From the NCBI GenBank assembly GCA_012517905.1, contig JAAYUE010000061.1, positions 1 through 64,000 of the forward strand: 64,000 bases of DNA, given 5' to 3'. How positions within the stretch are numbered: the stretch's first letter is position 1; each line of letters begins with the position of its first letter. The position numbers and the translations under genes are program-made. Source of the DNA: Clostridiales bacterium. Lineage in GTDB: Bacteria; Bacillota; Clostridia; Christensenellales; CAG-138. The notes under the pieces were generated by a model. That model was not told the origin of the DNA, made no database searches, and saw nothing but the letters and a program-made list of their open reading frames with translations. This document shows, piece by piece, positions 1 through 64,000 of this stretch.

Positions 1-2616
1 CCGGTCCCCGCGCAGATTCGGCACGCGTAGCGCGTTCATATGCCGCCAGCCGAACGCATCCCCCGTAAACGCGTTTCGATAACTGATCTGAAACGGCTCG
101 CCATCCAGCGCGCAGGCGCGCAGCGCTTTTTCCACAAGCGGGTAGTCATGCGGATGGATGACCGAGTCGAGCAGCGCTTTCCCCTCGACGGTTTCGTGCA
201 TGATCCCCTGCATCAGGAAGCACCCGTCGCTGACAAACAGCGGCTCGATGCGCTCTCCGATCTCCAGCATGATGACGCCGCCGTCGAACTGCCGCATGAG
301 GGAATTCAGTTGCAGCGCGGACCCGCTCTGCCCCGTGCCGCCGTGGGCGCCCTGTCCACCCTCTCCGCTTCGGATGCTGTAGCGATTCTTCCCCGCCTTT
401 TTCGCATCGTAGAGCGCATGGTCCGCCTCGGCGTAAAGCCAGTCATAATCGCAGGCGCTTCGCTTGGCGATGACGACGCCGATGCTGGCGGTGAGCGATA
501 TGGAGCCGCGCTCTTCGACAAAATACGTAAACCGCAGCGTTTCGCAAAGCGCGGCCGCCTTTGCCTCGGCAAACGCCTCGCCCGAGACTTCCGATAAAAA
601 TACGAAAAATTCATCCCCGCCGATGCGGGCGACGACGTCCGTCGACCGAAACGTTTTTCGAATGACCGCGCTCATCTGGCGGAGCGCTTGGTCCCCGTGC
701 TGATGGCCCAGCAGGTCGTTCACCTGCTTGAAGTTGTCCGCGTCTATCATGAACAGCGCGACTGTTTCGCCGCTGCCGAACAGCAGCGCTTCCTCGATGG
801 CTTTGCGCGCCGCGGTGCGGTTGAGCAGCCCGCTGAGCCCGTCGCGCAGCGCAAGGTCGCTGAGCCGGTCCATCTCCTGCGAGATGTTTTCGAAGTCCTT
901 GAGCATGAGAAACGCCTTAACTTCATCGTTCTTAGGCGCGTCGGTCATCTGCACGGTCAAAACGCACTTGCACGGCGCGCCGTCCGCGCGCAGCAGACGC
1001 ACCTCCGCCTCGTCCGTCTGGATTCCGCGCCGATGCAGCCCGATCAGCCGCTGCGGCGAAACGAACGCAAGAAACGCCTCGCGGTCCTCCTGCGCCACGA
1101 TTGCCTCGGAAAACCGGTCGAGCACCTCTTGCGCCGGCTGCCGCCCGCTCTGCCGATCCAGCATCGCAGCGAACTCGCCCTCCACGCGCTCGCACTCCCC
1201 GGTCGATATGTTGATTTCCATCAGCGCGACGCTCAGCCCGACCGAGGCGGCCAAGGCGTTTTGCCAGCGCTTGTATGCGGCGGTCCGCTCATGCTGCGCC
1301 GTGACGTCGCGAATGGTGACGATCGCCTGCGCGCTCCTCCCGCCGCCGTCGCCGATTGCGGCGAATTCAAACCGATACCACCGAAATCGCCCCTTGGTGT
1401 TTTTCATGAGAATCTCCGCGCCGCCGCTTGCGTCGCCCCGTTGAACGGCGCGGTAAATAGCGGTAAAATCTTCGCGGCTTTCTTCCCCGACGAGATCGCT
1501 CAGCATACGGTCCGGATCGATTTTTTCAAACCCGTTTGGCAGCGCGAAGTGTTCGATCGCGCCCGAGCTGGAGAGGATTCTGCCGCTGCCGATATCATAG
1601 CGCACAATCAGCATGCCGCCCTGCTGCGCGGCGATGCGATAGTCCTCCTCCGCAGACAGCAGCCGCTCCCGCTCGCGATGCGAACGCCGGATCGCACGGC
1701 TGTACAGCCCGGCAAGAAACAACGCCGTCAGAATTGCGCAAGCCGTCGCAATGCCGATGACGAGGTTGCCGAGCGAGCGTTGCTCGCTCACCATGCGCTC
1801 CACGAGGCTCGACGGAACGGACTGCGCGACGGTCCACCCGCCGTAACCCGCAGGAACATATGCGACATACCAGCGCTGTGCGCCGATCGCAACCTCGGCA
1901 ACCCCTTCCGTGCCGGACCGTATTTCGCGGATCATCCGCTCGGCGTCCTGCGCGCCCGAGTCCGCCAGAATGGAAAACAGGTTGTCCTCGTCCGTCGTTT
2001 CAAACATCGCGCCGCCGGACAGGATTGTCCCGTCCGCATCACAAACAAACGTTTCGCCGCCGCCGTAAGCGTTTGCCTCAAACAGTTCGCGCAGAATCTG
2101 CTCGTCCAGCACGCCGATCGCCGCGCCGTCGATGCGTTCGTCCGTCGCAATCGGAACGGCGAATACGACCGCCGCGCCCATGCCGCCAAAGCGCGTGCCA
2201 TCGACGAATTCGACGGCCCGCTCGCCCGTCTGTGTCCGCTGATAATAGGTCTGGTCGCTCAATAAAACGGTCCGGCCCTCGCCGAAAACGCCGATTCCGT
2301 AACGATCCGCGACGACCAGCGTGCGAAAGTCCGACGCGGCCGACGCGGATTCCGTCACCTGAAGCGCTTGATCCGCGGCAAGGTCCTCCTGCTCGCCCAA
2401 CGATGCGGCGAGCAGGGAAAGCAGCGCGAATTCCCCTTCCAGCTTGACGGAAAGCATCTGTTCCTGTTCGTTTGCGGACGCAAGCAGCAGTTCCCCGGTC
2501 AGCCGCTCGGCCCGTTGATTCGCCTGCGCGGAATACAGCGCCAGCGCCGCAACCAGTATGGCGACGAGAAACAGGGGGACGATGAGCATACGAAGCCTGC
2601 GCAGGCGTTTCTTCAT
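1..2616 (-). CDS. Membrane-bound sensor diguanylate cyclase (Cache-like/PAS/GGDEF), 3' end outside window
   Basis: Probable diguanylate cyclase making cyclic di-GMP from two GTP at the membrane; 872 codons are visible and the C-terminus is cut by the window edge. From the ATG at 2616: a membrane helix at about residues 10-28, an extracytoplasmic Cache-like sensor region (about 30-280), a second helix at 284-305, PAS-like regions (about 320-560), then a GGDEF domain with the intact signature RIGGDEFF (GGDEF at 666-670), so it should be catalytic. Another 150 or so residues after GGDEF look like a further PAS domain, so an extra output domain may lie beyond the edge. AGGGAGA just upstream supports this ATG. 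The Cache and PAS assignments are by overall pattern and are less sure than GGDEF. Confidence 0.9.
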   Translation of the reverse strand, partial: MKKRLRRLRMLIVPLFLVAILVAALALYSAQANQRAERLTGELLLASANEQEQMLSVKLEGEFALLSLLAASLGEQEDLAADQALQVTESASAASDFRTLVVADRYGIGVFGEGRTVLLSDQTYYQRTQTGERAVEFVDGTRFGGMGAAVVFAVPIATDERIDGAAIGVLDEQILRELFEANAYGGGETFVCDADGTILSGGAMFETTDEDNLFSILADSGAQDAERMIREIRSGTEGVAEVAIGAQRWYVAYVPAGYGGWTVAQSVPSSLVERMVSEQRSLGNLVIGIATACAILTALFLAGLYSRAIRRSHRERERLLSAEEDYRIAAQQGGMLIVRYDIGSGRILSSSGAIEHFALPNGFEKIDPDRMLSDLVGEESREDFTAIYRAVQRGDASGGAEILMKNTKGRFRWYRFEFAAIGDGGGRSAQAIVTIRDVTAQHERTAAYKRWQNALAASVGLSVALMEINISTGECERVEGEFAAMLDRQSGRQPAQEVLDRFSEAIVAQEDREAFLAFVSPQRLIGLHRRGIQTDEAEVRLLRADGAPCKCVLTVQMTDAPKNDEVKAFLMLKDFENISQEMDRLSDLALRDGLSGLLNRTAARKAIEEALLFGSGETVALFMIDADNFKQVNDLLGHQHGDQALRQMSAVIRKTFRSTDVVARIGGDEFFVFLSEVSGEAFAEAKAAALCETLRFTYFVEERGSISLTASIGVVIAKRSACDYDWLYAEADHALYDAKKAGKNRYSIRSGEGGQGAHGGTGQSGSALQLNSLMRQFDGGVIMLEIGERIEPLFVSDGCFLMQGIMHETVEGKALLDSVIHPHDYPLVEKALRACALDGEPFQISYRNAFTGDAFGWRHMNALRVPNLRGDR

Positions 2617-2953
2617 ACGTCGTCTCCCTTCCGTTCATACTGATGTGCCCAGTTTGCCCAACGACAGCGGAACAATCGCCCGATGTGTTTCCCGCGCAGA
2701 ATGGAACGGAAAAACAATCCCTACCGCGCGTATGACATTTGTTGCCTTTTGTTATCCCGTTGCACCATATATTTTACGCCATCTAATAGTATGCGACATG
2801 GTTTTATTCGATTGTTGTTTTGGTGACGATTTCGATCTATTTTGTTTCATTATACCCGCTTGCGGCGTAACAATCAATTGTCCTCCGTTCGATCGCAGCG
2901 CCGGAGCGCTTTTCTTTCTCCCGGCAGGATCGTCAGAGAGGGTGTTTTTACGC
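2617..2953. other. Intergenic region upstream of the GGDEF gene
   Basis: About 340 bases with no convincing gene. Positions 2740-2880 are clearly more AT-rich than the surroundings and are the likely promoter region of the GGDEF gene on the minus strand. A TAAAAT/TATATG stretch near 2765-2780 (minus) could be a -10, but no good -35 pairs with it. I see no cyclic di-GMP riboswitch. Open frames of 60-170 codons here have no start signals and no recognisable product. Confidence 0.4.
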
Positions 2954-2979
2954 AAAAGCGCCGCTTTCGCGGCGCTTTT
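2954..2979 (-). terminator. Hairpin terminator after the SGNH gene
   Basis: Perfect inverted repeat AAAAGCGCCGC / GCGGCGCTTTT (2954-2964 and 2969-2979) with a 4-base TTTC/GAAA loop, 19 bases after the SGNH hydrolase stop. The A/T tails on both sides make it usable from either strand. It marks the 3' end of the five-gene operon that starts at 10467. Confidence 0.8.
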
Positions 2980-2997
2980 AATGTCGGACAGCTTGTT

Positions 2998-3792
2998 TTA
3001 TCGTTCGAGATATTCGCTTAGATACGCCTCGAATTTCGGCGTCCACCAGATCCGGTATCCTGCGCGCGTGGGATGAATCCCGTTTGCCATATACAGTGCA
3101 TACTCCTCCGCCGACACCGCGTTCATATCCGCGTCGTTCCACAGATCAAGTACGCCGATGTCCCATTTTTGCTGAATCTCCAGCAGCAGATCGACCATGT
3201 CCCCATACGCTTCGCTGTCGTACCGCGTGCCGGTATAAAACACCACCGGACAGTTCCAGGTCTGCCGCGCATAACAAATGATGTATTCAATTGCGCCCGC
3301 GACGGTTGCGGTGTCGAAGTCCGTCAGTTCCTTCCCCTGCGAAACGCGCCCCAGCGGCGCGCCGATGGTCGCGTCGTTGGTCGAAAGCTGGCAGACGAAC
3401 GCGTCCGCATAAATCGAAGGATCGATCGTCTTCATCCGTTCGATGTAGTTCTTCCCTTTCGTCGTGATCAGCGTCGTGCCGGAGACCGCCTCCTTGATCG
3501 GCTTCACCCCGTCGATCGCCGCGAGATAATCGACAAACGATTCCCCGCGCGCGTTCATGCCGTCGGTCACGGAACTCCCGAGGAAGATGATGGTCTTGCC
3601 GGAGAGCGGCCCGTCGGTCTGTGCCGAAGGCTGAACGGACGAAACGGCGTACGCCGCGGCATTTCCCGGTAGAAAGTATCCGAGCTGGACGATCACCAAC
3701 GCACCAAAGGCAAGCAGCAGCGCGCCGAGTATGATCGCGGCGATCACCAGCGCTTTCTTCCAGCCGCGTTTCTTCGTTTGCTTTTTCATCAT
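2998..3792 (-). CDS. Membrane-anchored SGNH/GDSL-type hydrolase
   Basis: Probable esterase or O-acyl/acetyl-hydrolase acting outside the membrane. Of 264 residues, the N-terminus is basic followed by a helix (about 13-37) that acts as anchor or uncleaved signal. The SGNH blocks follow: GSSVTDG (72-78, Ser74 the expected nucleophile), a Gly-containing second block (SGTT), STND as third block, and a C-terminal GIHPTRAGY with the catalytic His. The start ATGATG overlaps the stop of the GtrA-like gene (3789-3792), so translation is probably coupled; it is the last gene of the operon. Substrate unknown; the neighbouring glycosidases and GtrA-like gene suggest a decorated envelope polysaccharide. 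Confidence 0.82.
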   Translation of the reverse strand: MMKKQTKKRGWKKALVIAAIILGALLLAFGALVIVQLGYFLPGNAAAYAVSSVQPSAQTDGPLSGKTIIFLGSSVTDGMNARGESFVDYLAAIDGVKPIKEAVSGTTLITTKGKNYIERMKTIDPSIYADAFVCQLSTNDATIGAPLGRVSQGKELTDFDTATVAGAIEYIICYARQTWNCPVVFYTGTRYDSEAYGDMVDLLLEIQQKWDIGVLDLWNDADMNAVSAEEYALYMANGIHPTRAGYRIWWTPKFEAYLSEYLER

Positions 3793-4385
3793 TCTCCCTC
3801 TTCCTTTTCGGTAAAATCGCCATCGCTTTCCGGAAGTTCATCGAAAGATCGGTCGGGCTTTTGCTGCGCAGCTCCAGCCTGCGTGTTTCGCATGATCACG
3901 TATTTGTTCATCGGAAACTGGATCAGCATGGACACCGTCATGTTGACAAGCTTCATGGCGAGGTCGCCCAGCGTCGCGCCGATCAGCAGAACGATGGGCG
4001 CGCGCAGCAGAGTCGGCAGATACAGCTGCAGAAAATATACGCCGATCACCATCGCGGCGTACATCGCGGCGCTTGTCCCCACGCGGTTGTTTGCCCGAAA
4101 TGTCGTCTTTCGCTGCAGAAAAAAATTGAACGTCTGCGAGATGGCAAACGACGCGGCAAACGCGCCGAACGCAGTCAGCCCGCCGCTCTGCGCCGAATAT
4201 TGAAACGGGCCCCAGAAAAACGCCCGTTCCCGATATGGCGCGAACAGCCAGAAGTTAAAGAGCGCAAACGTGCCGAGATCGACCAGCGTGGTCACGCCGC
4301 TCATCAGCATAAACATGACAAACTGCCACAAGCCCGCGTGCGCTGCTTTCCAGCTGGAAAACCGGTTGCTCTGTTCAGTCTTCAC
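3789..4385 (-). CDS. GtrA-like (DPMS/flippase family) membrane protein
   Basis: A 198-residue membrane protein with four predicted helices (about 20-44, 68-90, 105-125, 133-155). Members of the GtrA family are thought to move or help use undecaprenyl-phosphate-linked sugars for cell-surface polysaccharide decoration. The diagnostic stretch between helices 2 and 3, NFFLQRKTTF, matches the family pattern N-x-x-x-x-R-x-x-x-F. The C-terminus (about 165-198) is a charged, acidic cytoplasmic tail. It overlaps the upstream GH3 gene by 11 bases and the downstream SGNH gene by 4, so the three are one transcript. Family membership is firm; the sugar carried is unknown. Confidence 0.85.
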   Translation of the reverse strand: MKTEQSNRFSSWKAAHAGLWQFVMFMLMSGVTTLVDLGTFALFNFWLFAPYRERAFFWGPFQYSAQSGGLTAFGAFAASFAISQTFNFFLQRKTTFRANNRVGTSAAMYAAMVIGVYFLQLYLPTLLRAPIVLLIGATLGDLAMKLVNMTVSMLIQFPMNKYVIMRNTQAGAAQQKPDRSFDELPESDGDFTEKEEGE

Positions 4386-6804
4386 GGCGTGCCTTCCTTT
4401 CCGCGCGGCGTTTCGCGCTCAGCGCGCACAGCGTCTGCCAGAGCCCCGGCCAGAAGCGACCGTTGACCATGACGAGGATGCCGTCTATCATTGCCAGATC
4501 CACCTTGCCGCCGGACATGCGCGCCATCGAGCGAAACGGCAGATGCATGGCAAACATCACGTTGTTGGCCGCAATCGGCCTGCCGAGCAGGAAGCACACC
4601 CCCCGCGCGGCGCGCACAAGACGGTATAAAAACCGCGCGAGCCCCTTCCTGTTTCGTCCCTGCCATATCGTATCGAGGTACCCCAGCGGCTGTTCCGGGT
4701 CGTATCGATCCGGCGGCAGCTCCCGCCCGAGCAGCGCGGAAAACTCCGCGCCGGACACGTTCGCAACGTCTCCGCTGAAATAATGCGGCAGCATTTTCGG
4801 GTCGTACGGCGCCGGCGCAGCCACGCCCGCACGATCGACCGTCGTTCTCAGGCGGATATCCCGCGACGATGCGCCGACGCGGATTTCATACGTCCCCGGC
4901 TCCTCCGTCCACGCGCCAAGCGCGGTGTTGTAGTAAGAAAACGCATGCCCGTCGAGCCGGACGCAAACCTGCCGTTCCTCTCCGGGCGCCAGCGTAACGC
5001 GCGCAAACCCTTTGAGCTCCTGCTTCGCGCGAAACACCGCGCGCTCCATTTTCGAAACATATACCTGCGCAATCTCCGCGCCCGCGCGATCTCCCGTGTT
5101 GCGCACAGAAAAGCGCACCTCGTCCCCGTCCACATTGAGGTTGCCGTATGCAAACGTCGTATAGGTCAGCCCGAACCCGAACGGCCACGCGACGGGACGG
5201 TTTGCCGTGTCAAAATACCGATATCCGACAAAGATGCTTTCGCGGTGCTCCGCCGTTTTCTCTCCGCCGGGATACCGGTCCGCGGACGGCACGTCCGCAT
5301 ACGAAAGCGGATATGTCTCTGCGAGCTTGCCGCAAGGCGCGGCCTTTCCCGTGATGAGATCGGCCACCGCGCCGCCGCCCTCCTGTCCGCCGAGATATCC
5401 GAGCAGGACCGCGTCCGCATCCGCCGCCCAGCCGGTTTCTACCGGCGCGCCGTTTGCGAGCACAACGACGACCCGCCCGCATGCGGCGCGAATCGCGCGA
5501 AGCAACGCAATCTGGTTTTCAGGCAGGCGCAGATGCGTCCGGTCCACGCCCTCCGCCTCGCTGCCTTCGTCCAGCCCGAGGAACACCAGCGCGACGTCCG
5601 CTCGATGCGCAAGCGCGACCGCGCGGCGCAGCTTGCCCGCATCCGTGCCACCAAAGCGACGAAACCCCGGCTCAAAGCCGACAAGATCGAGATCGGTCTG
5701 TTTCAGCGCGTCCAGCGCGCTGTCCAGCCGCGTCGGAACGATCAGCGAACTGCCCGCGCCCTGATAGCGCGGGCGCGCCGCAAAATCGCCGATCACGGCG
5801 ACGCGCGCGTGCCCGGTCAGCGGCAGCAGGCCGCCTTCGTTTTTAACGAGCACGGCGGAACGGCGCGCGGCTTCCCGCGCCGCCTCCCGATGGTTCTCCA
5901 TCATCCCCGCTTCGGCAGGACGCGCTTCCCGTCTGGTCTCAAAGACCAGACGCAGCAGCTGGTCCACGCGCTCGTTCAGCAGCAATTCATCCAGCGCGCC
6001 GCTTTGCACGGCGGCGACGACCTCCCGGTCGGTCATGCCCGCGCTCGCCGGCATTTCAAGCTGGTTTCCGGCGATCAGTCCCGCGACGCGGTCGTTCTCG
6101 CCGCCCCAGTCGGTCACCACCACGCCGTCGAACCCCCACTCGCCATACAAAACGTCCTGCAAGAGATGCGTGTTTTCATTGGCGTATGTGCCGTTGACGC
6201 GGTTGTATGCGCTCATGACGGTCCGAGGGTTCCCTTCCGTCACCACATATCGAAAGCCTTCGAGATACAGCTCGCGCAGCGCGCGCTCGTCCACCACCTC
6301 GTCGATCACCATGCGGCGCGTCTCCTGGCTGTTGACCGCAAAATGCTTGGGACAGGCGGAGACGCCCTGCGACTGGATGCCGCGCACCATCGCCGCGGCA
6401 AGTTTGCCGGCCAGATACGGGTCCTCGGAGAAATATTCGAAGTTCCGCCCGCAGAGCGGATTTCTTTTGACGTTCAGACCCGGACCGAGCAGAACGCTCA
6501 CGCCCTCCGCCGCCGCTTCCTCTCCAAGGCACGCGCCGACGCGCTCCAGCAGCTCCGTATCCCAGCTGTTCGCCAGCGCGGACGCGGTTGGAAAGCAGGT
6601 GGCCGGAATGCTCTTGTTCAGCCCGAGATGGTCCGCCTTGCCGCCCTGCTTGCGCAGGCCGTGCGGGCCGTCCGTGAGCATGATGGAGGGAATACCAAGC
6701 CGGTTTACCGGCTTGGTATTCCAGAAATTCTGACCGGAGAGCAGGGAGGCTTTCTCCTCCAGCGTCATGCGACCGATCAGCTCGGCATATCGTAATTGCT
6801 TCAT
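4375..6804 (-). CDS. Glycoside hydrolase family 3 beta-glycosidase (cytoplasmic)
   Basis: Retaining beta-glycosidase, most likely beta-glucosidase-like, releasing sugars from the non-reducing end. Of 809 residues the order is the usual GH3 N-terminal barrel (1-300) with KHFAVNSQE (153-161) and the nucleophile motif VVVTDWGG (Asp232), then the GH3 C-terminal sandwich (about 310-530) and a fibronectin-III-like domain (about 570-640). About 120 C-terminal residues follow that are not part of the standard fold and end in a basic tail. No signal peptide, so it should act inside the cell, unlike the second GH3 enzyme just upstream. The Shine-Dalgarno is weak. It overlaps the GtrA-like gene by 11 bases. 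Substrate specificity cannot be read from sequence. Confidence 0.92.
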   Translation of the reverse strand: MKQLRYAELIGRMTLEEKASLLSGQNFWNTKPVNRLGIPSIMLTDGPHGLRKQGGKADHLGLNKSIPATCFPTASALANSWDTELLERVGACLGEEAAAEGVSVLLGPGLNVKRNPLCGRNFEYFSEDPYLAGKLAAAMVRGIQSQGVSACPKHFAVNSQETRRMVIDEVVDERALRELYLEGFRYVVTEGNPRTVMSAYNRVNGTYANENTHLLQDVLYGEWGFDGVVVTDWGGENDRVAGLIAGNQLEMPASAGMTDREVVAAVQSGALDELLLNERVDQLLRLVFETRREARPAEAGMMENHREAAREAARRSAVLVKNEGGLLPLTGHARVAVIGDFAARPRYQGAGSSLIVPTRLDSALDALKQTDLDLVGFEPGFRRFGGTDAGKLRRAVALAHRADVALVFLGLDEGSEAEGVDRTHLRLPENQIALLRAIRAACGRVVVVLANGAPVETGWAADADAVLLGYLGGQEGGGAVADLITGKAAPCGKLAETYPLSYADVPSADRYPGGEKTAEHRESIFVGYRYFDTANRPVAWPFGFGLTYTTFAYGNLNVDGDEVRFSVRNTGDRAGAEIAQVYVSKMERAVFRAKQELKGFARVTLAPGEERQVCVRLDGHAFSYYNTALGAWTEEPGTYEIRVGASSRDIRLRTTVDRAGVAAPAPYDPKMLPHYFSGDVANVSGAEFSALLGRELPPDRYDPEQPLGYLDTIWQGRNRKGLARFLYRLVRAARGVCFLLGRPIAANNVMFAMHLPFRSMARMSGGKVDLAMIDGILVMVNGRFWPGLWQTLCALSAKRRAERKARRED

Positions 6805-6826
6805 TTCGTTTCAACCGGCGGCGCGC

Positions 6827-9568
6827 TCAGAAGAGGTCCGTGTCGTTTACGAGCGCATAGCAGAAATTGTGCATTCGATCGCGCAGGCTCTTCGTTACGC
6901 CGACGGGGTCTTTTAAGTAGAGTTCGTCCAGGTAGCGGCGGTTGTTCGTCGGCATTGTGGCAAGCATGAGGTCGTTGCCGTTGTGCAGCGCGAGGTTTGC
7001 GTCCATAAACTTGCCGAGCACCGCGTCCGTCGTCACAAATCCGGTAAAGCCCCATTCCCCGCGCAGCACCTGTTCCAGCAATTCAGGATTTCCGCCGCAC
7101 CACTTGTAGCCGATGTGCACAAAGCTCGACATCGCGCCGTTGACGTGCCCTTCCTTGACCGTGATTTCAAACGGCCGCAGATACAGCTCGCGGATGGCCT
7201 GCTCGTTCGCCCAGACATAGATGCCGGAGCGCGCGTTGGTCTCCTGGTCGTTGAGCACAAAGTGCTTCATGGTCACGAGGATGTTCTTGCTCTGCGCGCC
7301 ACGCACCATCGCCGCGGCGATCTTGCCGGAAAGCAGCGGGTCTTCGGAAAAGTATTCGAAGTTGCGGCCGCCCTGCGGCGTGCGGTGCAGGTTCATGCCC
7401 GGCGCATACCAGCCGGTGACCCCGTATGCGTTCGCCTCCGTGCCGATCGCCTCGCCGAAACGATAGATCAATTCGTCGTTCCAGGTGGACGCAACGACGA
7501 CCTCGGTCGGATACGACATAGCGGTCACCTTGCTGAAGAGCGAATTGATGCCTGCCGGTCCGTCCAGCAGGACCGCCTGCGGAATGCCGAGGCGTTCGAC
7601 GGGCACCGTCCGGTAGGCGGCGTTGACAAAGACTTCCTTCATCTCGTCCACGGTGAACTGGTCGAGGAACGCCTGCCACTTTTCATCGCCATAATCCAGT
7701 CCCTTAAGGTTGGCCAGCAGAATGTCGTTCTCCGCGCCCGTGGCCGGCATGGCGGAGGTGTCCGCGGCGGGCGCCTGCGAAGCGGCGCCGGAGAGCACCG
7801 CCTGCGAAGCGGTGTGGCTCAGCGCGTCGTTGTTCGGGAAGGTTCCTGCCCAGTCGCTCCGCGTCAGATATGTCAGACCGTCGTCGCCATACGAAAAGAG
7901 GTTCCTCAGCTCGACGCCGGTGACTTCGTCCGTTTTGTAGACGATGGTTTCGGGCACGGTGAGCGGATGCACATCCACGATTTCGTGCACGTTGCGCCCG
8001 ACCTTGACGACATAGTCTCCCGCCTCGAGCACATACGCCTGCTCGTGAACCATATCATAGGAAGAGATGTCCCGAAGCGGGAAGCTGACGGTCACGGTCT
8101 GGCTCTCACCCGGGGCCAGCAGATCCGTCTTGGCAAAGCCCGCGAGCTCGATCGCCGCCTTTTCCACGCCGCCGGGCGTGTAAGGCGCGGAGAAATACAC
8201 CTGAACGACGTCTTTGCCCGCAACGTCGCCAGTGTTGGTCACCGCAACGTCGATGCTGACGGTGGTGTCGTCGTAGGAAAAGTCCGTCGTTTTCCAATCG
8301 AAGGTCGTATAGCTCAACCCATAGCCAAACGGGAACTGCACGGCGGCGGCATACCCCTCCGCGTCGCCCAGATAGCGGGTCTCGTAATAGCGGTATCCGA
8401 CATAGATTCCTTCGTTGTAGTTGATGAAGGACATGCCGTCGATGTTATCGTATTGATAGTCGCCAAAGTTCACGCTTGCCGGACTGCTGCCCGCGTCGTA
8501 GGCGTAGGTATCCGTCAGCCGTCCGGACGGATTGACCTTGCCCGCAAGGATGTTGCCGAGGGAGCTACAGCCAAAGGGACCGGGCGTGCCGATCCACAGC
8601 GCCGTCTTGATGGACGGATACGCATCGAGGAACCCGAGCTCCATGGCGTTGCCCGCGTTGACGATCACGATCACGTTGTCAAAGCTCGCGCAGACCTTGT
8701 CGAAGAGATCCACGCGGTTTTTCGTCAGCCCGAGGGCGGCCAGCGTGAAATCCGAAGCCTCCACGCCGTCGCTGCCGATGACCACGATCGCCGTGTCCGA
8801 GTAATCCTTCGCCTGCGCGATCACGTCGTTTGTCAGATAGTCGACGGGCGGCTCGTCCGTCGCCTCGCCGATGAGCAAAGCCGCGATCACGCTGATCAGC
8901 CCGTTAGAGCTGCCCCGCTGCGAAATGTCCTTCTGCGAGCGGTAGAATCCATCCAGCGTTTCGTTATACGAAATCCCCGCGTTTGCCAGCCCGGTGAAGA
9001 GATCCACCGCGCTCGAAGCATCCCCGCCGCCGGAACCGCTGCCGCCGTAGCGAATGTTGTACGCGGCGTAGCCGAACACATTCACCTTTCCGTTCGTCAG
9101 GGGCAGCAGGTCGTCCGCGTTTTTCAGCAGAACGATGCCTTCGTCCGAAATCTCCTCCGCAACGACCGCGCCGTTTGCGCGCGCGGCCTCTCCCGCCGGC
9201 GTATCGGAGATGATCTTCAGGCTCATCAGGCTCATAAAATCCCCGACATACGGCGCGGCGCTGTAAATGCCGAACGCCAGCAGGCAGAGCACAACCGCCC
9301 AGATGGCGATGCGGCGGGGCCGTTTCCAGATGCGCCTAAAGAGCCTGTCGTGCCGCTTTGCGGCGCGCTTCTCCGGCCTCGCCATCGTGCGCAGAGCCTG
9401 TTTACGCGTCTTTTTCGCTTCTTTTTTTGCCGCTTTGTCCGCCGCCTTTGCCGCGGCGCGCTCGCTGCGCGGCAGCGCGCGGATCGCCTTGCGGCGTTCT
9501 TTTCTGCGCGTACGCTCCGCCCTGACTTCGGCAACGACACTTTTTCTGAATTCCTTTGCGGTAGCCAT
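6827..9568 (-). CDS. Membrane-anchored GH3 glycosidase with reversed domain order
   Basis: A 913-residue GH3 enzyme whose domains are circularly permuted. The N-terminal 85 residues are very rich in Lys, Arg and Ala (probably helical, cytoplasmic), followed by one membrane helix (about 87-104). Outside the membrane come the GH3 C-terminal sandwich domain (about 135-400, starting EGIVLLKN), the fibronectin-III-like domain (about 430-520), a linker, and only then the GH3 barrel (about 640-913) with GGRNFEYFSEDP, TMKHFVLNDQE and nucleophile motif TTDA (Asp848). This order is known from some rumen and gut Firmicutes beta-glucosidases; the membrane anchor places the catalysis outside. AGGAAGG precedes the ATG. 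Second gene of the operon, 35 bases after the PAP2 gene. Confidence 0.9.
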   Translation of the reverse strand: MATAKEFRKSVVAEVRAERTRRKERRKAIRALPRSERAAAKAADKAAKKEAKKTRKQALRTMARPEKRAAKRHDRLFRRIWKRPRRIAIWAVVLCLLAFGIYSAAPYVGDFMSLMSLKIISDTPAGEAARANGAVVAEEISDEGIVLLKNADDLLPLTNGKVNVFGYAAYNIRYGGSGSGGGDASSAVDLFTGLANAGISYNETLDGFYRSQKDISQRGSSNGLISVIAALLIGEATDEPPVDYLTNDVIAQAKDYSDTAIVVIGSDGVEASDFTLAALGLTKNRVDLFDKVCASFDNVIVIVNAGNAMELGFLDAYPSIKTALWIGTPGPFGCSSLGNILAGKVNPSGRLTDTYAYDAGSSPASVNFGDYQYDNIDGMSFINYNEGIYVGYRYYETRYLGDAEGYAAAVQFPFGYGLSYTTFDWKTTDFSYDDTTVSIDVAVTNTGDVAGKDVVQVYFSAPYTPGGVEKAAIELAGFAKTDLLAPGESQTVTVSFPLRDISSYDMVHEQAYVLEAGDYVVKVGRNVHEIVDVHPLTVPETIVYKTDEVTGVELRNLFSYGDDGLTYLTRSDWAGTFPNNDALSHTASQAVLSGAASQAPAADTSAMPATGAENDILLANLKGLDYGDEKWQAFLDQFTVDEMKEVFVNAAYRTVPVERLGIPQAVLLDGPAGINSLFSKVTAMSYPTEVVVASTWNDELIYRFGEAIGTEANAYGVTGWYAPGMNLHRTPQGGRNFEYFSEDPLLSGKIAAAMVRGAQSKNILVTMKHFVLNDQETNARSGIYVWANEQAIRELYLRPFEITVKEGHVNGAMSSFVHIGYKWCGGNPELLEQVLRGEWGFTGFVTTDAVLGKFMDANLALHNGNDLMLATMPTNNRRYLDELYLKDPVGVTKSLRDRMHNFCYALVNDTDLF

Positions 9569-9603
9569 AATTCCTTCCTCTTTCTTTGACCTGTTTTTTT
9601 GCG

Positions 9604-10467
9604 TTATGATACCGGCATTTCGCCGACGTTTCCTTTTTTATAGCGTACCTTCGTCACCGCGGCGCGCGTGCCCTCGAACAACGCGTAAGAGAGCAGGACG
9701 CCAAAGAGCACATCCGTCGTAAAGTGTGCGCCCGCGACCACGCGCGAGAAGCCGACCACTGCCGCCCAACCGTAGGCGACAACGCGCAGCAGCGTCTCTT
9801 TTCCCTTCAGGTTTGTAAAGACGCCCGGCAGCAGCGTAATCAGGATCATACCCGCCGCATTCATCGTATGCCCCGACGGAAACGACGCAAACCGATTGTC
9901 GAACCCGCCGCGGAAGTGAATTTCGTACCAGGGCGTAAATTCGCCCGCGGGATCGAGCATCTCGCGCATGCGCAGCCTGCCCCAGATGCCCTTGACGGAG
10001 TTCATGACGATCACGATGAGCAACGCGTAAACGATCGCGATCACCGCGAACGTAACCGCTTCTTTCGCGCGCTCTTTCGGCACGGCGCAGGTCAGCCAGA
10101 TCGCCAGGCCGAGGCCGGCCAGCGCGGTCGCAAGCGACACAAAGGCGGGCAGTTCGCGGACGATATTTTCATTGATATAGTTAATCGTTGCAAAGCCGAA
10201 CATAAACGCAAACGCCGCCGCGAGCAGTCCGTATGCCGCCGCAAGCGCGGCGCCGACGGCCCTCGTTTTCCTGCTGCGAAAGCGCAGCAGCGTCAGCGCG
10301 CCAAACAGCGCGAGAAACTGAATCGGCGCCTCGCCGACCACTTCGAAAACGGTGCTGAAGAGATTTTTGCCGTAAACGGCCAGCGAAATGCGCAGATCGA
10401 ACCCCGTTGCAACCAGCAACAGCGCGGCCACAGTCGGGAACACAATCCATCGTTCTTTCCGGGTCAT
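9604..10467 (-). CDS. PAP2-family lipid phosphatase
   Basis: Integral membrane phosphatase of the PAP2 superfamily (287 residues, about six or seven helices). Family members dephosphorylate undecaprenyl pyrophosphate, phosphatidic acid or related lipid phosphates on the outer face. The signature blocks are visible: a K-x6-R element (KGIWGRLR), PSGH in FASFPSGHTMNAAG, and SR-x5-H-x3-D in SRVVAGAHFTTD. First gene of the operon running to 2998; GGGGGA lies 9 bases before the ATG. With GtrA and glycosidases downstream, recycling of a polyprenyl carrier used for a surface glycan is a reasonable but unproven role. Confidence 0.87.
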   Translation of the reverse strand: MTRKERWIVFPTVAALLLVATGFDLRISLAVYGKNLFSTVFEVVGEAPIQFLALFGALTLLRFRSRKTRAVGAALAAAYGLLAAAFAFMFGFATINYINENIVRELPAFVSLATALAGLGLAIWLTCAVPKERAKEAVTFAVIAIVYALLIVIVMNSVKGIWGRLRMREMLDPAGEFTPWYEIHFRGGFDNRFASFPSGHTMNAAGMILITLLPGVFTNLKGKETLLRVVAYGWAAVVGFSRVVAGAHFTTDVLFGVLLSYALFEGTRAAVTKVRYKKGNVGEMPVS

Positions 10468-10612
10468 ATGCGTTTTTCCCCCATACGGTACATCGTTCGA
10501 TTTTCAGCAATGTGCAGGTTAAAACAGTCTATCGGGCAGCTCAGGACAGACGCGATATGCGGTATATCGTAATCATAGCAAGCGTTCGATTGGATTCCTA
10601 TAAAGATTCTGC

Positions 10613-10645
10613 AAAAAATAGCATGATTCTGCACAGAATCATGCT
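10613..10645 (-). terminator. Intrinsic terminator of the AraC-family gene
   Basis: Perfect 12-base-pair inverted repeat AGCATGATTCTG / CAGAATCATGCT (10620-10631 and 10634-10645). Read on the minus strand it is followed by ATTTTTT, giving a standard terminator about 90 bases after the AraC-family stop. Confidence 0.8.
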
Positions 10646-10731
10646 CAAAATGCGGGAAGAATCGCGTTATTTCTGTTTGTTTCGCCGTTGTCAACGCATG
10701 AAACGGGTTGTCTTTCCGATTCTGTTCGCAA

Positions 10732-11502
10732 TCAATCCTGTCGGGAGTTGACGGTGATGAAGAGTTTCGGCGTCATGCCGGTGATCTTTTTGAATTGACG
10801 GATGAAATAGCTCTGGGAAGAAAACCCCAATAGATGCGTCACTTCGCCGCAGGTGCGCCCCTCCGCAAACAAATCCTTCGCTTCGTCGATGCGCGCCTTG
10901 AGGATATAGTCGCTGACCGATATCCCCATCTCTTTTTTAAACAGCTTCGCGAGGTATTCCTTGGTGTACCCCGTCCCTTCGGCGAGCTCTTCTAGCTTGA
11001 TCACGCCGTGGGAATGCACGGTGATATAGTCCACGCAGGCGCGCACAACCGCGGAGCAGTGCTGCAGCGATTTGGTCTCCTGCACCATCTGCGCATAGTC
11101 GTAGAGCGTTTGCACCTCCAGCCGCAAAACCTCCGGAATGCTGCCCGCTTCGTCGATTGCGACGATCGCCTCGTCGCTCTTGGCGTATGCGCAGGCTTCG
11201 ATCGCGCCGCCGCCGATGGCCGAGCGGCACGCGAGCGCAATCGCCGAAACGGCCGCGTATTTCAGCTGCATCAGGCGGTTGCGCGAGGTTTTCCCGACGG
11301 CCACCTTCAGCGTGGGCGTTTCCAAGATCATCCGCTGATAGAACGCGAGCATCTCTTTCGGCTTTCCGTCCGCGATGAAGCGGTAAAGCGTCTTTTCCAT
11401 CTCAAACGGGATGCGCTGAAACAGCAGCTCGCGCTGCTCGAAGAGCATATCCGCACCCGAAACGTTTAAAAACTCCAGCAGTTTGATCCAGTTTGTTTCC
11501 AT
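10732..11502 (-). CDS. AraC-family transcriptional regulator
   Basis: A 256-residue regulator. The C-terminal 100 residues hold the two helix-turn-helix units of the AraC/XylS family (around LEELAEGTGYTKEYLAKLFKK and CGEVTHLLGFSSQSYFIRQFKK, ending in MTPKLF). The N-terminal 150 residues carry no cupin pattern and resemble the uncharacterised sensor part of YesN-like regulators. Start chosen at 11502 because GAGG lies about 8 bases upstream; the frame stays open far further upstream, over the LysR gene, but with no start signal there. Transcribed divergently from the LysR gene; target unknown. Confidence 0.88.
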   Translation of the reverse strand: METNWIKLLEFLNVSGADMLFEQRELLFQRIPFEMEKTLYRFIADGKPKEMLAFYQRMILETPTLKVAVGKTSRNRLMQLKYAAVSAIALACRSAIGGGAIEACAYAKSDEAIVAIDEAGSIPEVLRLEVQTLYDYAQMVQETKSLQHCSAVVRACVDYITVHSHGVIKLEELAEGTGYTKEYLAKLFKKEMGISVSDYILKARIDEAKDLFAEGRTCGEVTHLLGFSSQSYFIRQFKKITGMTPKLFITVNSRQD

Positions 11503-11530
11503 CTGTCCGCGCCTCGTTTCCTTAGCCATC

Positions 11531-11559
11531 AGTCTAGCACGATCCGCGCAATTGTACAA
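11531..11559 (-). promoter_or_regulatory. Promoter of the AraC-family gene
   Basis: Minus-strand TTGTAC (11554-11559), 17-base spacer, TAGACT (11531-11536). The predicted start is about 22 bases before the chosen ATG. Confidence 0.55.
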
Positions 11560-11567
11560 CAAATTGC
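11548..11567. promoter_or_regulatory. Inverted repeat between divergent AraC and LysR genes
   Basis: GCAATT-N8-AATTGC (11548-11553 and 11562-11567), overlapping the -35 of the AraC promoter. The position suits binding by one of the two regulators it separates; LysR proteins usually bind such AT-flanked dyads. Inference from position and symmetry only. Confidence 0.45.
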
Positions 11568-11634
11568 ATAATCGTGGTATAACTGCGCAGGGCCGTTCTT
11601 TTTTCAAATTGAACCGACAGCGTCGGCGAACGCT

Positions 11635-11663
11635 TTGCTTTCGCCCGGGAAAAAGAGTAATAT
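11635..11663 (+). promoter_or_regulatory. Promoter of the LysR-family gene
   Basis: TTGCTT (11635-11640), 17-base spacer, TAATAT (11658-11663), leaving a leader of about 40 bases. Confidence 0.5.
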
Positions 11664-11709
11664 AAGCGTATATCAATAATCTTTTGGTTATGGATCCGGG
11701 AGCGAACGA

Positions 11710-12591
11710 ATGACAATACGGCACCTGAAGGTTTTTCTGGCGGTCTGCGATCAGGGCGGCGTCACCGCCGCTTCCAGGAAGCTCTTTATTTCGCAGCCCT
11801 CCATCAGCGCGGCCATCACGGATATCGAAACCGAATACGGCGTGAAGCTCTTCGACCGGATCTCCCGAAAGCTGTATCTCACCGAAGCCGGAACGCATCT
11901 GCAGGAGCAGGCGCGCTATCTCGTCAGCCTGTTCGATTCCATCGAGTCCGATCTGATCAGCAGCGGAACGCGCGGCATCCTGCGCGTCGGCTCCAGCGTT
12001 ACCATCGGCAACCGCTTTTTGCCTTCCGTCGTGATACGGTTTCGCGAGGCGCATCCGCAGATTGAGGTGAAAGCCGCCATCAACAGTTCGGAACAGCTGG
12101 AGCGCAGGGTGCTGGAAAACGAGCTGGACCTTGCGCTGATCGAGGGCATCGCGCACCACCCGAAAATCGTTTCCAGCGTCTTTTTGCAGGACGAGCTGGT
12201 CGTCGTCTGCGCAAACGACGATCCGCTGGCGCAGTCGGGCGCGGTCACGCCAGGCGAGCTCGCCGCGCGCGACCTGATCCTGCGCGAAAAAGGAAGCGGA
12301 ACGCGGGAGCTGTTCGACCGCACCATGGCGCTGCAGCAAATCAGCGTCGAACCAATCTGGGAAAGCATCAGCACGCAGGCGATCGTGCGCGCGGTGCAGG
12401 CGGGGCTTGGGCTCTCCGTCCTGCCATACTGGCTTGTGCAGGAGGAACTGAGCGCGGGCGCCGTCACCATGCTCCGGCTGTCCGGCGTCGAACTGAAGCG
12501 CAACTATACGATCGTGTATCACGCGGATAAGTTTCTCACAGAGCCCATGCGCGATTTTATAGCGCTCTGCCGCGAGATTCGGGCGAACTGA
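11710..12591 (+). CDS. LysR-family transcriptional regulator
   Basis: A 293-residue LysR-type regulator of normal family length. Residues 1-60 form the winged helix-turn-helix (TAASRKLFISQPSISAAI at about 19-36), and the rest is a periplasmic-binding-protein-like effector domain of two lobes (about 90-290). GGGAG lies 8-10 bases before the ATG. It is divergent from the AraC gene and followed after 77 bases by dinB, which is probably independent. No metabolic target lies next to it, so the effector cannot be guessed. Confidence 0.93.
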   Translation: MTIRHLKVFLAVCDQGGVTAASRKLFISQPSISAAITDIETEYGVKLFDRISRKLYLTEAGTHLQEQARYLVSLFDSIESDLISSGTRGILRVGSSVTIGNRFLPSVVIRFREAHPQIEVKAAINSSEQLERRVLENELDLALIEGIAHHPKIVSSVFLQDELVVVCANDDPLAQSGAVTPGELAARDLILREKGSGTRELFDRTMALQQISVEPIWESISTQAIVRAVQAGLGLSVLPYWLVQEELSAGAVTMLRLSGVELKRNYTIVYHADKFLTEPMRDFIALCREIRAN

Positions 12592-12668
12592 CCGGCCGCG
12601 CCGAACAACAGGCCGTCATCCCTGAGCAGCATCTGACTATTGAACACCCGATCAAACGAGGCCGCTAA

Positions 12669-13862
12669 ATGGACCGGACGATTCTGCATTGCGATTGTAA
12701 TTCCTATTTTGCTTCGGTGGAGTGCATCGGCCGCCCGGAGCTTCGAAGCGTGCCCATGGCCGTCTGCGGCGATCCGGAGAGCCGGCACGGGATCATACTC
12801 GCCAAAAACGAGCTCGCCAAGCGCTACGGCATCAAGACCGCCGAGACCATCTGGCAGGCGAAAAAGAAGTGCCCCGGCCTGACGCTGGTCACGCCGCACC
12901 ATCATCTCTATGAAGAATATTCGGAGCGGATCAACCGCATCTACGAAGAATATACGGACCTTGTGGAGCCCTTCAGCATAGACGAATCGTGGCTGGACGT
13001 CACGGGCACCACATACCGCTTCGGCACGGGGCGGGAGATTGCAAACGAGCTGCGCCGCCGCGTCCGCGAGGAGATCGGCATCACCATCTCCGTCGGGGTG
13101 TCCTACAACAAAGTGTTTGCCAAGCTCGGCAGCGACTACAAAAAGCCGGACGCCACCACGGTGATCACGCGAGAAAACTACCAGTCGATCCTCTGGCCGC
13201 TGCCGGCGGCGGACATGCTGTTTGTCGGCAGCGTGACCGCGGAGCGGCTGGCCGGCATGGGCATCGACACCATCGGGGCGATTGCGCGCGCCGGACGCGA
13301 ACAGATGCGCGCGATTCTCGGGCGCGGCGGGGAAACGGTCTGGGAATACGCCATGGGACTGGACGCCAGCCCGGTCAAAAGCCGCGAGGACATCGAGCAG
13401 CCGAAAAGCATCGGCAACAGCATCACGTTTCCGCACGATCTGCAGGGGCGGCAGGAGATCTGCGCGGGGCTTTTGACGCTCAGCGACAAGGTCGGCTCGC
13501 GCCTGCGCCGACACGGGCTTTACTGCGCCACCGTGCAGATTCAGATCAAGGACCCGCATCTGCGGACGATCTCGCGGCAGCAAAAGCTGAAGTCGCCCAC
13601 CAACGTTACAAAAGAAATCTACGACGCGGCGGTCGCCATCGCGGAAAAGTCCTGGCCGATGTCTGCGCCCGTGCGGCTCCTGTCCGTGACCGGAGCGGGC
13701 CTGACCGACCGCTGCGCCGAACAGATGGCGCTGATCGACGACACCACGGACGATAAGGTGAAGAGCGCAAAGCTGGACCAGGCGATGGACACCATCCGCT
13801 CCCGCTTCGGCAAGGACGCCATCTCTTTCGGCCGGCTGATCAAAAAACCGGAAGATCCATAG
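12669..13862 (+). CDS. dinB: Y-family DNA polymerase IV
   Basis: Translesion DNA polymerase of 397 residues, the usual size for Pol IV. Palm motifs are intact: HCDCNSYFASVE with metal ligand Asp9 and SIDESWLD with Asp105/Glu106. A helix-hairpin-helix region follows at about 180-240 and the little-finger domain at 240-350. The DCNSYFASVE form, rather than DMDAFFASVE, is the one common in Firmicutes. No beta-clamp motif is obvious at the very C-terminus, which ends LIKKPEDP. I see no clear LexA box upstream. Confidence 0.95.
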   Translation: MDRTILHCDCNSYFASVECIGRPELRSVPMAVCGDPESRHGIILAKNELAKRYGIKTAETIWQAKKKCPGLTLVTPHHHLYEEYSERINRIYEEYTDLVEPFSIDESWLDVTGTTYRFGTGREIANELRRRVREEIGITISVGVSYNKVFAKLGSDYKKPDATTVITRENYQSILWPLPAADMLFVGSVTAERLAGMGIDTIGAIARAGREQMRAILGRGGETVWEYAMGLDASPVKSREDIEQPKSIGNSITFPHDLQGRQEICAGLLTLSDKVGSRLRRHGLYCATVQIQIKDPHLRTISRQQKLKSPTNVTKEIYDAAVAIAEKSWPMSAPVRLLSVTGAGLTDRCAEQMALIDDTTDDKVKSAKLDQAMDTIRSRFGKDAISFGRLIKKPEDP

Positions 13863-13884
13863 CTTTCTCAACAAAACTAAAAAT

Positions 13885-13920
13885 GCCCCAAGGCGAGGCC
13901 GCTTTGGGGCGTTGTTTTAT
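13885..13920 (+). terminator. Terminator between dinB and the VOR operon
   Basis: GCCCCAA (13885-13891) pairs with TTGGGGC (13904-13910), followed by GTTGTTTTAT. It lies in the gap between convergent dinB and VOR operon ends and probably serves mainly dinB. Confidence 0.75.
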
Positions 13921-13951
13921 TCTTTGGCCGGGTTATCCGTCGGGAGCGTCT

Positions 13952-14497
13952 TTAAGCTTCCCCCTCGACGCAGGCCGCGCCGCGCCGCAGCGCCTCGAGA
14001 TTGATCGAGTCCAGCGCCGCCTTCGTTCCGGAAAACATGCGCGAGACGATCTCCCGCACCGTCTTTTGCCTGAGCAGGTTCGTCGCCTTGATGTAGGCGC
14101 CGAGCATCACCATGTTGGCCGTCTTTGTGTTGCCCAGCTCGGCGGCGATGTCAAGGCAGGGCACATAGTATGCCGAGATGTCCTTGCGCGTCGCGGGGAT
14201 ATCGACGATGCTGCTGTTGACAAACACCTTGCCGCCGCCCGCCATGTGCGGCTCAAACCGCAGCAACGAGGGCTTGTTCATGGCGATGAGTTCCGTGGGT
14301 TCCAGCACCATGGGAGAGATGATCTCCTCGCTGCTGAGCACGGCGGAACAGTTCGCGGTGCCGCCGCGCATCTCTGGGCCGTAACTCGGCAGCCAGCTCA
14401 CGTTCAGCCCTTCCTTCAGGCCCGCCTCGGCAAGCAGTTTCCCCATCGCCATCACGCCCTGTCCGCCAAAGCCGGAGATGATGATTTCATGCGTCAT
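13952..14497 (-). CDS. 2-oxoacid:ferredoxin oxidoreductase, gamma subunit
   Basis: Gamma (catalytic-domain) subunit of a four-subunit 2-oxoacid:ferredoxin oxidoreductase, 181 residues. The N-terminus IIISGFGGQGVMAMGKLLAEA and PSYGPEMRGGTANC are hallmarks of the POR/KOR/VOR gamma family. Start at 14497, with GGAGGAG upstream; it overlaps the beta-subunit gene by 11 bases. With the alpha, beta and ferredoxin genes upstream it completes an enzyme converting 2-oxoacid + CoA to acyl-CoA + CO2 with reduction of ferredoxin. The set as a whole looks most like the branched-chain (VOR) type, but 2-oxoglutarate or pyruvate cannot be excluded by eye. Confidence 0.92.
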   Translation of the reverse strand: MTHEIIISGFGGQGVMAMGKLLAEAGLKEGLNVSWLPSYGPEMRGGTANCSAVLSSEEIISPMVLEPTELIAMNKPSLLRFEPHMAGGGKVFVNSSIVDIPATRKDISAYYVPCLDIAAELGNTKTANMVMLGAYIKATNLLRQKTVREIVSRMFSGTKAALDSINLEALRRGAACVEGEA

Positions 14498-15245
14498 GGC
14501 GCCGCTCCTCCATCCTATCGGCATACACGCCGAGCGGAAAATACGGAATCATATGTTCCTTCAGCCAGCCGATCGCGTCCAGCGGCGTAAGCCCCCAATT
14601 GGTCGGGCAGGTCGAGAGAATCTCAACAAACGTGAACCCCGCGCCGGAAAGCTGGAGTTCGAACGCTTTTTTAATCGCTTTTTTCGCCTTGAGGATGTTG
14701 GGCACGTCCGTCAGGGTCACGCGTTCGGCATAGACGCAGCCGTCCAGCGTCGAGAGCAGTTCCGCCATGCGAATCGGCGAGCCGTAGTGCTCCTGTTGCC
14801 GGCCCAGCGGCGCGGTGGTCGCGGTTTGCCCGACCAGCGTGGTCGGCGCCATCTGGCCGCCCGTCATGCCGTAGATCGCGTTGTTGATGAAGATCGTAGT
14901 GATCTTCTCGCCGCGCATGGCCGCATGGACGATCTCCGCGGTGCCGATGGCGGCGAGGTCCCCGTCGCCCTGATAGGTAAACACCGCAAGGTCGGGGTGC
15001 GCGCGCTTGATTCCGGTCGCCACGGCGGGCGCGCGGCCGTGCGCGGCCTCCTGCATGTCGCAGGCGAAGTAATCATAGGCAAACACCGAGCAGCCGACCG
15101 GAGCGATGCCGACGGTGGTGCCGATGATGTCGAGCTCTTCCATCGCTTCGGCGACCAGTTTGTGCGCCACGCCGTGCGTGCAGCCCGGACAATAGTGCGT
15201 CTGCGCGTCAGTTAGCCCTTTGGAGCGCCGGTATACGACGGCCAT
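14487..15245 (-). CDS. 2-oxoacid:ferredoxin oxidoreductase, beta subunit (thiamine-PP binding)
   Basis: The TPP-binding subunit, 252 residues. CPGCTHG (19-25) is the classic start of the domain, and the thiamine-PP motif GDGD...NN is present (YQGDGDLAAIGT to FINNAIYG). GMTGGQMAPTT follows, as in VOR/KOR beta subunits. GAGGAGG about 9 bases before the ATG supports the start even though it overlaps the alpha-subunit gene by 38 bases; the overlap suggests tight translational coupling. Confidence 0.93.
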   Translation of the reverse strand: MAVVYRRSKGLTDAQTHYCPGCTHGVAHKLVAEAMEELDIIGTTVGIAPVGCSVFAYDYFACDMQEAAHGRAPAVATGIKRAHPDLAVFTYQGDGDLAAIGTAEIVHAAMRGEKITTIFINNAIYGMTGGQMAPTTLVGQTATTAPLGRQQEHYGSPIRMAELLSTLDGCVYAERVTLTDVPNILKAKKAIKKAFELQLSGAGFTFVEILSTCPTNWGLTPLDAIGWLKEHMIPYFPLGVYADRMEERRHDA

Positions 15246-16314
15246 GGTTCCATACCTCCTCGATCGCTTTCTGCGCCTCGTCCATCAGCTCGGCAGGCGT
15301 GGGAATCGTTCCGCCGCCCGTGCCGACAAAGCGGACCGGCTTTGCGCCGTTGACGGCGATCTTCACGTCGTCCAGCATCTGCCCCATGCTCATCTCCGCC
15401 GTGACGACGGCCTTCACATTCGTCTGCTGCGCGCAGGCGCGAAGCGCCGCTTCGGGAAACGGCCAGAGCGTAATCGGGCGGAACAGCCCCGCCTTGACGC
15501 CGTCTTTGCGCAGCTTGAGCACGGCCGCATGCGCAACGCGCGCCGTCGTGCCGTAGGAGACAAACAACACCTCCGCGTCGCGGGTCATGAACTCTTCATA
15601 ACGAATTTCGTTTTTCGTGATCAGCTCGTGCTTTTGCTGCAGTTTCCGGTTGAGCGCCGTGCAGTCCTCGGTTTCGATGTAGAGGGAGTTGACGACGTTA
15701 TGCCCGCGTTTTCCCCTCGAACCATCCGTCGCCCAGTCCTTCGGCGGCAGGCTGCGCGGCTTTGGCGAGCGCCACTCAATCGCCTCCATCATCTGCCCAA
15801 TCAGCCCGTCCGCCAGCACCAGCACGGGAATGCGGTATACGTCCGCAATGTCGAAGGCTTCCTGCGTCAGATCCGCCGCCTCCTGAATGGTCGACGGGGC
15901 GAGCACGACGGTGCGATAATCTCCGTTTCCGCCGCCGCGCGTCGCCTGAAAATAGTCCGACTGCGACGGGGCGATGTTGCCGAGGCCCGGGCCGCCGCGC
16001 ATCATGTTGACGATGACGACCGGCAGTTCCGCGCCGGCGATATAGGTGATGCCCTCCTGCTTGAGACTGATGCCCGGCGAGGAGGACGAGGTCATCACGC
16101 GAACGCCGGAGCCCGCCGCGCCGTAGGTCATGTTGATTGCGGCAATCTCGCTCTCCGCCTGCAGAAAGCAGCCGCCGTGCTCCGGCAGATGCCGGGAGAA
16201 ATACTCGGGAATCTCATTTTGCGGCGTGATGGGATAGCCGAAGAAAAAGCGGCAGCCCGCCCGGATTGCGGCCTCCGCGACCGCCTCGTTCCCTTTCCAA
16301 AGCTCTTTTGCCAT
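15208..16314 (-). CDS. vorB: 2-oxoacid:ferredoxin oxidoreductase, alpha subunit (VorB type)
   Basis: The 368-residue alpha subunit with the pyrimidine-binding domain. GCRFFFGYPITPQNEIPEY, VMTSSSSPGISLKQEG and MRGGPGLGNIAPSQSDYFQ follow the pattern of Firmicutes proteins annotated as 3-methyl-2-oxobutanoate dehydrogenase subunit VorB. It sits directly after the ferredoxin-like gene (4-base gap) and before the beta subunit. The VOR reaction links branched 2-oxoacids to isobutyryl-, isovaleryl- and 2-methylbutyryl-CoA, the primers of branched-chain fatty acids, which fits the apparent co-regulation with the fatty acid operon next door. Substrate assignment is by family resemblance. Confidence 0.88.
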   Translation of the reverse strand: MAKELWKGNEAVAEAAIRAGCRFFFGYPITPQNEIPEYFSRHLPEHGGCFLQAESEIAAINMTYGAAGSGVRVMTSSSSPGISLKQEGITYIAGAELPVVIVNMMRGGPGLGNIAPSQSDYFQATRGGGNGDYRTVVLAPSTIQEAADLTQEAFDIADVYRIPVLVLADGLIGQMMEAIEWRSPKPRSLPPKDWATDGSRGKRGHNVVNSLYIETEDCTALNRKLQQKHELITKNEIRYEEFMTRDAEVLFVSYGTTARVAHAAVLKLRKDGVKAGLFRPITLWPFPEAALRACAQQTNVKAVVTAEMSMGQMLDDVKIAVNGAKPVRFVGTGGGTIPTPAELMDEAQKAIEEVWNHGRRIPALQRAN

Positions 16315-16318
16315 CGAT

Positions 16319-16528
16319 TCAAACCCTTTCTACGGTAATCACGCTGTCGGGACACATCCTCGCGCAGCTTGCGCAGGCCGTGCATTCGTCCATGCGCTCA
16401 ACTTCCGCGGGATGATACCCCCTTGCGTTGGTCGCGCCGCTCATGACGATGATGTGCCTGGGGCACACGGCCACGCAAAGCTCGCATCCCTTGCAGCGCT
16501 CCCTCTCAAAACTGACCAACCCTGTCAA
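16319..16528 (-). CDS. Ferredoxin-like 2x[4Fe-4S] subunit (delta)
   Basis: A 69-residue protein with two complete C-x2-C-x2-C-x3-C cluster motifs (CKGCELCVAVCP and CTACASCARMCP), the electron-transfer delta subunit of the oxidoreductase. The reading frame begins with TTG at 16528 with GGGAAG about 10 bases upstream; a second TTG three codons later is also possible. It lies 6 bases after the P-loop gene and 4 bases before vorB, so it is inside the operon. Confidence 0.9.
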   Translation of the reverse strand: MTGLVSFERERCKGCELCVAVCPRHIIVMSGATNARGYHPAEVERMDECTACASCARMCPDSVITVERV

Positions 16529-16534
16529 ACTGAA

Positions 16535-17212
16535 TCACTTCCCTGTCTGTTCGATGTCGGTTTCCCAAGGCTTTTTCATGACGATATCCATGGGAAACAG
16601 CGTTTTCTGCGGCAGTCGCATGCCGCTCGACAGCCTTGCGTCAAAGGCGTGATATTGAATGGGAATGCCGGTCGCGCTCGACAGCGCTTTTGCCAGACGC
16701 GCGCCGCGGCGCACGTCCTCGCGCGTGGTATCCCCGCAGAGATGCGTGTTGTTGACCAGCCCCGTGACGGACAGACGCGCGCTGCGCTCGATTTGCCGGA
16801 GGTAGTCCTCCGCCTTTTCCGGCGTGTTCGTCTCCGGCCGGCTGAAGTTGACCACACAGAGCAGCTCGTGCTCGATGCCGTAAATCCGTTGCGCAAACCG
16901 TCCGAGCACCCGCGCGCCAGCCGGGTCGCCGCCGACGTCCATGACGCCGCAGACGCCGCGTTCCAGCAGGGCGCTCACCTCCGGATTGACCGCAGGCACA
17001 TCCGCGCCGCCGCCGCAGGGCAGCACGACGCGTACGCCGCGCGCTGTGAGTCTGCCTTTTTGCTCGCGGGAGCAGAAATATGGATTGACGATATCGAGAT
17101 CGGCCAGCAAGGGCGTAAGTCCGGCGTCGGCAAACGAAAGCGCAAGGTTGACCGCAAACTCGGTCTTGCCGCTGCCGTAATGGCCTGTTATGATATGCAG
17201 ATGATCTTCCAT
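16535..17212 (-). CDS. P-loop NTPase (MinD/CobQ-like) in the VOR operon
   Basis: A 225-residue ATP-binding protein of the SIMIBI/MinD-like type. P-loop ITGHYGSGKTE lies at the very N-terminus, a switch-like DLDIVNPYFCSRE follows at about 35-47, and DVGGDPAGARVLG resembles a Walker B region. Start at 17212 places the first strand directly before the P-loop as in relatives; no start has a good Shine-Dalgarno, and in-frame ATGs at 17272 and 17308 would add low-complexity residues. First gene of the VOR operon behind the 17349-17377 promoter. Its job is unknown; a maturation, assembly or regulatory role for the oxidoreductase is a guess from context. Confidence 0.72.
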   Translation of the reverse strand: MEDHLHIITGHYGSGKTEFAVNLALSFADAGLTPLLADLDIVNPYFCSREQKGRLTARGVRVVLPCGGGADVPAVNPEVSALLERGVCGVMDVGGDPAGARVLGRFAQRIYGIEHELLCVVNFSRPETNTPEKAEDYLRQIERSARLSVTGLVNNTHLCGDTTREDVRRGARLAKALSSATGIPIQYHAFDARLSSGMRLPQKTLFPMDIVMKKPWETDIEQTGK

Positions 17213-17325
17213 TCGTGCGTCCCGATTCCCGCCGCGCCCTGCCGGGACCGCCAAATCGCTTCCCCCGGACATCAAATCAACGCGTTTATTCCACGAATTT
17301 TTTTTCATTTCGGGCGGCGTATTTA

Positions 17326-17340
17326 GTTAGCACTACTAAC
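17326..17340. promoter_or_regulatory. Operator copy 1 (VOR operon), GTTAG-N5-CTAAC
   Basis: GTTAGCACTACTAAC, extended to AGTTAG...CTAACT at 17325-17341. It begins 8 bases downstream of the VOR -10 element and so covers the predicted transcription start, the usual place for a repressor site. Nearly identical to the copy at 18205-18219; I found no third copy by eye. Confidence 0.72.
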
Positions 17341-17348
17341 TTTTTCGC

Positions 17349-17377
17349 ATTATACAGCAGCTTTTTCAACTTTTCAA
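17349..17377 (-). promoter_or_regulatory. Promoter of the VOR operon
   Basis: Minus-strand TTGAAA (17372-17377), 17-base spacer, perfect TATAAT (17349-17354). Transcription should start near 17342, at the edge of the operator. Confidence 0.75.
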
Positions 17378-17435
17378 CAACAAATTCCCTCGCGGGATCG
17401 CTTCCCCTGCGCGCCCGTTACCGCCGCGGGGTGGG

Positions 17436-17481
17436 TTTTCAATTGAAAATGAATATGCTATGCTTTTGTTCGTAGTACGAA
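17436..17481 (+). promoter_or_regulatory. Probable MarR-gene promoter with two palindromes
   Basis: Perfect palindrome TTTTCAATTGAAAA (17436-17449) contains a possible -35 (TTTTCA); 17 bases on is an extended -10, TGC-TATGCT (17456-17464). The predicted start falls in a second perfect palindrome, TTCGTAGTACGAA (17469-17481). Either palindrome could be an autoregulatory site; neither matches the GTTAG/CTAAC operator. Confidence 0.45.
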
Positions 17482-17519
17482 TCGATTACGCCCGCCCAGC
17501 GACGAAAGGAGACGGAAGG

Positions 17520-17969
17520 ATGAACGATCAGGAGATCGAAGCCCTGCTCAACCAAGCCCTCAAAGACATGTTTTACAGCGTGCTGCGCCTGCAGGAAAAG
17601 AGCGTGTCCAAGCTCGCAAAAGGCAACGTCAGCCGCACGGAGATGCACACGCTTGAAATCGTTCAGGACATCCCGGACGCGACGCTCACGCAGATTGCCG
17701 AGATGCTGGGCATTACAAAAGCGACGGCAAGCGTTTCCATCAACCGCCTGGTAGAGAAAGGGTTTCTCATCAAGGCGCAGGAGAGCGAGGACAAGCGCAA
17801 GCAGATCCTTCGCCTGACCGAGGCGGGCGATGCGCTCTGCAAGAAGCACACGCAGTTTCACGACATGCTCATCCACAGCGTCATGCGCGAATTCAACGTC
17901 TCCGAATACCCGGAGGTGCTCAAATCCCTGCAGGCGCTCGTGAACTTTTTCAACTGTCTGCGCGTGTAG
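17520..17969 (+). CDS. MarR-family regulator, probable FabT-like controller of lipid synthesis
   Basis: A 149-residue winged-helix MarR protein. DNA-binding region at about 60-105: ATLTQIAEMLGITKATASVSINRLVEKGFL, then the wing with SEDKRKQILRLTEAG. Start chosen at 17520 because AAGGAG lies 9 bases upstream. It lies between two copies of one inverted repeat, one at the VOR promoter and one at the fatty acid promoter directly downstream. In streptococci and relatives the MarR protein FabT sits at the head of the fab cluster and represses it, so a FabT-like role is likely here. The ligand (acyl-ACP, acyl-CoA) is unknown. Confidence 0.85.
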   Translation: MNDQEIEALLNQALKDMFYSVLRLQEKSVSKLAKGNVSRTEMHTLEIVQDIPDATLTQIAEMLGITKATASVSINRLVEKGFLIKAQESEDKRKQILRLTEAGDALCKKHTQFHDMLIHSVMREFNVSEYPEVLKSLQALVNFFNCLRV

Positions 17970-18162
17970 CCTTCGCTGCATAGAAATCGCATAGCGCGCA
18001 TGAATATCCAACCTCGAAAAGCCCCGTCCGGCAAAAAGCGCGGCGCCCGCCGCGTCCGGTCAGGCGGCGGCGGACCATATTGCGCCGCCGCTTGCTGAAT
18101 AAATGCACTGACATTTCAATTTCTGTCGATTTCAATTCCATTTTCGCCTCGCCCGAGCGGTC

Positions 18163-18191
18163 TTGACAAGGAAAACAAGCCGTGCTATCAT
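18163..18191 (+). promoter_or_regulatory. Promoter of the fatty acid synthesis operon
   Basis: TTGACA (18163-18168), 17-base spacer, TATCAT (18186-18191). Start expected near 18198, giving a leader of about 65 bases before accB. Confidence 0.78.
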
Positions 18192-18204
18192 TCTGCGCAT
18201 GATT

Positions 18205-18219
18205 GTTAGCACTGCTAAC
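18205..18219. promoter_or_regulatory. Operator copy 2 (fatty acid operon)
   Basis: GTTAGCACTGCTAAC, a perfect inverted repeat around the central C, 13 bases after the -10 element (about +8 to +22). It differs from the copy at 17326-17340 at one base. Likely binding site of the MarR-family protein encoded between the two copies. Confidence 0.72.
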
Positions 18220-18264
18220 CATGTGCCGGCGAATTTGTATTTTCATACGAAAAGGAACCGCAGA

Positions 18265-18684
18265 ATGGATTTGGAAGCGATCTTCAAGCTCATGGACCGG
18301 GTGGAAAAATCTTCCTTTACCCGGGTCGAAATAGAATCGAACGGACTGCGCGTCGCGCTGGAGCGCAGCGCTTCGGCGCGCGCGGCCGAACCCGCCGAGG
18401 CGGAGGCAAGCGCGGCGTCCGCGCCCGCCGGACAGGACGAAACAAACGCGGTCCGCTCGCCGATCTCCGGCGTGTTTTACCCCGCGCGGGAACCCGGTTC
18501 GGAGCCCTTCGTCTCTTTAGGCGCCCGCGTTGAAAAGGGCGACACGCTCTGCATCATCGAGGCGATGAAGACCATGAACGAGATCCGCTCCCCGAAATCC
18601 GGCGTGATCGCGGCAATCCTTGCCGAAGACGGCGCGACGGTCGCCTCCGGCGACACGCTCTTTCTGCTGAGCGAAGGAAACTGA
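18265..18684 (+). CDS. accB: Biotin carboxyl carrier protein of acetyl-CoA carboxylase
   Basis: A 139-residue BCCP, carrying the biotin that shuttles CO2 in acetyl-CoA carboxylase. The C-terminal half is a biotinyl domain with the attachment motif EAMKTMNE (Lys102); an Ala/Glu-rich linker (36-60) joins it to the N-terminal part. AAAGGA before 18265 supports the start. First gene of the eleven-gene operon; one base separates it from accC. In many Firmicutes accB sits next to fabZ, so its leading position here is a rearrangement of the usual order. Confidence 0.95.
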   Translation: MDLEAIFKLMDRVEKSSFTRVEIESNGLRVALERSASARAAEPAEAEASAASAPAGQDETNAVRSPISGVFYPAREPGSEPFVSLGARVEKGDTLCIIEAMKTMNEIRSPKSGVIAAILAEDGATVASGDTLFLLSEGN

Positions 18685-18685
18685 C

Positions 18686-20047
18686 ATGCAGACGGTACTC
18701 GTGGCAAATCGCGGGGAGATCGCCGTGCGCATCATCCGCACCTGTAAAAAACTGGGACTTCGGACGGTTGCGGTCTATTCGGAAAACGACGAGCGCAGCC
18801 TGCCTGTCCGCCTTGCGGACGAGAGCGTCTGCATCGGCCCGCGCCCCGCGGAAAAAAGCTATCTCAATATCGATACGATCCTCGCGGCGGCGAAAGCCTA
18901 CCGCGCGGACCTTCTCCATCCCGGCGTCGGCTTCCTTTCGGAAAACGACGCGTTTGCCGCGGCCTGCGCCGAGGCGGGCGTCGTATTCATCGGCCCCGCG
19001 CCGGAGACCATGCGCATGCTCGGGGACAAAGAGGCCGCGCGCAGGGTCATGCTCGCAAACGGCTTCCCCGTCGTCCCCGGTTCGGACGGAACGGTGGAGA
19101 GCCTGAAAGAGGCGCTCAGCGTCGCGCGGACCATCGGTTACCCGCTCATGATCAAGGCCGCCAAGGGCGGCGGCGGCAAGGGCATCCGCATCGTCGAGGA
19201 CGCGGCGGCGCTCGAAAGAGAGCTTCCGCTCGTGCGGCGCGAGGCGCAGCAGGCGTTTGGCGACGGGGGCGTATATCTCGAGGCGTACATGCCCGAGTCG
19301 CGGCATATCGAGGTGCAGATCCTCGCGGACACGCACGGCAACGTGCTGCATCTGGGCACGCGCGAATGCACGCTCCAGCGAAAGAACCAGAAGCTCATCG
19401 AGGAAGCGCCGGCTGCAAACGTACCCGCCGAAACCATCTGTGCCATCGAACAGACCGCGGTGGACATCGCCCGCGCGGTCGGGTACCAGAACGCAGGCAC
19501 CGTCGAATTCCTTCTGTCAAAGGACGGGCGGTTTTTCTTCATGGAGATGAACGCGCGCATTCAGGTGGAGCATCCGGTTACGGAGAGCATCTACGGCCTC
19601 GACCTCGTCAAGGCGCAGATTCAGGTTGCGCTGGGTCACCATCTGCGCGTGCCGCAGGAAAGCCTGGTCCCGCGCGGACACGCCATCGAGTGCCGCATCA
19701 ACGCGGAGTGCCCGGCCGAACAGTTCCGCCCCTCCCCGGGCGTGCTTTCCGGCGTGTCTCTGCCCGGCGGATACGGCGTCCGCATCGACAGCGGCTATGC
19801 CGTCGGGGACGAAATTTCGCCCTATTACGACTCCATGGTGCTCAAGCTCGTCGCACACGCGGACGACCGCGAGGAGGCCATTCGCCTCTGCTCGGCCGCG
19901 CTGACCGAGCTCGTCATCGACGGAATCGAACACAACGCCGATTTTGCGCGCGCCATGCTGGCGGACGCGGATTTCCGCGCCGGAATTGCGCATACCAAGT
20001 GGATCGAACAGACCTTCCTTCCGCGTTATCTGAGAGGACGGCCATGA
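18686..20047 (+). CDS. accC: Biotin carboxylase subunit of acetyl-CoA carboxylase
   Basis: A 453-residue ATP-grasp enzyme that carboxylates the biotin of AccB using bicarbonate and ATP. N-terminal VLVANRGEIAVRIIRTCKKLG, the glycine-rich loop KAAKGGGGKGIR (about 154-165), and MEMNARIQVEHPVTE (about 287-301) are all present. Length is normal. The stop overlaps the accD start as ATGA (20044-20047). Confidence 0.97.
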   Translation: MQTVLVANRGEIAVRIIRTCKKLGLRTVAVYSENDERSLPVRLADESVCIGPRPAEKSYLNIDTILAAAKAYRADLLHPGVGFLSENDAFAAACAEAGVVFIGPAPETMRMLGDKEAARRVMLANGFPVVPGSDGTVESLKEALSVARTIGYPLMIKAAKGGGGKGIRIVEDAAALERELPLVRREAQQAFGDGGVYLEAYMPESRHIEVQILADTHGNVLHLGTRECTLQRKNQKLIEEAPAANVPAETICAIEQTAVDIARAVGYQNAGTVEFLLSKDGRFFFMEMNARIQVEHPVTESIYGLDLVKAQIQVALGHHLRVPQESLVPRGHAIECRINAECPAEQFRPSPGVLSGVSLPGGYGVRIDSGYAVGDEISPYYDSMVLKLVAHADDREEAIRLCSAALTELVIDGIEHNADFARAMLADADFRAGIAHTKWIEQTFLPRYLRGRP

Positions 20048-20913
20048 ATCTTTTTTCGGAACAAATCGAACACGAATCCGCCGCCGGGCGCGCAGAGGCG
20101 ACCGGCATGCTCGACATGCTGCGCTGCGCGCGCTGCGGGCGCGACCTCGTCGCGGAGGTCGTGCTTGCGGGGGACGCGGCCTGCCCGTATTGCGGCAGCC
20201 TCTTTCGCCAGCCCGCGTATCGCCGCATCGAGGCGATCGTGGACAGCGGCAGTTTCATCGAAATCGAGCGCGAGGCGGAGCCGGGCGACCCGCTGTCGTT
20301 TCCGGGCTATCGCACGAAGCTCGAAAAAGAGCAGGAAAAGTCCAAGATGCAGGAAGGCGTGGTCATCGGCAAGGCGACCATCAAGGGCCTGCGCACCGCG
20401 CTCGCGGTCATGGACAGCTATTTCATGATGGGCAGCATGGGCACCGTGGTCGGCGAAAAAATCGTCATCCTCGCGGAGTTTGCACTGCATAACCGCCTGC
20501 CGCTCGTGATCTTCTGCGCCTCCGGCGGCGCGCGCATGCAGGAGGGCGTGCTCTCGCTCATGCAGATGTCGCGCACGACCATCGCGCTCGCGCGACACAG
20601 CGCGGCGGGCCTGCTGCACATCAACGTGCTCACGCACCCGACCACGGGCGGCGTGACCGCGAGCTTTGCCATGCAGGGGGACATCACGCTCGCCGAGCCC
20701 GGCGCGCTGATCGGCTTTGCCGGCCCGCGCGTGATCGAGCAGACCGTGCGGGACAAGCTGCCGGAAGGGTTTCAGACGGCGGAGTATCTCTACGCCCACG
20801 GGTTGATCGACCGCATCGTGGACCGCAGGGACCTGCGCGAAACGCTCGCGTCCCTGCTGGCGCTGCACAATATCGAGCGCGCGGCCGTTCCCGAAAAGGA
20901 GGGACGCGGATGA
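20044..20913 (+). CDS. accD: Acetyl-CoA carboxylase carboxyltransferase, beta subunit
   Basis: A 289-residue carboxyltransferase subunit transferring CO2 from biotin to acetyl-CoA. The N-terminal zinc ribbon is intact (CARCGRDL ... CPYCG), and the crotonase-like core has CASGGARMQEG and TTGGVTASFAMQGD. Start at 20044 overlaps accC by four bases; the frame is open further upstream but without start signals. Followed by accA with another ATGA overlap, so the two carboxyltransferase subunits are made together. Confidence 0.96.
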   Translation: MNLFSEQIEHESAAGRAEATGMLDMLRCARCGRDLVAEVVLAGDAACPYCGSLFRQPAYRRIEAIVDSGSFIEIEREAEPGDPLSFPGYRTKLEKEQEKSKMQEGVVIGKATIKGLRTALAVMDSYFMMGSMGTVVGEKIVILAEFALHNRLPLVIFCASGGARMQEGVLSLMQMSRTTIALARHSAAGLLHINVLTHPTTGGVTASFAMQGDITLAEPGALIGFAGPRVIEQTVRDKLPEGFQTAEYLYAHGLIDRIVDRRDLRETLASLLALHNIERAAVPEKEGRG

Positions 20914-21722
20914 TTCGGAAGGATTCGGACGCCCAGCCCGCCTGGGAGCGCGTCATGAACGCGCGCAAGGAAGACCGCCCGCAGGCGCGCGACTATATCG
21001 AAAAGCTCTTTCACGGCGTATTCGAGGTGCGCGGCGACCAGTGCATGGGCGACGACGAAGCGATCGTCACCGCCGTGGCATGGTTTGAAACATACCCCGT
21101 CACCGTCATCGGCCAGCAGAAAGGCCACACGCTCGAAGAGCGCATGCGCTGCAACTTCGGCATGCCCTCCCCCGAGGGCTATCGAAAGTCCATGCGCGCG
21201 CTCAGACAGGCGGAGAAGTTCAATCGCCCCGTGATCTGCCTCGTGGACACGCCCGGCGCGTTCTGCGGCGTGGAGGCGGAGGCAAAAGGTCAGGGCCGCG
21301 TCATCGCGGAGCATCTGCGTGCCATGGCGACGGTGAAAACGCCCTGCATCTCGATCATCATCGGCGAAGGGGGCAGCGGCGGCGCGCTGGCGCTCTCGCT
21401 TGCCGACCGGCTGATCATGCTCGAAAACAGCTATTTTTCCGTGATTTCGCCCGAGGGCGCGGCGTCCATCCTGTTTAAGGACAGCTCGCTTGCCTCCGAG
21501 GCGGCAAAAAATCTGAAACTCACGGCGGGAGACCTCAAGCGCTTCGGCATCGTGGACGGCATCATCCGCGAACCGCAGGGCTACTCTCGCTTCCATATGG
21601 ACGAGAGCGCGGAGGCGGTGAAAAAAGCCATTCGCGGCGCGCTCAAGCGGCTGAGCCACATCCCGCCCGATCGGCTGGTGGAACAGCGGCAGCAAAAATA
21701 CTTGAATATGAGGTGGTACTGA
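20910..21722 (+). CDS. accA: Acetyl-CoA carboxylase carboxyltransferase, alpha subunit
   Basis: A 270-residue alpha carboxyltransferase subunit. GMPSPEGYRKSMRALRQAEKF, LVDTPGAFCG and IGEGGSGGALAL are typical of AccA, with oxyanion-hole glycines in the last motif. It lacks the longer N-terminal helical region of the E. coli protein (319 residues), as is common in Firmicutes. One base separates it from fabH. Confidence 0.96.
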   Translation: MIRKDSDAQPAWERVMNARKEDRPQARDYIEKLFHGVFEVRGDQCMGDDEAIVTAVAWFETYPVTVIGQQKGHTLEERMRCNFGMPSPEGYRKSMRALRQAEKFNRPVICLVDTPGAFCGVEAEAKGQGRVIAEHLRAMATVKTPCISIIIGEGGSGGALALSLADRLIMLENSYFSVISPEGAASILFKDSSLASEAAKNLKLTAGDLKRFGIVDGIIREPQGYSRFHMDESAEAVKKAIRGALKRLSHIPPDRLVEQRQQKYLNMRWY

Positions 21723-21723
21723 A

Positions 21724-22716
21724 ATGCTGGCACCGGTAACGATCGCAGGCGTCGCAAAATGCGTGCCCGAACGGGTGGTCACAAACTTCGATCTCGAATC
21801 CATCGTGGAGACGAGCGACGAATGGATCGCGAAACGCACGGGTATCCGCTCGCGGCACGTTGTCATCGGCGAAACGGGTGTCGGCATGGCCTGTCAGGCC
21901 GCCGGGGATGCGCTCGCCATGTCCGGCGTGCGGGTCGAAGACGTCGGCGTCATCGTCGCCTGCACGATTACGGGCGAGGACCTGACCCCGTCCCTGGCGG
22001 GCAGCGTGCAGAAAGCGCTCGGCATCCCCGTCTGCGCGGCGCTGGACGTCTCCGCCGGCTGCACGGGCTTTATCTACGCGCTCGTCACGGCGGCTTCGCT
22101 CATGGACACGCTGCAAAAGGACGCGGCCATCGTGGTCGCCAGCGAGGTGATGACGAAGTATCTGGACTGGACGGACCGCTCCACCTGCGTGCTCTTTGGC
22201 GACGGCGCGGGCGCGCTGGTGCTCAGGCGCAGTGAAACCGCGCACCTGCTCTGCCCCATCCTCTCCGCAACGCCGGATACGGACGACGTGATCACGGTCC
22301 GAAAGGAAGCGCGCACAACGCCGTTTACCGGTCCTGCCGAGGAAATCGGCAGCTTCATCCGAATGAAGGGCGCGGACGTGTTCACCTACGCCGTCGGCGT
22401 GATGGAACAGACGCTTTTGCAGTTGTCGGGGGCATGCCCGGACCATCCGTATACAAAGGTCGTCCCCCATCAGGCGAACGAGAAGATCATCGATTTTGTC
22501 GTGCGCACCATGGGCCTGAGCCGGGAACAATTTTTCGTGAACATTTCGAACTATGCCAATACATCCTCCGCCTCGATTCCGATCGCCCTGAGCGACGCAT
22601 GGGAGTCCGGCTGGCTGCGCGCGGGAGACCGCGTCGCGCTCGTCGGCTTCGGCTCCGGGCTGACCAGCGGCGGCGCGATGATCGATTGGACATTACCAAA
22701 CAAAAAGGAGAACTGA
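21724..22716 (+). CDS. fabH: 3-oxoacyl-ACP synthase III
   Basis: Initiating condensing enzyme, joining an acyl-CoA primer to malonyl-ACP; 330 residues. Catalytic triad: Cys113 in SAGCTGF, His249 in VPHQAN, Asn279 in YANTSSAS. FabH decides whether straight (acetyl-CoA) or branched (isobutyryl-CoA and similar) primers are used, the point at which the neighbouring VOR operon could feed in. Primer choice cannot be read safely from the sequence. Confidence 0.97.
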   Translation: MLAPVTIAGVAKCVPERVVTNFDLESIVETSDEWIAKRTGIRSRHVVIGETGVGMACQAAGDALAMSGVRVEDVGVIVACTITGEDLTPSLAGSVQKALGIPVCAALDVSAGCTGFIYALVTAASLMDTLQKDAAIVVASEVMTKYLDWTDRSTCVLFGDGAGALVLRRSETAHLLCPILSATPDTDDVITVRKEARTTPFTGPAEEIGSFIRMKGADVFTYAVGVMEQTLLQLSGACPDHPYTKVVPHQANEKIIDFVVRTMGLSREQFFVNISNYANTSSASIPIALSDAWESGWLRAGDRVALVGFGSGLTSGGAMIDWTLPNKKEN

Positions 22717-22719
22717 ATC

Positions 22720-22947
22720 ATGCAGGAAAAGATTATTGAAACATTGATGTCCCAGCTGGACCTCGACCGCGATGCGATTACGATGGAGAGTCGCTTTATC
22801 GAAGATTTCTCCATGGACTCGCTCGATATGGTCGAGATGCTCATCAACCTCGAAAAAGAGACCGGCATCAAGGTCCCCGTCGAGGAAGTCGGCGACATCC
22901 ACACCGTCGGCGAGCTCATCAAACATCTCGAAGGAAAGCAGCAATGA
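22720..22947 (+). CDS. acpP: Acyl carrier protein
   Basis: A 75-residue acidic ACP. The phosphopantetheine site is Ser34 in DFSMDSLDMVEM. AAAGGAGAAC precedes the ATG. Located between fabH and fabK as in many Firmicutes; the stop overlaps fabK as ATGA. Confidence 0.97.
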   Translation: MQEKIIETLMSQLDLDRDAITMESRFIEDFSMDSLDMVEMLINLEKETGIKVPVEEVGDIHTVGELIKHLEGKQQ

Positions 22948-23906
22948 GATACCCCGGCACCATCTGCGCGCTGACGGGCACGCAATATCCGCTGATCCAG
23001 GGCGGCATGGCATGGGTTTCGGACGCAAGTCTGGCCGCCGCCGTGTCGATGGCGGGCGGACTCGGCGTCATCGCCGCGGGCAACGCCCCGCCGGACTGGG
23101 TGGAGCGGCAGGTGACCGAGCTTCGCGCAAAGACGGACAAACCCTTCGGCCTGAACGTCATGCTGCTCAGCCCTTATGTGGCGCAGGTTGCGGAGCTGGC
23201 CGCGGACCTTCATGTGCCTGTGGTCATCACGGGTGCGGGCAATCCGGACGCATACGTCAAGCGCTGGAAAGCGGCCGGCTGTCTGGTTGCGCCCGTCGTG
23301 GCGAGCCGCGCGCTGGCGATGCTCATGGAGCGCATGGGCGCGGATTTCGTCATTGCGGAAGGCTGCGAGGCGGGCGGACACATCGGCGAGCTGACCTCCA
23401 TGGTGCTCTGGCCGGACATCGCGCGCAGCGTATCCATCCCCGTCGTAGCGGCGGGCGGCGTCTTCGACGCAAGCGGCGTCGCGGCGGCGTTCTGTCTCGG
23501 CGCAAAGGGCGTCCAGGTCGGCACGCGGTTCATCCTCGCCGAGGAGTGCACCGCGCACGAGGCGTATAAGGAGCGCGTGCTGCGCGCCAAGGACATCGAC
23601 AGCAAGGTGACGGGCCGCATCACGGGCCATCCCGTGCGCGTGCTCAGAAGCCCCCTGCAGCGGGAGCTTGCAACCGCGGAATACGGGCCGGACGGCGCGG
23701 CGGCCGTGGAAAAACTCGGCGAAGGATCGCTCATGCGCGCCGTGCTGCACGGCGACAAGGACCGCGGCTCCTTTATGGCGGGCCAGTGCGCCTGCATGAT
23801 GGACCGCATCCAGCCCGCCGAAGCAATCGTCAGGGAACTCTTCGACGCGGAGCTGATCGTCCGGGCGCTTTCCGGCGCATCGGCAATGTTGGAGGCAAAC
23901 GAATGA
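22944..23906 (+). CDS. fabK: Enoyl-ACP reductase II (FMN-dependent)
   Basis: A 320-residue flavoprotein of the nitronate monooxygenase/FabK fold performing the last reduction of each elongation cycle. Family marks: YPLIQGGMAWVSD, GGLGVIAAGN, AEGCEAGGHIG, VVAAGGVFDASGVAAA and GVQVGTRF. No fabI is seen in the window, so this is probably the working enoyl reductase, implying natural triclosan tolerance of the pathway. ATGA overlaps at both ends. Confidence 0.95.
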   Translation: MRYPGTICALTGTQYPLIQGGMAWVSDASLAAAVSMAGGLGVIAAGNAPPDWVERQVTELRAKTDKPFGLNVMLLSPYVAQVAELAADLHVPVVITGAGNPDAYVKRWKAAGCLVAPVVASRALAMLMERMGADFVIAEGCEAGGHIGELTSMVLWPDIARSVSIPVVAAGGVFDASGVAAAFCLGAKGVQVGTRFILAEECTAHEAYKERVLRAKDIDSKVTGRITGHPVRVLRSPLQRELATAEYGPDGAAAVEKLGEGSLMRAVLHGDKDRGSFMAGQCACMMDRIQPAEAIVRELFDAELIVRALSGASAMLEANE

Positions 23907-24832
23907 AGACGGCTTTTCTATTTCCCGGGCAGGGCGCGCAGTCGCCCGGCATGGGGTCGGACTTATATCTATCATATAGCCGTTATCGCGACACCTTCGA
24001 CCGCTGCGAAGCGGAAGCCGGGCTGGACCTCAAGTCCGCCTGTTTCAACGGCGAGGGCATGGACGGCAGCGACGTGATCCAGGCCGCAATCTATACGCAC
24101 TCCGTATCGACGCTGCGCGCGCTTGAGGCCGAGGGCGTCGGTGCGGACGTGTTCGCGGGGCTTTCGCTCGGCGAATATGCCGCGCTGTGCGCCGCGGGCG
24201 TGTTTCCGGACGCGCGGGGCGCGCACATCGTGCTTAGGCGCGGCGCGCTCATGGACGGCGCGGTGCCTCCCGGCACGGGCGGCATGCTCTCCGTCATCGG
24301 GCTGACGCTGGAACAGGTCGAGCCGGTGATCGCCGCGTTTGGCAACGTTTATCTGTCCAACCATCTCGCCGAAACGCAGCTCGTGCTCGGCGGCCTGCTG
24401 GACGAACTGGACTTAGTCAAACCGCTGCTGGACGGCGCGGGCGCGCGCATGACGACGATGCTCGCCATGAAAGGCCCGTCGCACTGTCCCCTGCTCGACG
24501 ATGCGGCCAAGCAATTCGGCGCGGAGCTTTCGGGTGAAGCGCTCGGGCGCCCGTCCCGAACGGTCTACAGCAATGTGCTCGGCGCGCCGTATCCGGCGGA
24601 TGCGGACGTCGCCGCGCTGCTCTGCGCGCAGATGAACACGCGCGTGCGCTGGCACGACTGCGTGGAGGACATGCTCGGCAGCGGCGTCACCCGCTTTGTG
24701 GAGATCGGACCCGGCGGCGTGTTGACCAAGATGCTCAAGCGGCGCGCGGGACGCGACGTCTCTCTCTACAGCGTGCAGGACGCGGCCTCGATGGAGGCGT
24801 TTCTCCACGCATATGAGGGGGACCGCGCATGA
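23903..24832 (+). CDS. fabD: Malonyl-CoA:ACP transacylase
   Basis: A 309-residue transacylase loading malonate onto ACP. PGQGAQ near the N-terminus, GLSLGEY with nucleophile Ser88, and GPSHCPLL with catalytic His194. Start at 23903 overlaps fabK as ATGA. Slightly unusual is Ser-His-Cys where most FabD have Phe-His-Thr/Ser. Confidence 0.95.
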   Translation: MKTAFLFPGQGAQSPGMGSDLYLSYSRYRDTFDRCEAEAGLDLKSACFNGEGMDGSDVIQAAIYTHSVSTLRALEAEGVGADVFAGLSLGEYAALCAAGVFPDARGAHIVLRRGALMDGAVPPGTGGMLSVIGLTLEQVEPVIAAFGNVYLSNHLAETQLVLGGLLDELDLVKPLLDGAGARMTTMLAMKGPSHCPLLDDAAKQFGAELSGEALGRPSRTVYSNVLGAPYPADADVAALLCAQMNTRVRWHDCVEDMLGSGVTRFVEIGPGGVLTKMLKRRAGRDVSLYSVQDAASMEAFLHAYEGDRA

Positions 24833-25563
24833 GCAAAGTCGCGCTGGTCACCGGCGGCTCCGGCGGCATCGGCCGCGCGGTCTGCCTGCGCCTTGCGCAG
24901 GAGGGCTTCGACGTCGCCGTGCACTACAACAGCAACGCGGAGGGCGCAGTGCGCGTCTGCCGCGAAATCGAGGCGCTGGGGCGGCGCGCCGCCGCGCTCG
25001 GCGCGGATCTGAGCGACTCCGCCGCATGCGCGGAACTGATACAGGGCTGCGTCGAGCGCCTCGGCGGGTTGGACGCGCTCGTCAACAACGCGGGCGTCAC
25101 CTGCGACGCGCTGATGATGCGCATGACGGACGAGCAGTATCACAAAGTGCTCCGCGCCAACCTCGACAGCTGCTTTTACTGCACGCGCGAGGCGATAAAC
25201 CATATGGCGCGCGAAAAGCGCGGCAAGATCGTCAGCGTCACGTCCGTGGTCGGCCTGACCGGCAACGCGGGACAGGCGAACTACGCCGCGTCCAAAGCGG
25301 GCATCGTGGGGTTGACCAAGTCCGCCGCAAAGGAAGTCGCCCGCTGGGGCATCTGCGTCAACGCAGTCGCCCCCGGGTTCATCGAGACGGCCATGACCGA
25401 AAAGCTGAACGACGTTGCGAGGGACGCGCTGAAAAAGAGCATCCCCATGCGACGCATCGGCAGCCCGGAGGACGTCGCCGCCATGGTCGCGTTCCTTTGC
25501 TCCGACGGGGCGGGATACGTCACCGGTCAGGTGTTCGTCGTGGACGGCGGCATGGCGATGTAG
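24829..25563 (+). CDS. fabG: 3-oxoacyl-ACP reductase
   Basis: A 244-residue short-chain dehydrogenase reducing 3-oxoacyl-ACP with NADPH. Cofactor loop TGGSGGIG (8-15), NNAG (86-89), catalytic Ser139, Tyr152 and Lys156 (YAASK). C-terminal GQVFVVDGGMAM is standard. ATGA overlap with fabD. Confidence 0.96.
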   Translation: MSKVALVTGGSGGIGRAVCLRLAQEGFDVAVHYNSNAEGAVRVCREIEALGRRAAALGADLSDSAACAELIQGCVERLGGLDALVNNAGVTCDALMMRMTDEQYHKVLRANLDSCFYCTREAINHMAREKRGKIVSVTSVVGLTGNAGQANYAASKAGIVGLTKSAAKEVARWGICVNAVAPGFIETAMTEKLNDVARDALKKSIPMRRIGSPEDVAAMVAFLCSDGAGYVTGQVFVVDGGMAM

Positions 25564-25592
25564 TGTTTTGTATCGATCAAGGAGGATAGGAT

Positions 25593-26825
<1,233 letters not shown>

Positions 26826-26832
26826 GACAATC

Positions 26833-27276
26833 GTGGAATCCATCGGTATCGAACAAATCAAGCGCATCCTGCCGCATCGCGAGCCGTTTTTGATGGTGGA
26901 TCGCGTGGACGAGCTCACGCCCGGCGTATCCGCAAAGGGCGTGAAAGCCGTCTCGGCAAACGAGTGGTTCTTTCAGGGACATTTCGCGGAAACAAAAGTG
27001 ATGCCCGGCGTGCTGATCGTTGAAGCGCTCGCGCAGGCGGGCGGCATCGCGCTGCTCACGCAGGAGGCCATGCGCGGCAAGCTCGCGTTTCTCGGCAAGC
27101 TCACCAACGCGCGCTTCTACGCGCCTGTCGTCCCCGGCGATCTGCTGGAGCTGGACTCGCGCATCGACGCGGTCAACGGCAGCGTCGGCAAGGGCGTGGG
27201 CACCGCCACCGTGCGCGGCAAAAAGGTCGCGACCTGCGAATTCGTGTTCGCGCTGAAAGACCCTTCCGAGCTCTGA
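26833..27276 (+). CDS. fabZ: 3-hydroxyacyl-ACP dehydratase
   Basis: A 147-residue hot-dog-fold dehydratase. ILPHREPFLMVDRV, catalytic His50 in FFQGHF and Glu64 in PGVLIVEALAQ are present. Start is GTG at 26833 with GGGAGG about 10 bases upstream; there is no ATG in a suitable place. Last gene of the operon, followed by a terminator. Confidence 0.95.
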   Translation: MESIGIEQIKRILPHREPFLMVDRVDELTPGVSAKGVKAVSANEWFFQGHFAETKVMPGVLIVEALAQAGGIALLTQEAMRGKLAFLGKLTNARFYAPVVPGDLLELDSRIDAVNGSVGKGVGTATVRGKKVATCEFVFALKDPSEL

Positions 27277-27301
27277 AATAACGCTTTTATGCAAAAAAAT
27301 T

Positions 27302-27325
27302 ACGTCCCGTATGGGACGTTTTTTT
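27302..27325 (+). terminator. Terminator of the fatty acid operon
   Basis: ACGTCCC (27302-27308) pairs with GGGACGT (27313-27319) around GTAT, then a run of seven T. Placed 26 bases after the fabZ stop. Confidence 0.88.
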
Positions 27326-27360
27326 ATGGGATGCCGGAAATTCAGCCGCGATCTGAGCGC

Positions 27361-28299
27361 TCAGCCACCCTTTCCCGCCAGCAGGCGGATCGCCCTGTTC
27401 TGGTTTCGGACATGGATCGTTTCGCCGGAGCCGCTGCCCTCGTATTCGCCGTCCAGCGCCCAGGCGACCGTTTCGTTCGACCGGATCGTCATCTCGCCCG
27501 CCTGAAAGAACTCGATCACGCCCGAGTCGAACTTTCCGCTCAGCACGGAGTTGATCGCCGCCTGCCATTCCAGAAGCGAGCCCGGCTCCCGAATCAGGAT
27601 CACCTCAAAAAGTCCGTCATCGGTGCGCACCTTCCCCTCCGGCAGCTTGAGCAGGCCAGGAAATGAAAAGAGATTGCACACCGCGCCGAAGAGATATTCC
27701 CCTTCATGCGTCTCTTTCCCAGCGTCGATGCGGATATGGATCGGCTTGATCTTCGGCAGGTTCATCATGCCGTCCAGAATATATGCGGGGGAGCCGAGCA
27801 TGTTTTTCAGATTCTGCGGCGTGGTATAGGAGGACCAGGAAAACGCGCCGAAGGCCGCGATGAACGAAAAACTCCTTTGGTTGAACCAGCCGGCGTCGAT
27901 GCGCTTGACGCCGCCCGCCGCAATGTTTCTCGCCGCCGCAAGGATGTCACAGGACAGGCCGTGGCTCGTGGCGAATACGTTCGTACTGCCCGCCGGAATG
28001 TACCCGAGCGGCGTCTCCGCCCCGCTTTGCAGCACGCCCGCGACCGTTTCGCTGAGCGTACCGTCGCCGCCGATGCAGACGACGGCGTCATAGTCTGCTC
28101 CGTATTGCCGGACAAGCGCGGTCGCATCGCGCGGCGCGCCGGTCGTCATGACCGTTACGGCGTACCCCGCGTCCATGAAGACGCGCACGATGTCCGCCAG
28201 CAGTCGCAGCGCCTGTTTGCGCCCCGCGACCGGGTTGACGATCAAGAGCAGTGTTCGATTCAGCGTGCGTTGTTCGGCAAGCGTTTCGCCGGGAACCAT
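27361..28299 (-). CDS. Diacylglycerol/lipid kinase family protein
   Basis: A 312-residue lipid kinase of the DAGK_cat/YegS family, phosphorylating diacylglycerol or a related lipid with ATP. LLIVNPVAGRK at about 17-27, the nucleotide-binding CIGGDGTLSE at about 74-83, and GYIPAGSTNVFA are the family marks. The C-terminal half is the beta-sandwich lipid-binding lobe. Convergent with the fatty acid operon; membrane lipid metabolism would fit the neighbourhood, but its promoter (TATAAT near 28355 on the minus strand) is separate. Confidence 0.87.
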   Translation of the reverse strand: MVPGETLAEQRTLNRTLLLIVNPVAGRKQALRLLADIVRVFMDAGYAVTVMTTGAPRDATALVRQYGADYDAVVCIGGDGTLSETVAGVLQSGAETPLGYIPAGSTNVFATSHGLSCDILAAARNIAAGGVKRIDAGWFNQRSFSFIAAFGAFSWSSYTTPQNLKNMLGSPAYILDGMMNLPKIKPIHIRIDAGKETHEGEYLFGAVCNLFSFPGLLKLPEGKVRTDDGLFEVILIREPGSLLEWQAAINSVLSGKFDSGVIEFFQAGEMTIRSNETVAWALDGEYEGSGSGETIHVRNQNRAIRLLAGKGG

Positions 28300-28459
28300 A
28301 TGCGCCGCCCCTTTCCGGCCGCTCGATCAGGACGATCGATCCGCCTTCTATCATGATTATATACCGGATTCTCAAATCTATCTCAACAATCGGCAAACCG
28401 CAGTTTACGAAACCCGCGCGTCGACCTGCATTTTCACATATCCGCCCAAAAGGACAAAC

Positions 28460-28484
28460 AAAAAACGAACCGGAGACCGGTTCG
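28460..28484 (-). terminator. Terminator of rpsU
   Basis: CGAACCGG / CCGGTTCG (28466-28473 and 28477-28484); on the minus strand followed by a run of T. About 30 bases after the rpsU stop. Confidence 0.85.
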
Positions 28485-28512
28485 CTTTTGTGTTTGATTA
28501 CTTGCCCTGCGA

Positions 28513-28683
28513 TCAATACTTGCGCTTTCTGGCAGCCTCAGCCTTCTTCTTGCGCTTCACACTGGGCTTTTCATAGTGCTCGCGACGACGGACCTCTGCC
28601 AGGACGCCGCTGCGTGCGCATTTGCGTTTGAATCGTTTCAGAGCGCTCTCCAGGGACTCGTTTTCACCTACGCGAATTTCCAT
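28513..28683 (-). CDS. rpsU: Small ribosomal subunit protein bS21
   Basis: A 56-residue basic protein of the 30S subunit. It begins [18 protein letters not shown], continues with REHYEKPS and ends in a Lys/Arg-rich tail ([14 protein letters not shown]), all characteristic of S21. AGGGAAGG lies immediately upstream. It has its own promoter (28738-28766) and terminator, so it is monocistronic here. Confidence 0.96.
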
Positions 28684-28737
28684 TTCCTTCCCTCCCCTCT
28701 TATACGACTCTTCCTTTTTCAGAAGACGCTAGAAGTC

Positions 28738-28766
28738 ATTATACGCGAGGCGCCCTTTGAAGTCAA
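28738..28766 (-). promoter_or_regulatory. Promoter of rpsU
   Basis: Minus-strand TTGACT (28761-28766), 17-base spacer, TATAAT (28738-28743). Leader of about 50 bases. Confidence 0.8.
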
Positions 28767-28825
28767 CAGGTTTTTCCCTGCATAGAAACGGCGGAAAATA
28801 TTACGCTATACACGGCGCAACTCTG

Positions 28826-28854
28826 TTGTTTCCTCGATTTGACTGTGATATACT
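28826..28854 (+). promoter_or_regulatory. Promoter of the nucleoside uptake operon
   Basis: TTGTTT (28826-28831), 17-base spacer, TATACT (28849-28854), about 45 bases before the BMP gene. Confidence 0.55.
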
Positions 28855-28906
28855 GTGTTCAGATTCTGCGCTCCTGCGAGCGCAAATACATTAGGGAGGA
28901 AAACTC

Positions 28907-30049
28907 ATGAAGAAAGTCGTAACGATTCTTTTGGTACTGGGCATGATTCTGTCCGTCGTGGCTTGCGCGCCGGCTGCTACCCCCGCTGCCGAAGTAACCG
29001 AAGCCCCCGCCGCCGCAGAAGCGACCGAAGCCCCTGCCGCTGAAGCAACCGAGGCGCCCGTAGTGCTCAATATCGCTATGGTCACCGACGTCGGCAACAT
29101 CGACGACAAATCCTTCAACGAATTCACCTGGAAAGGCTGCAGTGACTGGGCCGCCGAAAACAACATGGTCGCCAATTACTACCGTCCTTCCGAAGACAGC
29201 GACGAAGCCCGCATCGAGACCATCAAGACGGCCATCGACAAGGGTGCGAACGTCATCGTCTGCCCCGGCTATCTGTTTGGCGCAACCTATCAGCAGCTGC
29301 CGCAGCAGTATCCCGATGTGATGTTCCTCGGTATCGACCTTGGTCTCGGTGATGTTCCGGAGCCCAAAGCGAACACCGCGCTGATCACCTATCAGGAAGA
29401 GCAGTCCGGCTTCCTCGCGGGCTACGCCGCCGTTATGGACGGCTACACCAAGCTCGCGTTCCTCGGCGGCATCGACGTGCCCGCGGTCATCCGTTACGGC
29501 TTCGGCTTCGTCCAGGGCGCCGACCAGGCTGCCGTTGAAATGGGTAACACCGCCGACGTTTCGATCAAATACTGGTATTCCGGCTCCTTCGCGCCGAACG
29601 ATGAAATCAAGACCAAGACGGCCGGCTGGTACACCGAAGGCACGCAGATCATCTTTGCGGCCGGCGGCGGCATCCTCTACTCGGCCATCGCGTCCGCCGA
29701 CGAAGCAAACGGCAAGCTGATCGGCGTCGACGTCGACCAGTCCAACGTCTCCGAGCGCATCATCACCTCCGCCAAGAAGGAACTCGAAAACTCCGTCAAG
29801 CTCGCTCTCTCCGACCTGCTCGCCAACGGCGGCATGTGGTCCGCGGCGTATGCCGGTGTTGAGAACAAGCTCGGCGCCGCGCAGGACTGCGTCGGTCTGC
29901 CGACGGATGCGGCCGCATGGCGCTTCAGCACTTTCACCATCGATCAGTACAACACCCTGCTTGAGAAAGTCAAGAGCGGCGAATACATGATTTCCTCCGC
30001 CATCGACATGGCTCCGACCGTCACCATCGCCGTGGATTATCAGAACTAA
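28907..30049 (+). CDS. BMP-family (nucleoside-binding) lipoprotein
   Basis: Substrate-binding lipoprotein of an ABC importer, 380 residues. Signal peptide with lipobox SVVAC (Cys20), then a linker built of near-repeats of EATEAPAA (about 22-50), then the BMP/Med domain: MVTDVGNIDDKSFNEFTWKG, GYLFGATYQQLP, GVDVDQSN. Family members (BmpA, PnrA, BmpD) bind purine or other nucleosides. The ATPase and two permeases follow. GGGAGG lies before the ATG. The hairpin after the gene probably lowers expression of the downstream membrane parts relative to this abundant binding protein. Confidence 0.93.
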   Translation: MKKVVTILLVLGMILSVVACAPAATPAAEVTEAPAAAEATEAPAAEATEAPVVLNIAMVTDVGNIDDKSFNEFTWKGCSDWAAENNMVANYYRPSEDSDEARIETIKTAIDKGANVIVCPGYLFGATYQQLPQQYPDVMFLGIDLGLGDVPEPKANTALITYQEEQSGFLAGYAAVMDGYTKLAFLGGIDVPAVIRYGFGFVQGADQAAVEMGNTADVSIKYWYSGSFAPNDEIKTKTAGWYTEGTQIIFAAGGGILYSAIASADEANGKLIGVDVDQSNVSERIITSAKKELENSVKLALSDLLANGGMWSAAYAGVENKLGAAQDCVGLPTDAAAWRFSTFTIDQYNTLLEKVKSGEYMISSAIDMAPTVTIAVDYQN

Positions 30050-30080
30050 CCTCTGACACAACATGAGATAACGGCACAAA

Positions 30081-30118
30081 GGGGCTGGGCTTAAAGCCCG
30101 GCCCCTCTTCTTATTTTT
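30081..30118 (+). terminator. Leaky terminator between BMP gene and ABC ATPase
   Basis: GGGGC-T-GGGCTT / AAGCCC-G-GCCCC hairpin (30081-30105) followed by TCTTCTTATTTTTT. It sits inside a transport operon, so partial read-through is expected, a common arrangement after binding-protein genes. Confidence 0.7.
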
Positions 30119-30207
30119 TATCTGTTTTACATTCATCTGTGTCGCTCGACCAGAAAACGGTTCATCCGTAACCGCCCGTCTATCTTATTTGGGAAGGGAT
30201 ACCGCTT

Positions 30208-31809
30208 ATGAACGATTATGTCATCGAGATGCTGAATATCACCAAGGAATTCCCCGGCATCCGCGCAAACGACGACATTACACTGCGCCTGCGCCGCGGT
30301 GAAATCCACGCCCTGCTCGGCGAAAACGGCGCGGGCAAATCCACGCTGATGAGCGTGCTGTTCGGCCTGTATCAGCCGGAAAAGGGCGTCATCAAAAAGG
30401 ACGGCAAAATCGTCCGCATCAAAGACCCCAACGACGCGAACGCGCTCAACATCGGCATGGTGCACCAGCACTTCAAGCTCGTTGAGGTGTTCACCGTGCT
30501 GGAAAACATCATCCTCGGCGTAGAGCCGCAGAAGATGGGCTTTCTCGAGAAGAAAGAAGCGCGCAAGCGGGTTGTCGAGCTCAGCGAACGCTATGGGCTC
30601 AAAATCGACCCGGACGCCGTGATCGAGAACATCTCGGTCGGCATGCAGCAGCGCGTGGAAATATTAAAAATGCTCTACCGCGACAACGATATCCTGATCT
30701 TCGACGAACCCACCGCGGTGCTGACGCCGCAGGAGATCGACGAGCTGATGCACATCATGCGCTCGTTCGCCGCAGAGGGCAAATCCATCCTGTTTATCAC
30801 GCACAAGCTCAATGAAATCATGGCCGTCGCCGACCGCTGCACCGTGCTTCGCAAGGGCAAGTGCATCGGCACCGTGGACGTCAAGGACACCGACAAAACG
30901 AAGCTCAGCCGCATGATGGTCGGTCGCGACGTGGAATTCGTCGTCTCCAAGGACGACGCCAGGCCGGAGGACACCGTGCTGGATGTCCAAAACCTCACCG
31001 TTCCGAGCAAGCTGCACAAGAACAACGCCGTCAAAAACGTTTCCTTCCAGGTGCGAGCGGGCGAGATCGTCTGCCTCGCGGGCATCGAGGGCAACGGCCA
31101 GACCGAGTTTGTCTATGCGCTGACCGGGCTGGAGCGGCCGTCCGCCGGCGAAATCACGCTCAAAGGCGAGCCGATCGTACGCATCGCCGCCAGGCGCGAG
31201 AAACAAAAAGCGTCCTCCCTGCCCAAGGCAAGGACGACCCTGATGCCCATCCGGCAGCGCAGCAAGCTCGGCATGAGCCATATCCCCGAGGACCGGCAGA
31301 AGTTCGGGCTCGTGCTGGACTATACACTCGAAGAAAACCTGGTGTTGCAGCGCTACTGGGAACCGGCGTTTCAGAAAAACGGCTTCATCAAAAAACCGGC
31401 CGTGCGCCAGTATGCGGAAAAACTCATCAAACAATACGACATCCGCAGCGGGCAGGGGCCCGTCACCAGCGCGCGCAGCATGTCCGGCGGCAACCAGCAG
31501 AAGGCCATCGTCGCGCGCGAGATCGACAAGAATCCCGACCTGCTCGTCGCGGTGCAGCCGACGCGCGGCCTCGACGTCGGCGCAATCGAATACATCCATA
31601 AGCAGCTCGTCGCCGCGCGGGACAACGGCAAGGCGGTCTTCCTCGTCTCCCTTGAGCTCGACGAGGTCATGAACGTCTCCGACCGCATCCTCGTGATGTA
31701 CGAAGGCGAGATCGTTGGCGAATTCGACCCCAAGGTCACGACGGTCGAGGAACTCGGCCTCTATATGGCGGGCGCCAAGCGGCAATCCGCCGAAAGGACG
31801 GTGCACTGA
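30208..31809 (+). CDS. Nucleoside ABC importer, double ATP-binding protein
   Basis: A 533-residue protein with two fused ABC domains, as in sugar and nucleoside importers of the RbsA/YufO class. Domain 1 (1-250): Walker A GENGAGKST (38-46), signature SVGMQQRVEI, Walker B ILIFDEPTAVL. Domain 2 (260-525): degenerate Walker A GIEGNGQTEF, signature SMSGGNQQKAIVAREI. Domain 2 carries an extra, mostly basic stretch of about 20 residues (around 328-350, KQKASSLPKARTTLMP) just before the SHIPEDR segment, where relatives have a short loop. AAGGGA before the ATG. Confidence 0.93.
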   Translation: MNDYVIEMLNITKEFPGIRANDDITLRLRRGEIHALLGENGAGKSTLMSVLFGLYQPEKGVIKKDGKIVRIKDPNDANALNIGMVHQHFKLVEVFTVLENIILGVEPQKMGFLEKKEARKRVVELSERYGLKIDPDAVIENISVGMQQRVEILKMLYRDNDILIFDEPTAVLTPQEIDELMHIMRSFAAEGKSILFITHKLNEIMAVADRCTVLRKGKCIGTVDVKDTDKTKLSRMMVGRDVEFVVSKDDARPEDTVLDVQNLTVPSKLHKNNAVKNVSFQVRAGEIVCLAGIEGNGQTEFVYALTGLERPSAGEITLKGEPIVRIAARREKQKASSLPKARTTLMPIRQRSKLGMSHIPEDRQKFGLVLDYTLEENLVLQRYWEPAFQKNGFIKKPAVRQYAEKLIKQYDIRSGQGPVTSARSMSGGNQQKAIVAREIDKNPDLLVAVQPTRGLDVGAIEYIHKQLVAARDNGKAVFLVSLELDEVMNVSDRILVMYEGEIVGEFDPKVTTVEELGLYMAGAKRQSAERTVH

Positions 31810-31810
31810 T

Positions 31811-32962
31811 ATGCGGCAAACAAAACGGCGCTCCATCCATATTCCGGGCGGAACGAGCATCCTCGCCTCGCTGATCTCCATCGGCATTGGCCTCGTCTTC
31901 GGGCTCATCCTGCTCGTCATTCTCAACACGAAAGCCGCAGGCGGCGCGTTTGTCAGCCTCGTTACGACGGGGTTCCGCTCCAGCGACAAATTCGCAAAGG
32001 TGCTCTATCAGGCCGCGCCGCTGATCATGACTGGACTTTCGGTGGGGTTTGCGTTCAAGACCGGCCTGTTCAACATCGGCGCGACCGGCCAGTATACCGT
32101 CGGCGCGGCGTTCGCGCTCATCGGCGCGATTCAGTTCCAGCTGCCCTGGTATGTGTGCGTACTGCTCTCGCTCATCGGCGGCGCGTTCTGGGGCGTATTC
32201 CCCGGCCTCTTCAAGGCGCTGTTCAACGTCAACGAGGTCATCACGTCGATCATGTTTAACTGGATTGCGATGTTCGCGGTCAACCTGACCATCAACAACC
32301 TCCCCATGATGCTGGCAAAGTACTGGGGCGGCGCGCAGATGGACCGCACCGCAAACCTCGCGCAGGCAAACCCCAGCGCGCTGATTCCGCGGCTCGGGCT
32401 CGATACGCTCATGCACAGCAACTACATGAACATCAGCATCTTCATCGCGGTCATCTTCGCCCTCATCGCGTGGGTTATTCTGAGCAAGACCACCTTCGGC
32501 TACGAGCTGAAGGCATGCGGCTATAACCGCAATGCCAGCCTCTACGCGGGCATCAACGCCAAGCGGAACATCGTGTTTTCCATGGTGATCGCGGGCGCGT
32601 TCGCCGGCGTCGGCGGCGGCCTCTACTTCCTCGCCGGAACGGGCCAGTATACGCTGCTCAAGCAGCTGCTTGCGGCGGGCTTCAACGGCATCCCCGTCGC
32701 GCTGCTTGCCACGTCCAACCCCATCGGCACGATCTTCTCGGCGTTCTTCGTCTCCTATATACAGGTCGGCGGCGACGCGATGCAGCCGGACTTCGTCAAG
32801 GAGATCATCGACATCATCATTTCGGTCATCATCTACCTCGCCGCGTTTGCGCTGCTGACGCGCGAACTGCTTTCGCGCAGCAAGATGCATCGGGAGGAAG
32901 AGGCCGAATCCGTCGCGTCCGCAGACGCACCCGCAGAGAAAGAAGAGGTGAGTCAGTCATGA
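31811..32962 (+). CDS. Nucleoside ABC importer, permease 1
   Basis: A 383-residue permease of the BPD_transp_2 family (YufP-like), with about ten membrane helices. GLSVGFAFKTGLFNIGATGQYTVGAA is the family mark. The C-terminus is an acidic cytoplasmic tail. Start at 31811, one base after the ATPase stop; AAAGGA is about 13 bases upstream. The stop overlaps the second permease as ATGA. Confidence 0.9.
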   Translation: MRQTKRRSIHIPGGTSILASLISIGIGLVFGLILLVILNTKAAGGAFVSLVTTGFRSSDKFAKVLYQAAPLIMTGLSVGFAFKTGLFNIGATGQYTVGAAFALIGAIQFQLPWYVCVLLSLIGGAFWGVFPGLFKALFNVNEVITSIMFNWIAMFAVNLTINNLPMMLAKYWGGAQMDRTANLAQANPSALIPRLGLDTLMHSNYMNISIFIAVIFALIAWVILSKTTFGYELKACGYNRNASLYAGINAKRNIVFSMVIAGAFAGVGGGLYFLAGTGQYTLLKQLLAAGFNGIPVALLATSNPIGTIFSAFFVSYIQVGGDAMQPDFVKEIIDIIISVIIYLAAFALLTRELLSRSKMHREEEAESVASADAPAEKEEVSQS

Positions 32963-33945
32963 GTATTCTGGCGGATATCTTCAGCGCAACCATATTGTTC
33001 ATGATTCCCCTGCTGCTCGTCGCCCTCGGCGGCATGTTTTCCGAGCGCAGCGGCGTCGTCAACATCGCGCTCGAGGGCATTATGATCATCGGCGCGCTGT
33101 GCTCCTGCCTCTTTCTGCGCGCGCTCGACGACAGCGGCTTCGGTCCCGCTCACCCGCAGACGGCGATGTTTCTGGCAATCGTCGTGGCGGCGCTCACCGG
33201 CGCGGTGTTCGCGCTGCTGCTGGCGTTTGCCTCCGTCAACCTCAAAGCGGACCAGACCATCGGCGGCACGGCGCTGAACATGTTCGCGCCCGCGTTTGCA
33301 ATCGTGCTCACCTGGGCCATTCAGGGTCAGGGGCAGACCACCATCCTGATTCCCACCTGGTCCCGCATCACGCAGGAAACGCTCGGCGTCGCCGTCAAGC
33401 AGAATTTCTGGCAGGCGTTTCTGTTCAAGAGCTTTTATCAGACGACGATCTGGGCGGTCTTCCTCTTCGTCATCGCCGCCGTCGTTCTCTACAAAACGCG
33501 CTTCGGCCTGCGCCTCCGGTCCTGCGGCGAGCATCCGCAGGCGGCGGATTCCGTCGGCGTCAACGTCTACCGCATGCGTTACGCGGGCGTGTTCATCTCC
33601 GGCATGCTTGGCGGCATCGGCGGCCTTGCTTACACGCTCGCGGCGGGCAGCGCGTTTCAGTCCACGGTCGCCGGCTACGGCTTTCTGGCCCTCGCCGTCA
33701 TGATCTTCGGCAACTGGAAGCCGCTCAACATCCTTGGCGCGTCCCTTTTCTTCGCGCTGTTCAAGATCCTCAGCTCCTACAGCGGCAGCATCCCGTTTTT
33801 GCCGAAGTTTGAAAACATCAAGGCGAGCGAGTACATCTACCTCATGCTGCCCTACATCGTCACAATGATCGTGCTCATCCTCACGAGCAAGAAGTCCCGC
33901 GCGCCGAAGGCCGAGGGCATTCCCTACGACAAGGGCCGCAGATAA
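32959..33945 (+). CDS. Nucleoside ABC importer, permease 2
   Basis: A 328-residue second BPD_transp_2 permease (YufQ-like), about nine helices. GGMFSERSGVVNIALEGIMI near the N-terminus and GLRLRSCGEHPQAADSVGVNV are typical. It pairs with permease 1 to form the channel. Start overlaps the previous stop (ATGA). Confidence 0.92.
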   Translation: MSILADIFSATILFMIPLLLVALGGMFSERSGVVNIALEGIMIIGALCSCLFLRALDDSGFGPAHPQTAMFLAIVVAALTGAVFALLLAFASVNLKADQTIGGTALNMFAPAFAIVLTWAIQGQGQTTILIPTWSRITQETLGVAVKQNFWQAFLFKSFYQTTIWAVFLFVIAAVVLYKTRFGLRLRSCGEHPQAADSVGVNVYRMRYAGVFISGMLGGIGGLAYTLAAGSAFQSTVAGYGFLALAVMIFGNWKPLNILGASLFFALFKILSSYSGSIPFLPKFENIKASEYIYLMLPYIVTMIVLILTSKKSRAPKAEGIPYDKGRR

Positions 33946-34051
33946 GCCCGTTTTCAACACAGACCGGTTTTCGACGGCGCCGCGGCGAATGCGCTTCGAC
34001 GCGGCGCCTCTCTAATCCCCCGAAATTTCAAAAATACGATTCGGAGGCACT

Positions 34052-34690
34052 ATGGCAAAGCTCTATTTCCGTTACGGCGCGATGGGGTCCAGCAAGACCG
34101 CAAACGCCATCATGGTCTGGTATAACTATCAGGAGCGCTGCAAAAAAGCGCTGCTGATCAAGCCCGGCGTGGACACGCGGGACGGCGTATACACCATCCG
34201 CTCGCGCAGCGGCCTTGTGGCAAACTGCATCCTCTTCGACCAGATCGACTGGGACAAAGTGCGCGCGCACGAATATGACTGCCTCATCATCGACGAGGCG
34301 CAGTTCCTCTCCACCGAGCAGGTGGACATGCTGCTGCCCATCGTGGACGACTACAACATCCCCGTCATCTGCTACGGCCTCAAGACGGATTTTCGCGGAG
34401 AGTTTTTTCCCGGCAGCGCGCGGTTGCTTGCGCGCGCGGATACGATCGAAGAGGTCAAGACCATCTGCTGGTGCGGAAAAAAGGCGACGAACAACGCGCG
34501 CCTCGACGGTAAAGGCGGCATCGCAAAGGTCGGCGAACAGGTCGTGCTCGGCGCAAGCGACAAATACATCGGCCTTTGCCGAAAGCACTGGCTCGTCGGC
34601 GATCCCGGTCCCGGCCTCCGCGCCGAAGACCTCGCAAACGGCGCGGTACCCGGAACCTGCTGCTGCGAAGCGGACGACGACGAGCTGTAG
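34052..34690 (+). CDS. tdk: Thymidine kinase
   Basis: A 212-residue type II thymidine kinase phosphorylating thymidine/deoxyuridine with ATP. P-loop GAMGSSKT (9-16), IIDEAQFL (catalytic Glu82), and a zinc site formed by CWCGKKA and CRKHW. GGAGG lies upstream. The 106-base gap after the permease holds no clear terminator, so it may be transcribed with the nucleoside importer, matching uptake with salvage. The C-terminal Cys triplet (CCCE) is unusual. Confidence 0.95.
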   Translation: MAKLYFRYGAMGSSKTANAIMVWYNYQERCKKALLIKPGVDTRDGVYTIRSRSGLVANCILFDQIDWDKVRAHEYDCLIIDEAQFLSTEQVDMLLPIVDDYNIPVICYGLKTDFRGEFFPGSARLLARADTIEEVKTICWCGKKATNNARLDGKGGIAKVGEQVVLGASDKYIGLCRKHWLVGDPGPGLRAEDLANGAVPGTCCCEADDDEL

Positions 34691-34696
34691 CGGCAG

Positions 34697-35095
34697 ATGA
34701 AGTTTTATGTCGCAAGCGGCGTACCAAACGCCGAAAAGGTCAACCTTGCCGCCGCCGCGCTCACCGCCGCCGGGCACGAGCGCACCTACGACTGGACGAC
34801 GCACGGGGACGTTTCCAAAACCACGCCCGAACGCAAGCGCGAAGTCGCCGCGATGGAATCCCGCGGCGTTGCGGAGGCGGATCTCGTCGTGCTGCTCCTG
34901 CCGGGGCGCTTTGGTACGCATACGGAGCTCGGCATCGCGCTGGCGACCAGCACGAACAAGCGCGTGCTGCTCTGGTCCGAGACGAGCGCGCCGTTTGACG
35001 GAACGGAAGGCTTCTGCGTGTTTTACCATCATCCCGCCGTCGAGCGCGTCGTCTGCCCGTTTGACGAACTGCTCGAGCGGCTGAAAGCGATCTAA
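34697..35095 (+). CDS. Nucleoside 2-deoxyribosyltransferase-like protein
   Basis: A 132-residue protein with a Rossmann-like N-terminus (KFYVASG) and VAEADLVVLLLPGRFGTHTELGIALA, matching the nucleoside 2-deoxyribosyltransferase/MTH538-like fold in which a Glu in the GxxxE segment (here THTELG) is the nucleophile. Six bases after tdk, so surely co-transcribed and part of nucleoside salvage. The exact activity (base exchange or nucleotide hydrolysis) is not certain. Confidence 0.75.
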   Translation: MKFYVASGVPNAEKVNLAAAALTAAGHERTYDWTTHGDVSKTTPERKREVAAMESRGVAEADLVVLLLPGRFGTHTELGIALATSTNKRVLLWSETSAPFDGTEGFCVFYHHPAVERVVCPFDELLERLKAI

Positions 35096-35114
35096 ACCGC
35101 AAAACGATATCGTA

Positions 35115-35141
35115 AAAGCGGCCGGAACTTCCGGCCGCTTT
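35115..35141. terminator. Bidirectional terminator
   Basis: AAAGCGGCCGGAA / TTCCGGCCGCTTT hairpin between convergent genes, with TTTGTTTG on the plus side. Terminates the nucleoside salvage cluster and probably the 5'-nucleotidase gene too. Confidence 0.85.
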
Positions 35142-35163
35142 GTTTGTTGCGCTTCGGTTTCGA

Positions 35164-36858
35164 TTACGGCGCGGCTTCCACCGCGACGATGCGCCCCTGT
35201 CCATGCGGATCGGCATAATCCGCGCCGACAACGCCGCCCAGCCCGTCCACGATGTAGTTGATGAGCACCTGATTGTCAATCATGATGGAATCCAGCAGGA
35301 ACGTGTTGTCCTGGAACATGGTATAGCCGTCTCCCGCGTTCTTGAGCAGATAATTGTGGCAGGCCAGCGTGTAGGTTTTAGTCGGATCGAGCGGTTTGCC
35401 GCCGACCATCACGTTTTTGACGCGGTATTCCCCGTCCACGCTGACAAACATATTGTTTTCGTCCAGCGTGACGGAGGACGGGATGTACGTATGGATTTCA
35501 TACGTCAGCCCGGAGACCTGCAGGAACCCGCCGCTCTCCTCCGGCGTCACCCGCGCGCCCAGTTCCAGCGCGTCCAGAATCTCCTGTCCCGTCGCCTCCA
35601 CCATGCACAGCTCGTTGCCAAACGGGTGCACCTTGATGATCGCGCCATAGGTGATGTCCCCCATTGGGATATCCGTGCGCACGCCGCCACCGTTGACAAA
35701 CGCGACGTCCGCGCCGGAGATATAGCGATACGCATCCGCGCACAGGTCGCCAAGGTTCGTCTCGCTGTTTCGCACGATGCGGACGGCCGGATCGGTGCCC
35801 GGTTCAAAGATGGTCAAATCGACGTCCGTCCTTGCGACCACTTCGTTGAGCAGCTCCTCAAACTGCGCCTGAATCTGCGCGATGAACGCTTCGGTGTCCG
35901 CGTCCTTTTCGGTATAGTCTGAGATCAGGCCCGTGGATACGCTGCCGTCTTTTGTGATGTAGAGCATGCCGACGGCTTCGAGCTTGGTGCCTGTCTGCGT
36001 GAGCAGCACGCGTTCGCCTTCGAGGTTTTTCACGCGCTCGCACTCGATGGTGCTGTGCGAATGGCCGTCGATGACCACGTCGATCCCCTTGGTGTTTTCG
36101 ATGAGCTCGCTCGAAGTGTAAGGCGAGGTGGATGCGTCGATGCCAAGATGCGACAGCGCGACCACATAGTCCGCCCCCGCGGCCGTCGCCGCGTCAACGG
36201 CGCCCTGAATGATGGCATAAAACGCTTTGGCGCCGTCCTTCTGTCCAAAGCCGTAGATGAAGTTTCCGTCGGCATCCTGGAAGAACGCCGGCGTGGAGGT
36301 CGAGATGGTCATCGGCGTGCTGACGCCGACAAACGCGACGTTGACGCCGTTGAAGGTCAGCATCGCATATTGGTCCAGAATGGGTGTTCCGGTGGCCAGG
36401 TCGGCAAAGTTGGCCGATACGATCGGAAAGTCCGCCATGTCGCGCAGTTCAAAGAATCGATCCATTCCATAGTCGAATTCATGGTTGCCAGGCGTCATCA
36501 CGTCGTAGCCGACTTTGTTCATGATGTCGATGATGTAGCTGCCCTTCGAGAGCGTGCCGATGGCGTCGCCCTGCACCGCGTCGCCCGCGTCCACGAGCGC
36601 GACATAACAGCCCTCGTCCAGCAGCTGCTGCTTGAGCGCGGCCACCCCGGCGTAGCCGATGCCGCTGTCCACTGCACAGTGCACGTCGTTGGTATACAGG
36701 ATCGCAAGATCCTTGTCCAAAGCAGGTTCGGGAGTAGGTTCTGCGGTAGGTCCCGGCGTCGGCGTCACGTCCGTGACGACGACCCCGTCCGGCTTTTTAC
36801 AGGCGAACGAGAATGCAAGCAAGACGACCAAAAGGATTACAGTCAGTTTACGAAGCAT
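35164..36858 (-). CDS. 5'-nucleotidase/UshA-family lipoprotein
   Basis: Secreted metallophosphatase of 564 residues. Lipoprotein signal with lipobox FSFAC (Cys20) and a Pro/Thr linker (about 29-47). Metallophosphoesterase domain (50-310): YTNDVHC, DAGDAVQGD, GNHEFDYG, ALSHLG and DGHSHS supply the two-metal site. The 5'-nucleotidase C-terminal domain (about 350-530) has NGGGVRTD, FGNELCMVEATG and NAGDGY. It would release nucleosides from extracellular nucleotides, which the importer encoded on the other side of the terminator could take up. Confidence 0.93.
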   Translation of the reverse strand: MLRKLTVILLVVLLAFSFACKKPDGVVVTDVTPTPGPTAEPTPEPALDKDLAILYTNDVHCAVDSGIGYAGVAALKQQLLDEGCYVALVDAGDAVQGDAIGTLSKGSYIIDIMNKVGYDVMTPGNHEFDYGMDRFFELRDMADFPIVSANFADLATGTPILDQYAMLTFNGVNVAFVGVSTPMTISTSTPAFFQDADGNFIYGFGQKDGAKAFYAIIQGAVDAATAAGADYVVALSHLGIDASTSPYTSSELIENTKGIDVVIDGHSHSTIECERVKNLEGERVLLTQTGTKLEAVGMLYITKDGSVSTGLISDYTEKDADTEAFIAQIQAQFEELLNEVVARTDVDLTIFEPGTDPAVRIVRNSETNLGDLCADAYRYISGADVAFVNGGGVRTDIPMGDITYGAIIKVHPFGNELCMVEATGQEILDALELGARVTPEESGGFLQVSGLTYEIHTYIPSSVTLDENNMFVSVDGEYRVKNVMVGGKPLDPTKTYTLACHNYLLKNAGDGYTMFQDNTFLLDSIMIDNQVLINYIVDGLGGVVGADYADPHGQGRIVAVEAAP

Positions 36859-36997
36859 CTTTCAAATCCCCTCCTTCACTTGATAAATTCACTATATCAT
36901 ACTTTTTACTGTCAAAACGCGTTATACTTAACGCTACTGAAAATATATCTTTTCCACATACGCGCCGCCATTTTCGCGCATTTTCTTTCAAATTGAG

Positions 36998-37027
36998 TTG
37001 AGCAAAGCGCGCGTAGTCCTGTATAAT
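36998..37027 (+). promoter_or_regulatory. Promoter of the glycosyltransferase gene
   Basis: TTGAGC (36998-37003), 18-base spacer, perfect TATAAT (37022-37027). It rules out a start upstream of about 37035. Confidence 0.68.
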
Positions 37028-37090
37028 GAGTACGTTTCCAAATCGTTCGCCGGCGTGCCTGAACGCCGGCGGAATAGAAAGGCGGCCGAT

Positions 37091-38230
37091 ATGATCGCAT
37101 CGTCCGGACCCCGCAGCGTGCTGCACCTGACCGACTACGGCGCGCCGTATGAGGGAAACTTCATCGCGTCGCTTCGCGCGCTGGAGCGTCTGCTCGCCGA
37201 GCAAGGGACGGGCATGACCTATGTCTTTCCGCGCCGCGCGGCGGACCGGGACTGGGTAAAGGCCATGATGCGCGAAAAAGACAACGTCCGCTGCATCGAA
37301 AACGACGGATTTTTCGCCTATGCACGCCAGATCCGCCGCCTGCTGCGCGAAAGCGGCGCGGAGGTTTTGCACGCGCATTTCATCCACTTCAGCGAAAAAC
37401 TGGCCGCGCTCTATGCCTGCCGCACTTGTGGCCGACGCGTGCGGACGGTTCTGCACCTGCATAACCACATCGAACTGCCGAAAAATGCGCTGCGGCACCT
37501 GCCGCACAGGCTGTATTTTCGCGCCGTGTCGCGTTTCGTCTGCTGCAGCCGCTCCGTCGCCGAACACCTGATTGCGGACGGCGTGCCGCGCGAACGCGTC
37601 ACCGTCGCCGAAAACGCCATCGCGTTTGCGCGGCTGGATACGTTCGATCCGGGCGTACGCGCTGCCCTGCACCTGCCGCAGAACACGAAGCTCGCGCTGA
37701 TGTTCGGCTACAACTACGAAGTCAAAGGCGTCGATCTGGCGGTCGAAGCCGTCCGTTTGCTCCGGGAACGCACGGGCGCGCCGGTCTCGCTTGCCGTGGT
37801 GCTTTCCTCCCGTCTGGACGAGGTGCGGCGCCGGATCTGCGCGCAGTTAAGCGTTTCCAGCCTGCCGGACTGGGTTCTTCTGCTCCCGCCGCGCGAGGAC
37901 GTCGCCTCCTATTACCATATGGCGGACGTGTTTCTCTCCCCCAGCCGCCAGGAAGGCTTCTGCTACGCGCTCGTCGAGGCGGCGTATTGCCGCACGCCGG
38001 TGCTCGCCAGCGCCATCGACGCGCAGCGCGACCTCGCGCTGCCGCAGAGCGCTTTCTTTCCTCCCTGCGATCCGGCCGCGCTTTCCGCCGCGCTCGAACG
38101 CGTGTTATCCGAGCCGGATCCCCCTTTTTTCAAAGACGCGCTGGAGGAAACGGGGCGCGCCGTTACCGACGCATATTCCCTTGCGCACTGGGCGCGAACG
38201 GTCGCGGACGCATACAACGCGATTCTCTGA
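37091..38230 (+). CDS. Family 4 (GT-B) glycosyltransferase
   Basis: A 379-residue glycosyltransferase of the GT4 type. N-terminal acceptor domain (1-170) with HAHFIHFSEKLAA, C-terminal donor domain with GYNYEVKGVDLAVEAV and the end motif FLSPSRQEGFCYALVEAA (E-x7-E). Start at 37091 because the promoter lies at 36998-37027 and AAAGG precedes this ATG. Acts on an unknown sugar acceptor, probably in envelope polysaccharide synthesis. Monocistronic. Confidence 0.87.
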   Translation: MIASSGPRSVLHLTDYGAPYEGNFIASLRALERLLAEQGTGMTYVFPRRAADRDWVKAMMREKDNVRCIENDGFFAYARQIRRLLRESGAEVLHAHFIHFSEKLAALYACRTCGRRVRTVLHLHNHIELPKNALRHLPHRLYFRAVSRFVCCSRSVAEHLIADGVPRERVTVAENAIAFARLDTFDPGVRAALHLPQNTKLALMFGYNYEVKGVDLAVEAVRLLRERTGAPVSLAVVLSSRLDEVRRRICAQLSVSSLPDWVLLLPPREDVASYYHMADVFLSPSRQEGFCYALVEAAYCRTPVLASAIDAQRDLALPQSAFFPPCDPAALSAALERVLSEPDPPFFKDALEETGRAVTDAYSLAHWARTVADAYNAIL

Positions 38231-38273
38231 GCATACGCAGCGAAAAAACGCCCGCGTTTTGGCAATTTCAGGG

Positions 38274-38302
38274 TTGACACCACCTTGAGCGTTTGTTAAA
38301 CT
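38274..38302 (+). promoter_or_regulatory. Promoter of rplM-rpsI
   Basis: TTGACA (38274-38279), 17-base spacer, TAAACT (38297-38302). Confidence 0.72.
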
Positions 38303-38396
38303 ATTCGGTGTGCCATTGGGTCGAGTACTGCCACAGCCCCGGGAGTGTGCGCTCAAGAACACAACTGAATTGAAATGATATGATGGAGGAATCGCC
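38303..38396 (+). promoter_or_regulatory. rplM leader, possible ribosomal-protein autoregulatory element
   Basis: A 94-base leader between promoter and rplM, longer than needed for a ribosome binding site. In Firmicutes this place often holds the structured L13 leader. I see only weak pairing (for example AGTGTG with CACAACT), so the element is suspected from position rather than shown. Confidence 0.35.
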
Positions 38397-38828
38397 ATGA
38401 AATCCTATATTGCAAAGGGCGAAACCGTTGAGCGCAGCTGGTACGTTGTGGATGCACAAGACATGGTCCTTGGCCGTCTTTCTTCCCAGGTAGCAGCCAT
38501 TCTCAGAGGGAAGCACAAGCCCATATACACCCCGCACGTCGACACCGGTGATCACGTGATCATCGTGAATGCGGGCAAAGTCCGCCTCACCGGCAAAAAG
38601 CTCGACCAAAAGAAATACATCCACCACACCGGTTATCCGGGCGGCATCCGCGAGATCAGCTATCGCGCGCTGCTGGCCACCAAGCCGGAGTTTGCGGTAT
38701 ACGAGTCGATCCGCCGCATGATGCCGAAAGGCCCGCTCGGCGACAAGATGCTCAAAAAGCTCCGCGTTTACGCGGGCCCCGAGCACAAGAACGCCGCGCA
38801 GATGCCCCAGCCGCTTACGCTGAAGTAA
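38397..38828 (+). CDS. rplM: Large ribosomal subunit protein uL13
   Basis: A 143-residue 50S protein. [42 protein letters not shown] and [12 protein letters not shown] are typical of L13. GGAGGA precedes the ATG. Followed by rpsI after 19 bases in the universally conserved rplM-rpsI pair. Confidence 0.97.
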
Positions 38829-38847
38829 CGAAAGGAGAAACAAGAAC

Positions 38848-39240
38848 ATGGCAAGTACGCAATATCTTGGTACCGGCAGACGCAAAAAGTCGATTGCCCG
38901 CGTTCGGTTGCTCCCCGGCAGCGGCAGCATCACGATCAACAAACGCGAACTGGACAACTACTTCGGCCTTGAGACACTGAAGATGATCGTCCGCGCGCCT
39001 CTCACCCTCACCGACACGCTCTCGAAGTTCGACGTATTCGTCAACGTCTACGGCGGCGGCACCACGGGTCAGGCCGGCGCAATCCGTCACGGCATCGCGC
39101 GCGCGCTGCTCGTTGCGGAACCCGCGCTGCGTCCCGCCCTCAAGAAGGCCGGCTATCTCACGCGCGATCCGCGCATGAAGGAGCGCAAAAAGTACGGTCT
39201 GCACGCAGCCCGCAGAGCGCCGCAGTTCAGCAAGAGATAA
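38848..39240 (+). CDS. rpsI: Small ribosomal subunit protein uS9
   Basis: A 130-residue 30S protein. [40 protein letters not shown] and the C-terminal RRAPQFSKR, which reaches towards the P-site tRNA, are diagnostic. AAAGGAGAAA precedes the ATG. Confidence 0.98.
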
Positions 39241-39270
39241 TCTCTCCTGCCAATCGATCCAAAGACAAAA

Positions 39271-39307
39271 AAGTATCCCGCTCCACTCGGCGGGATACTT
39301 TTTATTT
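39271..39307 (+). terminator. Terminator of rplM-rpsI
   Basis: AAGTATCCCG / CGGGATACTT (39271-39280 and 39291-39300) followed by TTTATTT. Confidence 0.88.
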
Positions 39308-39390
39308 GCTGGTTTTGCGGCAGCGATCCGGTCGATCTGGCACAGCATATCATTTTCGCTTGCCGGTTCGACAGCGAATAGCCAAGCCTG

Positions 39391-40123
39391 TTAACACATC
39401 ATATAGACGACGTACGGCTGGTCGACATGGTAGCCGAGTTTTTCCGCAAGCATCACGCTGCGAAGGTCGAACGCATCCCCAGCTCGGGTACAGCCCGCGC
39501 GTCAGCGCTTCGAGGATCAGCCGCGCGCCGCAAACGGTCGCGAGCCCCCGCTGGCGGTACTCCGGCTTGGTGTCGATCTCCACCTCGAATCCGCCGTCGT
39601 ATACGGCATAGCTGCTCGCGCCCGAGACCAGCGCGCCGTCGCGCAAAACCGCCGCGCCGAGTCCGCGCTTCATAAAGTCTTTGCAGTCTTGAAAGCAGCC
39701 GCAAAAATCATGGGACCAGTCCTCGCGGCGCGTCTGCGCGCAGATTTCCTCGTCGAAAAGCCGGAGTTCGTAGCCCGCCGGCAGCGAATCGACATAGTAT
39801 TGCAGCGTATCGCGGTGAAATGCATTCGGCTCTTTTTGAATGGAGTATCGCAGCCGTTTCGCCACGCGGTCGCCCCAGGCCCGCTCGATGGCTTTGCTCC
39901 ATGCGTCGTTTCGGGGAACGAGTTCCGGCGCGCCCGCCTGCCGGGCAAGCGCTTCGCTTGGCTGACCTGCAAAAAAACAGAAATCGCCTACGACGATCTG
40001 CGCGGAACGGGGATTGGCCTCGTCATCCGCAACGGCATGGCCCATATGGCCTTGCAGGGCGGACCAGATCAGCGTTTCGTCCCAGCCTGAAAAAAGCGGG
40101 GCGATTTTTTGCATTAAATTCAT
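39391..40123 (-). pseudogene. GNAT acetyltransferase gene with a one-base frameshift near the 3' end
   Basis: Encodes a GNAT acetyltransferase of the kind that includes zwittermicin-resistance ZmaR relatives. Residues 1-200 are intact, including the acetyl-CoA loop YRQRGLAT. After GLYPSW the annotated frame reads into nonsense (stop at 39350). Removing one G from the run of four (plus-strand CCCC at 39477-39480) restores WDAFDLRSVMLAEKLGY and the end VDQPYVVYMMC with a stop at 39391-39393, which is exactly what the family ends with. Corrected length is about 243 residues. Either a real recent frameshift or a homopolymer sequencing error. AGAAGG precedes the ATG; 57 bases downstream of the amidohydrolase gene. 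Confidence 0.85.
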
Positions 40124-40180
40124 GTTGATGCATCCTTCTGTGATTGATGCCCGGGGTCCCTCCTGAAATCGGGAAGATCG

Positions 40181-41446
40181 CTATTTCATGCCGCGAATGA
40201 TGCGGTTCGCCTCGGCGTAGATGCGTTCCGGGTCGTCGCCGATGAAAAATTCGCCGCGCTCGTAGAGGATTTTCCCGGCGATCATGACGAGCGCTACGTT
40301 TTGTTTGCTGCCACTGTATACGATATTTTTCTCGACGTTGTTGAGCGGCTGCATGTTCGGCTGCCGCAGATCGATGAGGATCAGGTCCGCCTGCTTGCCG
40401 ACGGCAAGACAGTCGCAGTCGTCAAACCCGCAGGCATACGCGCCGTTTCGGCAGGCCATGGTCAGCACCTCCGCCGCGTCCACGGCCTCCGCGCCGTGGT
40501 TGAGCTTTTGCAGGCCCGTGACGAGAAACATCTCCCGAAACAGATCGAGGCAGTTGTTGCTCGCGGGCCCGTCCGTGCCAATCGCGACGGGGATGCCGCG
40601 CTTGAGATACTCGTATACCGGCGCGACGCCGCTTGCCAGTTTGGTGTTGGAGCCCGGGCAGGTGACGACCGTCATCCCGCGCAGTTGCAGGATCTCCATC
40701 TCGCGCGCGGATACGTGCACGCAGTGATATCCGCCGCCGCCGTAGTCGAAGAACCCCATCGAGTCGAGGTATTCGATCGTTCGCATGCCGCTGTGTCTGA
40801 CGCAGCTCTCCACCTCGGCCGCGGTCTCGTTCAGATGCGTGTAAAACGGCTGTCGGAGCGACTGCACCATGTCCGCAAGGTCTTTGAGCAGCGGATAGCT
40901 TGTCGTATACTCCGCATGGAATCCGAGCCGGTAGGAGATCAGCGGGTTCAGCTTTGAAAACCGCGCATATTCCTCCTCCGTCTCTTTCGCCGAACCGCCG
41001 TAGTCGTTCGCGCAACCGACTAACGCCGCACGAAAACCGGTGTCTATGGCCGCCTGCGCAATGCTGTCGCGATAGAAATACATATCGAACATCATGGTGA
41101 CGCCGCTCGTGAGATATTCGAGGATGGCAAGCTTGGTGAGCACATAGACGTCGTCCGGCGTGAGCTGCGCCTCTTTGGGAAACACCTGCTCGGTCAGCCA
41201 GCGCTGCAGGGGAAGATCGTCCGCCACGGAGCGCAAAAACGTCATCCCGCTGTGCGTGTGCGCGTTTTTAAAGCCCGGCATCAGCAGGTTTCCCCCGCAA
41301 TCGATCTCGCGGTCAAGCCGACCGTCAAATTCGCAATGCTCGCCCATCGCGGCGATCCGCCCGCCTGAAACGATCAGCTCGCCGGAAACCATCGGCGCGC
41401 CGCCGTCGAGCGGGAGGATTCTCGCGTTATAAAATCTGGTATTCAT
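40181..41446 (-). CDS. Amidohydrolase (5-methylthioadenosine/S-adenosylhomocysteine deaminase-like)
   Basis: A 421-residue metal-dependent deaminase of the TRZ/ATZ/MtaD group, hydrolysing the amino group of an adenosine-like or other heterocyclic substrate. Metal motifs: NAHTH, GFHAEYT, VHVS and GTDGPASNN. Small N- and C-terminal beta-sandwich parts flank the barrel, as in the family. Start taken at the ATG at 41446: there is no Shine-Dalgarno, and an extended -10 (TGATAGAAT, 41453-41461 minus) ends 6 bases before it, so the mRNA may be leaderless. An in-frame GTG lies two codons upstream. Substrate uncertain. Confidence 0.86.
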   Translation of the reverse strand: MNTRFYNARILPLDGGAPMVSGELIVSGGRIAAMGEHCEFDGRLDREIDCGGNLLMPGFKNAHTHSGMTFLRSVADDLPLQRWLTEQVFPKEAQLTPDDVYVLTKLAILEYLTSGVTMMFDMYFYRDSIAQAAIDTGFRAALVGCANDYGGSAKETEEEYARFSKLNPLISYRLGFHAEYTTSYPLLKDLADMVQSLRQPFYTHLNETAAEVESCVRHSGMRTIEYLDSMGFFDYGGGGYHCVHVSAREMEILQLRGMTVVTCPGSNTKLASGVAPVYEYLKRGIPVAIGTDGPASNNCLDLFREMFLVTGLQKLNHGAEAVDAAEVLTMACRNGAYACGFDDCDCLAVGKQADLILIDLRQPNMQPLNNVEKNIVYSGSKQNVALVMIAGKILYERGEFFIGDDPERIYAEANRIIRGMK

Positions 41447-41634
41447 ACCCACATTCTATCACAATCGCTTAACCGTAATCCACCGAAAAAAATAGCGAAA
41501 ACCGGGGACTTTTGGACGTTGCTACATTGTAACATATCGGGCGCGCAGTTTTCCACAGGAAGTTGTGATACAGCGCAAGTCTTTCAACAGCCGTTTTCTG
41601 TCAACAAGTCACAATTTTGTTGCAGGAAACATAG

Positions 41635-41649
41635 TTTAGCCGCGCTAAA
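41635..41649. promoter_or_regulatory. Palindrome upstream of the sirtuin gene
   Basis: TTTAGC-CGC-GCTAAA, followed six bases later by a third GCTAAA and a possible -10 (TAAAAT, 41656-41661). It may be an operator for the sirtuin gene; no candidate regulator is adjacent. Confidence 0.4.
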
Positions 41650-41728
41650 TCGTGCTAAAATAAAATTATGTAAATGGATTCGTTCAGCAACTCACACGCC
41701 AGTTCTGGCATGCAATCGGACAAATCTG

Positions 41729-42517
41729 ATGGAAAAGAGTGTATCGGCAGTGATGAACGAGGAAGCGTTATCCGGCATTGCGGAGCTCAGGCGGGTACTT
41801 GCGCGCTCCCGCCGCGCGGTGTTTCTCGGCGGAGCGGGCACGTCCACCGAAAGCGGAATCCCCGATTTTCGTTCCGGCGATGGGGTGTTTGCGGCCATGC
41901 GGGAGTACGGCTATCCGCCGGAAACCCTGTTGAGCCGCTCGTTCTTTCTCCGGCACACGGAGACTTTTTTCGAATATTACCGCAAATACCTGCTGCATCC
42001 GGACGCGCAGCCGAACGACTGCCACCGTGCGCTTGCGCAGCTCGAGCGCGAGGGCCTGTTGGCCGCCGTGGTCACGCAGAACATCGACGGCCTGCATCAG
42101 AAAGCCGGCAGCCGGACGGTGCTGGAGCTGCATGGCAGCGTATACCACAACCACTGCATGAACTGCGGCCGCGCGTTTTCGCTGCAGGATGTGCTGAAGC
42201 GGACCGGCGTGCCGACCTGCTCCTGCGGCGGTGTGATCAAGCCGGACGTGGTGCTCTATGAAGAACCGCTCGACGAAAACGTGCTGCGCGCGGCTATCGC
42301 GCAGATGGGCAAAGCGGACACGCTGATCGTCGGCGGCACGTCCCTTGCGGTCTACCCCGCAGCAGGCCTTATCGACTATTTCGGCGGCCGCAGCCTCGTT
42401 GTGATCAACCTCGGCAAGACCAGCCGTACCGGCAGCGCGACGCTGAGCATCTCCGCGCCGATCGGTGAGGTGATGCGAAAGGCGGTGCTGGAGCAGCCGC
42501 TTGCCATGAACGCCTAG
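41729..42517 (+). CDS. Sir2-family NAD-dependent protein deacylase
   Basis: A 262-residue class U/III-like sirtuin removing acyl groups from lysines using NAD. GAGTSTESGIPDFRS (NAD site), TQNIDGLHQKAG, catalytic His in ELHGS, four zinc cysteines (CMNCG and CSCGG) and GTSLAVYPAAGL. The start is unsure: neither ATG 41729 nor ATG 41753 (254 residues) has a Shine-Dalgarno, and the frame stays open upstream to 41519 through AT-rich sequence unlike coding sequence here. Confidence 0.9.
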   Translation: MEKSVSAVMNEEALSGIAELRRVLARSRRAVFLGGAGTSTESGIPDFRSGDGVFAAMREYGYPPETLLSRSFFLRHTETFFEYYRKYLLHPDAQPNDCHRALAQLEREGLLAAVVTQNIDGLHQKAGSRTVLELHGSVYHNHCMNCGRAFSLQDVLKRTGVPTCSCGGVIKPDVVLYEEPLDENVLRAAIAQMGKADTLIVGGTSLAVYPAAGLIDYFGGRSLVVINLGKTSRTGSATLSISAPIGEVMRKAVLEQPLAMNA

Positions 42518-42542
42518 TTCTTTTTCCCCGAGCCATCGATTC

Positions 42543-42564
42543 AGCCGCTTTCGGGCGGCTTTTT
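42543..42564 (+). terminator. Terminator of the sirtuin gene
   Basis: GCCGC (42543-42547) and GCGGC (42554-42558) with a TTTCGG loop, then six T. Short but well placed. Confidence 0.7.
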
Positions 42565-42610
42565 TCCGCCCGGCGGCTCGCATCTTCGGATGCGTCCGTC
42601 CCCGACGCGG

Positions 42611-42639
42611 TTGCAATAGCCGCGTCGGCGGCGTATAAT
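42611..42639 (+). promoter_or_regulatory. Promoter directly abutting an ATG (leaderless)
   Basis: TTGCAA (42611-42616), 17-base spacer, perfect TATAAT (42634-42639). Only six bases separate it from the ATG at 42646, so transcription should begin at or next to the start codon. Confidence 0.7.
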
Positions 42640-42645
42640 CGGCGC

Positions 42646-43302
42646 ATGAACAACACCCGTCCTCAACTCAAAAAACTCGTCCGCAGGACCACGGCGGCCG
42701 CGGCGGGCCTGCTGGCCGCCTGCGCGCTTGCGCTCGGTTCGCTCGTCGATTCGCCGGAGCAGCTGTTCAACGGCGCGCCGCAGGATGTGCAGGTCGCGAC
42801 CGCCGCTGCGAGCGAAGATCGCTCCCCGGCCTCGTCGTCCTCCGCATCCGCAAAAAAGGCACGCCTGGGCGACCGGCTGCGCAGATTCTTTTTTGCGCAG
42901 CCCTCCATCCTGCGCGGCGCACTCCTGCTGCCGCTCTGGGCGCTCGGAAAGGCGCTGCTCGCGCTGTTTGGCGCGCTGCTGAGCGCGCTGCATCCCATCT
43001 GGCAGGCTCTGCTCGGCGTGCTTCTCAACGCCGGCCTTGTATTCGGGCTGTTTGCGCTCGTGTTCAAGCTGCTGTTTCCCGACAAGCGCCTGCGGGACTT
43101 TCTGAACAGGCGGACCGTCATCCTGCTCGGGGCGGGCGCGCTGCTGTTGTCCGCCGCGGACGCGGTGCTGCGCACGTTTTGGGCGGATTACCGCCCCATC
43201 AGTATCGCAATCCGGCTCGTGGCCGGTCTTCTTGTGCTCTCGCTGCTCTGCTGGCGCATCTTCGGCAAGCGAATCAAACGGCCTGCGGCGTCGGCCGCAT
43301 AG
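42646..43302 (+). CDS. Uncharacterised multi-helix membrane protein
   Basis: A 218-residue protein I do not recognise. One N-terminal helix (about 15-32), an Ala/Ser-rich extracytoplasmic-looking stretch with SASEDRSPASSSSASA-like composition (45-70), then four or five hydrophobic helices (about 85-105, 108-145, 152-170, 182-205) separated by short basic loops (RLGDRLRR, PDKRLRDFLNRR, KRIKR). No motif suggests catalysis. The promoter/ATG geometry indicates a leaderless mRNA. Flanked by terminators on both sides, so it is transcribed alone. Confidence 0.75.
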   Translation: MNNTRPQLKKLVRRTTAAAAGLLAACALALGSLVDSPEQLFNGAPQDVQVATAAASEDRSPASSSSASAKKARLGDRLRRFFFAQPSILRGALLLPLWALGKALLALFGALLSALHPIWQALLGVLLNAGLVFGLFALVFKLLFPDKRLRDFLNRRTVILLGAGALLLSAADAVLRTFWADYRPISIAIRLVAGLLVLSLLCWRIFGKRIKRPAASAA

Positions 43303-43303
43303 C

Positions 43304-43338
43304 AAAAAAAAGCGGAGGCGCGAGGCCTCCGTTTTTTT
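43304..43338. terminator. Bidirectional terminator
   Basis: CGGAGG / CCTCCG (43313-43318 and 43326-43331) with A8 on one side and T7 on the other, between the convergent membrane-protein and aldolase genes. Confidence 0.85.
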
Positions 43339-43345
43339 GTATCGC

Positions 43346-44386
43346 TCATGCTTTTGCGGGAATCGCATCCAGCAGCGCGTCCACCAGTTCCGGCGGCGTC
43401 GCCCACGAGGTGCAGAAGCGAACCACGTCGCTCGTTTCGTCATACCTCTGCCAGAACGCATAGCCAAACTCGTTCGCAAGCGGTTGCAGAAGAGCCCGCG
43501 GAAGAATCGGAAACACCTGATTGGTCGGGGAATCGGTCAACAGCGCATAGCCGCGCGCCTTGACCCCCGCCGCGATCCGCTGCGCCTGCGCGACCGCGTG
43601 GCGGCCGATCTCCTCATACAGCCCATCCAGAAACAGCGTCTCAAACTGGATGCCGAGCAGGCGGCCTTTTGCGAGCATGCCGCCGCGTTGCTTCATGTGA
43701 TAGCGAAAGTCCTTCTTCAGCGCGGGATCGTTGATCACCAGCGCCTCGCCAAACAGCGCGCCCATCTTCGTCCCGCCGATGGAAAACGCGCTCGAAAGCC
43801 GCGCGAGCTCCGGCAGAAACACGTCCGCGCCCTCTGCGGCAAACGAGTCGCCAAGCCGCGCGCCGTCGATGTAAAGCGGCATACCGTATCGATCGCAGAC
43901 CCGCCGGATCTCCTCGAGTTCCCGCAGGGAATAGACAGTCCCGACCTCCGTCGGCTGGGAGAGGTATACCATGCCGGGCTGAACCATATGCTCCGCGGTC
44001 GAGTCGGCATAATGCGCCGCGACGCAGCGCGCAATCTGCTCGGCGCGGATCTTTCCGTCCGCACTCGGCAGCGCGATCACCTTGTGTCCCGTCGCCTCGA
44101 TCGCACCCGTTTCGTGCACGTTGATATGCCCGCTCTCGGCGCAGACGACGCCCTGATAGGGCCTGATGCTCGCGGCGATGATCGTCAGGTTCGTCTGTGT
44201 GCCGCCGACGAGAAAGTGCACGTCGCTCTGCGCTCCTCCCAGCTGCGCGTGGATGAGCGCGCGGGCGTGTTCGCTGCGCGTGTCCAGCCCATAGGAATCG
44301 TCCTGCTCGCGGTTTGCCGCCGCAATCGCTTCCAGAATGCGCTCGTGCGCGCACTCGTTGTAGTCGTTCATGAAATTATAGCGCAT
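43346..44386 (-). CDS. ltaE: Low-specificity threonine aldolase (PLP enzyme)
   Basis: A 346-residue fold-type I PLP enzyme cleaving threonine/allo-threonine to glycine and acetaldehyde. The start MRYNFMNDYNECAHERIL, GGTQTNLTIIAA, LYIDGARLGDSFA and the PLP lysine in SIGGTKMGALFG (Lys207) fit the family. Start at 44386 because GGAGG lies 8 bases upstream; the open frame continues another 325 codons upstream without start signals. Substrate stereochemistry cannot be told. Confidence 0.9.
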   Translation of the reverse strand: MRYNFMNDYNECAHERILEAIAAANREQDDSYGLDTRSEHARALIHAQLGGAQSDVHFLVGGTQTNLTIIAASIRPYQGVVCAESGHINVHETGAIEATGHKVIALPSADGKIRAEQIARCVAAHYADSTAEHMVQPGMVYLSQPTEVGTVYSLRELEEIRRVCDRYGMPLYIDGARLGDSFAAEGADVFLPELARLSSAFSIGGTKMGALFGEALVINDPALKKDFRYHMKQRGGMLAKGRLLGIQFETLFLDGLYEEIGRHAVAQAQRIAAGVKARGYALLTDSPTNQVFPILPRALLQPLANEFGYAFWQRYDETSDVVRFCTSWATPPELVDALLDAIPAKA

Positions 44387-44564
44387 GTTTCCCATCCTCC
44401 GGCGCGACGGCCTTGTTTTCTGCCGCCTCACATTGCACGAGTATAGCACATTTTTCGCCCGGCTGCGCGCCGATTTTTCACGCATGGATCCGCGGCGCAT
44501 CGTTCCGATTGCGCATTGTTCACAGGCAGGTTGCATTGCCGACACGCGGCGCCCGCTTTCGCGT

Positions 44565-44593
44565 TTGCAACGCGGAACCGGCTTCCTTATAAT
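44565..44593 (+). promoter_or_regulatory. Promoter directly abutting an ATG (leaderless)
   Basis: TTGCAA (44565-44570), 17-base spacer, TATAAT (44588-44593), six bases before the ATG at 44600. Same -35, spacer, -10 and distance as the promoter at 42611. Confidence 0.7.
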
Positions 44594-44599
44594 CATGGT

Positions 44600-45877
44600 A
44601 TGAATCAAAGATTTTACAATACGATGCGCCGCGCTATTCTTGCGGCGCTCGCGCTGGCGCTCACGGCGGCCCTGCTTGCGGGCTGCTCCGCCGCCCCTGT
44701 TCCGGAGGACGAGGATTCCGCCTCCGAAGCGGTCCTTTCGCCTGCCGAAGAGACGGCGCCCGCCGCCGACGTCCCCACCCTCGCGCCGCAGCCGCTGGAT
44801 GCAATCCTTTCGGACGACGGGGTTGCGATCCTCTTTGTCAACGTTGGGAAAGCGGACGCGGCGATCCTCCGATTCGGCGATTCGGCGGTGCTCATCGACA
44901 CCGGTTCCGCCTCGTCCGCCCCGCAGCTCATCGCGGGGCTCAACGCGCTGGGCGTCGCGAAGATCGACGCGGTGTTTCTCACGCACAGCCACAGCGACCA
45001 CGTCGGCGGTCTGGAAGCGCTCGCCGCGAATTACACCGTCCCGATCGTATATTCCCCCTATTTCTCCGAAACGGACAAAAACGGCGAGAACAAGATCGTG
45101 AAGCGCATAGACAAGCTCGGCCTGCCGCATGCCGAGCTCCGCGCGGGAGATTCGGTGCCGCTGGCCGGCGGCGTTTCCTTCTCCGTTCTCGGCCCGCTCG
45201 AGCGCAACGAACAGGACGACAACGACAACTCCCTCGTGCTTCGCTTCACCTATGACGGCAGGACGTTTCTCTTTGTCGGGGATATGCAGTTTGCCGAGGA
45301 GCAGACGCTGATCGCATCCGGCGCGGATCTGGACAGCGACGTGCTCAAGGTCGGCAACCACGGCAATCCCGACGCGACGGGCGAGGACTTCGCCGCGCTC
45401 GTCTCGCCGGACATCGCGGTTATCTCGACCGATACGTCCGAGGACGCGGACAGCGCGAACCCGCGCGTGTATGCCGCGTTGTCTCCGGCGGACATTTATA
45501 TCACGCAGGATTTCCCGCTCGGCGTGCTGCTTACGCTGGACGACTCCGGCGATCTCGCAATCTCCAGCCCCGCGCGCGACGCCGACCCGCTCGACGTTGC
45601 CGTCGCCGGCATCGACGTCAAGGACCAGACCGTCACGCTCGTCAACAACGGATCGTCCCCCGCCGACCTCTCCGGCTGCGTGCTCTTCTCCGTCCGCTCA
45701 CAGGCCGCGCTGCGCTTTCCCGAAGGGACGACGCTCGGCGCGGGAGAAACGCTCATCGTCGGCGAGCATGAAGCGGTTTCGTTTGCGGGCGAGGATAACC
45801 CGCTGAACAAGAAAAAAGACAACACCGTCCGGCTCTACGACCGTCTCGGCTTTCTGGTCAGCGAGTGGGCCGAGTGA
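44600..45877 (+). CDS. Lipoprotein with metallo-beta-lactamase and lamin-tail domains
   Basis: A 425-residue surface protein. Signal peptide with lipobox LLAGC (Cys29), acidic linker (35-65), a ComEC-like metallo-beta-lactamase domain (70-310) with LTHSHSDHVGG (His129, His131, Asp133, His134), GDMQFAEE and KVGNHGN, and a C-terminal lamin-tail-like beta domain (about 325-420, SSPADLSGCVLFS to NTVRLYDRLGFLVSE). Similar two-domain proteins are thought to handle extracellular nucleic acid or other phosphodiesters, but this is not proven. No Shine-Dalgarno; leaderless mRNA is likely. Confidence 0.85.
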   Translation: MNQRFYNTMRRAILAALALALTAALLAGCSAAPVPEDEDSASEAVLSPAEETAPAADVPTLAPQPLDAILSDDGVAILFVNVGKADAAILRFGDSAVLIDTGSASSAPQLIAGLNALGVAKIDAVFLTHSHSDHVGGLEALAANYTVPIVYSPYFSETDKNGENKIVKRIDKLGLPHAELRAGDSVPLAGGVSFSVLGPLERNEQDDNDNSLVLRFTYDGRTFLFVGDMQFAEEQTLIASGADLDSDVLKVGNHGNPDATGEDFAALVSPDIAVISTDTSEDADSANPRVYAALSPADIYITQDFPLGVLLTLDDSGDLAISSPARDADPLDVAVAGIDVKDQTVTLVNNGSSPADLSGCVLFSVRSQAALRFPEGTTLGAGETLIVGEHEAVSFAGEDNPLNKKKDNTVRLYDRLGFLVSEWAE

Positions 45878-45885
45878 CGCGGCAT

Positions 45886-45918
45886 ATAAAAAACAGGCGC
45901 AAACTGCGCCTGTTTTTT
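45886..45918. terminator. Bidirectional terminator
   Basis: ACAGGCGCA / TGCGCCTGT (45893-45901 and 45905-45913) with A-rich and T-rich flanks, between convergent genes. Confidence 0.88.
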
Positions 45919-45926
45919 TGTGACGT

Positions 45927-46805
45927 TTATTCGACGGACGACGGTTCGTCCTCCGGCTCGCCGCTTTGCGCCGTTTTTCTCCTGCCGATCAGAAACCCCG
46001 CGCTGAGCGCGTTTGTAGGGCAGTTTTTCACGCAGTCTCCGCAGCGGATGCATTCGATGTCGTCCGGCGTCTTCGAAGGATCGACGCCCATGTTGCACGC
46101 GCGCTTGCAGGCGCCGCAGTGCGTACAGGCGCTTTCGTTCAGCTTGAGCCGGTAGAGCGAAGCTTTGTTGAAAAGCGAATACGCCGCGCCAAGCGGGCAG
46201 AGATACTTGCAGAACGGGCGATAGAGAAACACCGACAACCCCAGCACCAGAATCAAAATCGCCATCTTCCAGCTGAAGATGAAGCCCACGACCGCGCGCA
46301 GGTTCGGATTCGCCAGAAGCAGCGGGATGCCCGCAAACAGCGTCCCCGAAGGACAGACCCATTTGCAGAACCACGGCGTACCCACGCCCGCGGCGTTTTT
46401 CACCAGCGCAGGCAAAAGAACCACCAGCACGGCCAGCACGACGAACTTGAGATATCGCAGGGGACGATCGAATCTAAACGCGCCGATCTTTTTGGAGGGA
46501 ATCTTGTAAAGCAAGTCCTGCACCCAGCCGAACGGGCAGAGAAAGCCGCACACAAAGCGCCCGAACAGCGCGCCGAACGCAAGCAGGAACCCCGTCACAT
46601 AGAGCGGAAACCTGATCTCCCGCGCCGCAAGCTCCGCCTGCAGCGACCCGATCGGGCAGGCGCCGAGCGCGCCGGGGCAGGAATAGCAGTTCAGCCCGGG
46701 CACACAGACCGACTTGGAGTCCCCCTGCCAGATGCGCCCCTTGACAAAGCCGACGAGATAGCCGTTGGAAACGACCGTCCACGCGCCCTGCACCCAGTTT
46801 CGCAT
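45927..46805 (-). CDS. NapH-like polyferredoxin membrane protein
   Basis: A 292-residue membrane iron-sulfur protein with about five helices. Several Cys clusters: CYSCPGALGACP, CGFLCPFG, CKWVCPSG, CKYLCPLG, and two ferredoxin motifs CTHCGACKRACNMG and CIRCGDCVKNCP in the C-terminal cytoplasmic part. Relatives (NapH, RdxA/CcoG, YccM) pass electrons between membrane or cytoplasmic donors and extracytoplasmic acceptors. The ATG at 46805 lacks a Shine-Dalgarno; an in-frame TTG at 46832, overlapping the upstream mini-gene, is an alternative. Last of a three-gene module with a thioredoxin-like lipoprotein. Confidence 0.88.
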   Translation of the reverse strand: MRNWVQGAWTVVSNGYLVGFVKGRIWQGDSKSVCVPGLNCYSCPGALGACPIGSLQAELAAREIRFPLYVTGFLLAFGALFGRFVCGFLCPFGWVQDLLYKIPSKKIGAFRFDRPLRYLKFVVLAVLVVLLPALVKNAAGVGTPWFCKWVCPSGTLFAGIPLLLANPNLRAVVGFIFSWKMAILILVLGLSVFLYRPFCKYLCPLGAAYSLFNKASLYRLKLNESACTHCGACKRACNMGVDPSKTPDDIECIRCGDCVKNCPTNALSAGFLIGRRKTAQSGEPEDEPSSVE

Positions 46806-46824
46806 CTTGTTTCTCTGATATTTC

Positions 46825-46959
46825 TTAGCCAATGCCGATACACTCCAGGCAGATATTTGCCGCGCGCGACAATACGACGGCAACCTCGCCGCCCCGTATG
46901 CCGAGCACGATGAGCGCCGCGCCCAGCGCGATCAGGATGTATGGCAGGGCGCGCTTCAT
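46825..46959 (-). CDS. CD1871A-family CXXC mini-protein
   Basis: A 44-residue protein: short basic start, one hydrophobic helix (about 6-21), IRGGEVAVV, and a C-terminal [10 protein letters not shown] with a C-x2-C pair (Cys37, Cys40). This matches the small Clostridia family named after C. difficile CD1871A. Start overlaps the TlpA-like stop as ATGA, and the NapH-like gene begins about 20 bases on. The conserved cysteines at the membrane surface suggest electron or thiol transfer between its neighbours; function is not established. Confidence 0.85.
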
Positions 46960-47537
46960 CCGACCTGCCCGAGCAGCAGTTCGATCAATCCCGCCCAGTC
47001 GTCATAGCTCTTTGCGCCGACGATCGTCTGGCCGACCTGCTTGCCTTCGGAGTCGAAGAACATCGTGGTCGGAATGGCGTAGATATCGCTTCCATGCTCT
47101 AGAAAGAAGTTTTCGGGAAAGACGATCGGATAGGTCAGTCCCTCGTCGGAGATGAACTGCCGCGCGCCGGAGATGTCGTCGTCCCCCGTGAGCACGCCGA
47201 CAAGCGCGAAGCCCTTGTCCGCATAATCTTCGCTGAGCTTCTGCAAGTCGGGGATTTCGCCGACGCACGGGCCGCACCAGGTCGCCCAATAGTTGACCAT
47301 GATGAGCTTATGATCGGTAAAGACCGTCTGATCGACGGTGTCGCCCGTCAGCGTGGTGAGGGTAAAGCTCAGCCCGTCGGCGCTGTCGCCCGCGTCGGTT
47401 GCCTCGGCGGACGTCGCCGCCTCCGGCGTTGCAGTCGCCTCCGGCGTCGGCGTAGCCGCGGCCGGGACAAGGGCGCAGGCGCCGAGCAGCAGCGCGGCGG
47501 CAAGTATGCTTGTCAGTATCAAAACGATCTTCTTCAT
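46956..47537 (-). CDS. TlpA/ResA-like thioredoxin-fold lipoprotein
   Basis: A 193-residue extracytoplasmic thiol-disulfide oxidoreductase. Lipobox LLGAC (Cys21), Thr/Ala/Pro-rich linker (25-50), thioredoxin fold with active site WCGPC (Cys88, Cys91) and cis-proline segment [10 protein letters not shown]. Probably a reductant for oxidised or haem-binding cysteines on secreted proteins. First gene of the module; electrons could come through the CXXC mini-protein and NapH-like protein, in place of a CcdA-type carrier, which is not seen here. Confidence 0.92.
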
Positions 47538-47895
47538 GATTCGGGTTTCCTTTCCTGTTCCGGTTCGTTGGCTGATCCAAATGCCGCGCCGCCGTATGGT
47601 TGCATGCGCCGCGCGGGTGTTCGATCAACAGAATACAGGATTCATGGTACGGGTTCCCCTCTGCCGTTTCCGTGATTATATCACACGTCCTCCGGCGCGG
47701 TCGAGCGCGGGATGCAAAGCGAATCGGATACAACCCGCCGTTGCGCGGCGCATATCGATACGTTATAATGAACGCAACGAACCTTTCTGTATTTTGATTC
47801 AATTTTCCGTATAATTCGTACAATTTTCACAACAGCGTATGCCGCGCAGACCGTGCGCGGGGCAAAAAATCAATCGACCGGAGGAGACCGAACGT
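47538..47895. other. Divergent intergenic region between tlpA-like and MFS genes
   Basis: About 360 bases without a credible gene. It holds a TATAAT on the minus strand (47673-47678) with a weak -35 for the redox module, and on the plus strand the promoter at 47741-47769. A second TATAAT at 47809-47814 (plus) has only a poor -35. No riboswitch or repeat is apparent. Confidence 0.5.
47741..47769 (+). promoter_or_regulatory. Promoter upstream of the MFS gene
   Basis: TTGCGC (47741-47746), 17-base spacer, TATAAT (47764-47769). Leader of about 120 bases; a second TATAAT at 47809-47814 could be an alternative start. Confidence 0.5.
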
Positions 47896-49203
47896 ATGCA
47901 AGGCGATATCAGCAAGAAAAACTGGGCGCTCATCTGGGTGCTCGGCCTCGCGGGCCAGCTCTGCTGGAACGTGGAAAACTCCTGGTTCTCCACGTTTGTC
48001 TATAACAAGGTCGCGCCCGACCCGTCCATCATCAGCTGGATGGTGGGGCTCAGCGCGGTCGTCACGACGTTTTGCACGTTTCTGATCGGCACCTGGAGCG
48101 ACCGGCTCGGCAAGCGCAAACCGTTCGTCAGCATCGGCTATATCTTCTGGGGCGTATTCACCATCGTCTTCGGCGTGGGCGAATTTTTGCCGAAATCACC
48201 GATCACGCTGGTCGCCACGTTTGTGGTGCTCGCGGACGCGGTCATGAGCTTCTTCGGCTCGTTCGGCTACGACGCGGGGTTCTCCATCTGGACGACGGAC
48301 ATCTCAAACGAGCACAACCGCGGCCGGCTCGGCGGCGCGCTGGCGGTCATGCCGGTCATCGCGACGATATTCGGCTCCGTCGTCTCCGGCCTGATCATCG
48401 ACGCGCTCGGATTCTTCGATTTCTTCATCCTCATGGGCGGGCTGGTCATCGTGATCGGCTTCGTTTCGCTCTTTGCCATGAAGGACGCGCCGGACCTCAG
48501 GCCGCGCAGAGAAGAAAAGAGCTATTGGCAGCAGCTCGTCAAGGTGTTCAACTGGCGCACGGTCAAGCAAAACCGCGAGCTCTTCTGGGTGTTTGTCGTG
48601 ATGCTGGTCTACTTTATCGGCTTTAACGTGTATTTCTCCTATATCACGATCTACTTCGTCAACTATCTCGGCTACACGTTCACCATCGCGGGCGCTCTGC
48701 AGGGCGGCGCGCTTGTGATTGCGTCGTTTATGACCATTCCGACCGCCAGGCTCATCGACAAGGGGTATCTGGCGCGCGTCATCCTCTACGCGCTGATCGC
48801 CAACACTGTCGGGCTGATCTGCGTCGCGTTTGCGAGCAATATCGTGCTGCTCTGCGTCGGCATGTTCCTCGCGGGCTGCGGCTACATTCTCACGCTCCAG
48901 TCGCTCACAGCCTGGATCAAAAACCTCTATCCGGAGGACCAGCGCGGGCAGTTTGAGGGCATCAAGCAGGTGTTCTTTGTCGCCCTTCCGATGATCTTCG
49001 GTCCCTTGATCGCGGCGCCGGTCATCAATGCCTGGGGCGTGGAAAAGGTGGTCAACGAGGTGGCCGGCATGGTGCCCGGGCCCTCCCTCTTCCTCGTCTC
49101 CGCCGCCGTCACCGCGGTCGCCATCCTGCCGCTGACCGTCGCCAATCGACTGCACCGGCAGCGTAAAAGCAGTTCCGCCTTCCCGCAGAACGCCGCGTCC
49201 TGA
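47896..49203 (+). CDS. MFS transporter (SLC45/GPH-like)
   Basis: A 435-residue transporter with twelve predicted helices. The loop after helix 2 has GTWSDRLGKRKPFVSIGY, the MFS signature as found in sugar-proton symporters of the SLC45/GPH type. GGAGGAG lies 9 bases before the ATG at 47896. Five bases separate it from the DUF2804 gene, so they form a two-gene operon; substrate unknown. Confidence 0.88.
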   Translation: MQGDISKKNWALIWVLGLAGQLCWNVENSWFSTFVYNKVAPDPSIISWMVGLSAVVTTFCTFLIGTWSDRLGKRKPFVSIGYIFWGVFTIVFGVGEFLPKSPITLVATFVVLADAVMSFFGSFGYDAGFSIWTTDISNEHNRGRLGGALAVMPVIATIFGSVVSGLIIDALGFFDFFILMGGLVIVIGFVSLFAMKDAPDLRPRREEKSYWQQLVKVFNWRTVKQNRELFWVFVVMLVYFIGFNVYFSYITIYFVNYLGYTFTIAGALQGGALVIASFMTIPTARLIDKGYLARVILYALIANTVGLICVAFASNIVLLCVGMFLAGCGYILTLQSLTAWIKNLYPEDQRGQFEGIKQVFFVALPMIFGPLIAAPVINAWGVEKVVNEVAGMVPGPSLFLVSAAVTAVAILPLTVANRLHRQRKSSSAFPQNAAS

Positions 49204-49208
49204 CCGCC

Positions 49209-50228
49209 ATGAACGAAATGCAGGCGGATCACGTCTATTGCCCCGGCGAGCAGGTGCTCGACCGGCGGGGCCGGCCTGTCGCGGGCTATACGCTGCACGC
49301 CGACGCAGTCTATGCGCGTTCCCGCGTCCGCGCCGCGCCCTGGCGGCTCAAGGAGTGGGATTTTTATCAGATTTCGGACGGGCGGCTTTGCCTGCAGCTC
49401 GTCATCGGGCATGTTTCCTATGCGGGCAACTGCAACATCGCGCTGTTCAACTGTCAGTCCGGCGAGCGCATCTTCGAGCGGGGCGTCACGATCCCGCTGC
49501 CCTTTCGCAGCCTGCGCATGCCCGAGAGCGCGCACGCCGACTCACTGCTGACGTTTTCACACGGCGGCGCGCGCCTCGCATTTGAAACGGAAGAAAACCA
49601 GCGCCGCCTCGCCGCCCGGTTCGACGATTTTGAGGCGGAGGTGACGCTCTCGCCCGCCGTACCCGAAAGCGTTCTGGTCTGCACGCCGTTTGCCAAAGCG
49701 CACGAGTTTTACTGCAACGAAAAGATCAATCTGCTCAAAGCGAGCGTATCCGTCCGCGCGGACGGCAAAGAGTACGCGTTTGACCCCGAGCGTACGTTTT
49801 CCCTGCTCGACTGGGGGCGCGGCGTCTGGCCCCTTGATCACGAGTGGTACTGGAGCAGCGTGAGCACGCTGCTCGACGGCGAGCCGTTCGGGTTCAACCT
49901 CGGCTGCGGGTTCGGCGACGCGCAGAAGTCGCGCGGCACGGAAAACATCGTCTATTATGGCAAAACGGCCGCCAAGCTCGCCCGTGTGCGAATCTCCCAC
50001 GGGGCGGACGTGCTCCTCCCCTGGCGGCTGGAGTCGGAGGACGGCCGCTTCCACGCCGTCCTCACGCCGCAGCACGACCGGGACACCGCAACAAAGCTGC
50101 TGTTTGTCAACAATCGCTGCCATCAGATGTTCGGCACGTTTTCCGGCAAGTTCGTGACGGACGAAGGCGAAGCCGTCTTCTTTGCGGATATCCCCGGCTT
50201 TGCCGAACACGCGGTCAACCGCTGGTGA
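49209..50228 (+). CDS. DUF2804 domain protein
   Basis: A 339-residue soluble protein matching the uncharacterised DUF2804 family: KEWDFYQISDG early, LDWGRGVWPLDHEWYWSS in the middle, then NLGCGFGD and a Trp/Phe-rich beta-structured C-terminus (HQMFGTFSGK). No signal peptide or catalytic motif I can name. Always-tight coupling to the MFS gene here hints that it acts on, or senses, the transported compound; that is inference only. Confidence 0.8.
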   Translation: MNEMQADHVYCPGEQVLDRRGRPVAGYTLHADAVYARSRVRAAPWRLKEWDFYQISDGRLCLQLVIGHVSYAGNCNIALFNCQSGERIFERGVTIPLPFRSLRMPESAHADSLLTFSHGGARLAFETEENQRRLAARFDDFEAEVTLSPAVPESVLVCTPFAKAHEFYCNEKINLLKASVSVRADGKEYAFDPERTFSLLDWGRGVWPLDHEWYWSSVSTLLDGEPFGFNLGCGFGDAQKSRGTENIVYYGKTAAKLARVRISHGADVLLPWRLESEDGRFHAVLTPQHDRDTATKLLFVNNRCHQMFGTFSGKFVTDEGEAVFFADIPGFAEHAVNRW

Positions 50229-50245
50229 CGCCGATCTCTTTTCCC

Positions 50246-50270
50246 GAGCCGCAGCAGCGGCTCTTTTCTT
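50246..50270 (+). terminator. Terminator of the MFS-DUF2804 operon
   Basis: GAGCCGC / GCGGCTC (50246-50252 and 50257-50263) with AGCA loop, then TTTTCTTG. Confidence 0.85.
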
Positions 50271-50557
50271 GTGTTTCGCATAAACATACGATTTCGGTCG
50301 GCGCTATTCACATTTTCGTCCGACATAGTTATTCATTTCGATCCGCCGCCATCCGCAGCGCCTGCAAACTGATTTTTTTGCGTTTTACTGGAGTTAGGCG
50401 CCTCAATCCTTCCAATAATTGTCAATCAAATTGAAACGAATTGTGAATTGTAGTGCGAATGGAGCGGAAAAATGGTATGCTAAGGCCGCTTTATGAAGAA
50501 TATTGACCTCATTTCCCTCCGATGTGTGAAATATCCGTAACATCTTTTGCGGGTATG

Positions 50558-50586
50558 TTTACATATATATACTACTCATGTATAAT
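50558..50586 (+). promoter_or_regulatory. Promoter of the Ig-like/SH3 protein gene
   Basis: TTTACA (50558-50563), 17-base spacer, perfect TATAAT (50581-50586), in an AT-rich context; leader of about 37 bases. Confidence 0.7.
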
Positions 50587-50630
50587 TTCTCCGACAGAAT
50601 GTCTTTCATGCAAGAAAGGATGTGTACCGA

Positions 50631-53396
50631 ATGAAACGCACTATCGCACTGGTTATGAGCCTGCTTATGCTGCTCGTACTGGTGCCATCAACCGCCCTTG
50701 CGGACACCGACGTGCATGCGTATCTGGACGTTACGCTAAACGCTTCGGCACAAACGCTGTTTGAGTATGGCACCGATCTGGTTTTTAACTGGCAAAACGT
50801 CGATCTGACGGTCAAGCTCTACGACGACACCCCCGACAACGTCGGCGGCACGACGCTGTCGCTTGCCTCTGCAATCGGCACCAATAAGTATGTCATTATG
50901 ATCGACAGCGACACGACGTATAACCCAACGGTCGGGAGTCAGTATGCGTTTACGGCCGACGACATCGGCAGCAAGACCCTGACAATCAAGTACACCTACA
51001 AGCCGGACGGTAACGACAGTACCACCACGGTCAAAAAGACTGTCAACATCTCTGTCCAGCGGAACATCCTCTCCGGCATCACGGCTTCGGCGCTCCCGCA
51101 AACGGATTATTACGCCGGCGAGTATCTCAACACCAGCGGCGTCGTCGTTAAGGCCACATATACGAACATGGTGGATCCGGTGACGCTCTCCAGCGGAGAC
51201 TATTCGGTCTCTATTACAGGCGGATTGGTCCCCCTCACGGTTTCCGACCCCTTAACAGACGCTTGTACTAACGTGCAGTTCTCCCGTACGGAGACTTATT
51301 CGGGATCCGATACGGAGATCACCAAGACTTATGAATATACAACGGGAATCACCGTCCATCCCGCAGCTACGACGCTCACGCTGGACGAGTCCGTCATCGA
51401 CATGCAGGTTGGAGACGCGGCGGATACCATCACGGCGACCGTCGACACATCCAACGCCTGCCTCGTGGCCAGCGTCGACAAACCCGCCATCGCCGCAATC
51501 AACACCTCCGGACTGACCGGAGGCGGAACGCTCACCGTCACCCCGCTCTCCGTCGGCACGGCAGTCATCACGGTACGCACACGCGGCAGCAACATCAGCC
51601 AGACCGTCGTGATCAACGTATCCAAGCCGGATACAATTGTCACGGCTCTCGTGCTGGACAAATCTTCGCTGCTGCTGCCGGTCAACGGCACGTATACGCT
51701 GACCGCTACGGTCGGCCCCGACGACGCGACCGATAAGACTCTGACCTGGACCAGCGCCAGCCCGAGCGACGTCTCCGTCGACTCGACCGGAACGGTCAAG
51801 GTTCTGCGCAACTTCTCTGGGTCCGTTGTCGTCACAGCAACATCCAACTCGGATAACACGGTCACCGCGACCTGTTCCGTCTCCGTCAACTCCATCGAGG
51901 TCGACGGCATCGCCATCAGCGCCACGAGCCTGACGCTCTATAAGGGCAGCTGGAGAACGCTCACGGCCGTCATCACGCCCACCAACGCGGCGGATCCCGC
52001 CGTCACCTGGTCGAGCAGCAACACGGCCGTTGCGACGGTCGATGCAAACGGCAAAGTCACCGCGGTCGGCATTCCCGCAGGCGAAGACTACGGCGAGGCG
52101 GTCATCACCGCGCTGTCGTCCAACTCCTCGGTCTATGCCACCTGTACCGTCAAGGTGCTCTCCGCCGTGCTCATCACGAGCCTGACGTTGAATAAGTCCG
52201 AGCTTGCGCTCAATGTAGGCGACGAGGAGACGCTGGTCGTCACAGGCACGCCCTCGAACGCGACAAACAAAACCCTCAACTGGACGAGCAGCAACACGGA
52301 CGTTGCGACCGTGAACTCGAGCGGCAAGGTCATCGCCGCCGCCAAGGGCACCGCCGTCATCCGTGCGGAATCGACCGACGGCAGCGGCAAGTACGTCTCC
52401 TGCGTCGTCACCGTCAACAACATCCAGATTCTCAACGTGTATCTCGATAAGTCCTCGCTCGACTTGAGCGAAGGCGACACCGCGAAGGTCACGGCGACCA
52501 TCTATCCCACCAACGCGACCACGCCGACGCTGAAGTGGACCAGCTCCAACACCTCCGTGGCGACCGTCGACTCCAAGGGCAACATCGTTGCCGGCTCGAC
52601 GAAGGGCTATTCCATCATCACCGCGGCGGCGACCGACGGCAGCGGCAAGTATGCCGAGTGCGTCGTGCTCTCCAAGCCGAAGATCTATGTCACCGGCATC
52701 ACGATCAACTACGGCACGTCGCTCGACATTCTGGTCAACGACTCGACCTACCTGAAGGCCACGATCCTGCCGGCAAACGCTTCGACCCAAGCCGTCACCT
52801 GGTCTTCCTCGAACTCCAACATCGCCAGCATCGACTCGGCCGGCCTGCTCAAGGGCGTTGCGCTCGGCGAAGCGACGATTACCGCCACCGCCGACAACAA
52901 GTCCGTGGCCATCACGATCAACGTCACCAACACCGAGTATAACTACGGCGTGGCGGCGAACTTCCGGCGCAGGGTGAACGTCCGCGCCAGCGCGAGCGGG
53001 CTGAGCAAGCTCGTCGGCTATGCGTACCTCGGCGATACGTTCAAAATCCTCGGCCGGACCGGCAGCTGGTATTACATCCAGTACAACAACACCACCAAGG
53101 CGTATATCTGGGCGAGCTACCTGAACGCGACCAAGACCACCGCCTCCTATACCTCGGCGGGCAGCTCGACCTCTACGTCCACCAGCGATCCCACCACGGC
53201 GACGACGGTGACGATCACCAACTGCCTCTACGCGGTGAACGTCCGCCAGAGCGCGAGCACGGCCAGCACCCGAATCGGCAAGGCTTCGCTCGGCTCAACC
53301 TACACCTACCTCGCCAAGGAAGGCGACTGGTATAAGATCCAGTACACCACCACGACCGTAGGATATGTCTACGGAACCTTCGTCTCCCTCAGCTAA
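50631..53396 (+). CDS. Large secreted protein with Ig-like (Big2) repeats and SH3b domains
   Basis: A 921-residue exported protein. Signal peptide (1-24, cleavage after STALA). Two non-repetitive beta regions follow (25-230), then about six bacterial Ig-like group 2 repeats (about 235-770) with the recurring pattern SLxLxxGDxxxLxATxxPxNAT, VTWSSSNTxVATVD and GxAxITA, and two C-terminal SH3b domains (about 775-845 and 865-921) with VNVRASAS and VNVRQSAS and conserved Trp-Tyr. SH3b domains often bind cell wall; no LPXTG or S-layer motif is seen. AAAGGA precedes the ATG. Probably a surface or wall-bound adhesin-like scaffold. Transcribed alone. Confidence 0.92.
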   Translation: MKRTIALVMSLLMLLVLVPSTALADTDVHAYLDVTLNASAQTLFEYGTDLVFNWQNVDLTVKLYDDTPDNVGGTTLSLASAIGTNKYVIMIDSDTTYNPTVGSQYAFTADDIGSKTLTIKYTYKPDGNDSTTTVKKTVNISVQRNILSGITASALPQTDYYAGEYLNTSGVVVKATYTNMVDPVTLSSGDYSVSITGGLVPLTVSDPLTDACTNVQFSRTETYSGSDTEITKTYEYTTGITVHPAATTLTLDESVIDMQVGDAADTITATVDTSNACLVASVDKPAIAAINTSGLTGGGTLTVTPLSVGTAVITVRTRGSNISQTVVINVSKPDTIVTALVLDKSSLLLPVNGTYTLTATVGPDDATDKTLTWTSASPSDVSVDSTGTVKVLRNFSGSVVVTATSNSDNTVTATCSVSVNSIEVDGIAISATSLTLYKGSWRTLTAVITPTNAADPAVTWSSSNTAVATVDANGKVTAVGIPAGEDYGEAVITALSSNSSVYATCTVKVLSAVLITSLTLNKSELALNVGDEETLVVTGTPSNATNKTLNWTSSNTDVATVNSSGKVIAAAKGTAVIRAESTDGSGKYVSCVVTVNNIQILNVYLDKSSLDLSEGDTAKVTATIYPTNATTPTLKWTSSNTSVATVDSKGNIVAGSTKGYSIITAAATDGSGKYAECVVLSKPKIYVTGITINYGTSLDILVNDSTYLKATILPANASTQAVTWSSSNSNIASIDSAGLLKGVALGEATITATADNKSVAITINVTNTEYNYGVAANFRRRVNVRASASGLSKLVGYAYLGDTFKILGRTGSWYYIQYNNTTKAYIWASYLNATKTTASYTSAGSSTSTSTSDPTTATTVTITNCLYAVNVRQSASTASTRIGKASLGSTYTYLAKEGDWYKIQYTTTTVGYVYGTFVSLS

Positions 53397-53419
53397 CGGT
53401 ACAACATCCTGTCGATACG

Positions 53420-53454
53420 GCGAGCCGCTCCCATTGGGGGCGGCTCGCTTTTTT
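53420..53454 (+). terminator. Terminator of the Ig-like protein gene
   Basis: GCGAGCCGC / GCGGCTCGC (53420-53428 and 53440-53448) followed by six T. Confidence 0.87.
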
Positions 53455-53585
53455 GTGACGCTCAATCCACAGCTCTGTCCTGCAATCCGAATCGAAGGCC
53501 GACCTTCCATTCCGATGCAAAATGAAACTCGGTATGGCTTTTTCGTGGACAACGTGCGCGCCGTCTGGCGGGCGATCGGCGCGTT

Positions 53586-53594
53586 TGCTATACT
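53586..53594 (+). promoter_or_regulatory. Extended -10 element abutting an ATG
   Basis: TG-C-TATACT (53586-53594) with no clear -35; the ATG at 53602 is seven bases downstream. The following gene has no Shine-Dalgarno, so a leaderless mRNA is likely. Confidence 0.58.
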
Positions 53595-53601
53595 GTTGTC
53601 T

Positions 53602-54498
53602 ATGAAAAAATCGCTGCAACCCCGCCCCGTCGCAGATATCGCGCCATCGGCAGCGCACGCCGCGCCGAGAAAAAAGCGTTTTCTCCGAAAGGCGCTTTCC
53701 GCCGCAGCCGCGCTGTATCTGTTTGCCGATCTGTTCGGCAAAGCGCAGTTTGTCACATGCCGCTATGAGATCGAAGATGCAAGAATTCAATCCGACGTGC
53801 GCATCGCCATCGTGAGCGACCTGCACGGCGCGCTGTATGGCGCGGGACAAAGCGAAATCGTGGACACGCTGGAGACGGCCAAGCCGCATGCCGTGCTGCT
53901 GCTGGGCGATTTGTTCGACCAGCACGGGAACAACGAAAACACCGTCACGCTGCTTCACGCGCTTGCGGGCAGATTCAAATGTTATTTCATCCTCGGCAAT
54001 CACGAGTATAAATCCGGCGAGACGGTCTCAATCCGCGCGGCAATCGAAGCGGCGGGCATCCCGATTCTCGACGGAGCGTCCGCCGTGATACGGTCGGACG
54101 AAACCGAGGTGCGCCTCTATGGCATCGACGACGGGCGCGGTGGAAAGGCGAAGCAGTTGCAGCAAATCGCCGACGCGGCGGCGCAGCGAAGCGACGACGA
54201 ATTCTCCATCCTCGCCATCCATGTGCCAAACGGCGTGGAGTCCTATCTGCACTATGGGTTCGACCTCATGCTTGCGGGCCATACGCACGGCGGACAGATC
54301 GTCGTTCCGGGCGTGCTCAACGGCCTCTATGCGCCCGGGCAGGGATTCTTTCCCAAATACGGCGGCGGGCGGTACGACTTTGGCAACCAGACGCTGATCA
54401 TCAGCCGCGGCCTTGCGCGAAAGCCGTTCTGGCTGCCGCGCATCTGCAATCCGCCGGAGCTGACGCTGGTCACCCTCAAGCCCAGGACCGGCGAATAA
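53602..54498 (+). CDS. Membrane-anchored metallophosphoesterase (YaeI-like)
   Basis: A 298-residue calcineurin-like phosphoesterase. Basic N-terminus and one helix (about 27-44) anchor it, and the catalytic domain has all metal motifs: VSDLHG, LGDLFDQHG, LGNHEY, AIHVPN and AGHTHGGQ. YaeI-like enzymes act on lipid or UDP-linked substrates; the substrate here is unknown. The start at 53602 is preferred because an extended -10 lies just upstream; the longer open frame back to 53365 crosses the previous terminator. Confidence 0.87.
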   Translation: MKKSLQPRPVADIAPSAAHAAPRKKRFLRKALSAAAALYLFADLFGKAQFVTCRYEIEDARIQSDVRIAIVSDLHGALYGAGQSEIVDTLETAKPHAVLLLGDLFDQHGNNENTVTLLHALAGRFKCYFILGNHEYKSGETVSIRAAIEAAGIPILDGASAVIRSDETEVRLYGIDDGRGGKAKQLQQIADAAAQRSDDEFSILAIHVPNGVESYLHYGFDLMLAGHTHGGQIVVPGVLNGLYAPGQGFFPKYGGGRYDFGNQTLIISRGLARKPFWLPRICNPPELTLVTLKPRTGE

Positions 54499-54510
54499 GA
54501 CAGAAAACGA

Positions 54511-54535
54511 CGCGCCGCTGGCGGCGCGCCGTTTT
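54511..54535. terminator. Terminator between convergent phosphoesterase and nitroreductase
   Basis: CGCGCCG(C) / (G)CGGCGCG hairpin (54511-54528) followed by CCGTTTTG; A-rich on the other side (GAAAACG). Confidence 0.7.
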
Positions 54536-54550
54536 GTTTCGTTTGTCGAA

Positions 54551-55090
54551 TCACTCGTAGTATTGAATCACGTCTTTGATGGGTTTGCGAATCTTATTGC
54601 GCAGCTTATCCGTCGCCGCATATCCGACCGCCAGAATGAGGCGGACGCGCGTGCCCTTCGGCAGGTTGAACAGTTCCTTGATCTTGCGCTCGTTGTGCCA
54701 GCCGATGATACAGGTGGAGAGCCCCTGCTCCGTCGCCTCATAGCAAAACTGCGAAGCGGAGAACGCAACGTCGATGGGCGCAAAGTCCTGATCCTTAAAC
54801 TTCTGGGAAAGCGACACCTTCAGCACCGTGGATTCCTCGAGCACGACCGCAAACGCCGGGCAGTTTTGAACGAACTTGTTCATCTTCAGCTCCATCATAA
54901 GCGGGCGCAGCTTTTCGGCAAGCTCCGGATTTGTCACGATCAGATACCGCCAGGGCTGGCCGTTGCAGGCGGAGGGCGCAAGCCAGGCCGCCTCGGCGCA
55001 GCGCTCCAGCTTTTCTTTTTCCACGGGGCGGTTCGGGTCAAAATTGCGGCAGCTTTCGCGCCGTTTTACCAGTTCCAGATAGTCGCTCAT
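54551..55090 (-). CDS. Nitroreductase-family flavoprotein
   Basis: A 179-residue FMN-dependent NAD(P)H oxidoreductase. RRESCRNFDPNRPV is the N-terminal FMN-binding signature, LAPSACNGQPWRYL the second, and GLSTCIIGWHNE the third. Two ATGs are possible: 55096 overlaps the upstream stop as ATGA, but its Shine-Dalgarno is only 2 bases away, whereas 55090 has GAGGAG at 8 bases and is preferred. In an operon with the HD gene. Natural substrate unknown. Confidence 0.9.
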   Translation of the reverse strand: MSDYLELVKRRESCRNFDPNRPVEKEKLERCAEAAWLAPSACNGQPWRYLIVTNPELAEKLRPLMMELKMNKFVQNCPAFAVVLEESTVLKVSLSQKFKDQDFAPIDVAFSASQFCYEATEQGLSTCIIGWHNERKIKELFNLPKGTRVRLILAVGYAATDKLRNKIRKPIKDVIQYYE

Positions 55091-55092
55091 TC

Positions 55093-55662
55093 TCATTTCT
55101 CCTCGGCTTTCTCTATTTTTCGAAGCGTATCTTCGAGCATCAGCGCCCGAAGTTCTTTCAGATATGGAAACTCCGCGGCATTTTCCACGGCGTAGGTCTG
55201 CTGGAGTTCATACTCGAGCGGCAGCCAGGTGCTGATGTCGCTCTCGTTGTGCTGGATGACGGCCTCCATCTTGTCGAGCGCCTTATACAGCCGCGCTTCG
55301 CGCGTCTGCAGAGCGTCCATTTCGGCAAAGAGCGCCGTCAGCTCGCCGCGCTGCGGCTGCGGCAGCGTGGAAAGCAGGCTCTCCACCGCGCTCTCCTCCG
55401 TGTGTTCGTGTTCCTTCGTCTTCAGAAACGACGGAATATCCCCCGTAATCGCCTCGCCGAAATCGTGGATGAGGCACATGCGGACGAGCCTGTTCCCGTC
55501 GATTTCGGGAAACTCGGGCAAAATCAGCATCGCCAGTACCGCCAGCCGCCAGGAATGCGCGGCGACGGTCTCGGTCACGCCGCCTGCGGTCACGCTGTGC
55601 CTGCCGTTGGTTTTGAGGCACTCCAGCCTGCAAAGAAAGTCCAGCAGTTCCCGCTGTTTCAT
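55093..55662 (-). CDS. HD-domain phosphohydrolase (YfbR-like)
   Basis: A 189-residue HD-superfamily protein of the HD_3/YfbR type, whose studied members are 5'-deoxynucleotidases. Metal residues: AAHSWRLA (His), IHDFGEAITGDIP (His-Asp) and a later Asp in DKMEAV. AAGGAGG lies 7 bases before the ATG at 55662; ATGs upstream in the same frame are too close to it. The stop overlaps the nitroreductase region. A role in deoxynucleotide clean-up fits the family. Confidence 0.87.
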   Translation of the reverse strand: MKQRELLDFLCRLECLKTNGRHSVTAGGVTETVAAHSWRLAVLAMLILPEFPEIDGNRLVRMCLIHDFGEAITGDIPSFLKTKEHEHTEESAVESLLSTLPQPQRGELTALFAEMDALQTREARLYKALDKMEAVIQHNESDISTWLPLEYELQQTYAVENAAEFPYLKELRALMLEDTLRKIEKAEEK

Positions 55663-55783
55663 CCCCATTCCTCCTTCGCCGCCTTGGTTCAAGGGTTTTT
55701 ACCCGTTTCATCGATCATAACACAAACGATTTATATTGAGAACGCTAAATAAAAAATCGTACCGGTAATTTTTAAAACAGCCC

Positions 55784-55814
55784 TTGACTCTGACATTACG
55801 TCATGGTTTAACAT
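55784..55814 (+). promoter_or_regulatory. MerR-type promoter with 19-base spacer and dyad
   Basis: TTGACT (55784-55789), spacer of 19 bases, TAACAT (55809-55814). The palindrome TGAC-ATTAC-GTCA (55791-55803) lies within the spacer. Over-long spacers with a central dyad are the hallmark of promoters activated by MerR-family proteins through DNA distortion; the downstream gene encodes one. Confidence 0.65.
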
Positions 55815-55836
55815 GGTAGCAGGAGGTGAGGAAACG

Positions 55837-56580
55837 ATGCGTCTTTCCATCGGGGCGCTGAGCAGGCTTTCGGGCGTTTCCGTCCGCGCGCTGCATCATT
55901 ACGACCAACTCGGGCTTCTGCACCCGAGCGAGGTGACCGACGCCGGCTACCGGTATTATGACGACACGGCGATCGAGCGGCTCTGGCAGATCCTGTTTTA
56001 CCGGGAGCTGGATTTTCCGCTGCGCGATATCGCCGAAATCCTGTCGTCGCCGGGGTTCGACCGGATGCGCGCGCTCTCGGAACACCGCGCGCTGCTCTTG
56101 CAGAAGCGCGACCGGCTGGACAAGCTGATCGAACTCGTCTCCAACGCCATGAAAGGAGAAACAACCATGGAATTCAAACCGTTTGATACCGGCGAACTCG
56201 ACGCCATGCGCGAGCAGTACGCCGAAGAAGCGAAAGCCCGCTGGGGAAATACGGAAGCCTATCGCGAAAGCGCGCGCCGCGCCGCAAAGTGGACCGATGC
56301 AGACCGCGCGCGCATGGAGCAGCGCTCCAACGAGATTTTCTCGGGCTTTGCGGCGCTCGTCGGCGCAGACCCCGCGGACGCACGCGTTCAGATATTGGTC
56401 GAACGCTGGAAGGCATTCATCGGCGAAAGCTATTACGACTGCACAAACGAAATCCTCGCGGGTCTCGGGCAGATGTACGTCGCGGACGAACGCTTTACGA
56501 AGAATCTCGACCGCTTCGGCGCGGGCACGGCAAAGCTCATGTCCGACGCAATCGCAGTCTACTGTGCCAAAGCAAAGTAA
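55837..56580 (+). CDS. MerR-family regulator with TipAS effector domain
   Basis: A 247-residue TipA-like regulator. N-terminal MerR winged helix (1-70: GALSRLSGVSVRALHHYDQLGLL, DAGYRYYDD), a dimerisation coiled coil (about 78-108) and a C-terminal TipAS domain (about 120-247: WGNTEAYRES, FIGESYYDCTNEILAGLGQMYVADERFTKNLDRFGAG). TipAS domains trap thiopeptide and other drugs. GGAGG precedes the ATG at 55837. The 19-base-spacer promoter just upstream suggests autoactivation. No efflux pump is adjacent, so the target besides itself is unknown. Confidence 0.92.
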   Translation: MRLSIGALSRLSGVSVRALHHYDQLGLLHPSEVTDAGYRYYDDTAIERLWQILFYRELDFPLRDIAEILSSPGFDRMRALSEHRALLLQKRDRLDKLIELVSNAMKGETTMEFKPFDTGELDAMREQYAEEAKARWGNTEAYRESARRAAKWTDADRARMEQRSNEIFSGFAALVGADPADARVQILVERWKAFIGESYYDCTNEILAGLGQMYVADERFTKNLDRFGAGTAKLMSDAIAVYCAKAK

Positions 56581-56593
56581 CGAACCGACAAAA

Positions 56594-56625
56594 ACAGGGC
56601 GCGGGATCTCCCGCGCCCTGTTTCG
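56594..56625 (+). terminator. Terminator of the MerR-TipAS gene
   Basis: CAGGGCGCGGGA / TCCCGCGCCCTG (56595-56606 and 56609-56620) then TTTCGTT. Strong stem; the T run is short. Confidence 0.75.
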
Positions 56626-56687
56626 TTGATGCAAAAATGTCTATGGCCTGCCCGCGCCGCATCGGCGGCCGGAATAAAAGCGCCTTT

Positions 56688-57260
56688 TCAGCCGAATACG
56701 CCGAGGTGCCCAAGCAGGATCTTCAGGCCGATGAGTACGAGCACGATGCCGCCGACCAGCGTCGCGCGGTCCTGATACTTCGCACCGAACTTCTGACCGA
56801 TCGCCACGCCCGCCACGGAGATCAAAAACGTCGTCACCCCGATGCACGCGACGGACGGCAGTATTCTCACCTGGAGAAACGCAAACGAAATGCCGACCGC
56901 GAGCGCGTCGATACTGGTTGCGAACGACAGCCCGACGAGCTCTTTCAGGTCGAGCTTATCCTCCACGGGACAGCCGTCCCCGTCGTCCGGCTTCAGCGCG
57001 TCGTAAATCATCTTGCCGCCGATGAACGCAAGCAGCGCAAACACGATCCAATGATCCACGCTCGTGATCAGATGCTCAAACTGCTTGCCGAGCAGCCAGC
57101 CGATCAGCGGCATGACCGCCTGAAACCCGCCAAAAAAGAGGCCGATCCATCCGGCGCGCTTCCAATCCATCCGGCGCAGGCTCAGGCCTTTGCAGGTGGA
57201 TACCGCAAACGCGTCCATCGACAGCGCGATCGCCGTCAGGAGAAGTTCCACAAATGTCAT
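56688..57260 (-). CDS. mntP: Manganese efflux pump MntP
   Basis: A 190-residue membrane protein with six helices in two homologous halves. IALSMDAFAVS (first half) and FATSIDALAVGISF (second half) carry the conserved acidic residues of the MntP metal path. Six bases after the free-methionine-sulfoxide-reductase gene, so co-transcribed from 57788-57816. No yybP-ykoY manganese riboswitch is visible between them or in the 30-base leader. Manganese export and oxidative repair in one transcript is a plausible stress unit. Confidence 0.92.
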   Translation of the reverse strand: MTFVELLLTAIALSMDAFAVSTCKGLSLRRMDWKRAGWIGLFFGGFQAVMPLIGWLLGKQFEHLITSVDHWIVFALLAFIGGKMIYDALKPDDGDGCPVEDKLDLKELVGLSFATSIDALAVGISFAFLQVRILPSVACIGVTTFLISVAGVAIGQKFGAKYQDRATLVGGIVLVLIGLKILLGHLGVFG

Positions 57261-57266
57261 TCCGGT

Positions 57267-57749
57267 TTAAGCTTCCTTGTCCTTTGCCGTCCAATTGACG
57301 ATCTTCAACGAAATAATCTGTGCGGCGCGCTCCATATCCCGCTGATCCCGCTCCGAAAAGCGGCCGCGCACCGGGCTGTCGATGTCGAGCACGCCGATTG
57401 GCGCGCCGTCTGCGCCGCGAAGAGGAACGACCAGCTCGCTGTTGGACGCGCTGTCGCAGGCGATGTGTCCGGGAAACGCATGCACGTCCTCTACGCGCTG
57501 CGTGCGATTCTCGGCGATTGCCGCGCCGCAGACGCCCTTTCCCGCGGGGATAACCGTGCAGGCCGGCTTGCCCTGAAACGGGCCGAGGCGCAGAGCTCCG
57601 TCCTGGAGCAGGTAAAACCCGACCCAGTTGACGCGATCGAGCAGTTCGTTGAGAAACGCGCTCGCGTTGGCCAGTGTCGTCACCACAGGATCGGTTTCGT
57701 CGAGCAGGTTCGCCAGCTGCTCCACGGATTCATACGCGTCTTGATGCAT
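57267..57749 (-). CDS. Free methionine-(R)-sulfoxide reductase (GAF domain)
   Basis: A 160-residue GAF-fold fRMsr that reduces free Met-R-sulfoxide. NWVGFYLL, RLGPFQGKPACTVI, GVCGAAI and FPGHIACDSASNSE hold the three active cysteines (Cys64, Cys74, Cys98), with the same spacing as in E. coli fRMsr (84, 94, 118). Start at 57749, with AGGGGAG upstream; an ATG at 57779 lies very close to the promoter and is less likely. Operon with mntP. Confidence 0.93.
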   Translation of the reverse strand: MHQDAYESVEQLANLLDETDPVVTTLANASAFLNELLDRVNWVGFYLLQDGALRLGPFQGKPACTVIPAGKGVCGAAIAENRTQRVEDVHAFPGHIACDSASNSELVVPLRGADGAPIGVLDIDSPVRGRFSERDQRDMERAAQIISLKIVNWTAKDKEA

Positions 57750-57787
57750 CGCCCGCTCCCCTTTCGCCGTTTGGTTCATTGCGCAAT

Positions 57788-57838
57788 ATTATAATCGAAG
57801 CGGTGCCGCTTTACAAGTTTTCTTAGCCGTGTTAGAGT
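57788..57838. promoter_or_regulatory. Face-to-face promoters sharing one -35 hexamer
   Basis: Minus strand: TTGTAA (57811-57816), 17-base spacer, TATAAT (57788-57793), for the fRMsr-mntP operon. Plus strand: TTACAA (the same six base pairs), 16-base spacer, TAGAGT (57833-57838), for the YtvI-like gene. If both are real, polymerase can bind only one direction at a time. Confidence 0.5.
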
Positions 57839-57861
57839 AGATTTCGGAAGCGAGGTTTGTT

Positions 57862-59091
57862 ATGAAGCTCGAAAAACGAAGACGATTCATCATCAATTTC
57901 CTTTATTATGCGATCATTGTCGGCATCGTTGTCCTGCTTGCGCGCTATGCGCTCGGGGTGCTGATGCCGTTTTTCATTGCGTTTCTCGTTTCGCTCCTGC
58001 TCAAGCCCGCCGTCGCGTTTTTCAATGAAAAGCTGAAGCTGCCGCGCGGATTGACCGGCGTCCTCTTCGTGGTTTTATTTTATGCGCTGGTCGGTTTTCT
58101 GCTCATCATCCTCAGCATCCAGCTCTTCGCCGCGGCTAAGAGCTTCTTCCAGCTGCTGCCGTCGCTCTATACCAACACCATCGTTCCCTGGATGACGCGG
58201 CTGTTTGCCTCTCTGCAGGAGTTTGCGGGCCGGCTCGACCCCGACGCCGCTGCGGCGTACAACGTCGTCGCCGCAAACGTCACCACGTCGCTCGGGGATA
58301 CGATCGTCAATATTTCCAGGCAGGTCGTCGGCTGGGTGACAAACTTCACGCTCAAAGCGCCGGGCTTTCTGCTCAAGCTGCTCATTACAATCATCGCAAC
58401 CGTGTTCCTTACCGCCGATTTTCCAAGGATCAAGGCGTTTGTCATGCGCCAGCTCAGCGAGCACTGGCGAAATCTGCTGCATAACGCGCGCGTCCAGCTC
58501 GGACGCACGCTCTGGAGCTATACGCGCTCCTATGCGATGATCCTGATCATCACGTTCGGCGAGATCGCGCTGGGGCTGACGATCATCGGCGTCGACAACG
58601 CTGCCGGCATCGCCGTCGCCATCGCGCTCTTCGACATCCTGCCCGTGGTCGGCAGCGGGCTCGTGCTGCTGCCCTGGACGATCTTTACGCTCATCTCGGG
58701 CGATATCATCACCGGCATCGGGCTTGCGGTGCTGTATGTGATCGTCATCGTCGTGCGTCAGATCATGGAGCCGAAGATCGTCGGCGACCGCGTCGGGCTG
58801 CATCCGCTCGTCACGCTCCTGAGCATGGTGCTCGGCACCTATCTCTTCGGCGGCATCGGACTTCTCGGCCTGCCCATCACCGTTGCGCTCATCCACGCGC
58901 TCAACAAAGAGGGCGCGATCCATCTGTATAAGATGACCGACGACGAACCCCCGCAGAGCGCGCCGGAACCGGAAGAAGCCAAAGCGGAGGAACCGGCCGT
59001 CCCGCCCGCCCCAGAGCCGCCTGCAACGCCGCCGCCGGCAGCAGCGCCGAGCCCCAGGCCCAAGCCGCGCAATCGCAGCACGCCAAAGTAA
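57862..59091 (+). CDS. AI-2E/YtvI-family membrane protein
   Basis: A 409-residue membrane protein of the AI-2E transporter family, in the branch that includes the sporulation protein YtvI. About eight helices; FDILPVVGSGLVLLPW and IMEPKIVGDRVGLHPLVTLLSM are typical. The C-terminal 60 residues are an unusual Pro/Ala/Glu-rich cytoplasmic tail (EEPAVPPAPEPPATPPPAAA). GGAAGCGAGG precedes the ATG. Role in sporulation is a family inference. Confidence 0.87.
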   Translation: MKLEKRRRFIINFLYYAIIVGIVVLLARYALGVLMPFFIAFLVSLLLKPAVAFFNEKLKLPRGLTGVLFVVLFYALVGFLLIILSIQLFAAAKSFFQLLPSLYTNTIVPWMTRLFASLQEFAGRLDPDAAAAYNVVAANVTTSLGDTIVNISRQVVGWVTNFTLKAPGFLLKLLITIIATVFLTADFPRIKAFVMRQLSEHWRNLLHNARVQLGRTLWSYTRSYAMILIITFGEIALGLTIIGVDNAAGIAVAIALFDILPVVGSGLVLLPWTIFTLISGDIITGIGLAVLYVIVIVVRQIMEPKIVGDRVGLHPLVTLLSMVLGTYLFGGIGLLGLPITVALIHALNKEGAIHLYKMTDDEPPQSAPEPEEAKAEEPAVPPAPEPPATPPPAAAPSPRPKPRNRSTPK

Positions 59092-59161
59092 CGCGTCGTT
59101 TTGTATTTTTTGCGATTCTGTACCGCAGCGGCACTGCATCATCCGAAAGAAGGCGGTTCAT

Positions 59162-59890
59162 TTGGTCAAGGCAATCGCGCACCGCGGGTTTTCCTCTCGG
59201 TATCCCGAAAACACGCTGCTTGCGTTTGAGCGTGCGCTCGATCTCGGCGCGGACGGCGCGGAGTTCGATGTTCAGCTCTCGCGCGACGGCGTTCCCGTCG
59301 TAATTCACGACGAGAGCCTTCTGCGCACCGCGGGCGACGAGCGCCTCGTGAAAGACCTCACGCTCGAGGAGCTTCAGCGGCTGGATGTCTCCTATCGTTT
59401 CGCCGGGTCGATCCCCGCGCAGCGCATCCCGACGCTGGAAGAGTATTTTACGCTTGTGCGGGAACGCGCGTTTCTGAGCATCCTCGAGTTCAAAACCGCT
59501 ATCTTCGAATATGACGGCATCGAGCAGACGGTGATCGACATGATCCGCCGGTTCGGCCTCGGCGATCGAATCGTGCTCTCGTCGTTCAATCACTACACGC
59601 TGCTGCGCTGCAAGGCCATCGCGCCGGAGCTGCCCTGCGGAATCCTCTACGAATGCCGCATCGCCGAGCCGCAGGACTACTGCCGGCGGCTTAACATGCA
59701 GTATCTGCACCCGGACTATCGCTTTCTAAGCGACGCGGAGCTTGCCAAATACGAGCAAGCCGGCGTAAAAACCAGCCCGTGGACGGTAGATCAGGATGCG
59801 GACATCCGCTATCTTATCAAGCAGCCGAACATCTTCGCCATCATGAGCAACAAGCCCGACCGCGTGCTCGCCCTGCGGGCCGAAGCCTGA
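59162..59890 (+). CDS. Glycerophosphodiester phosphodiesterase
   Basis: A 242-residue cytoplasmic GDPD hydrolysing glycerophosphodiesters to glycerol-3-phosphate and an alcohol. AHRGFSSRYPENTLLAFERAL, GAEFDVQLSRDGVPVVIHDESL (catalytic His pair and Glu/Asp metal ligands) and C-terminal SPWTVDQDADIRYL are the family marks. Start is TTG at 59162, with AAGAAGGCGG upstream; there is no usable ATG before AHRGF. Confidence 0.92.
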   Translation: MVKAIAHRGFSSRYPENTLLAFERALDLGADGAEFDVQLSRDGVPVVIHDESLLRTAGDERLVKDLTLEELQRLDVSYRFAGSIPAQRIPTLEEYFTLVRERAFLSILEFKTAIFEYDGIEQTVIDMIRRFGLGDRIVLSSFNHYTLLRCKAIAPELPCGILYECRIAEPQDYCRRLNMQYLHPDYRFLSDAELAKYEQAGVKTSPWTVDQDADIRYLIKQPNIFAIMSNKPDRVLALRAEA

Positions 59891-59921
59891 TCGCTTCCAG
59901 AAACGCCCATGGTTCGACCTG

Positions 59922-59953
59922 AAAAACCGCCGGAACAGTCCGGCGGTTTTGTT
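59922..59953. terminator. Bidirectional terminator
   Basis: AAAACCGCCGGA / TCCGGCGGTTTT around ACAG, between convergent GDPD and COG2509 genes. Confidence 0.87.
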
Positions 59954-59955
59954 TG

Positions 59956-61572
59956 TTATACTGCTGGATGCGGCGGTGAAAACCGCGAAACGACCGCTTC
60001 GGCGGCCTTCATGCCGTCGATCGCGGCGGAGACGATGCCGCCCGCATATCCCGCCCCCTCGCCGACGGGGTAAAGCCCCGCGCAGGAGACGCTCTGCAGG
60101 TCCTCCCCGCGCAAGATGCGCAGCGGCGCGCTCGTGCGCGTCTCGACGCCCGTGAGCACCGCGTCGTCCCTGTCAAATCCTTTGATCTGCCTGCCGAATG
60201 CCGTCAGCCCCGCCGCAATTCCCTGCGCCACAAACGGCGGCAGCACGCGCCAGAGGTCACAGGCGACCACGCCGGGACGATAGGACGGCGCCACGCCGCC
60301 AAACCCGCGCGGCGTCTCCCGCCGCAAAAACGCGCCGACCGTGCTGGCCGGGGCAAACGCGCTTTCCCCGCCCGCCAGAAACGCCGCACGTTCCAGTTCC
60401 TTCTGAAAGCGGACGCCGCCGAGCGGGCCGGGCATATAGTCGGCGGGCGAAACCTGCACGACGATCGCCGCGTTTGCGTTTTCCGCATCTCTGGCATAGT
60501 CGCTCATGCCGTTGACCACCACCTCGTCCCGCTCGGACGCGCTGGCAATCACCCGTCCGCCCGGGCACATGCAAAAGGAGTATACGCCCCGCTCGCCGCA
60601 CTGCGTGCTCAGGCGATACTCCGCCGCGCCGAGCCGCGGGTGTCCGGCCAGCGCGCCAAGCTGCGCGCGGTCGATCATCTCCTGCGGGTGCTCGGCCCGC
60701 ACGCCGACCGCAAACGCCTTGGGCGCCATAGCGACGCCCGCGTCGAGCAGCATTTGATAGGTATCCCGCGCGCCCTGGCCGACGGCGAGCAGCAGCGCGC
60801 CGCAGTCGATCGTCTCCTCGCCGGAAGACGTCGTAACGGTAACGCTCGTCACGCGGCCGCCGTGCGCCTTTATTCCGGACAGCAGGGCGCGAAATCGCAC
60901 CTCGCCGCCGAGTCGCTCGATCTCCCTGCGCATGGCTGAAACCACGCCGCGCAGACGGTCGGTGCCGATATGCGGCTTTGCGGCGAAAGCAATCTCCTCC
61001 GGCGCGCCAAAGCGCACCAGTGTGTCGAGCACGGCATCCCCGCGCGGGTCCTTGCTGCGCGAGGTAAGCTTTCCGTCCGAAAATGTGCCCGCGCCGCCTT
61101 CGCCAAACATGACGTTGGAGTGTTCGTCCAGCTCGCCCGTCGCCCAGTACCGCTCCACGCGCTCCGCCCGCGCCTCCACCACATCCCCGCGCTCGAGCAC
61201 CAGCGGCGCGTAGCCATACTGCGCGAGCAGGTGTGCGGCAAACAACCCCGCCGGACCGAGGCCGACGACGACAATGCGGCCGCGCGGCGCTTCCGTGCCC
61301 GTGGTCAGCCTCGTTTCCGGCCGCTCGGCAACCGGTTCGACCCGCGCGTCGTTCTTTGCGAGCAAACGCTTCGCCGCCTCGTCTTTCAGCTCCGCCGTAA
61401 CGCTGAGCAGAAAATGCACGTCCTGCTTTTTGCGCGCGTCCAGCGCGCGGCGGACGATGCGAACGCTTTGCACCTGCCGCGCGTCGACGCCCAGCACGGA
61501 CGCAACGCGGCCCTTGAGCAGTTCGTCCCCTTCCGAAACCGGCTGTTTAATGTTGTTGATACGGAGTTTCAT
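59956..61572 (-). CDS. COG2509-type FAD-dependent dehydrogenase
   Basis: A 538-residue uncharacterised flavoprotein. An N-terminal 90-residue ferredoxin-like domain (MKLRINNIKQPV...) precedes the FAD-binding VVVGLGPAGLFAAHLLAQYG (about 99-118). EHSNVMFGEGGAGTFSDGKL, SFCMCPGGRVIASASE and GAGYAGGIVSAAIDGMKAAEA follow, all conserved in COG2509. Function unknown; often annotated as NAD(P)/FAD-dependent oxidoreductase. AGGAGACC precedes the ATG. It follows cdaR by 68 bases and may share its transcript. Confidence 0.9.
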   Translation of the reverse strand: MKLRINNIKQPVSEGDELLKGRVASVLGVDARQVQSVRIVRRALDARKKQDVHFLLSVTAELKDEAAKRLLAKNDARVEPVAERPETRLTTGTEAPRGRIVVVGLGPAGLFAAHLLAQYGYAPLVLERGDVVEARAERVERYWATGELDEHSNVMFGEGGAGTFSDGKLTSRSKDPRGDAVLDTLVRFGAPEEIAFAAKPHIGTDRLRGVVSAMRREIERLGGEVRFRALLSGIKAHGGRVTSVTVTTSSGEETIDCGALLLAVGQGARDTYQMLLDAGVAMAPKAFAVGVRAEHPQEMIDRAQLGALAGHPRLGAAEYRLSTQCGERGVYSFCMCPGGRVIASASERDEVVVNGMSDYARDAENANAAIVVQVSPADYMPGPLGGVRFQKELERAAFLAGGESAFAPASTVGAFLRRETPRGFGGVAPSYRPGVVACDLWRVLPPFVAQGIAAGLTAFGRQIKGFDRDDAVLTGVETRTSAPLRILRGEDLQSVSCAGLYPVGEGAGYAGGIVSAAIDGMKAAEAVVSRFSPPHPAV

Positions 61573-61640
61573 ACAGGTCTCCTGTCATACGAGAACGGCG
61601 GAGCAAACGCCCCGCCGCATGTGTTTTGCCTGTTCGCCCG

Positions 61641-62933
61641 CTATGGCTGATCGATGGTCACCGTCACCTCGGCGACGGAGAGCGTTGTGGTGAGCTCTAT
61701 GGTCGCGGCTTCGTCCCGCACCCAGACGGAGACGGGCAGCTGGTAAACGCCCGGCGTGAGGCCGGTCACATCCACAAAGAGCTGCACATCGCTGCGCGAG
61801 AGGATGCTCACAAGGCTGTAGCGGCCTTCCACCGTGAGATCGGCCGCCGGAATGTCCAGCGTAACGTTCGCCTTGCTCTGTATGCCGTGCACCTGGATCT
61901 CAAGCTGCTCAAACGTCTGGCTGATGACCATCTCGCGAATCTCCAGCAGAATGGAGACGGTCGTACTGTCGAGCAGGCGCACGCCGTCCGGTACGAGGAG
62001 CTCGCCGCTGACGGTCATCGTGGCGTCCAGCCCGTTGATGGCGATCGGTTCGAGCTGGACGGAATCGATCTTGTCCAGCACCGCCTGGTCGCCGACAAGG
62101 CGGATCGTGGACGGCGTCGCGACGGCCTTGACGATCTCGTGGTTCGCCGCAAGGTTGTCCGCGCCGACAAGGGAGCTTTCCACATCCACGGGCACGCTCT
62201 TCATGGGATAGATCGGCAGGCGCACGGTGGACGTCGGCAGCGTGCCGATGATGATCTCCGAGGAGACGACGTTGTTGTTCTTGTCGTAAAACGTTACGTC
62301 AAACGTGCTGTAGATCGTGCTCGTCTTGTCGGTCAGATCCACGACGCACTCGCCGTGCGTAACGTTCGAAATATCGGTCTTAGGCCCCGTGATGTCGAGG
62401 CGGGACGTCGTGGAGAGCGCCTCCATGTCCGCCCAGTAGCCGTCCGGCAGCTCGCCGTTAAACGAGGTCGTAATCGGAATCGTCTTGGTCACGAGCGTAT
62501 CGATCTCCACCTGGACCGTGCCTGGCGAGACGGACTGTACCACGCCGAGCGAGGAATTCACCGTCGCCTGGATCGGCAGGTCGTACACGCGCGCCTCGCT
62601 GATGTTTCTGAGGCTGATCGAGGCGGTGACGGAGTTCGCCGTCACATAGGCGTAGTTCGTAATCTGCGTGCGCACCGTAGCGGTGACGTTCTGCAGGATT
62701 TCGCTGCGATCCCCGCGGATGCAAAAGCCCTGCGCATTCAGCTCCGCCTCGCCGTCGAAGCTCGTCGCCACCTCGGGTACGATCTTCGTGCGAACCGGCT
62801 TCTGGTCGGTGAGCACATATCCCCACAACAACAGCGCAAACACGAGCGCGATCACCTTGAGCGCCGTGTTCTTCGTAAAAAAGCTCTTCAGCCCCGCGAG
62901 GAGTTTCGCTTTGTCGATTCTAGGAATGTTCAT
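61641..62933 (-). CDS. cdaR: CdaR, YbbR-domain regulator of diadenylate cyclase
   Basis: A 430-residue protein with one N-terminal helix (about 24-42, NTALKVIALVFALLLWGYV) and an extracytoplasmic part made of four or five YbbR-type beta domains of about 80 residues each (43-430). It partners and modulates CdaA. Start lies within the end of cdaA (14-base overlap), giving coupled translation. The usual third gene glmM does not follow directly; a COG2509 flavoprotein does. Confidence 0.92.
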   Translation of the reverse strand: MNIPRIDKAKLLAGLKSFFTKNTALKVIALVFALLLWGYVLTDQKPVRTKIVPEVATSFDGEAELNAQGFCIRGDRSEILQNVTATVRTQITNYAYVTANSVTASISLRNISEARVYDLPIQATVNSSLGVVQSVSPGTVQVEIDTLVTKTIPITTSFNGELPDGYWADMEALSTTSRLDITGPKTDISNVTHGECVVDLTDKTSTIYSTFDVTFYDKNNNVVSSEIIIGTLPTSTVRLPIYPMKSVPVDVESSLVGADNLAANHEIVKAVATPSTIRLVGDQAVLDKIDSVQLEPIAINGLDATMTVSGELLVPDGVRLLDSTTVSILLEIREMVISQTFEQLEIQVHGIQSKANVTLDIPAADLTVEGRYSLVSILSRSDVQLFVDVTGLTPGVYQLPVSVWVRDEAATIELTTTLSVAEVTVTIDQP

Positions 62934-63786
62934 GCGATCCCTCCGATGGCTTGCGTTTGATCCAGCTGAACGCGGACGAGCCGCCCGTCTGCATAAACAG
63001 GCTTTCCAGCACGTTGGAGAGCGCCTTTGCGTCGATGTAGCGCACGAGCTTGCCGTCCCGCGCGATGGAAATCGCCCCCGTCTCCTCGGAGACGACGATG
63101 GTCACGCTGTCCGAAACGGCGGAGACGCCGAGCGCGGCGCGGTGCCGCGTGCCGAGCTCGCGGGAGACGGACAAATCGTCCGACAGCGGCAGAAAGCAGC
63201 CGGCGGCGATCAGCGTGGACCCACGGACGACGACCGCCCCGTCGTGCAGCGGCGTATTCGGCTCGAAGATGTTTTCGATCAGCGCGCCGGAGAGGATGCC
63301 CTCGATGCGCGTGCCTGTGCCGATGATGTCCCCAAGGCCCGTCTTCTGCTCAAAGACGATCAGCGCGCCGACGCGGCGGCGGGAAAGCGAGAGAATCGCC
63401 GTCTGCATGTCGCGAATCAGCGCGGTGCTCTTGAGGTTTGAGACGTCCAGCCAGGCCTTCCCGAGGCGCTTTCCGCTGCGGCCGAGCTTTTCGAGCACGC
63501 GGCGGATCTCCGGCTGGAAGAGGATGAACAGCACGATGATGATCGAGCCGGACGTTAAAATGGAGTCGAGCAGCCAACTCAGCGTGGTTAGCGAGAGCAG
63601 CTGGCTGACGATGGAGCACAGAAACAAAAGCCCAATGCCTTTGAGCACCTCATAAGCGCGCGTTTCCTTTGTCCAAACGATGAGCTTGTAGATCAGAACG
63701 GCGATGATGACGATGTCGAGAAAATCCAATATGGAGAACTGGGAAAAGCCGCTTGCGAGCGCTTTTGTGAGGCTTGTGTACGACAA
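62920..63786 (-). CDS. cdaA: Diadenylate cyclase CdaA
   Basis: A 288-residue membrane enzyme making cyclic di-AMP from ATP. Three N-terminal helices (about 20-95), a short helical linker, then the DAC domain with the catalytic motifs LHDGAVVV and GTRHRAALGVS. Start is TTG at 63786, with AAGGAG about 8 bases upstream. C-terminal residues 268-288 are a short basic/Ser tail. Heads the cdaA-cdaR pair conserved in Firmicutes. Confidence 0.95.
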   Translation of the reverse strand: MSYTSLTKALASGFSQFSILDFLDIVIIAVLIYKLIVWTKETRAYEVLKGIGLLFLCSIVSQLLSLTTLSWLLDSILTSGSIIIVLFILFQPEIRRVLEKLGRSGKRLGKAWLDVSNLKSTALIRDMQTAILSLSRRRVGALIVFEQKTGLGDIIGTGTRIEGILSGALIENIFEPNTPLHDGAVVVRGSTLIAAGCFLPLSDDLSVSRELGTRHRAALGVSAVSDSVTIVVSEETGAISIARDGKLVRYIDAKALSNVLESLFMQTGGSSAFSWIKRKPSEGSHEHS

Positions 63787-63838
63787 TCTACCGTTCTCCT
63801 TTCCTGATGATCTGCCGCCGGGGAAATGCGAAATACAA

Positions 63839-64000
63839 TCACTCGTCGATCACATGACCGGCGATGTCCGTTTCATATGCGGTTACTTTTTCGTTGAGCG
63901 TCTTGCCCGTGAGACTGCCGGACTCCTCGTATTCCCGCACGGCGAGCTCCGCAAGCTCTTTTCGCCTGCGCAGGCCTTCGTCGTCCAGCATCGGTTCCTC
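63839..64000 (-). CDS. Unidentified protein, C-terminal part or short gene
   Basis: 54 codons open to the window edge, ending 53 bases before cdaA. An ATG at 63991 with GAGGAAC just upstream would make a complete 50-residue protein (MLDDEGLRRRKELAEL ... GHVIDE), acidic, helical and without membrane segments. Its amphipathic helical pattern recalls short Spo0E-like proteins, but the SQELD motif is missing. The frame could equally be the end of a longer gene. Confidence 0.5.
   Translation of the reverse strand, partial: EEPMLDDEGLRRRKELAELAVREYEESGSLTGKTLNEKVTAYETDIAGHVIDE

Follow-up and report, generated by a model that had tools for sequence, protein, structure and literature searches.

In the window analysed here, a 64,000-nucleotide stretch of a Clostridiales genome, a gene for a MarR-family regulator lies between a minus-strand operon for a VOR-type 2-oxoacid:ferredoxin oxidoreductase and a plus-strand operon of acc and fab genes. 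The first-pass annotation of this DNA noticed the same inverted repeat before both operons and proposed that the MarR protein is a FabT-like repressor that controls them jointly. The locus thus raises the question of whether fatty acid synthesis and the oxidoreductase are under one switch, whether the arrangement holds where the two operons lie apart, and what the oxidoreductase would supply.

Palindromes at three predicted promoters

Both 15-bp palindromes described by the first-pass annotation are present in the window sequence, GTTAGCACTACTAAC at 17326-17340 and GTTAGCACTGCTAAC at 18205-18219, and the near-consensus boxes that it placed before them, TTGAAA-17-TATAAT on the minus strand and TTGACA-17-TATCAT on the plus strand, are there as well (Table 1). 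At up to three mismatches the window holds five matches against 0.78 expected, a number reached in none of 100 shuffles; each palindrome counts twice among them, once per strand, and the one remaining match, at 32845, has three mismatches. A search by eye had yielded no third copy, but there is one: the variant GTTCGTAGTACGAAT at 17468-17482, upstream of the MarR gene and 52 bp before its start codon. In each half-site its fourth base differs from that of the pair, so that a search by eye misses it. With the -10-like boxes placed by eye, the palindromes follow them at 13 bp (acc/fab), 8 bp (VOR) and about 3 bp (marR, where the box, also read by eye, is a weak TATGCT). Overlapping or closely following the likely start point, the sites are placed in a way that suggests that a bound dimer would block RNA polymerase.

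Two other repeats lie nearby. A perfect 14-bp palindrome, TTTTCAATTGAAAA, at 17438-17451 upstream of the regulator gene was not seen at the equivalent place in six relatives compared by eye, and an imperfect inverted repeat, TTTTCATACGAAAA, is found in the accB leader at 18240-18253.

The first-pass annotation had also raised the possibility that the motif occurs in many random copies. We scanned the genome from which the window comes (G000; 2,987,991 bases in 84 contigs, 93.8% complete) with GTTAGCANTGCTAAC, and only the two window palindromes lie within one mismatch; the remaining places, among the matches listed, all have three mismatches.

Table 1. Predicted genes, promoters and operators at the regulator locus, in window coordinates
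Feature	Position	Strand	Basis or remark
Gamma subunit (called VorC here)	13952..14524	-	Domain and NCBIfam search
Thiamine-diphosphate subunit (called VorA here)	14487..15245	-	Domain and NCBIfam search
VorB	15208..16314	-	NF005507, 528 bits, cut-off 399
Small ferredoxin-like subunit	16319..16528	-	Cysteine motifs by eye
P-loop ATPase-like protein	16535..17212	-	Opens the VOR operon; CbiA match weak, under the cut-off; start codon picked by similarity
VOR operon operator (predicted), GTTAGTAGTGCTAAC	17326..17340	-	8 bp after the -10 box
VOR promoter, TTGAAA (17377-17372), 17 bp, TATAAT (17354-17349)	17349..17377	-	Consensus match only
Variant operator (predicted) at the regulator's own promoter, GTTCGTAGTACGAAT	17468..17482	+	In 7/7 genus genomes with the gene, a similar site 50-52 bp upstream of the start codon
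FabT-type MarR-family regulator, 149 aa	17520..17969	+	Pfam, NCBIfam, PDB sequence and fold matches
acc/fab promoter, TTGACA (18163-18168), 17 bp, TATCAT (18186-18191)	18163..18191	+	Consensus match only; similar in relatives
acc/fab operon operator (predicted), GTTAGCACTGCTAAC	18205..18219	+	13 bp downstream of the -10 box; position shared by 7/7 genus genomes with the locus
acc/fab operon: accB accC accD accA fabH acpP fabK fabD fabG fabF fabZ	18265..27276	+	NCBIfam and domain matches

The regulator and its likeness to FabT

The regulator scores over the Pfam MarR cut-off, and its best NCBIfam match is FabT at 89.9 bits, with the next family at 47.3. Because this score is below the NCBIfam equivalog cut-off for FabT (NF050133, 200 bits), we speak of a FabT-type protein and not of FabT. 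Its best PDB match is 6jbx, the FabT-DNA structure of S. pneumoniae, both by sequence (E 7e-16) and by fold (TM 0.87 with an AlphaFold model of the regulator, pLDDT 90). These matches agree with the first-pass description of the protein as FabT-like, and it is likely a FabT-type repressor. In the window and in six genus-mates the regulator gene adjoins a type II fatty acid synthesis cluster, with acc genes next to it; the downstream set is complete to fabZ in five of these six, and in the sixth, G098, the contig stops in accD. Within the window cluster, accB, acpP, fabK and fabD score under their NCBIfam equivalog cut-offs, and fabD is matched best by the malonate decarboxylase MdcH (228.8 bits), its own family coming second (216.3 bits).

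FabT of S. pneumoniae, E. faecalis and L. lactis has the same MarR fold, a gene at the fatty acid operon, and palindromes at the fab promoters and its own (PMC9083066). Its consensus is given as ANTTTGACTGTNAAATT (PMC8406281), a TTTGA-N3-TNAAA dyad, and it has the frame TTNG-N5-CNAA in common with the window site; the fourth base of the half-site is T in FabT but A in the window pair and C at the regulator's own promoter. The first-pass statement that the published FabT site is different therefore holds for one base of the half-site, but not for the dyad frame, which is the same. The frame is also found within 150 bp at 17 of 25 promoters of more distant FabT-type genes in the order, as compared with a mean of 1.6 and a maximum of 6 in 500 rounds of dinucleotide shuffling of those promoters. 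These more distant genes precede fabH in many loci, whereas the window regulator precedes accB.

Sites across the genus

We compared eight genomes of the genus (G000 and G092-G098). The regulator or an orthologue (78-81% identical) is present in seven of them, and none was found in G097, which is 73% complete. For a blind test, a pattern was built from the window pair only and allowed one mismatch. In the seven genus-mates it finds eight sites in seven promoters, namely four before accB, three before VOR (two of them in one promoter) and one before lipA, while the reversed-pattern control gives seven matches. A generalised pattern, GTTMGYANTRCKAAC, was drawn after the sites of the relatives were known, so that its counts are descriptive: across the eight genomes it matches exactly at 15 places, 14 of which precede accB or VOR, while at up to one mismatch it has 46 matches against 106 for the reversed control. 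Raw site counts are not above the reversed control, and only placement is non-random. It is this placement, and not abundance, that rules out random repeats.

The acc/fab promoter carries the site in all seven genus genomes with the locus (six exact to the generalised pattern, G093 with one mismatch), and the regulator's own promoter does so in all seven with the gene, each time at one mismatch. Upstream of accB, G096 has two operator-like sites 70 bp apart (L106 10776-10860) and the other genus genomes have one. In G095, accC is in two overlapping pieces in different frames (L105 5815-7163), due to a frameshift or an assembly error.

A site-bearing VOR operon is found in six of the eight genomes (G000, G092, G093, G094, G097 and G098), with two sites 61 to 79 bp apart in each of the five other than G000. 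In those same five genomes this VOR lies apart from the fab genes: G093 has the two on one contig but 94 kb apart, in G092, G094 and G098 they are on separate contigs, and in G097 VOR is on an 8.7-kb contig that has no fab genes. Since VOR retains its sites in these genomes, the link between sites and VOR is not a side effect of neighbourhood, and conservation due only to the two promoters adjoining, as they do in the window, can be dismissed. The repeats are thus kept in relatives at both operons, even where these are apart, which is the conservation that the first-pass annotation had asked for.

Not every VOR operon in the genus is marked in this way. There are 16 VorB matches, of which two (on C16 of G000 and C320 of G098) are cut by a contig end and were left out of the upstream count. 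Among the 14 operons with a readable upstream 400 bp, six have a site at zero or one mismatch and eight have nothing better than three mismatches. No site is seen at any of the three VORs of G096 or at the single VOR of G095 (59% complete), and weak two-mismatch matches lie farther off in the loci L091 and L093. The joint control of fab and VOR that was first proposed is supported in the genus in that the site marks both operons, but many other VOR operons are without it.

A near match in G000, at C22:8518, lies upstream of lipA and was retained as a likely target. In G000 (GTTAATAGTACTAAC) and G093 (GTTAGCAGTGCAAAC) a site directly precedes the start codon of lipA-lplA. These are two of the three genus genomes where lipA was found; lipA of the third, G098, is without a site. 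We take lipA-lplA as a likely fourth target of the regulator. The precursor of lipoate, octanoyl-ACP, is itself a product of fatty acid synthesis. Two other places in G000 were taken as chance: C75:46197, which is exact to the generalised pattern and by our own reading lies inside a reading frame, and the near match C39:28405, in the end of a gene that we take from its sequence to be Asp23-like. Further matches lie at C2:92664 and C2:26368 in G093.

The oxidoreductase and its subfamilies

We call the enzyme VOR-type on the score of VorB together with the thiamine-diphosphate, gamma and ferredoxin-like subunits. VorB is over the VorB cut-off and far under those of the pyruvate synthase families; the small ferredoxin-like subunit matches no NCBIfam family. 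A P-loop protein like the one that opens the window operon accompanies many, but not all, VOR operons.

In a maximum-likelihood tree of 22 VorBs, in which six of the 19 inner branches are well supported and two branches are very long, the window VorB falls in class A, the VorBs behind two sites fall in class B, and that of G106, a genome of another family, lies elsewhere. Site-bearing VorBs thus occupy three places in the tree, and explaining which VorBs have a site takes three changes; all may be gains, or a single gain may have been followed by losses. In relatives, class A VORs that lack a site follow a butyrate kinase, identified by profile match in G093 and by eye in G092, G094 and G095. 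A second VOR of G000, also of class A, lies at one end of contig C16 (vorB, vorA and vorC, then a branched-chain aminotransferase directly after them; L082), and the end of contig C34 (L176) holds a butyrate kinase (69% identical), a P-loop protein and part of a ferredoxin gene. C34 probably precedes C16, so that this second locus would be split over two contig ends. No class B VorB was found in G000 at E <= 1e-40. To judge by the tree, the window VOR is an extra class A copy under a predicted operator.

Four class B promoters (L086, L088, L099 and L100) show, by eye, two sites 74-79 bp apart, and after the second site a promoter-like TTGAA..TATGAT that has no site of its own.

The neighbours of related operons, namely the butyrate kinases and branched-chain aminotransferases, the latter also found two genes after the class B VOR of G093 (one of three class B loci looked at), hint at a branched-chain 2-oxoacid as the substrate, and the enzyme most likely makes acyl-CoA primers for FabH. 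VOR as the sole route to acyl-CoA is unsupported, and it need not be the only source, because an E1 of the lipoate-type 2-oxoacid dehydrogenase (E < 1e-30) is present in six of the eight genus genomes, G000 included.

Sites beyond the genus

Among 95 other genomes of the family, the window pattern gives six matches, none of them near a homologue of the 11 tested window genes (up to 1.5 kb on each side). In an order sample of 396 genomes, exact GTTAGYASTRCTAAC occurs at nine places in seven genomes, as compared with 14 for the reversed control, and eight of the nine precede accB or VOR. Close relatives of the regulator, taken at E <= 1e-44 (a threshold picked in a gap after the scores had been seen), occur in eight genomes of the sample, and six of the seven are among these eight; the Fisher p of 3.8e-11 for this association overstates independence, as the genomes are related. 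In the seventh genome, G131, the match lies inside a gene that we read as DnaC-like, and it was set aside as chance.

Three genomes of another family (G187, G204 and G169) have the site before accB, and in the latter two it is kept though the regulator gene is on a different contig. Looser copies precede accB in G148, G106 and G145; in G106, where the regulator gene and accB diverge, the copy is in the interval between them, and the VOR of this genome is preceded by GTTAGCGGTACTAAC. An own-promoter site was not seen in G148, G187, G204 or G169. Of six VOR operons outside the genus with a readable upstream region, five are without a site, one of these five having been read over 190 bp only, and at the VorB matches of L152 and L153 nothing lies within two mismatches in the fetched stretch.

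Some further copies are weak leads that we do not count as targets. In G145 a DegV/FakB-like gene, possibly for fatty acid binding, lies behind GTTAGTAGTACTAAT (L160), and a yhbY-nadD-like region is another such lead; in G187 a FabK-like gene lies behind GTTAGTACATCTAAC (L158), and the same 15-mer on the other strand precedes accB in G148. The DegV/FakB-like and FabK-like genes are single cases.

Discussion

A conserved regulatory link between the fab genes and VOR is well supported by the comparison of genomes. Because the same palindrome stands before the fab genes, the regulator and, in most genomes of the genus, a VOR operon, one repressor likely tunes the supply of building blocks and membrane synthesis together. 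We think it probable, with some reserve, that a FabT-type repressor co-represses fatty acid synthesis and a VOR that supplies branched acyl-CoA primers, with acyl-ACP as the co-repressor. The regulator would bind palindromes like GTTAGYASTRCTAAC at three predicted promoters, those of its own gene, the acc/fab operon and the VOR operon, close behind the -10-like box in each case, and a bound dimer would repress transcription by blocking RNA polymerase at or near the start point. Acyl-ACP enhances the binding of FabT (PMC9083066); if the same is assumed here, the three promoters would be shut together when acyl-ACP builds up. VOR would run from branched-chain 2-oxoacids to acyl-CoA and so feed primers to FabH, and one switch would set how much membrane fatty acid is made and of what kind.

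That the MarR-family protein encoded at 17520-17969 is the one that binds these sites is something we infer from the company they keep, and another regulator could own them instead. There are, after all, four MarR-family matches in G000, this protein included, and half-sites of the TTAGC type are common in the MarR family; in G097, moreover, a VOR carries the site and the assembly, 73% complete, yielded no orthologue of the regulator. We regard another owner as very improbable, given that the sites go with close relatives of the regulator in six of seven genomes, that the regulator's own promoter has a site in seven of seven genus genomes, and that the dyad frame is kept before more distant FabT-type genes well beyond the shuffled expectation (17 of 25 against a mean of 1.6).

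The role of VOR leaves more room for alternatives. Enzymes of this kind are often promiscuous, and the regulator might bind all the sites while VOR serves acetyl-CoA or electron supply, converting pyruvate (or 2-oxobutyrate) to acetyl-CoA (or propionyl-CoA) with reduced ferredoxin. Co-regulation with acetyl-CoA carboxylase (accBCDA) would fit such a role, and in Clostridium thermocellum Pfor4 together with Pfor1 accounts for most Pfor activity (PMC13011478). With VorB over its own family cut-off and far under those of the pyruvate synthases, and with branched-chain aminotransferase and butyrate kinase genes adjoining some of its relatives, we consider acetyl-CoA supply unlikely. It is also conceivable that VOR works in breakdown or in reverse, from acyl-CoA to 2-oxoacid, and is controlled along with fab so that branched acyl-CoA is not drained during membrane synthesis. 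The window VOR is class A by sequence, and class A relatives lie behind a butyrate kinase, an acid-forming enzyme, which would suit breakdown. But the site-bearing copies are not those behind butyrate kinase: over the 400 bp that precede the P-loop gene, no site is seen at the class A VORs of G092, G093, G094 and G095, and the 17-19 kb fetched for them hold nothing within two mismatches, bar a weak match in G094 some 3 kb off (L091 14616). In addition, the operators stand close behind the -10-like box at VOR as they do at fab, and control in the same direction is therefore suggested. Breakdown or reversal seems to us improbable, less likely still than acetyl-CoA supply.

Repression of scattered lipid-synthesis promoters by a single protein has a known counterpart in FapR, the repressor of fatty acid synthesis in Bacillus and Staphylococcus. 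FapR differs in belonging to an unrelated protein family, in responding to malonyl-CoA and in having another operator. The predicted regulon differs from that of FabT in the addition of a 2-oxoacid:ferredoxin oxidoreductase and likely of lipA-lplA. The available text of PMC9083066 and PMC8406281, from the FabT regulon literature, names no VOR target of FabT, and among the matches listed from the open-licence literature none connects a 2-oxoacid:ferredoxin oxidoreductase with FabT or with an operator of the FabT type. PMC4478896, in the portion available, names FabT and cites work on ketoisovalerate oxidoreductase, but draws no link between them.

For the enzyme, the nearest likeness is to Pfor4 of C. 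thermocellum, a four-gene ferredoxin-linked 2-oxoacid oxidoreductase that replaces Bkd in making branched-chain primers and is also annotated as a ketoisovalerate ferredoxin-dependent reductase (PMC13011478); we compare it with the window VOR by kind of enzyme and not by sequence. Deletion of pfor4 all but abolishes branched-chain fatty acids, so that a ferredoxin-linked enzyme was shown in 2026 to make such primers; the available text of that paper gives no regulator for Pfor4 and does not mention FabT (PMC13011478).

The locus described here offers a predicted regulatory counterpart to the C. thermocellum primer enzyme, complete with exact operators. It predicts that membrane branching and fatty acid output would be under one switch. 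It also yields a 15-base motif that can be searched for, and it shows one kind of operator before different VOR subfamilies. More tentatively, and short of what we would call probable, we propose that in this uncultured anaerobic lineage a FabT-type repressor governs both primer supply and elongation, and in some species lipoate synthesis too, and that selection may have preserved control over different VOR subfamilies rather than any one lineage of the enzyme.
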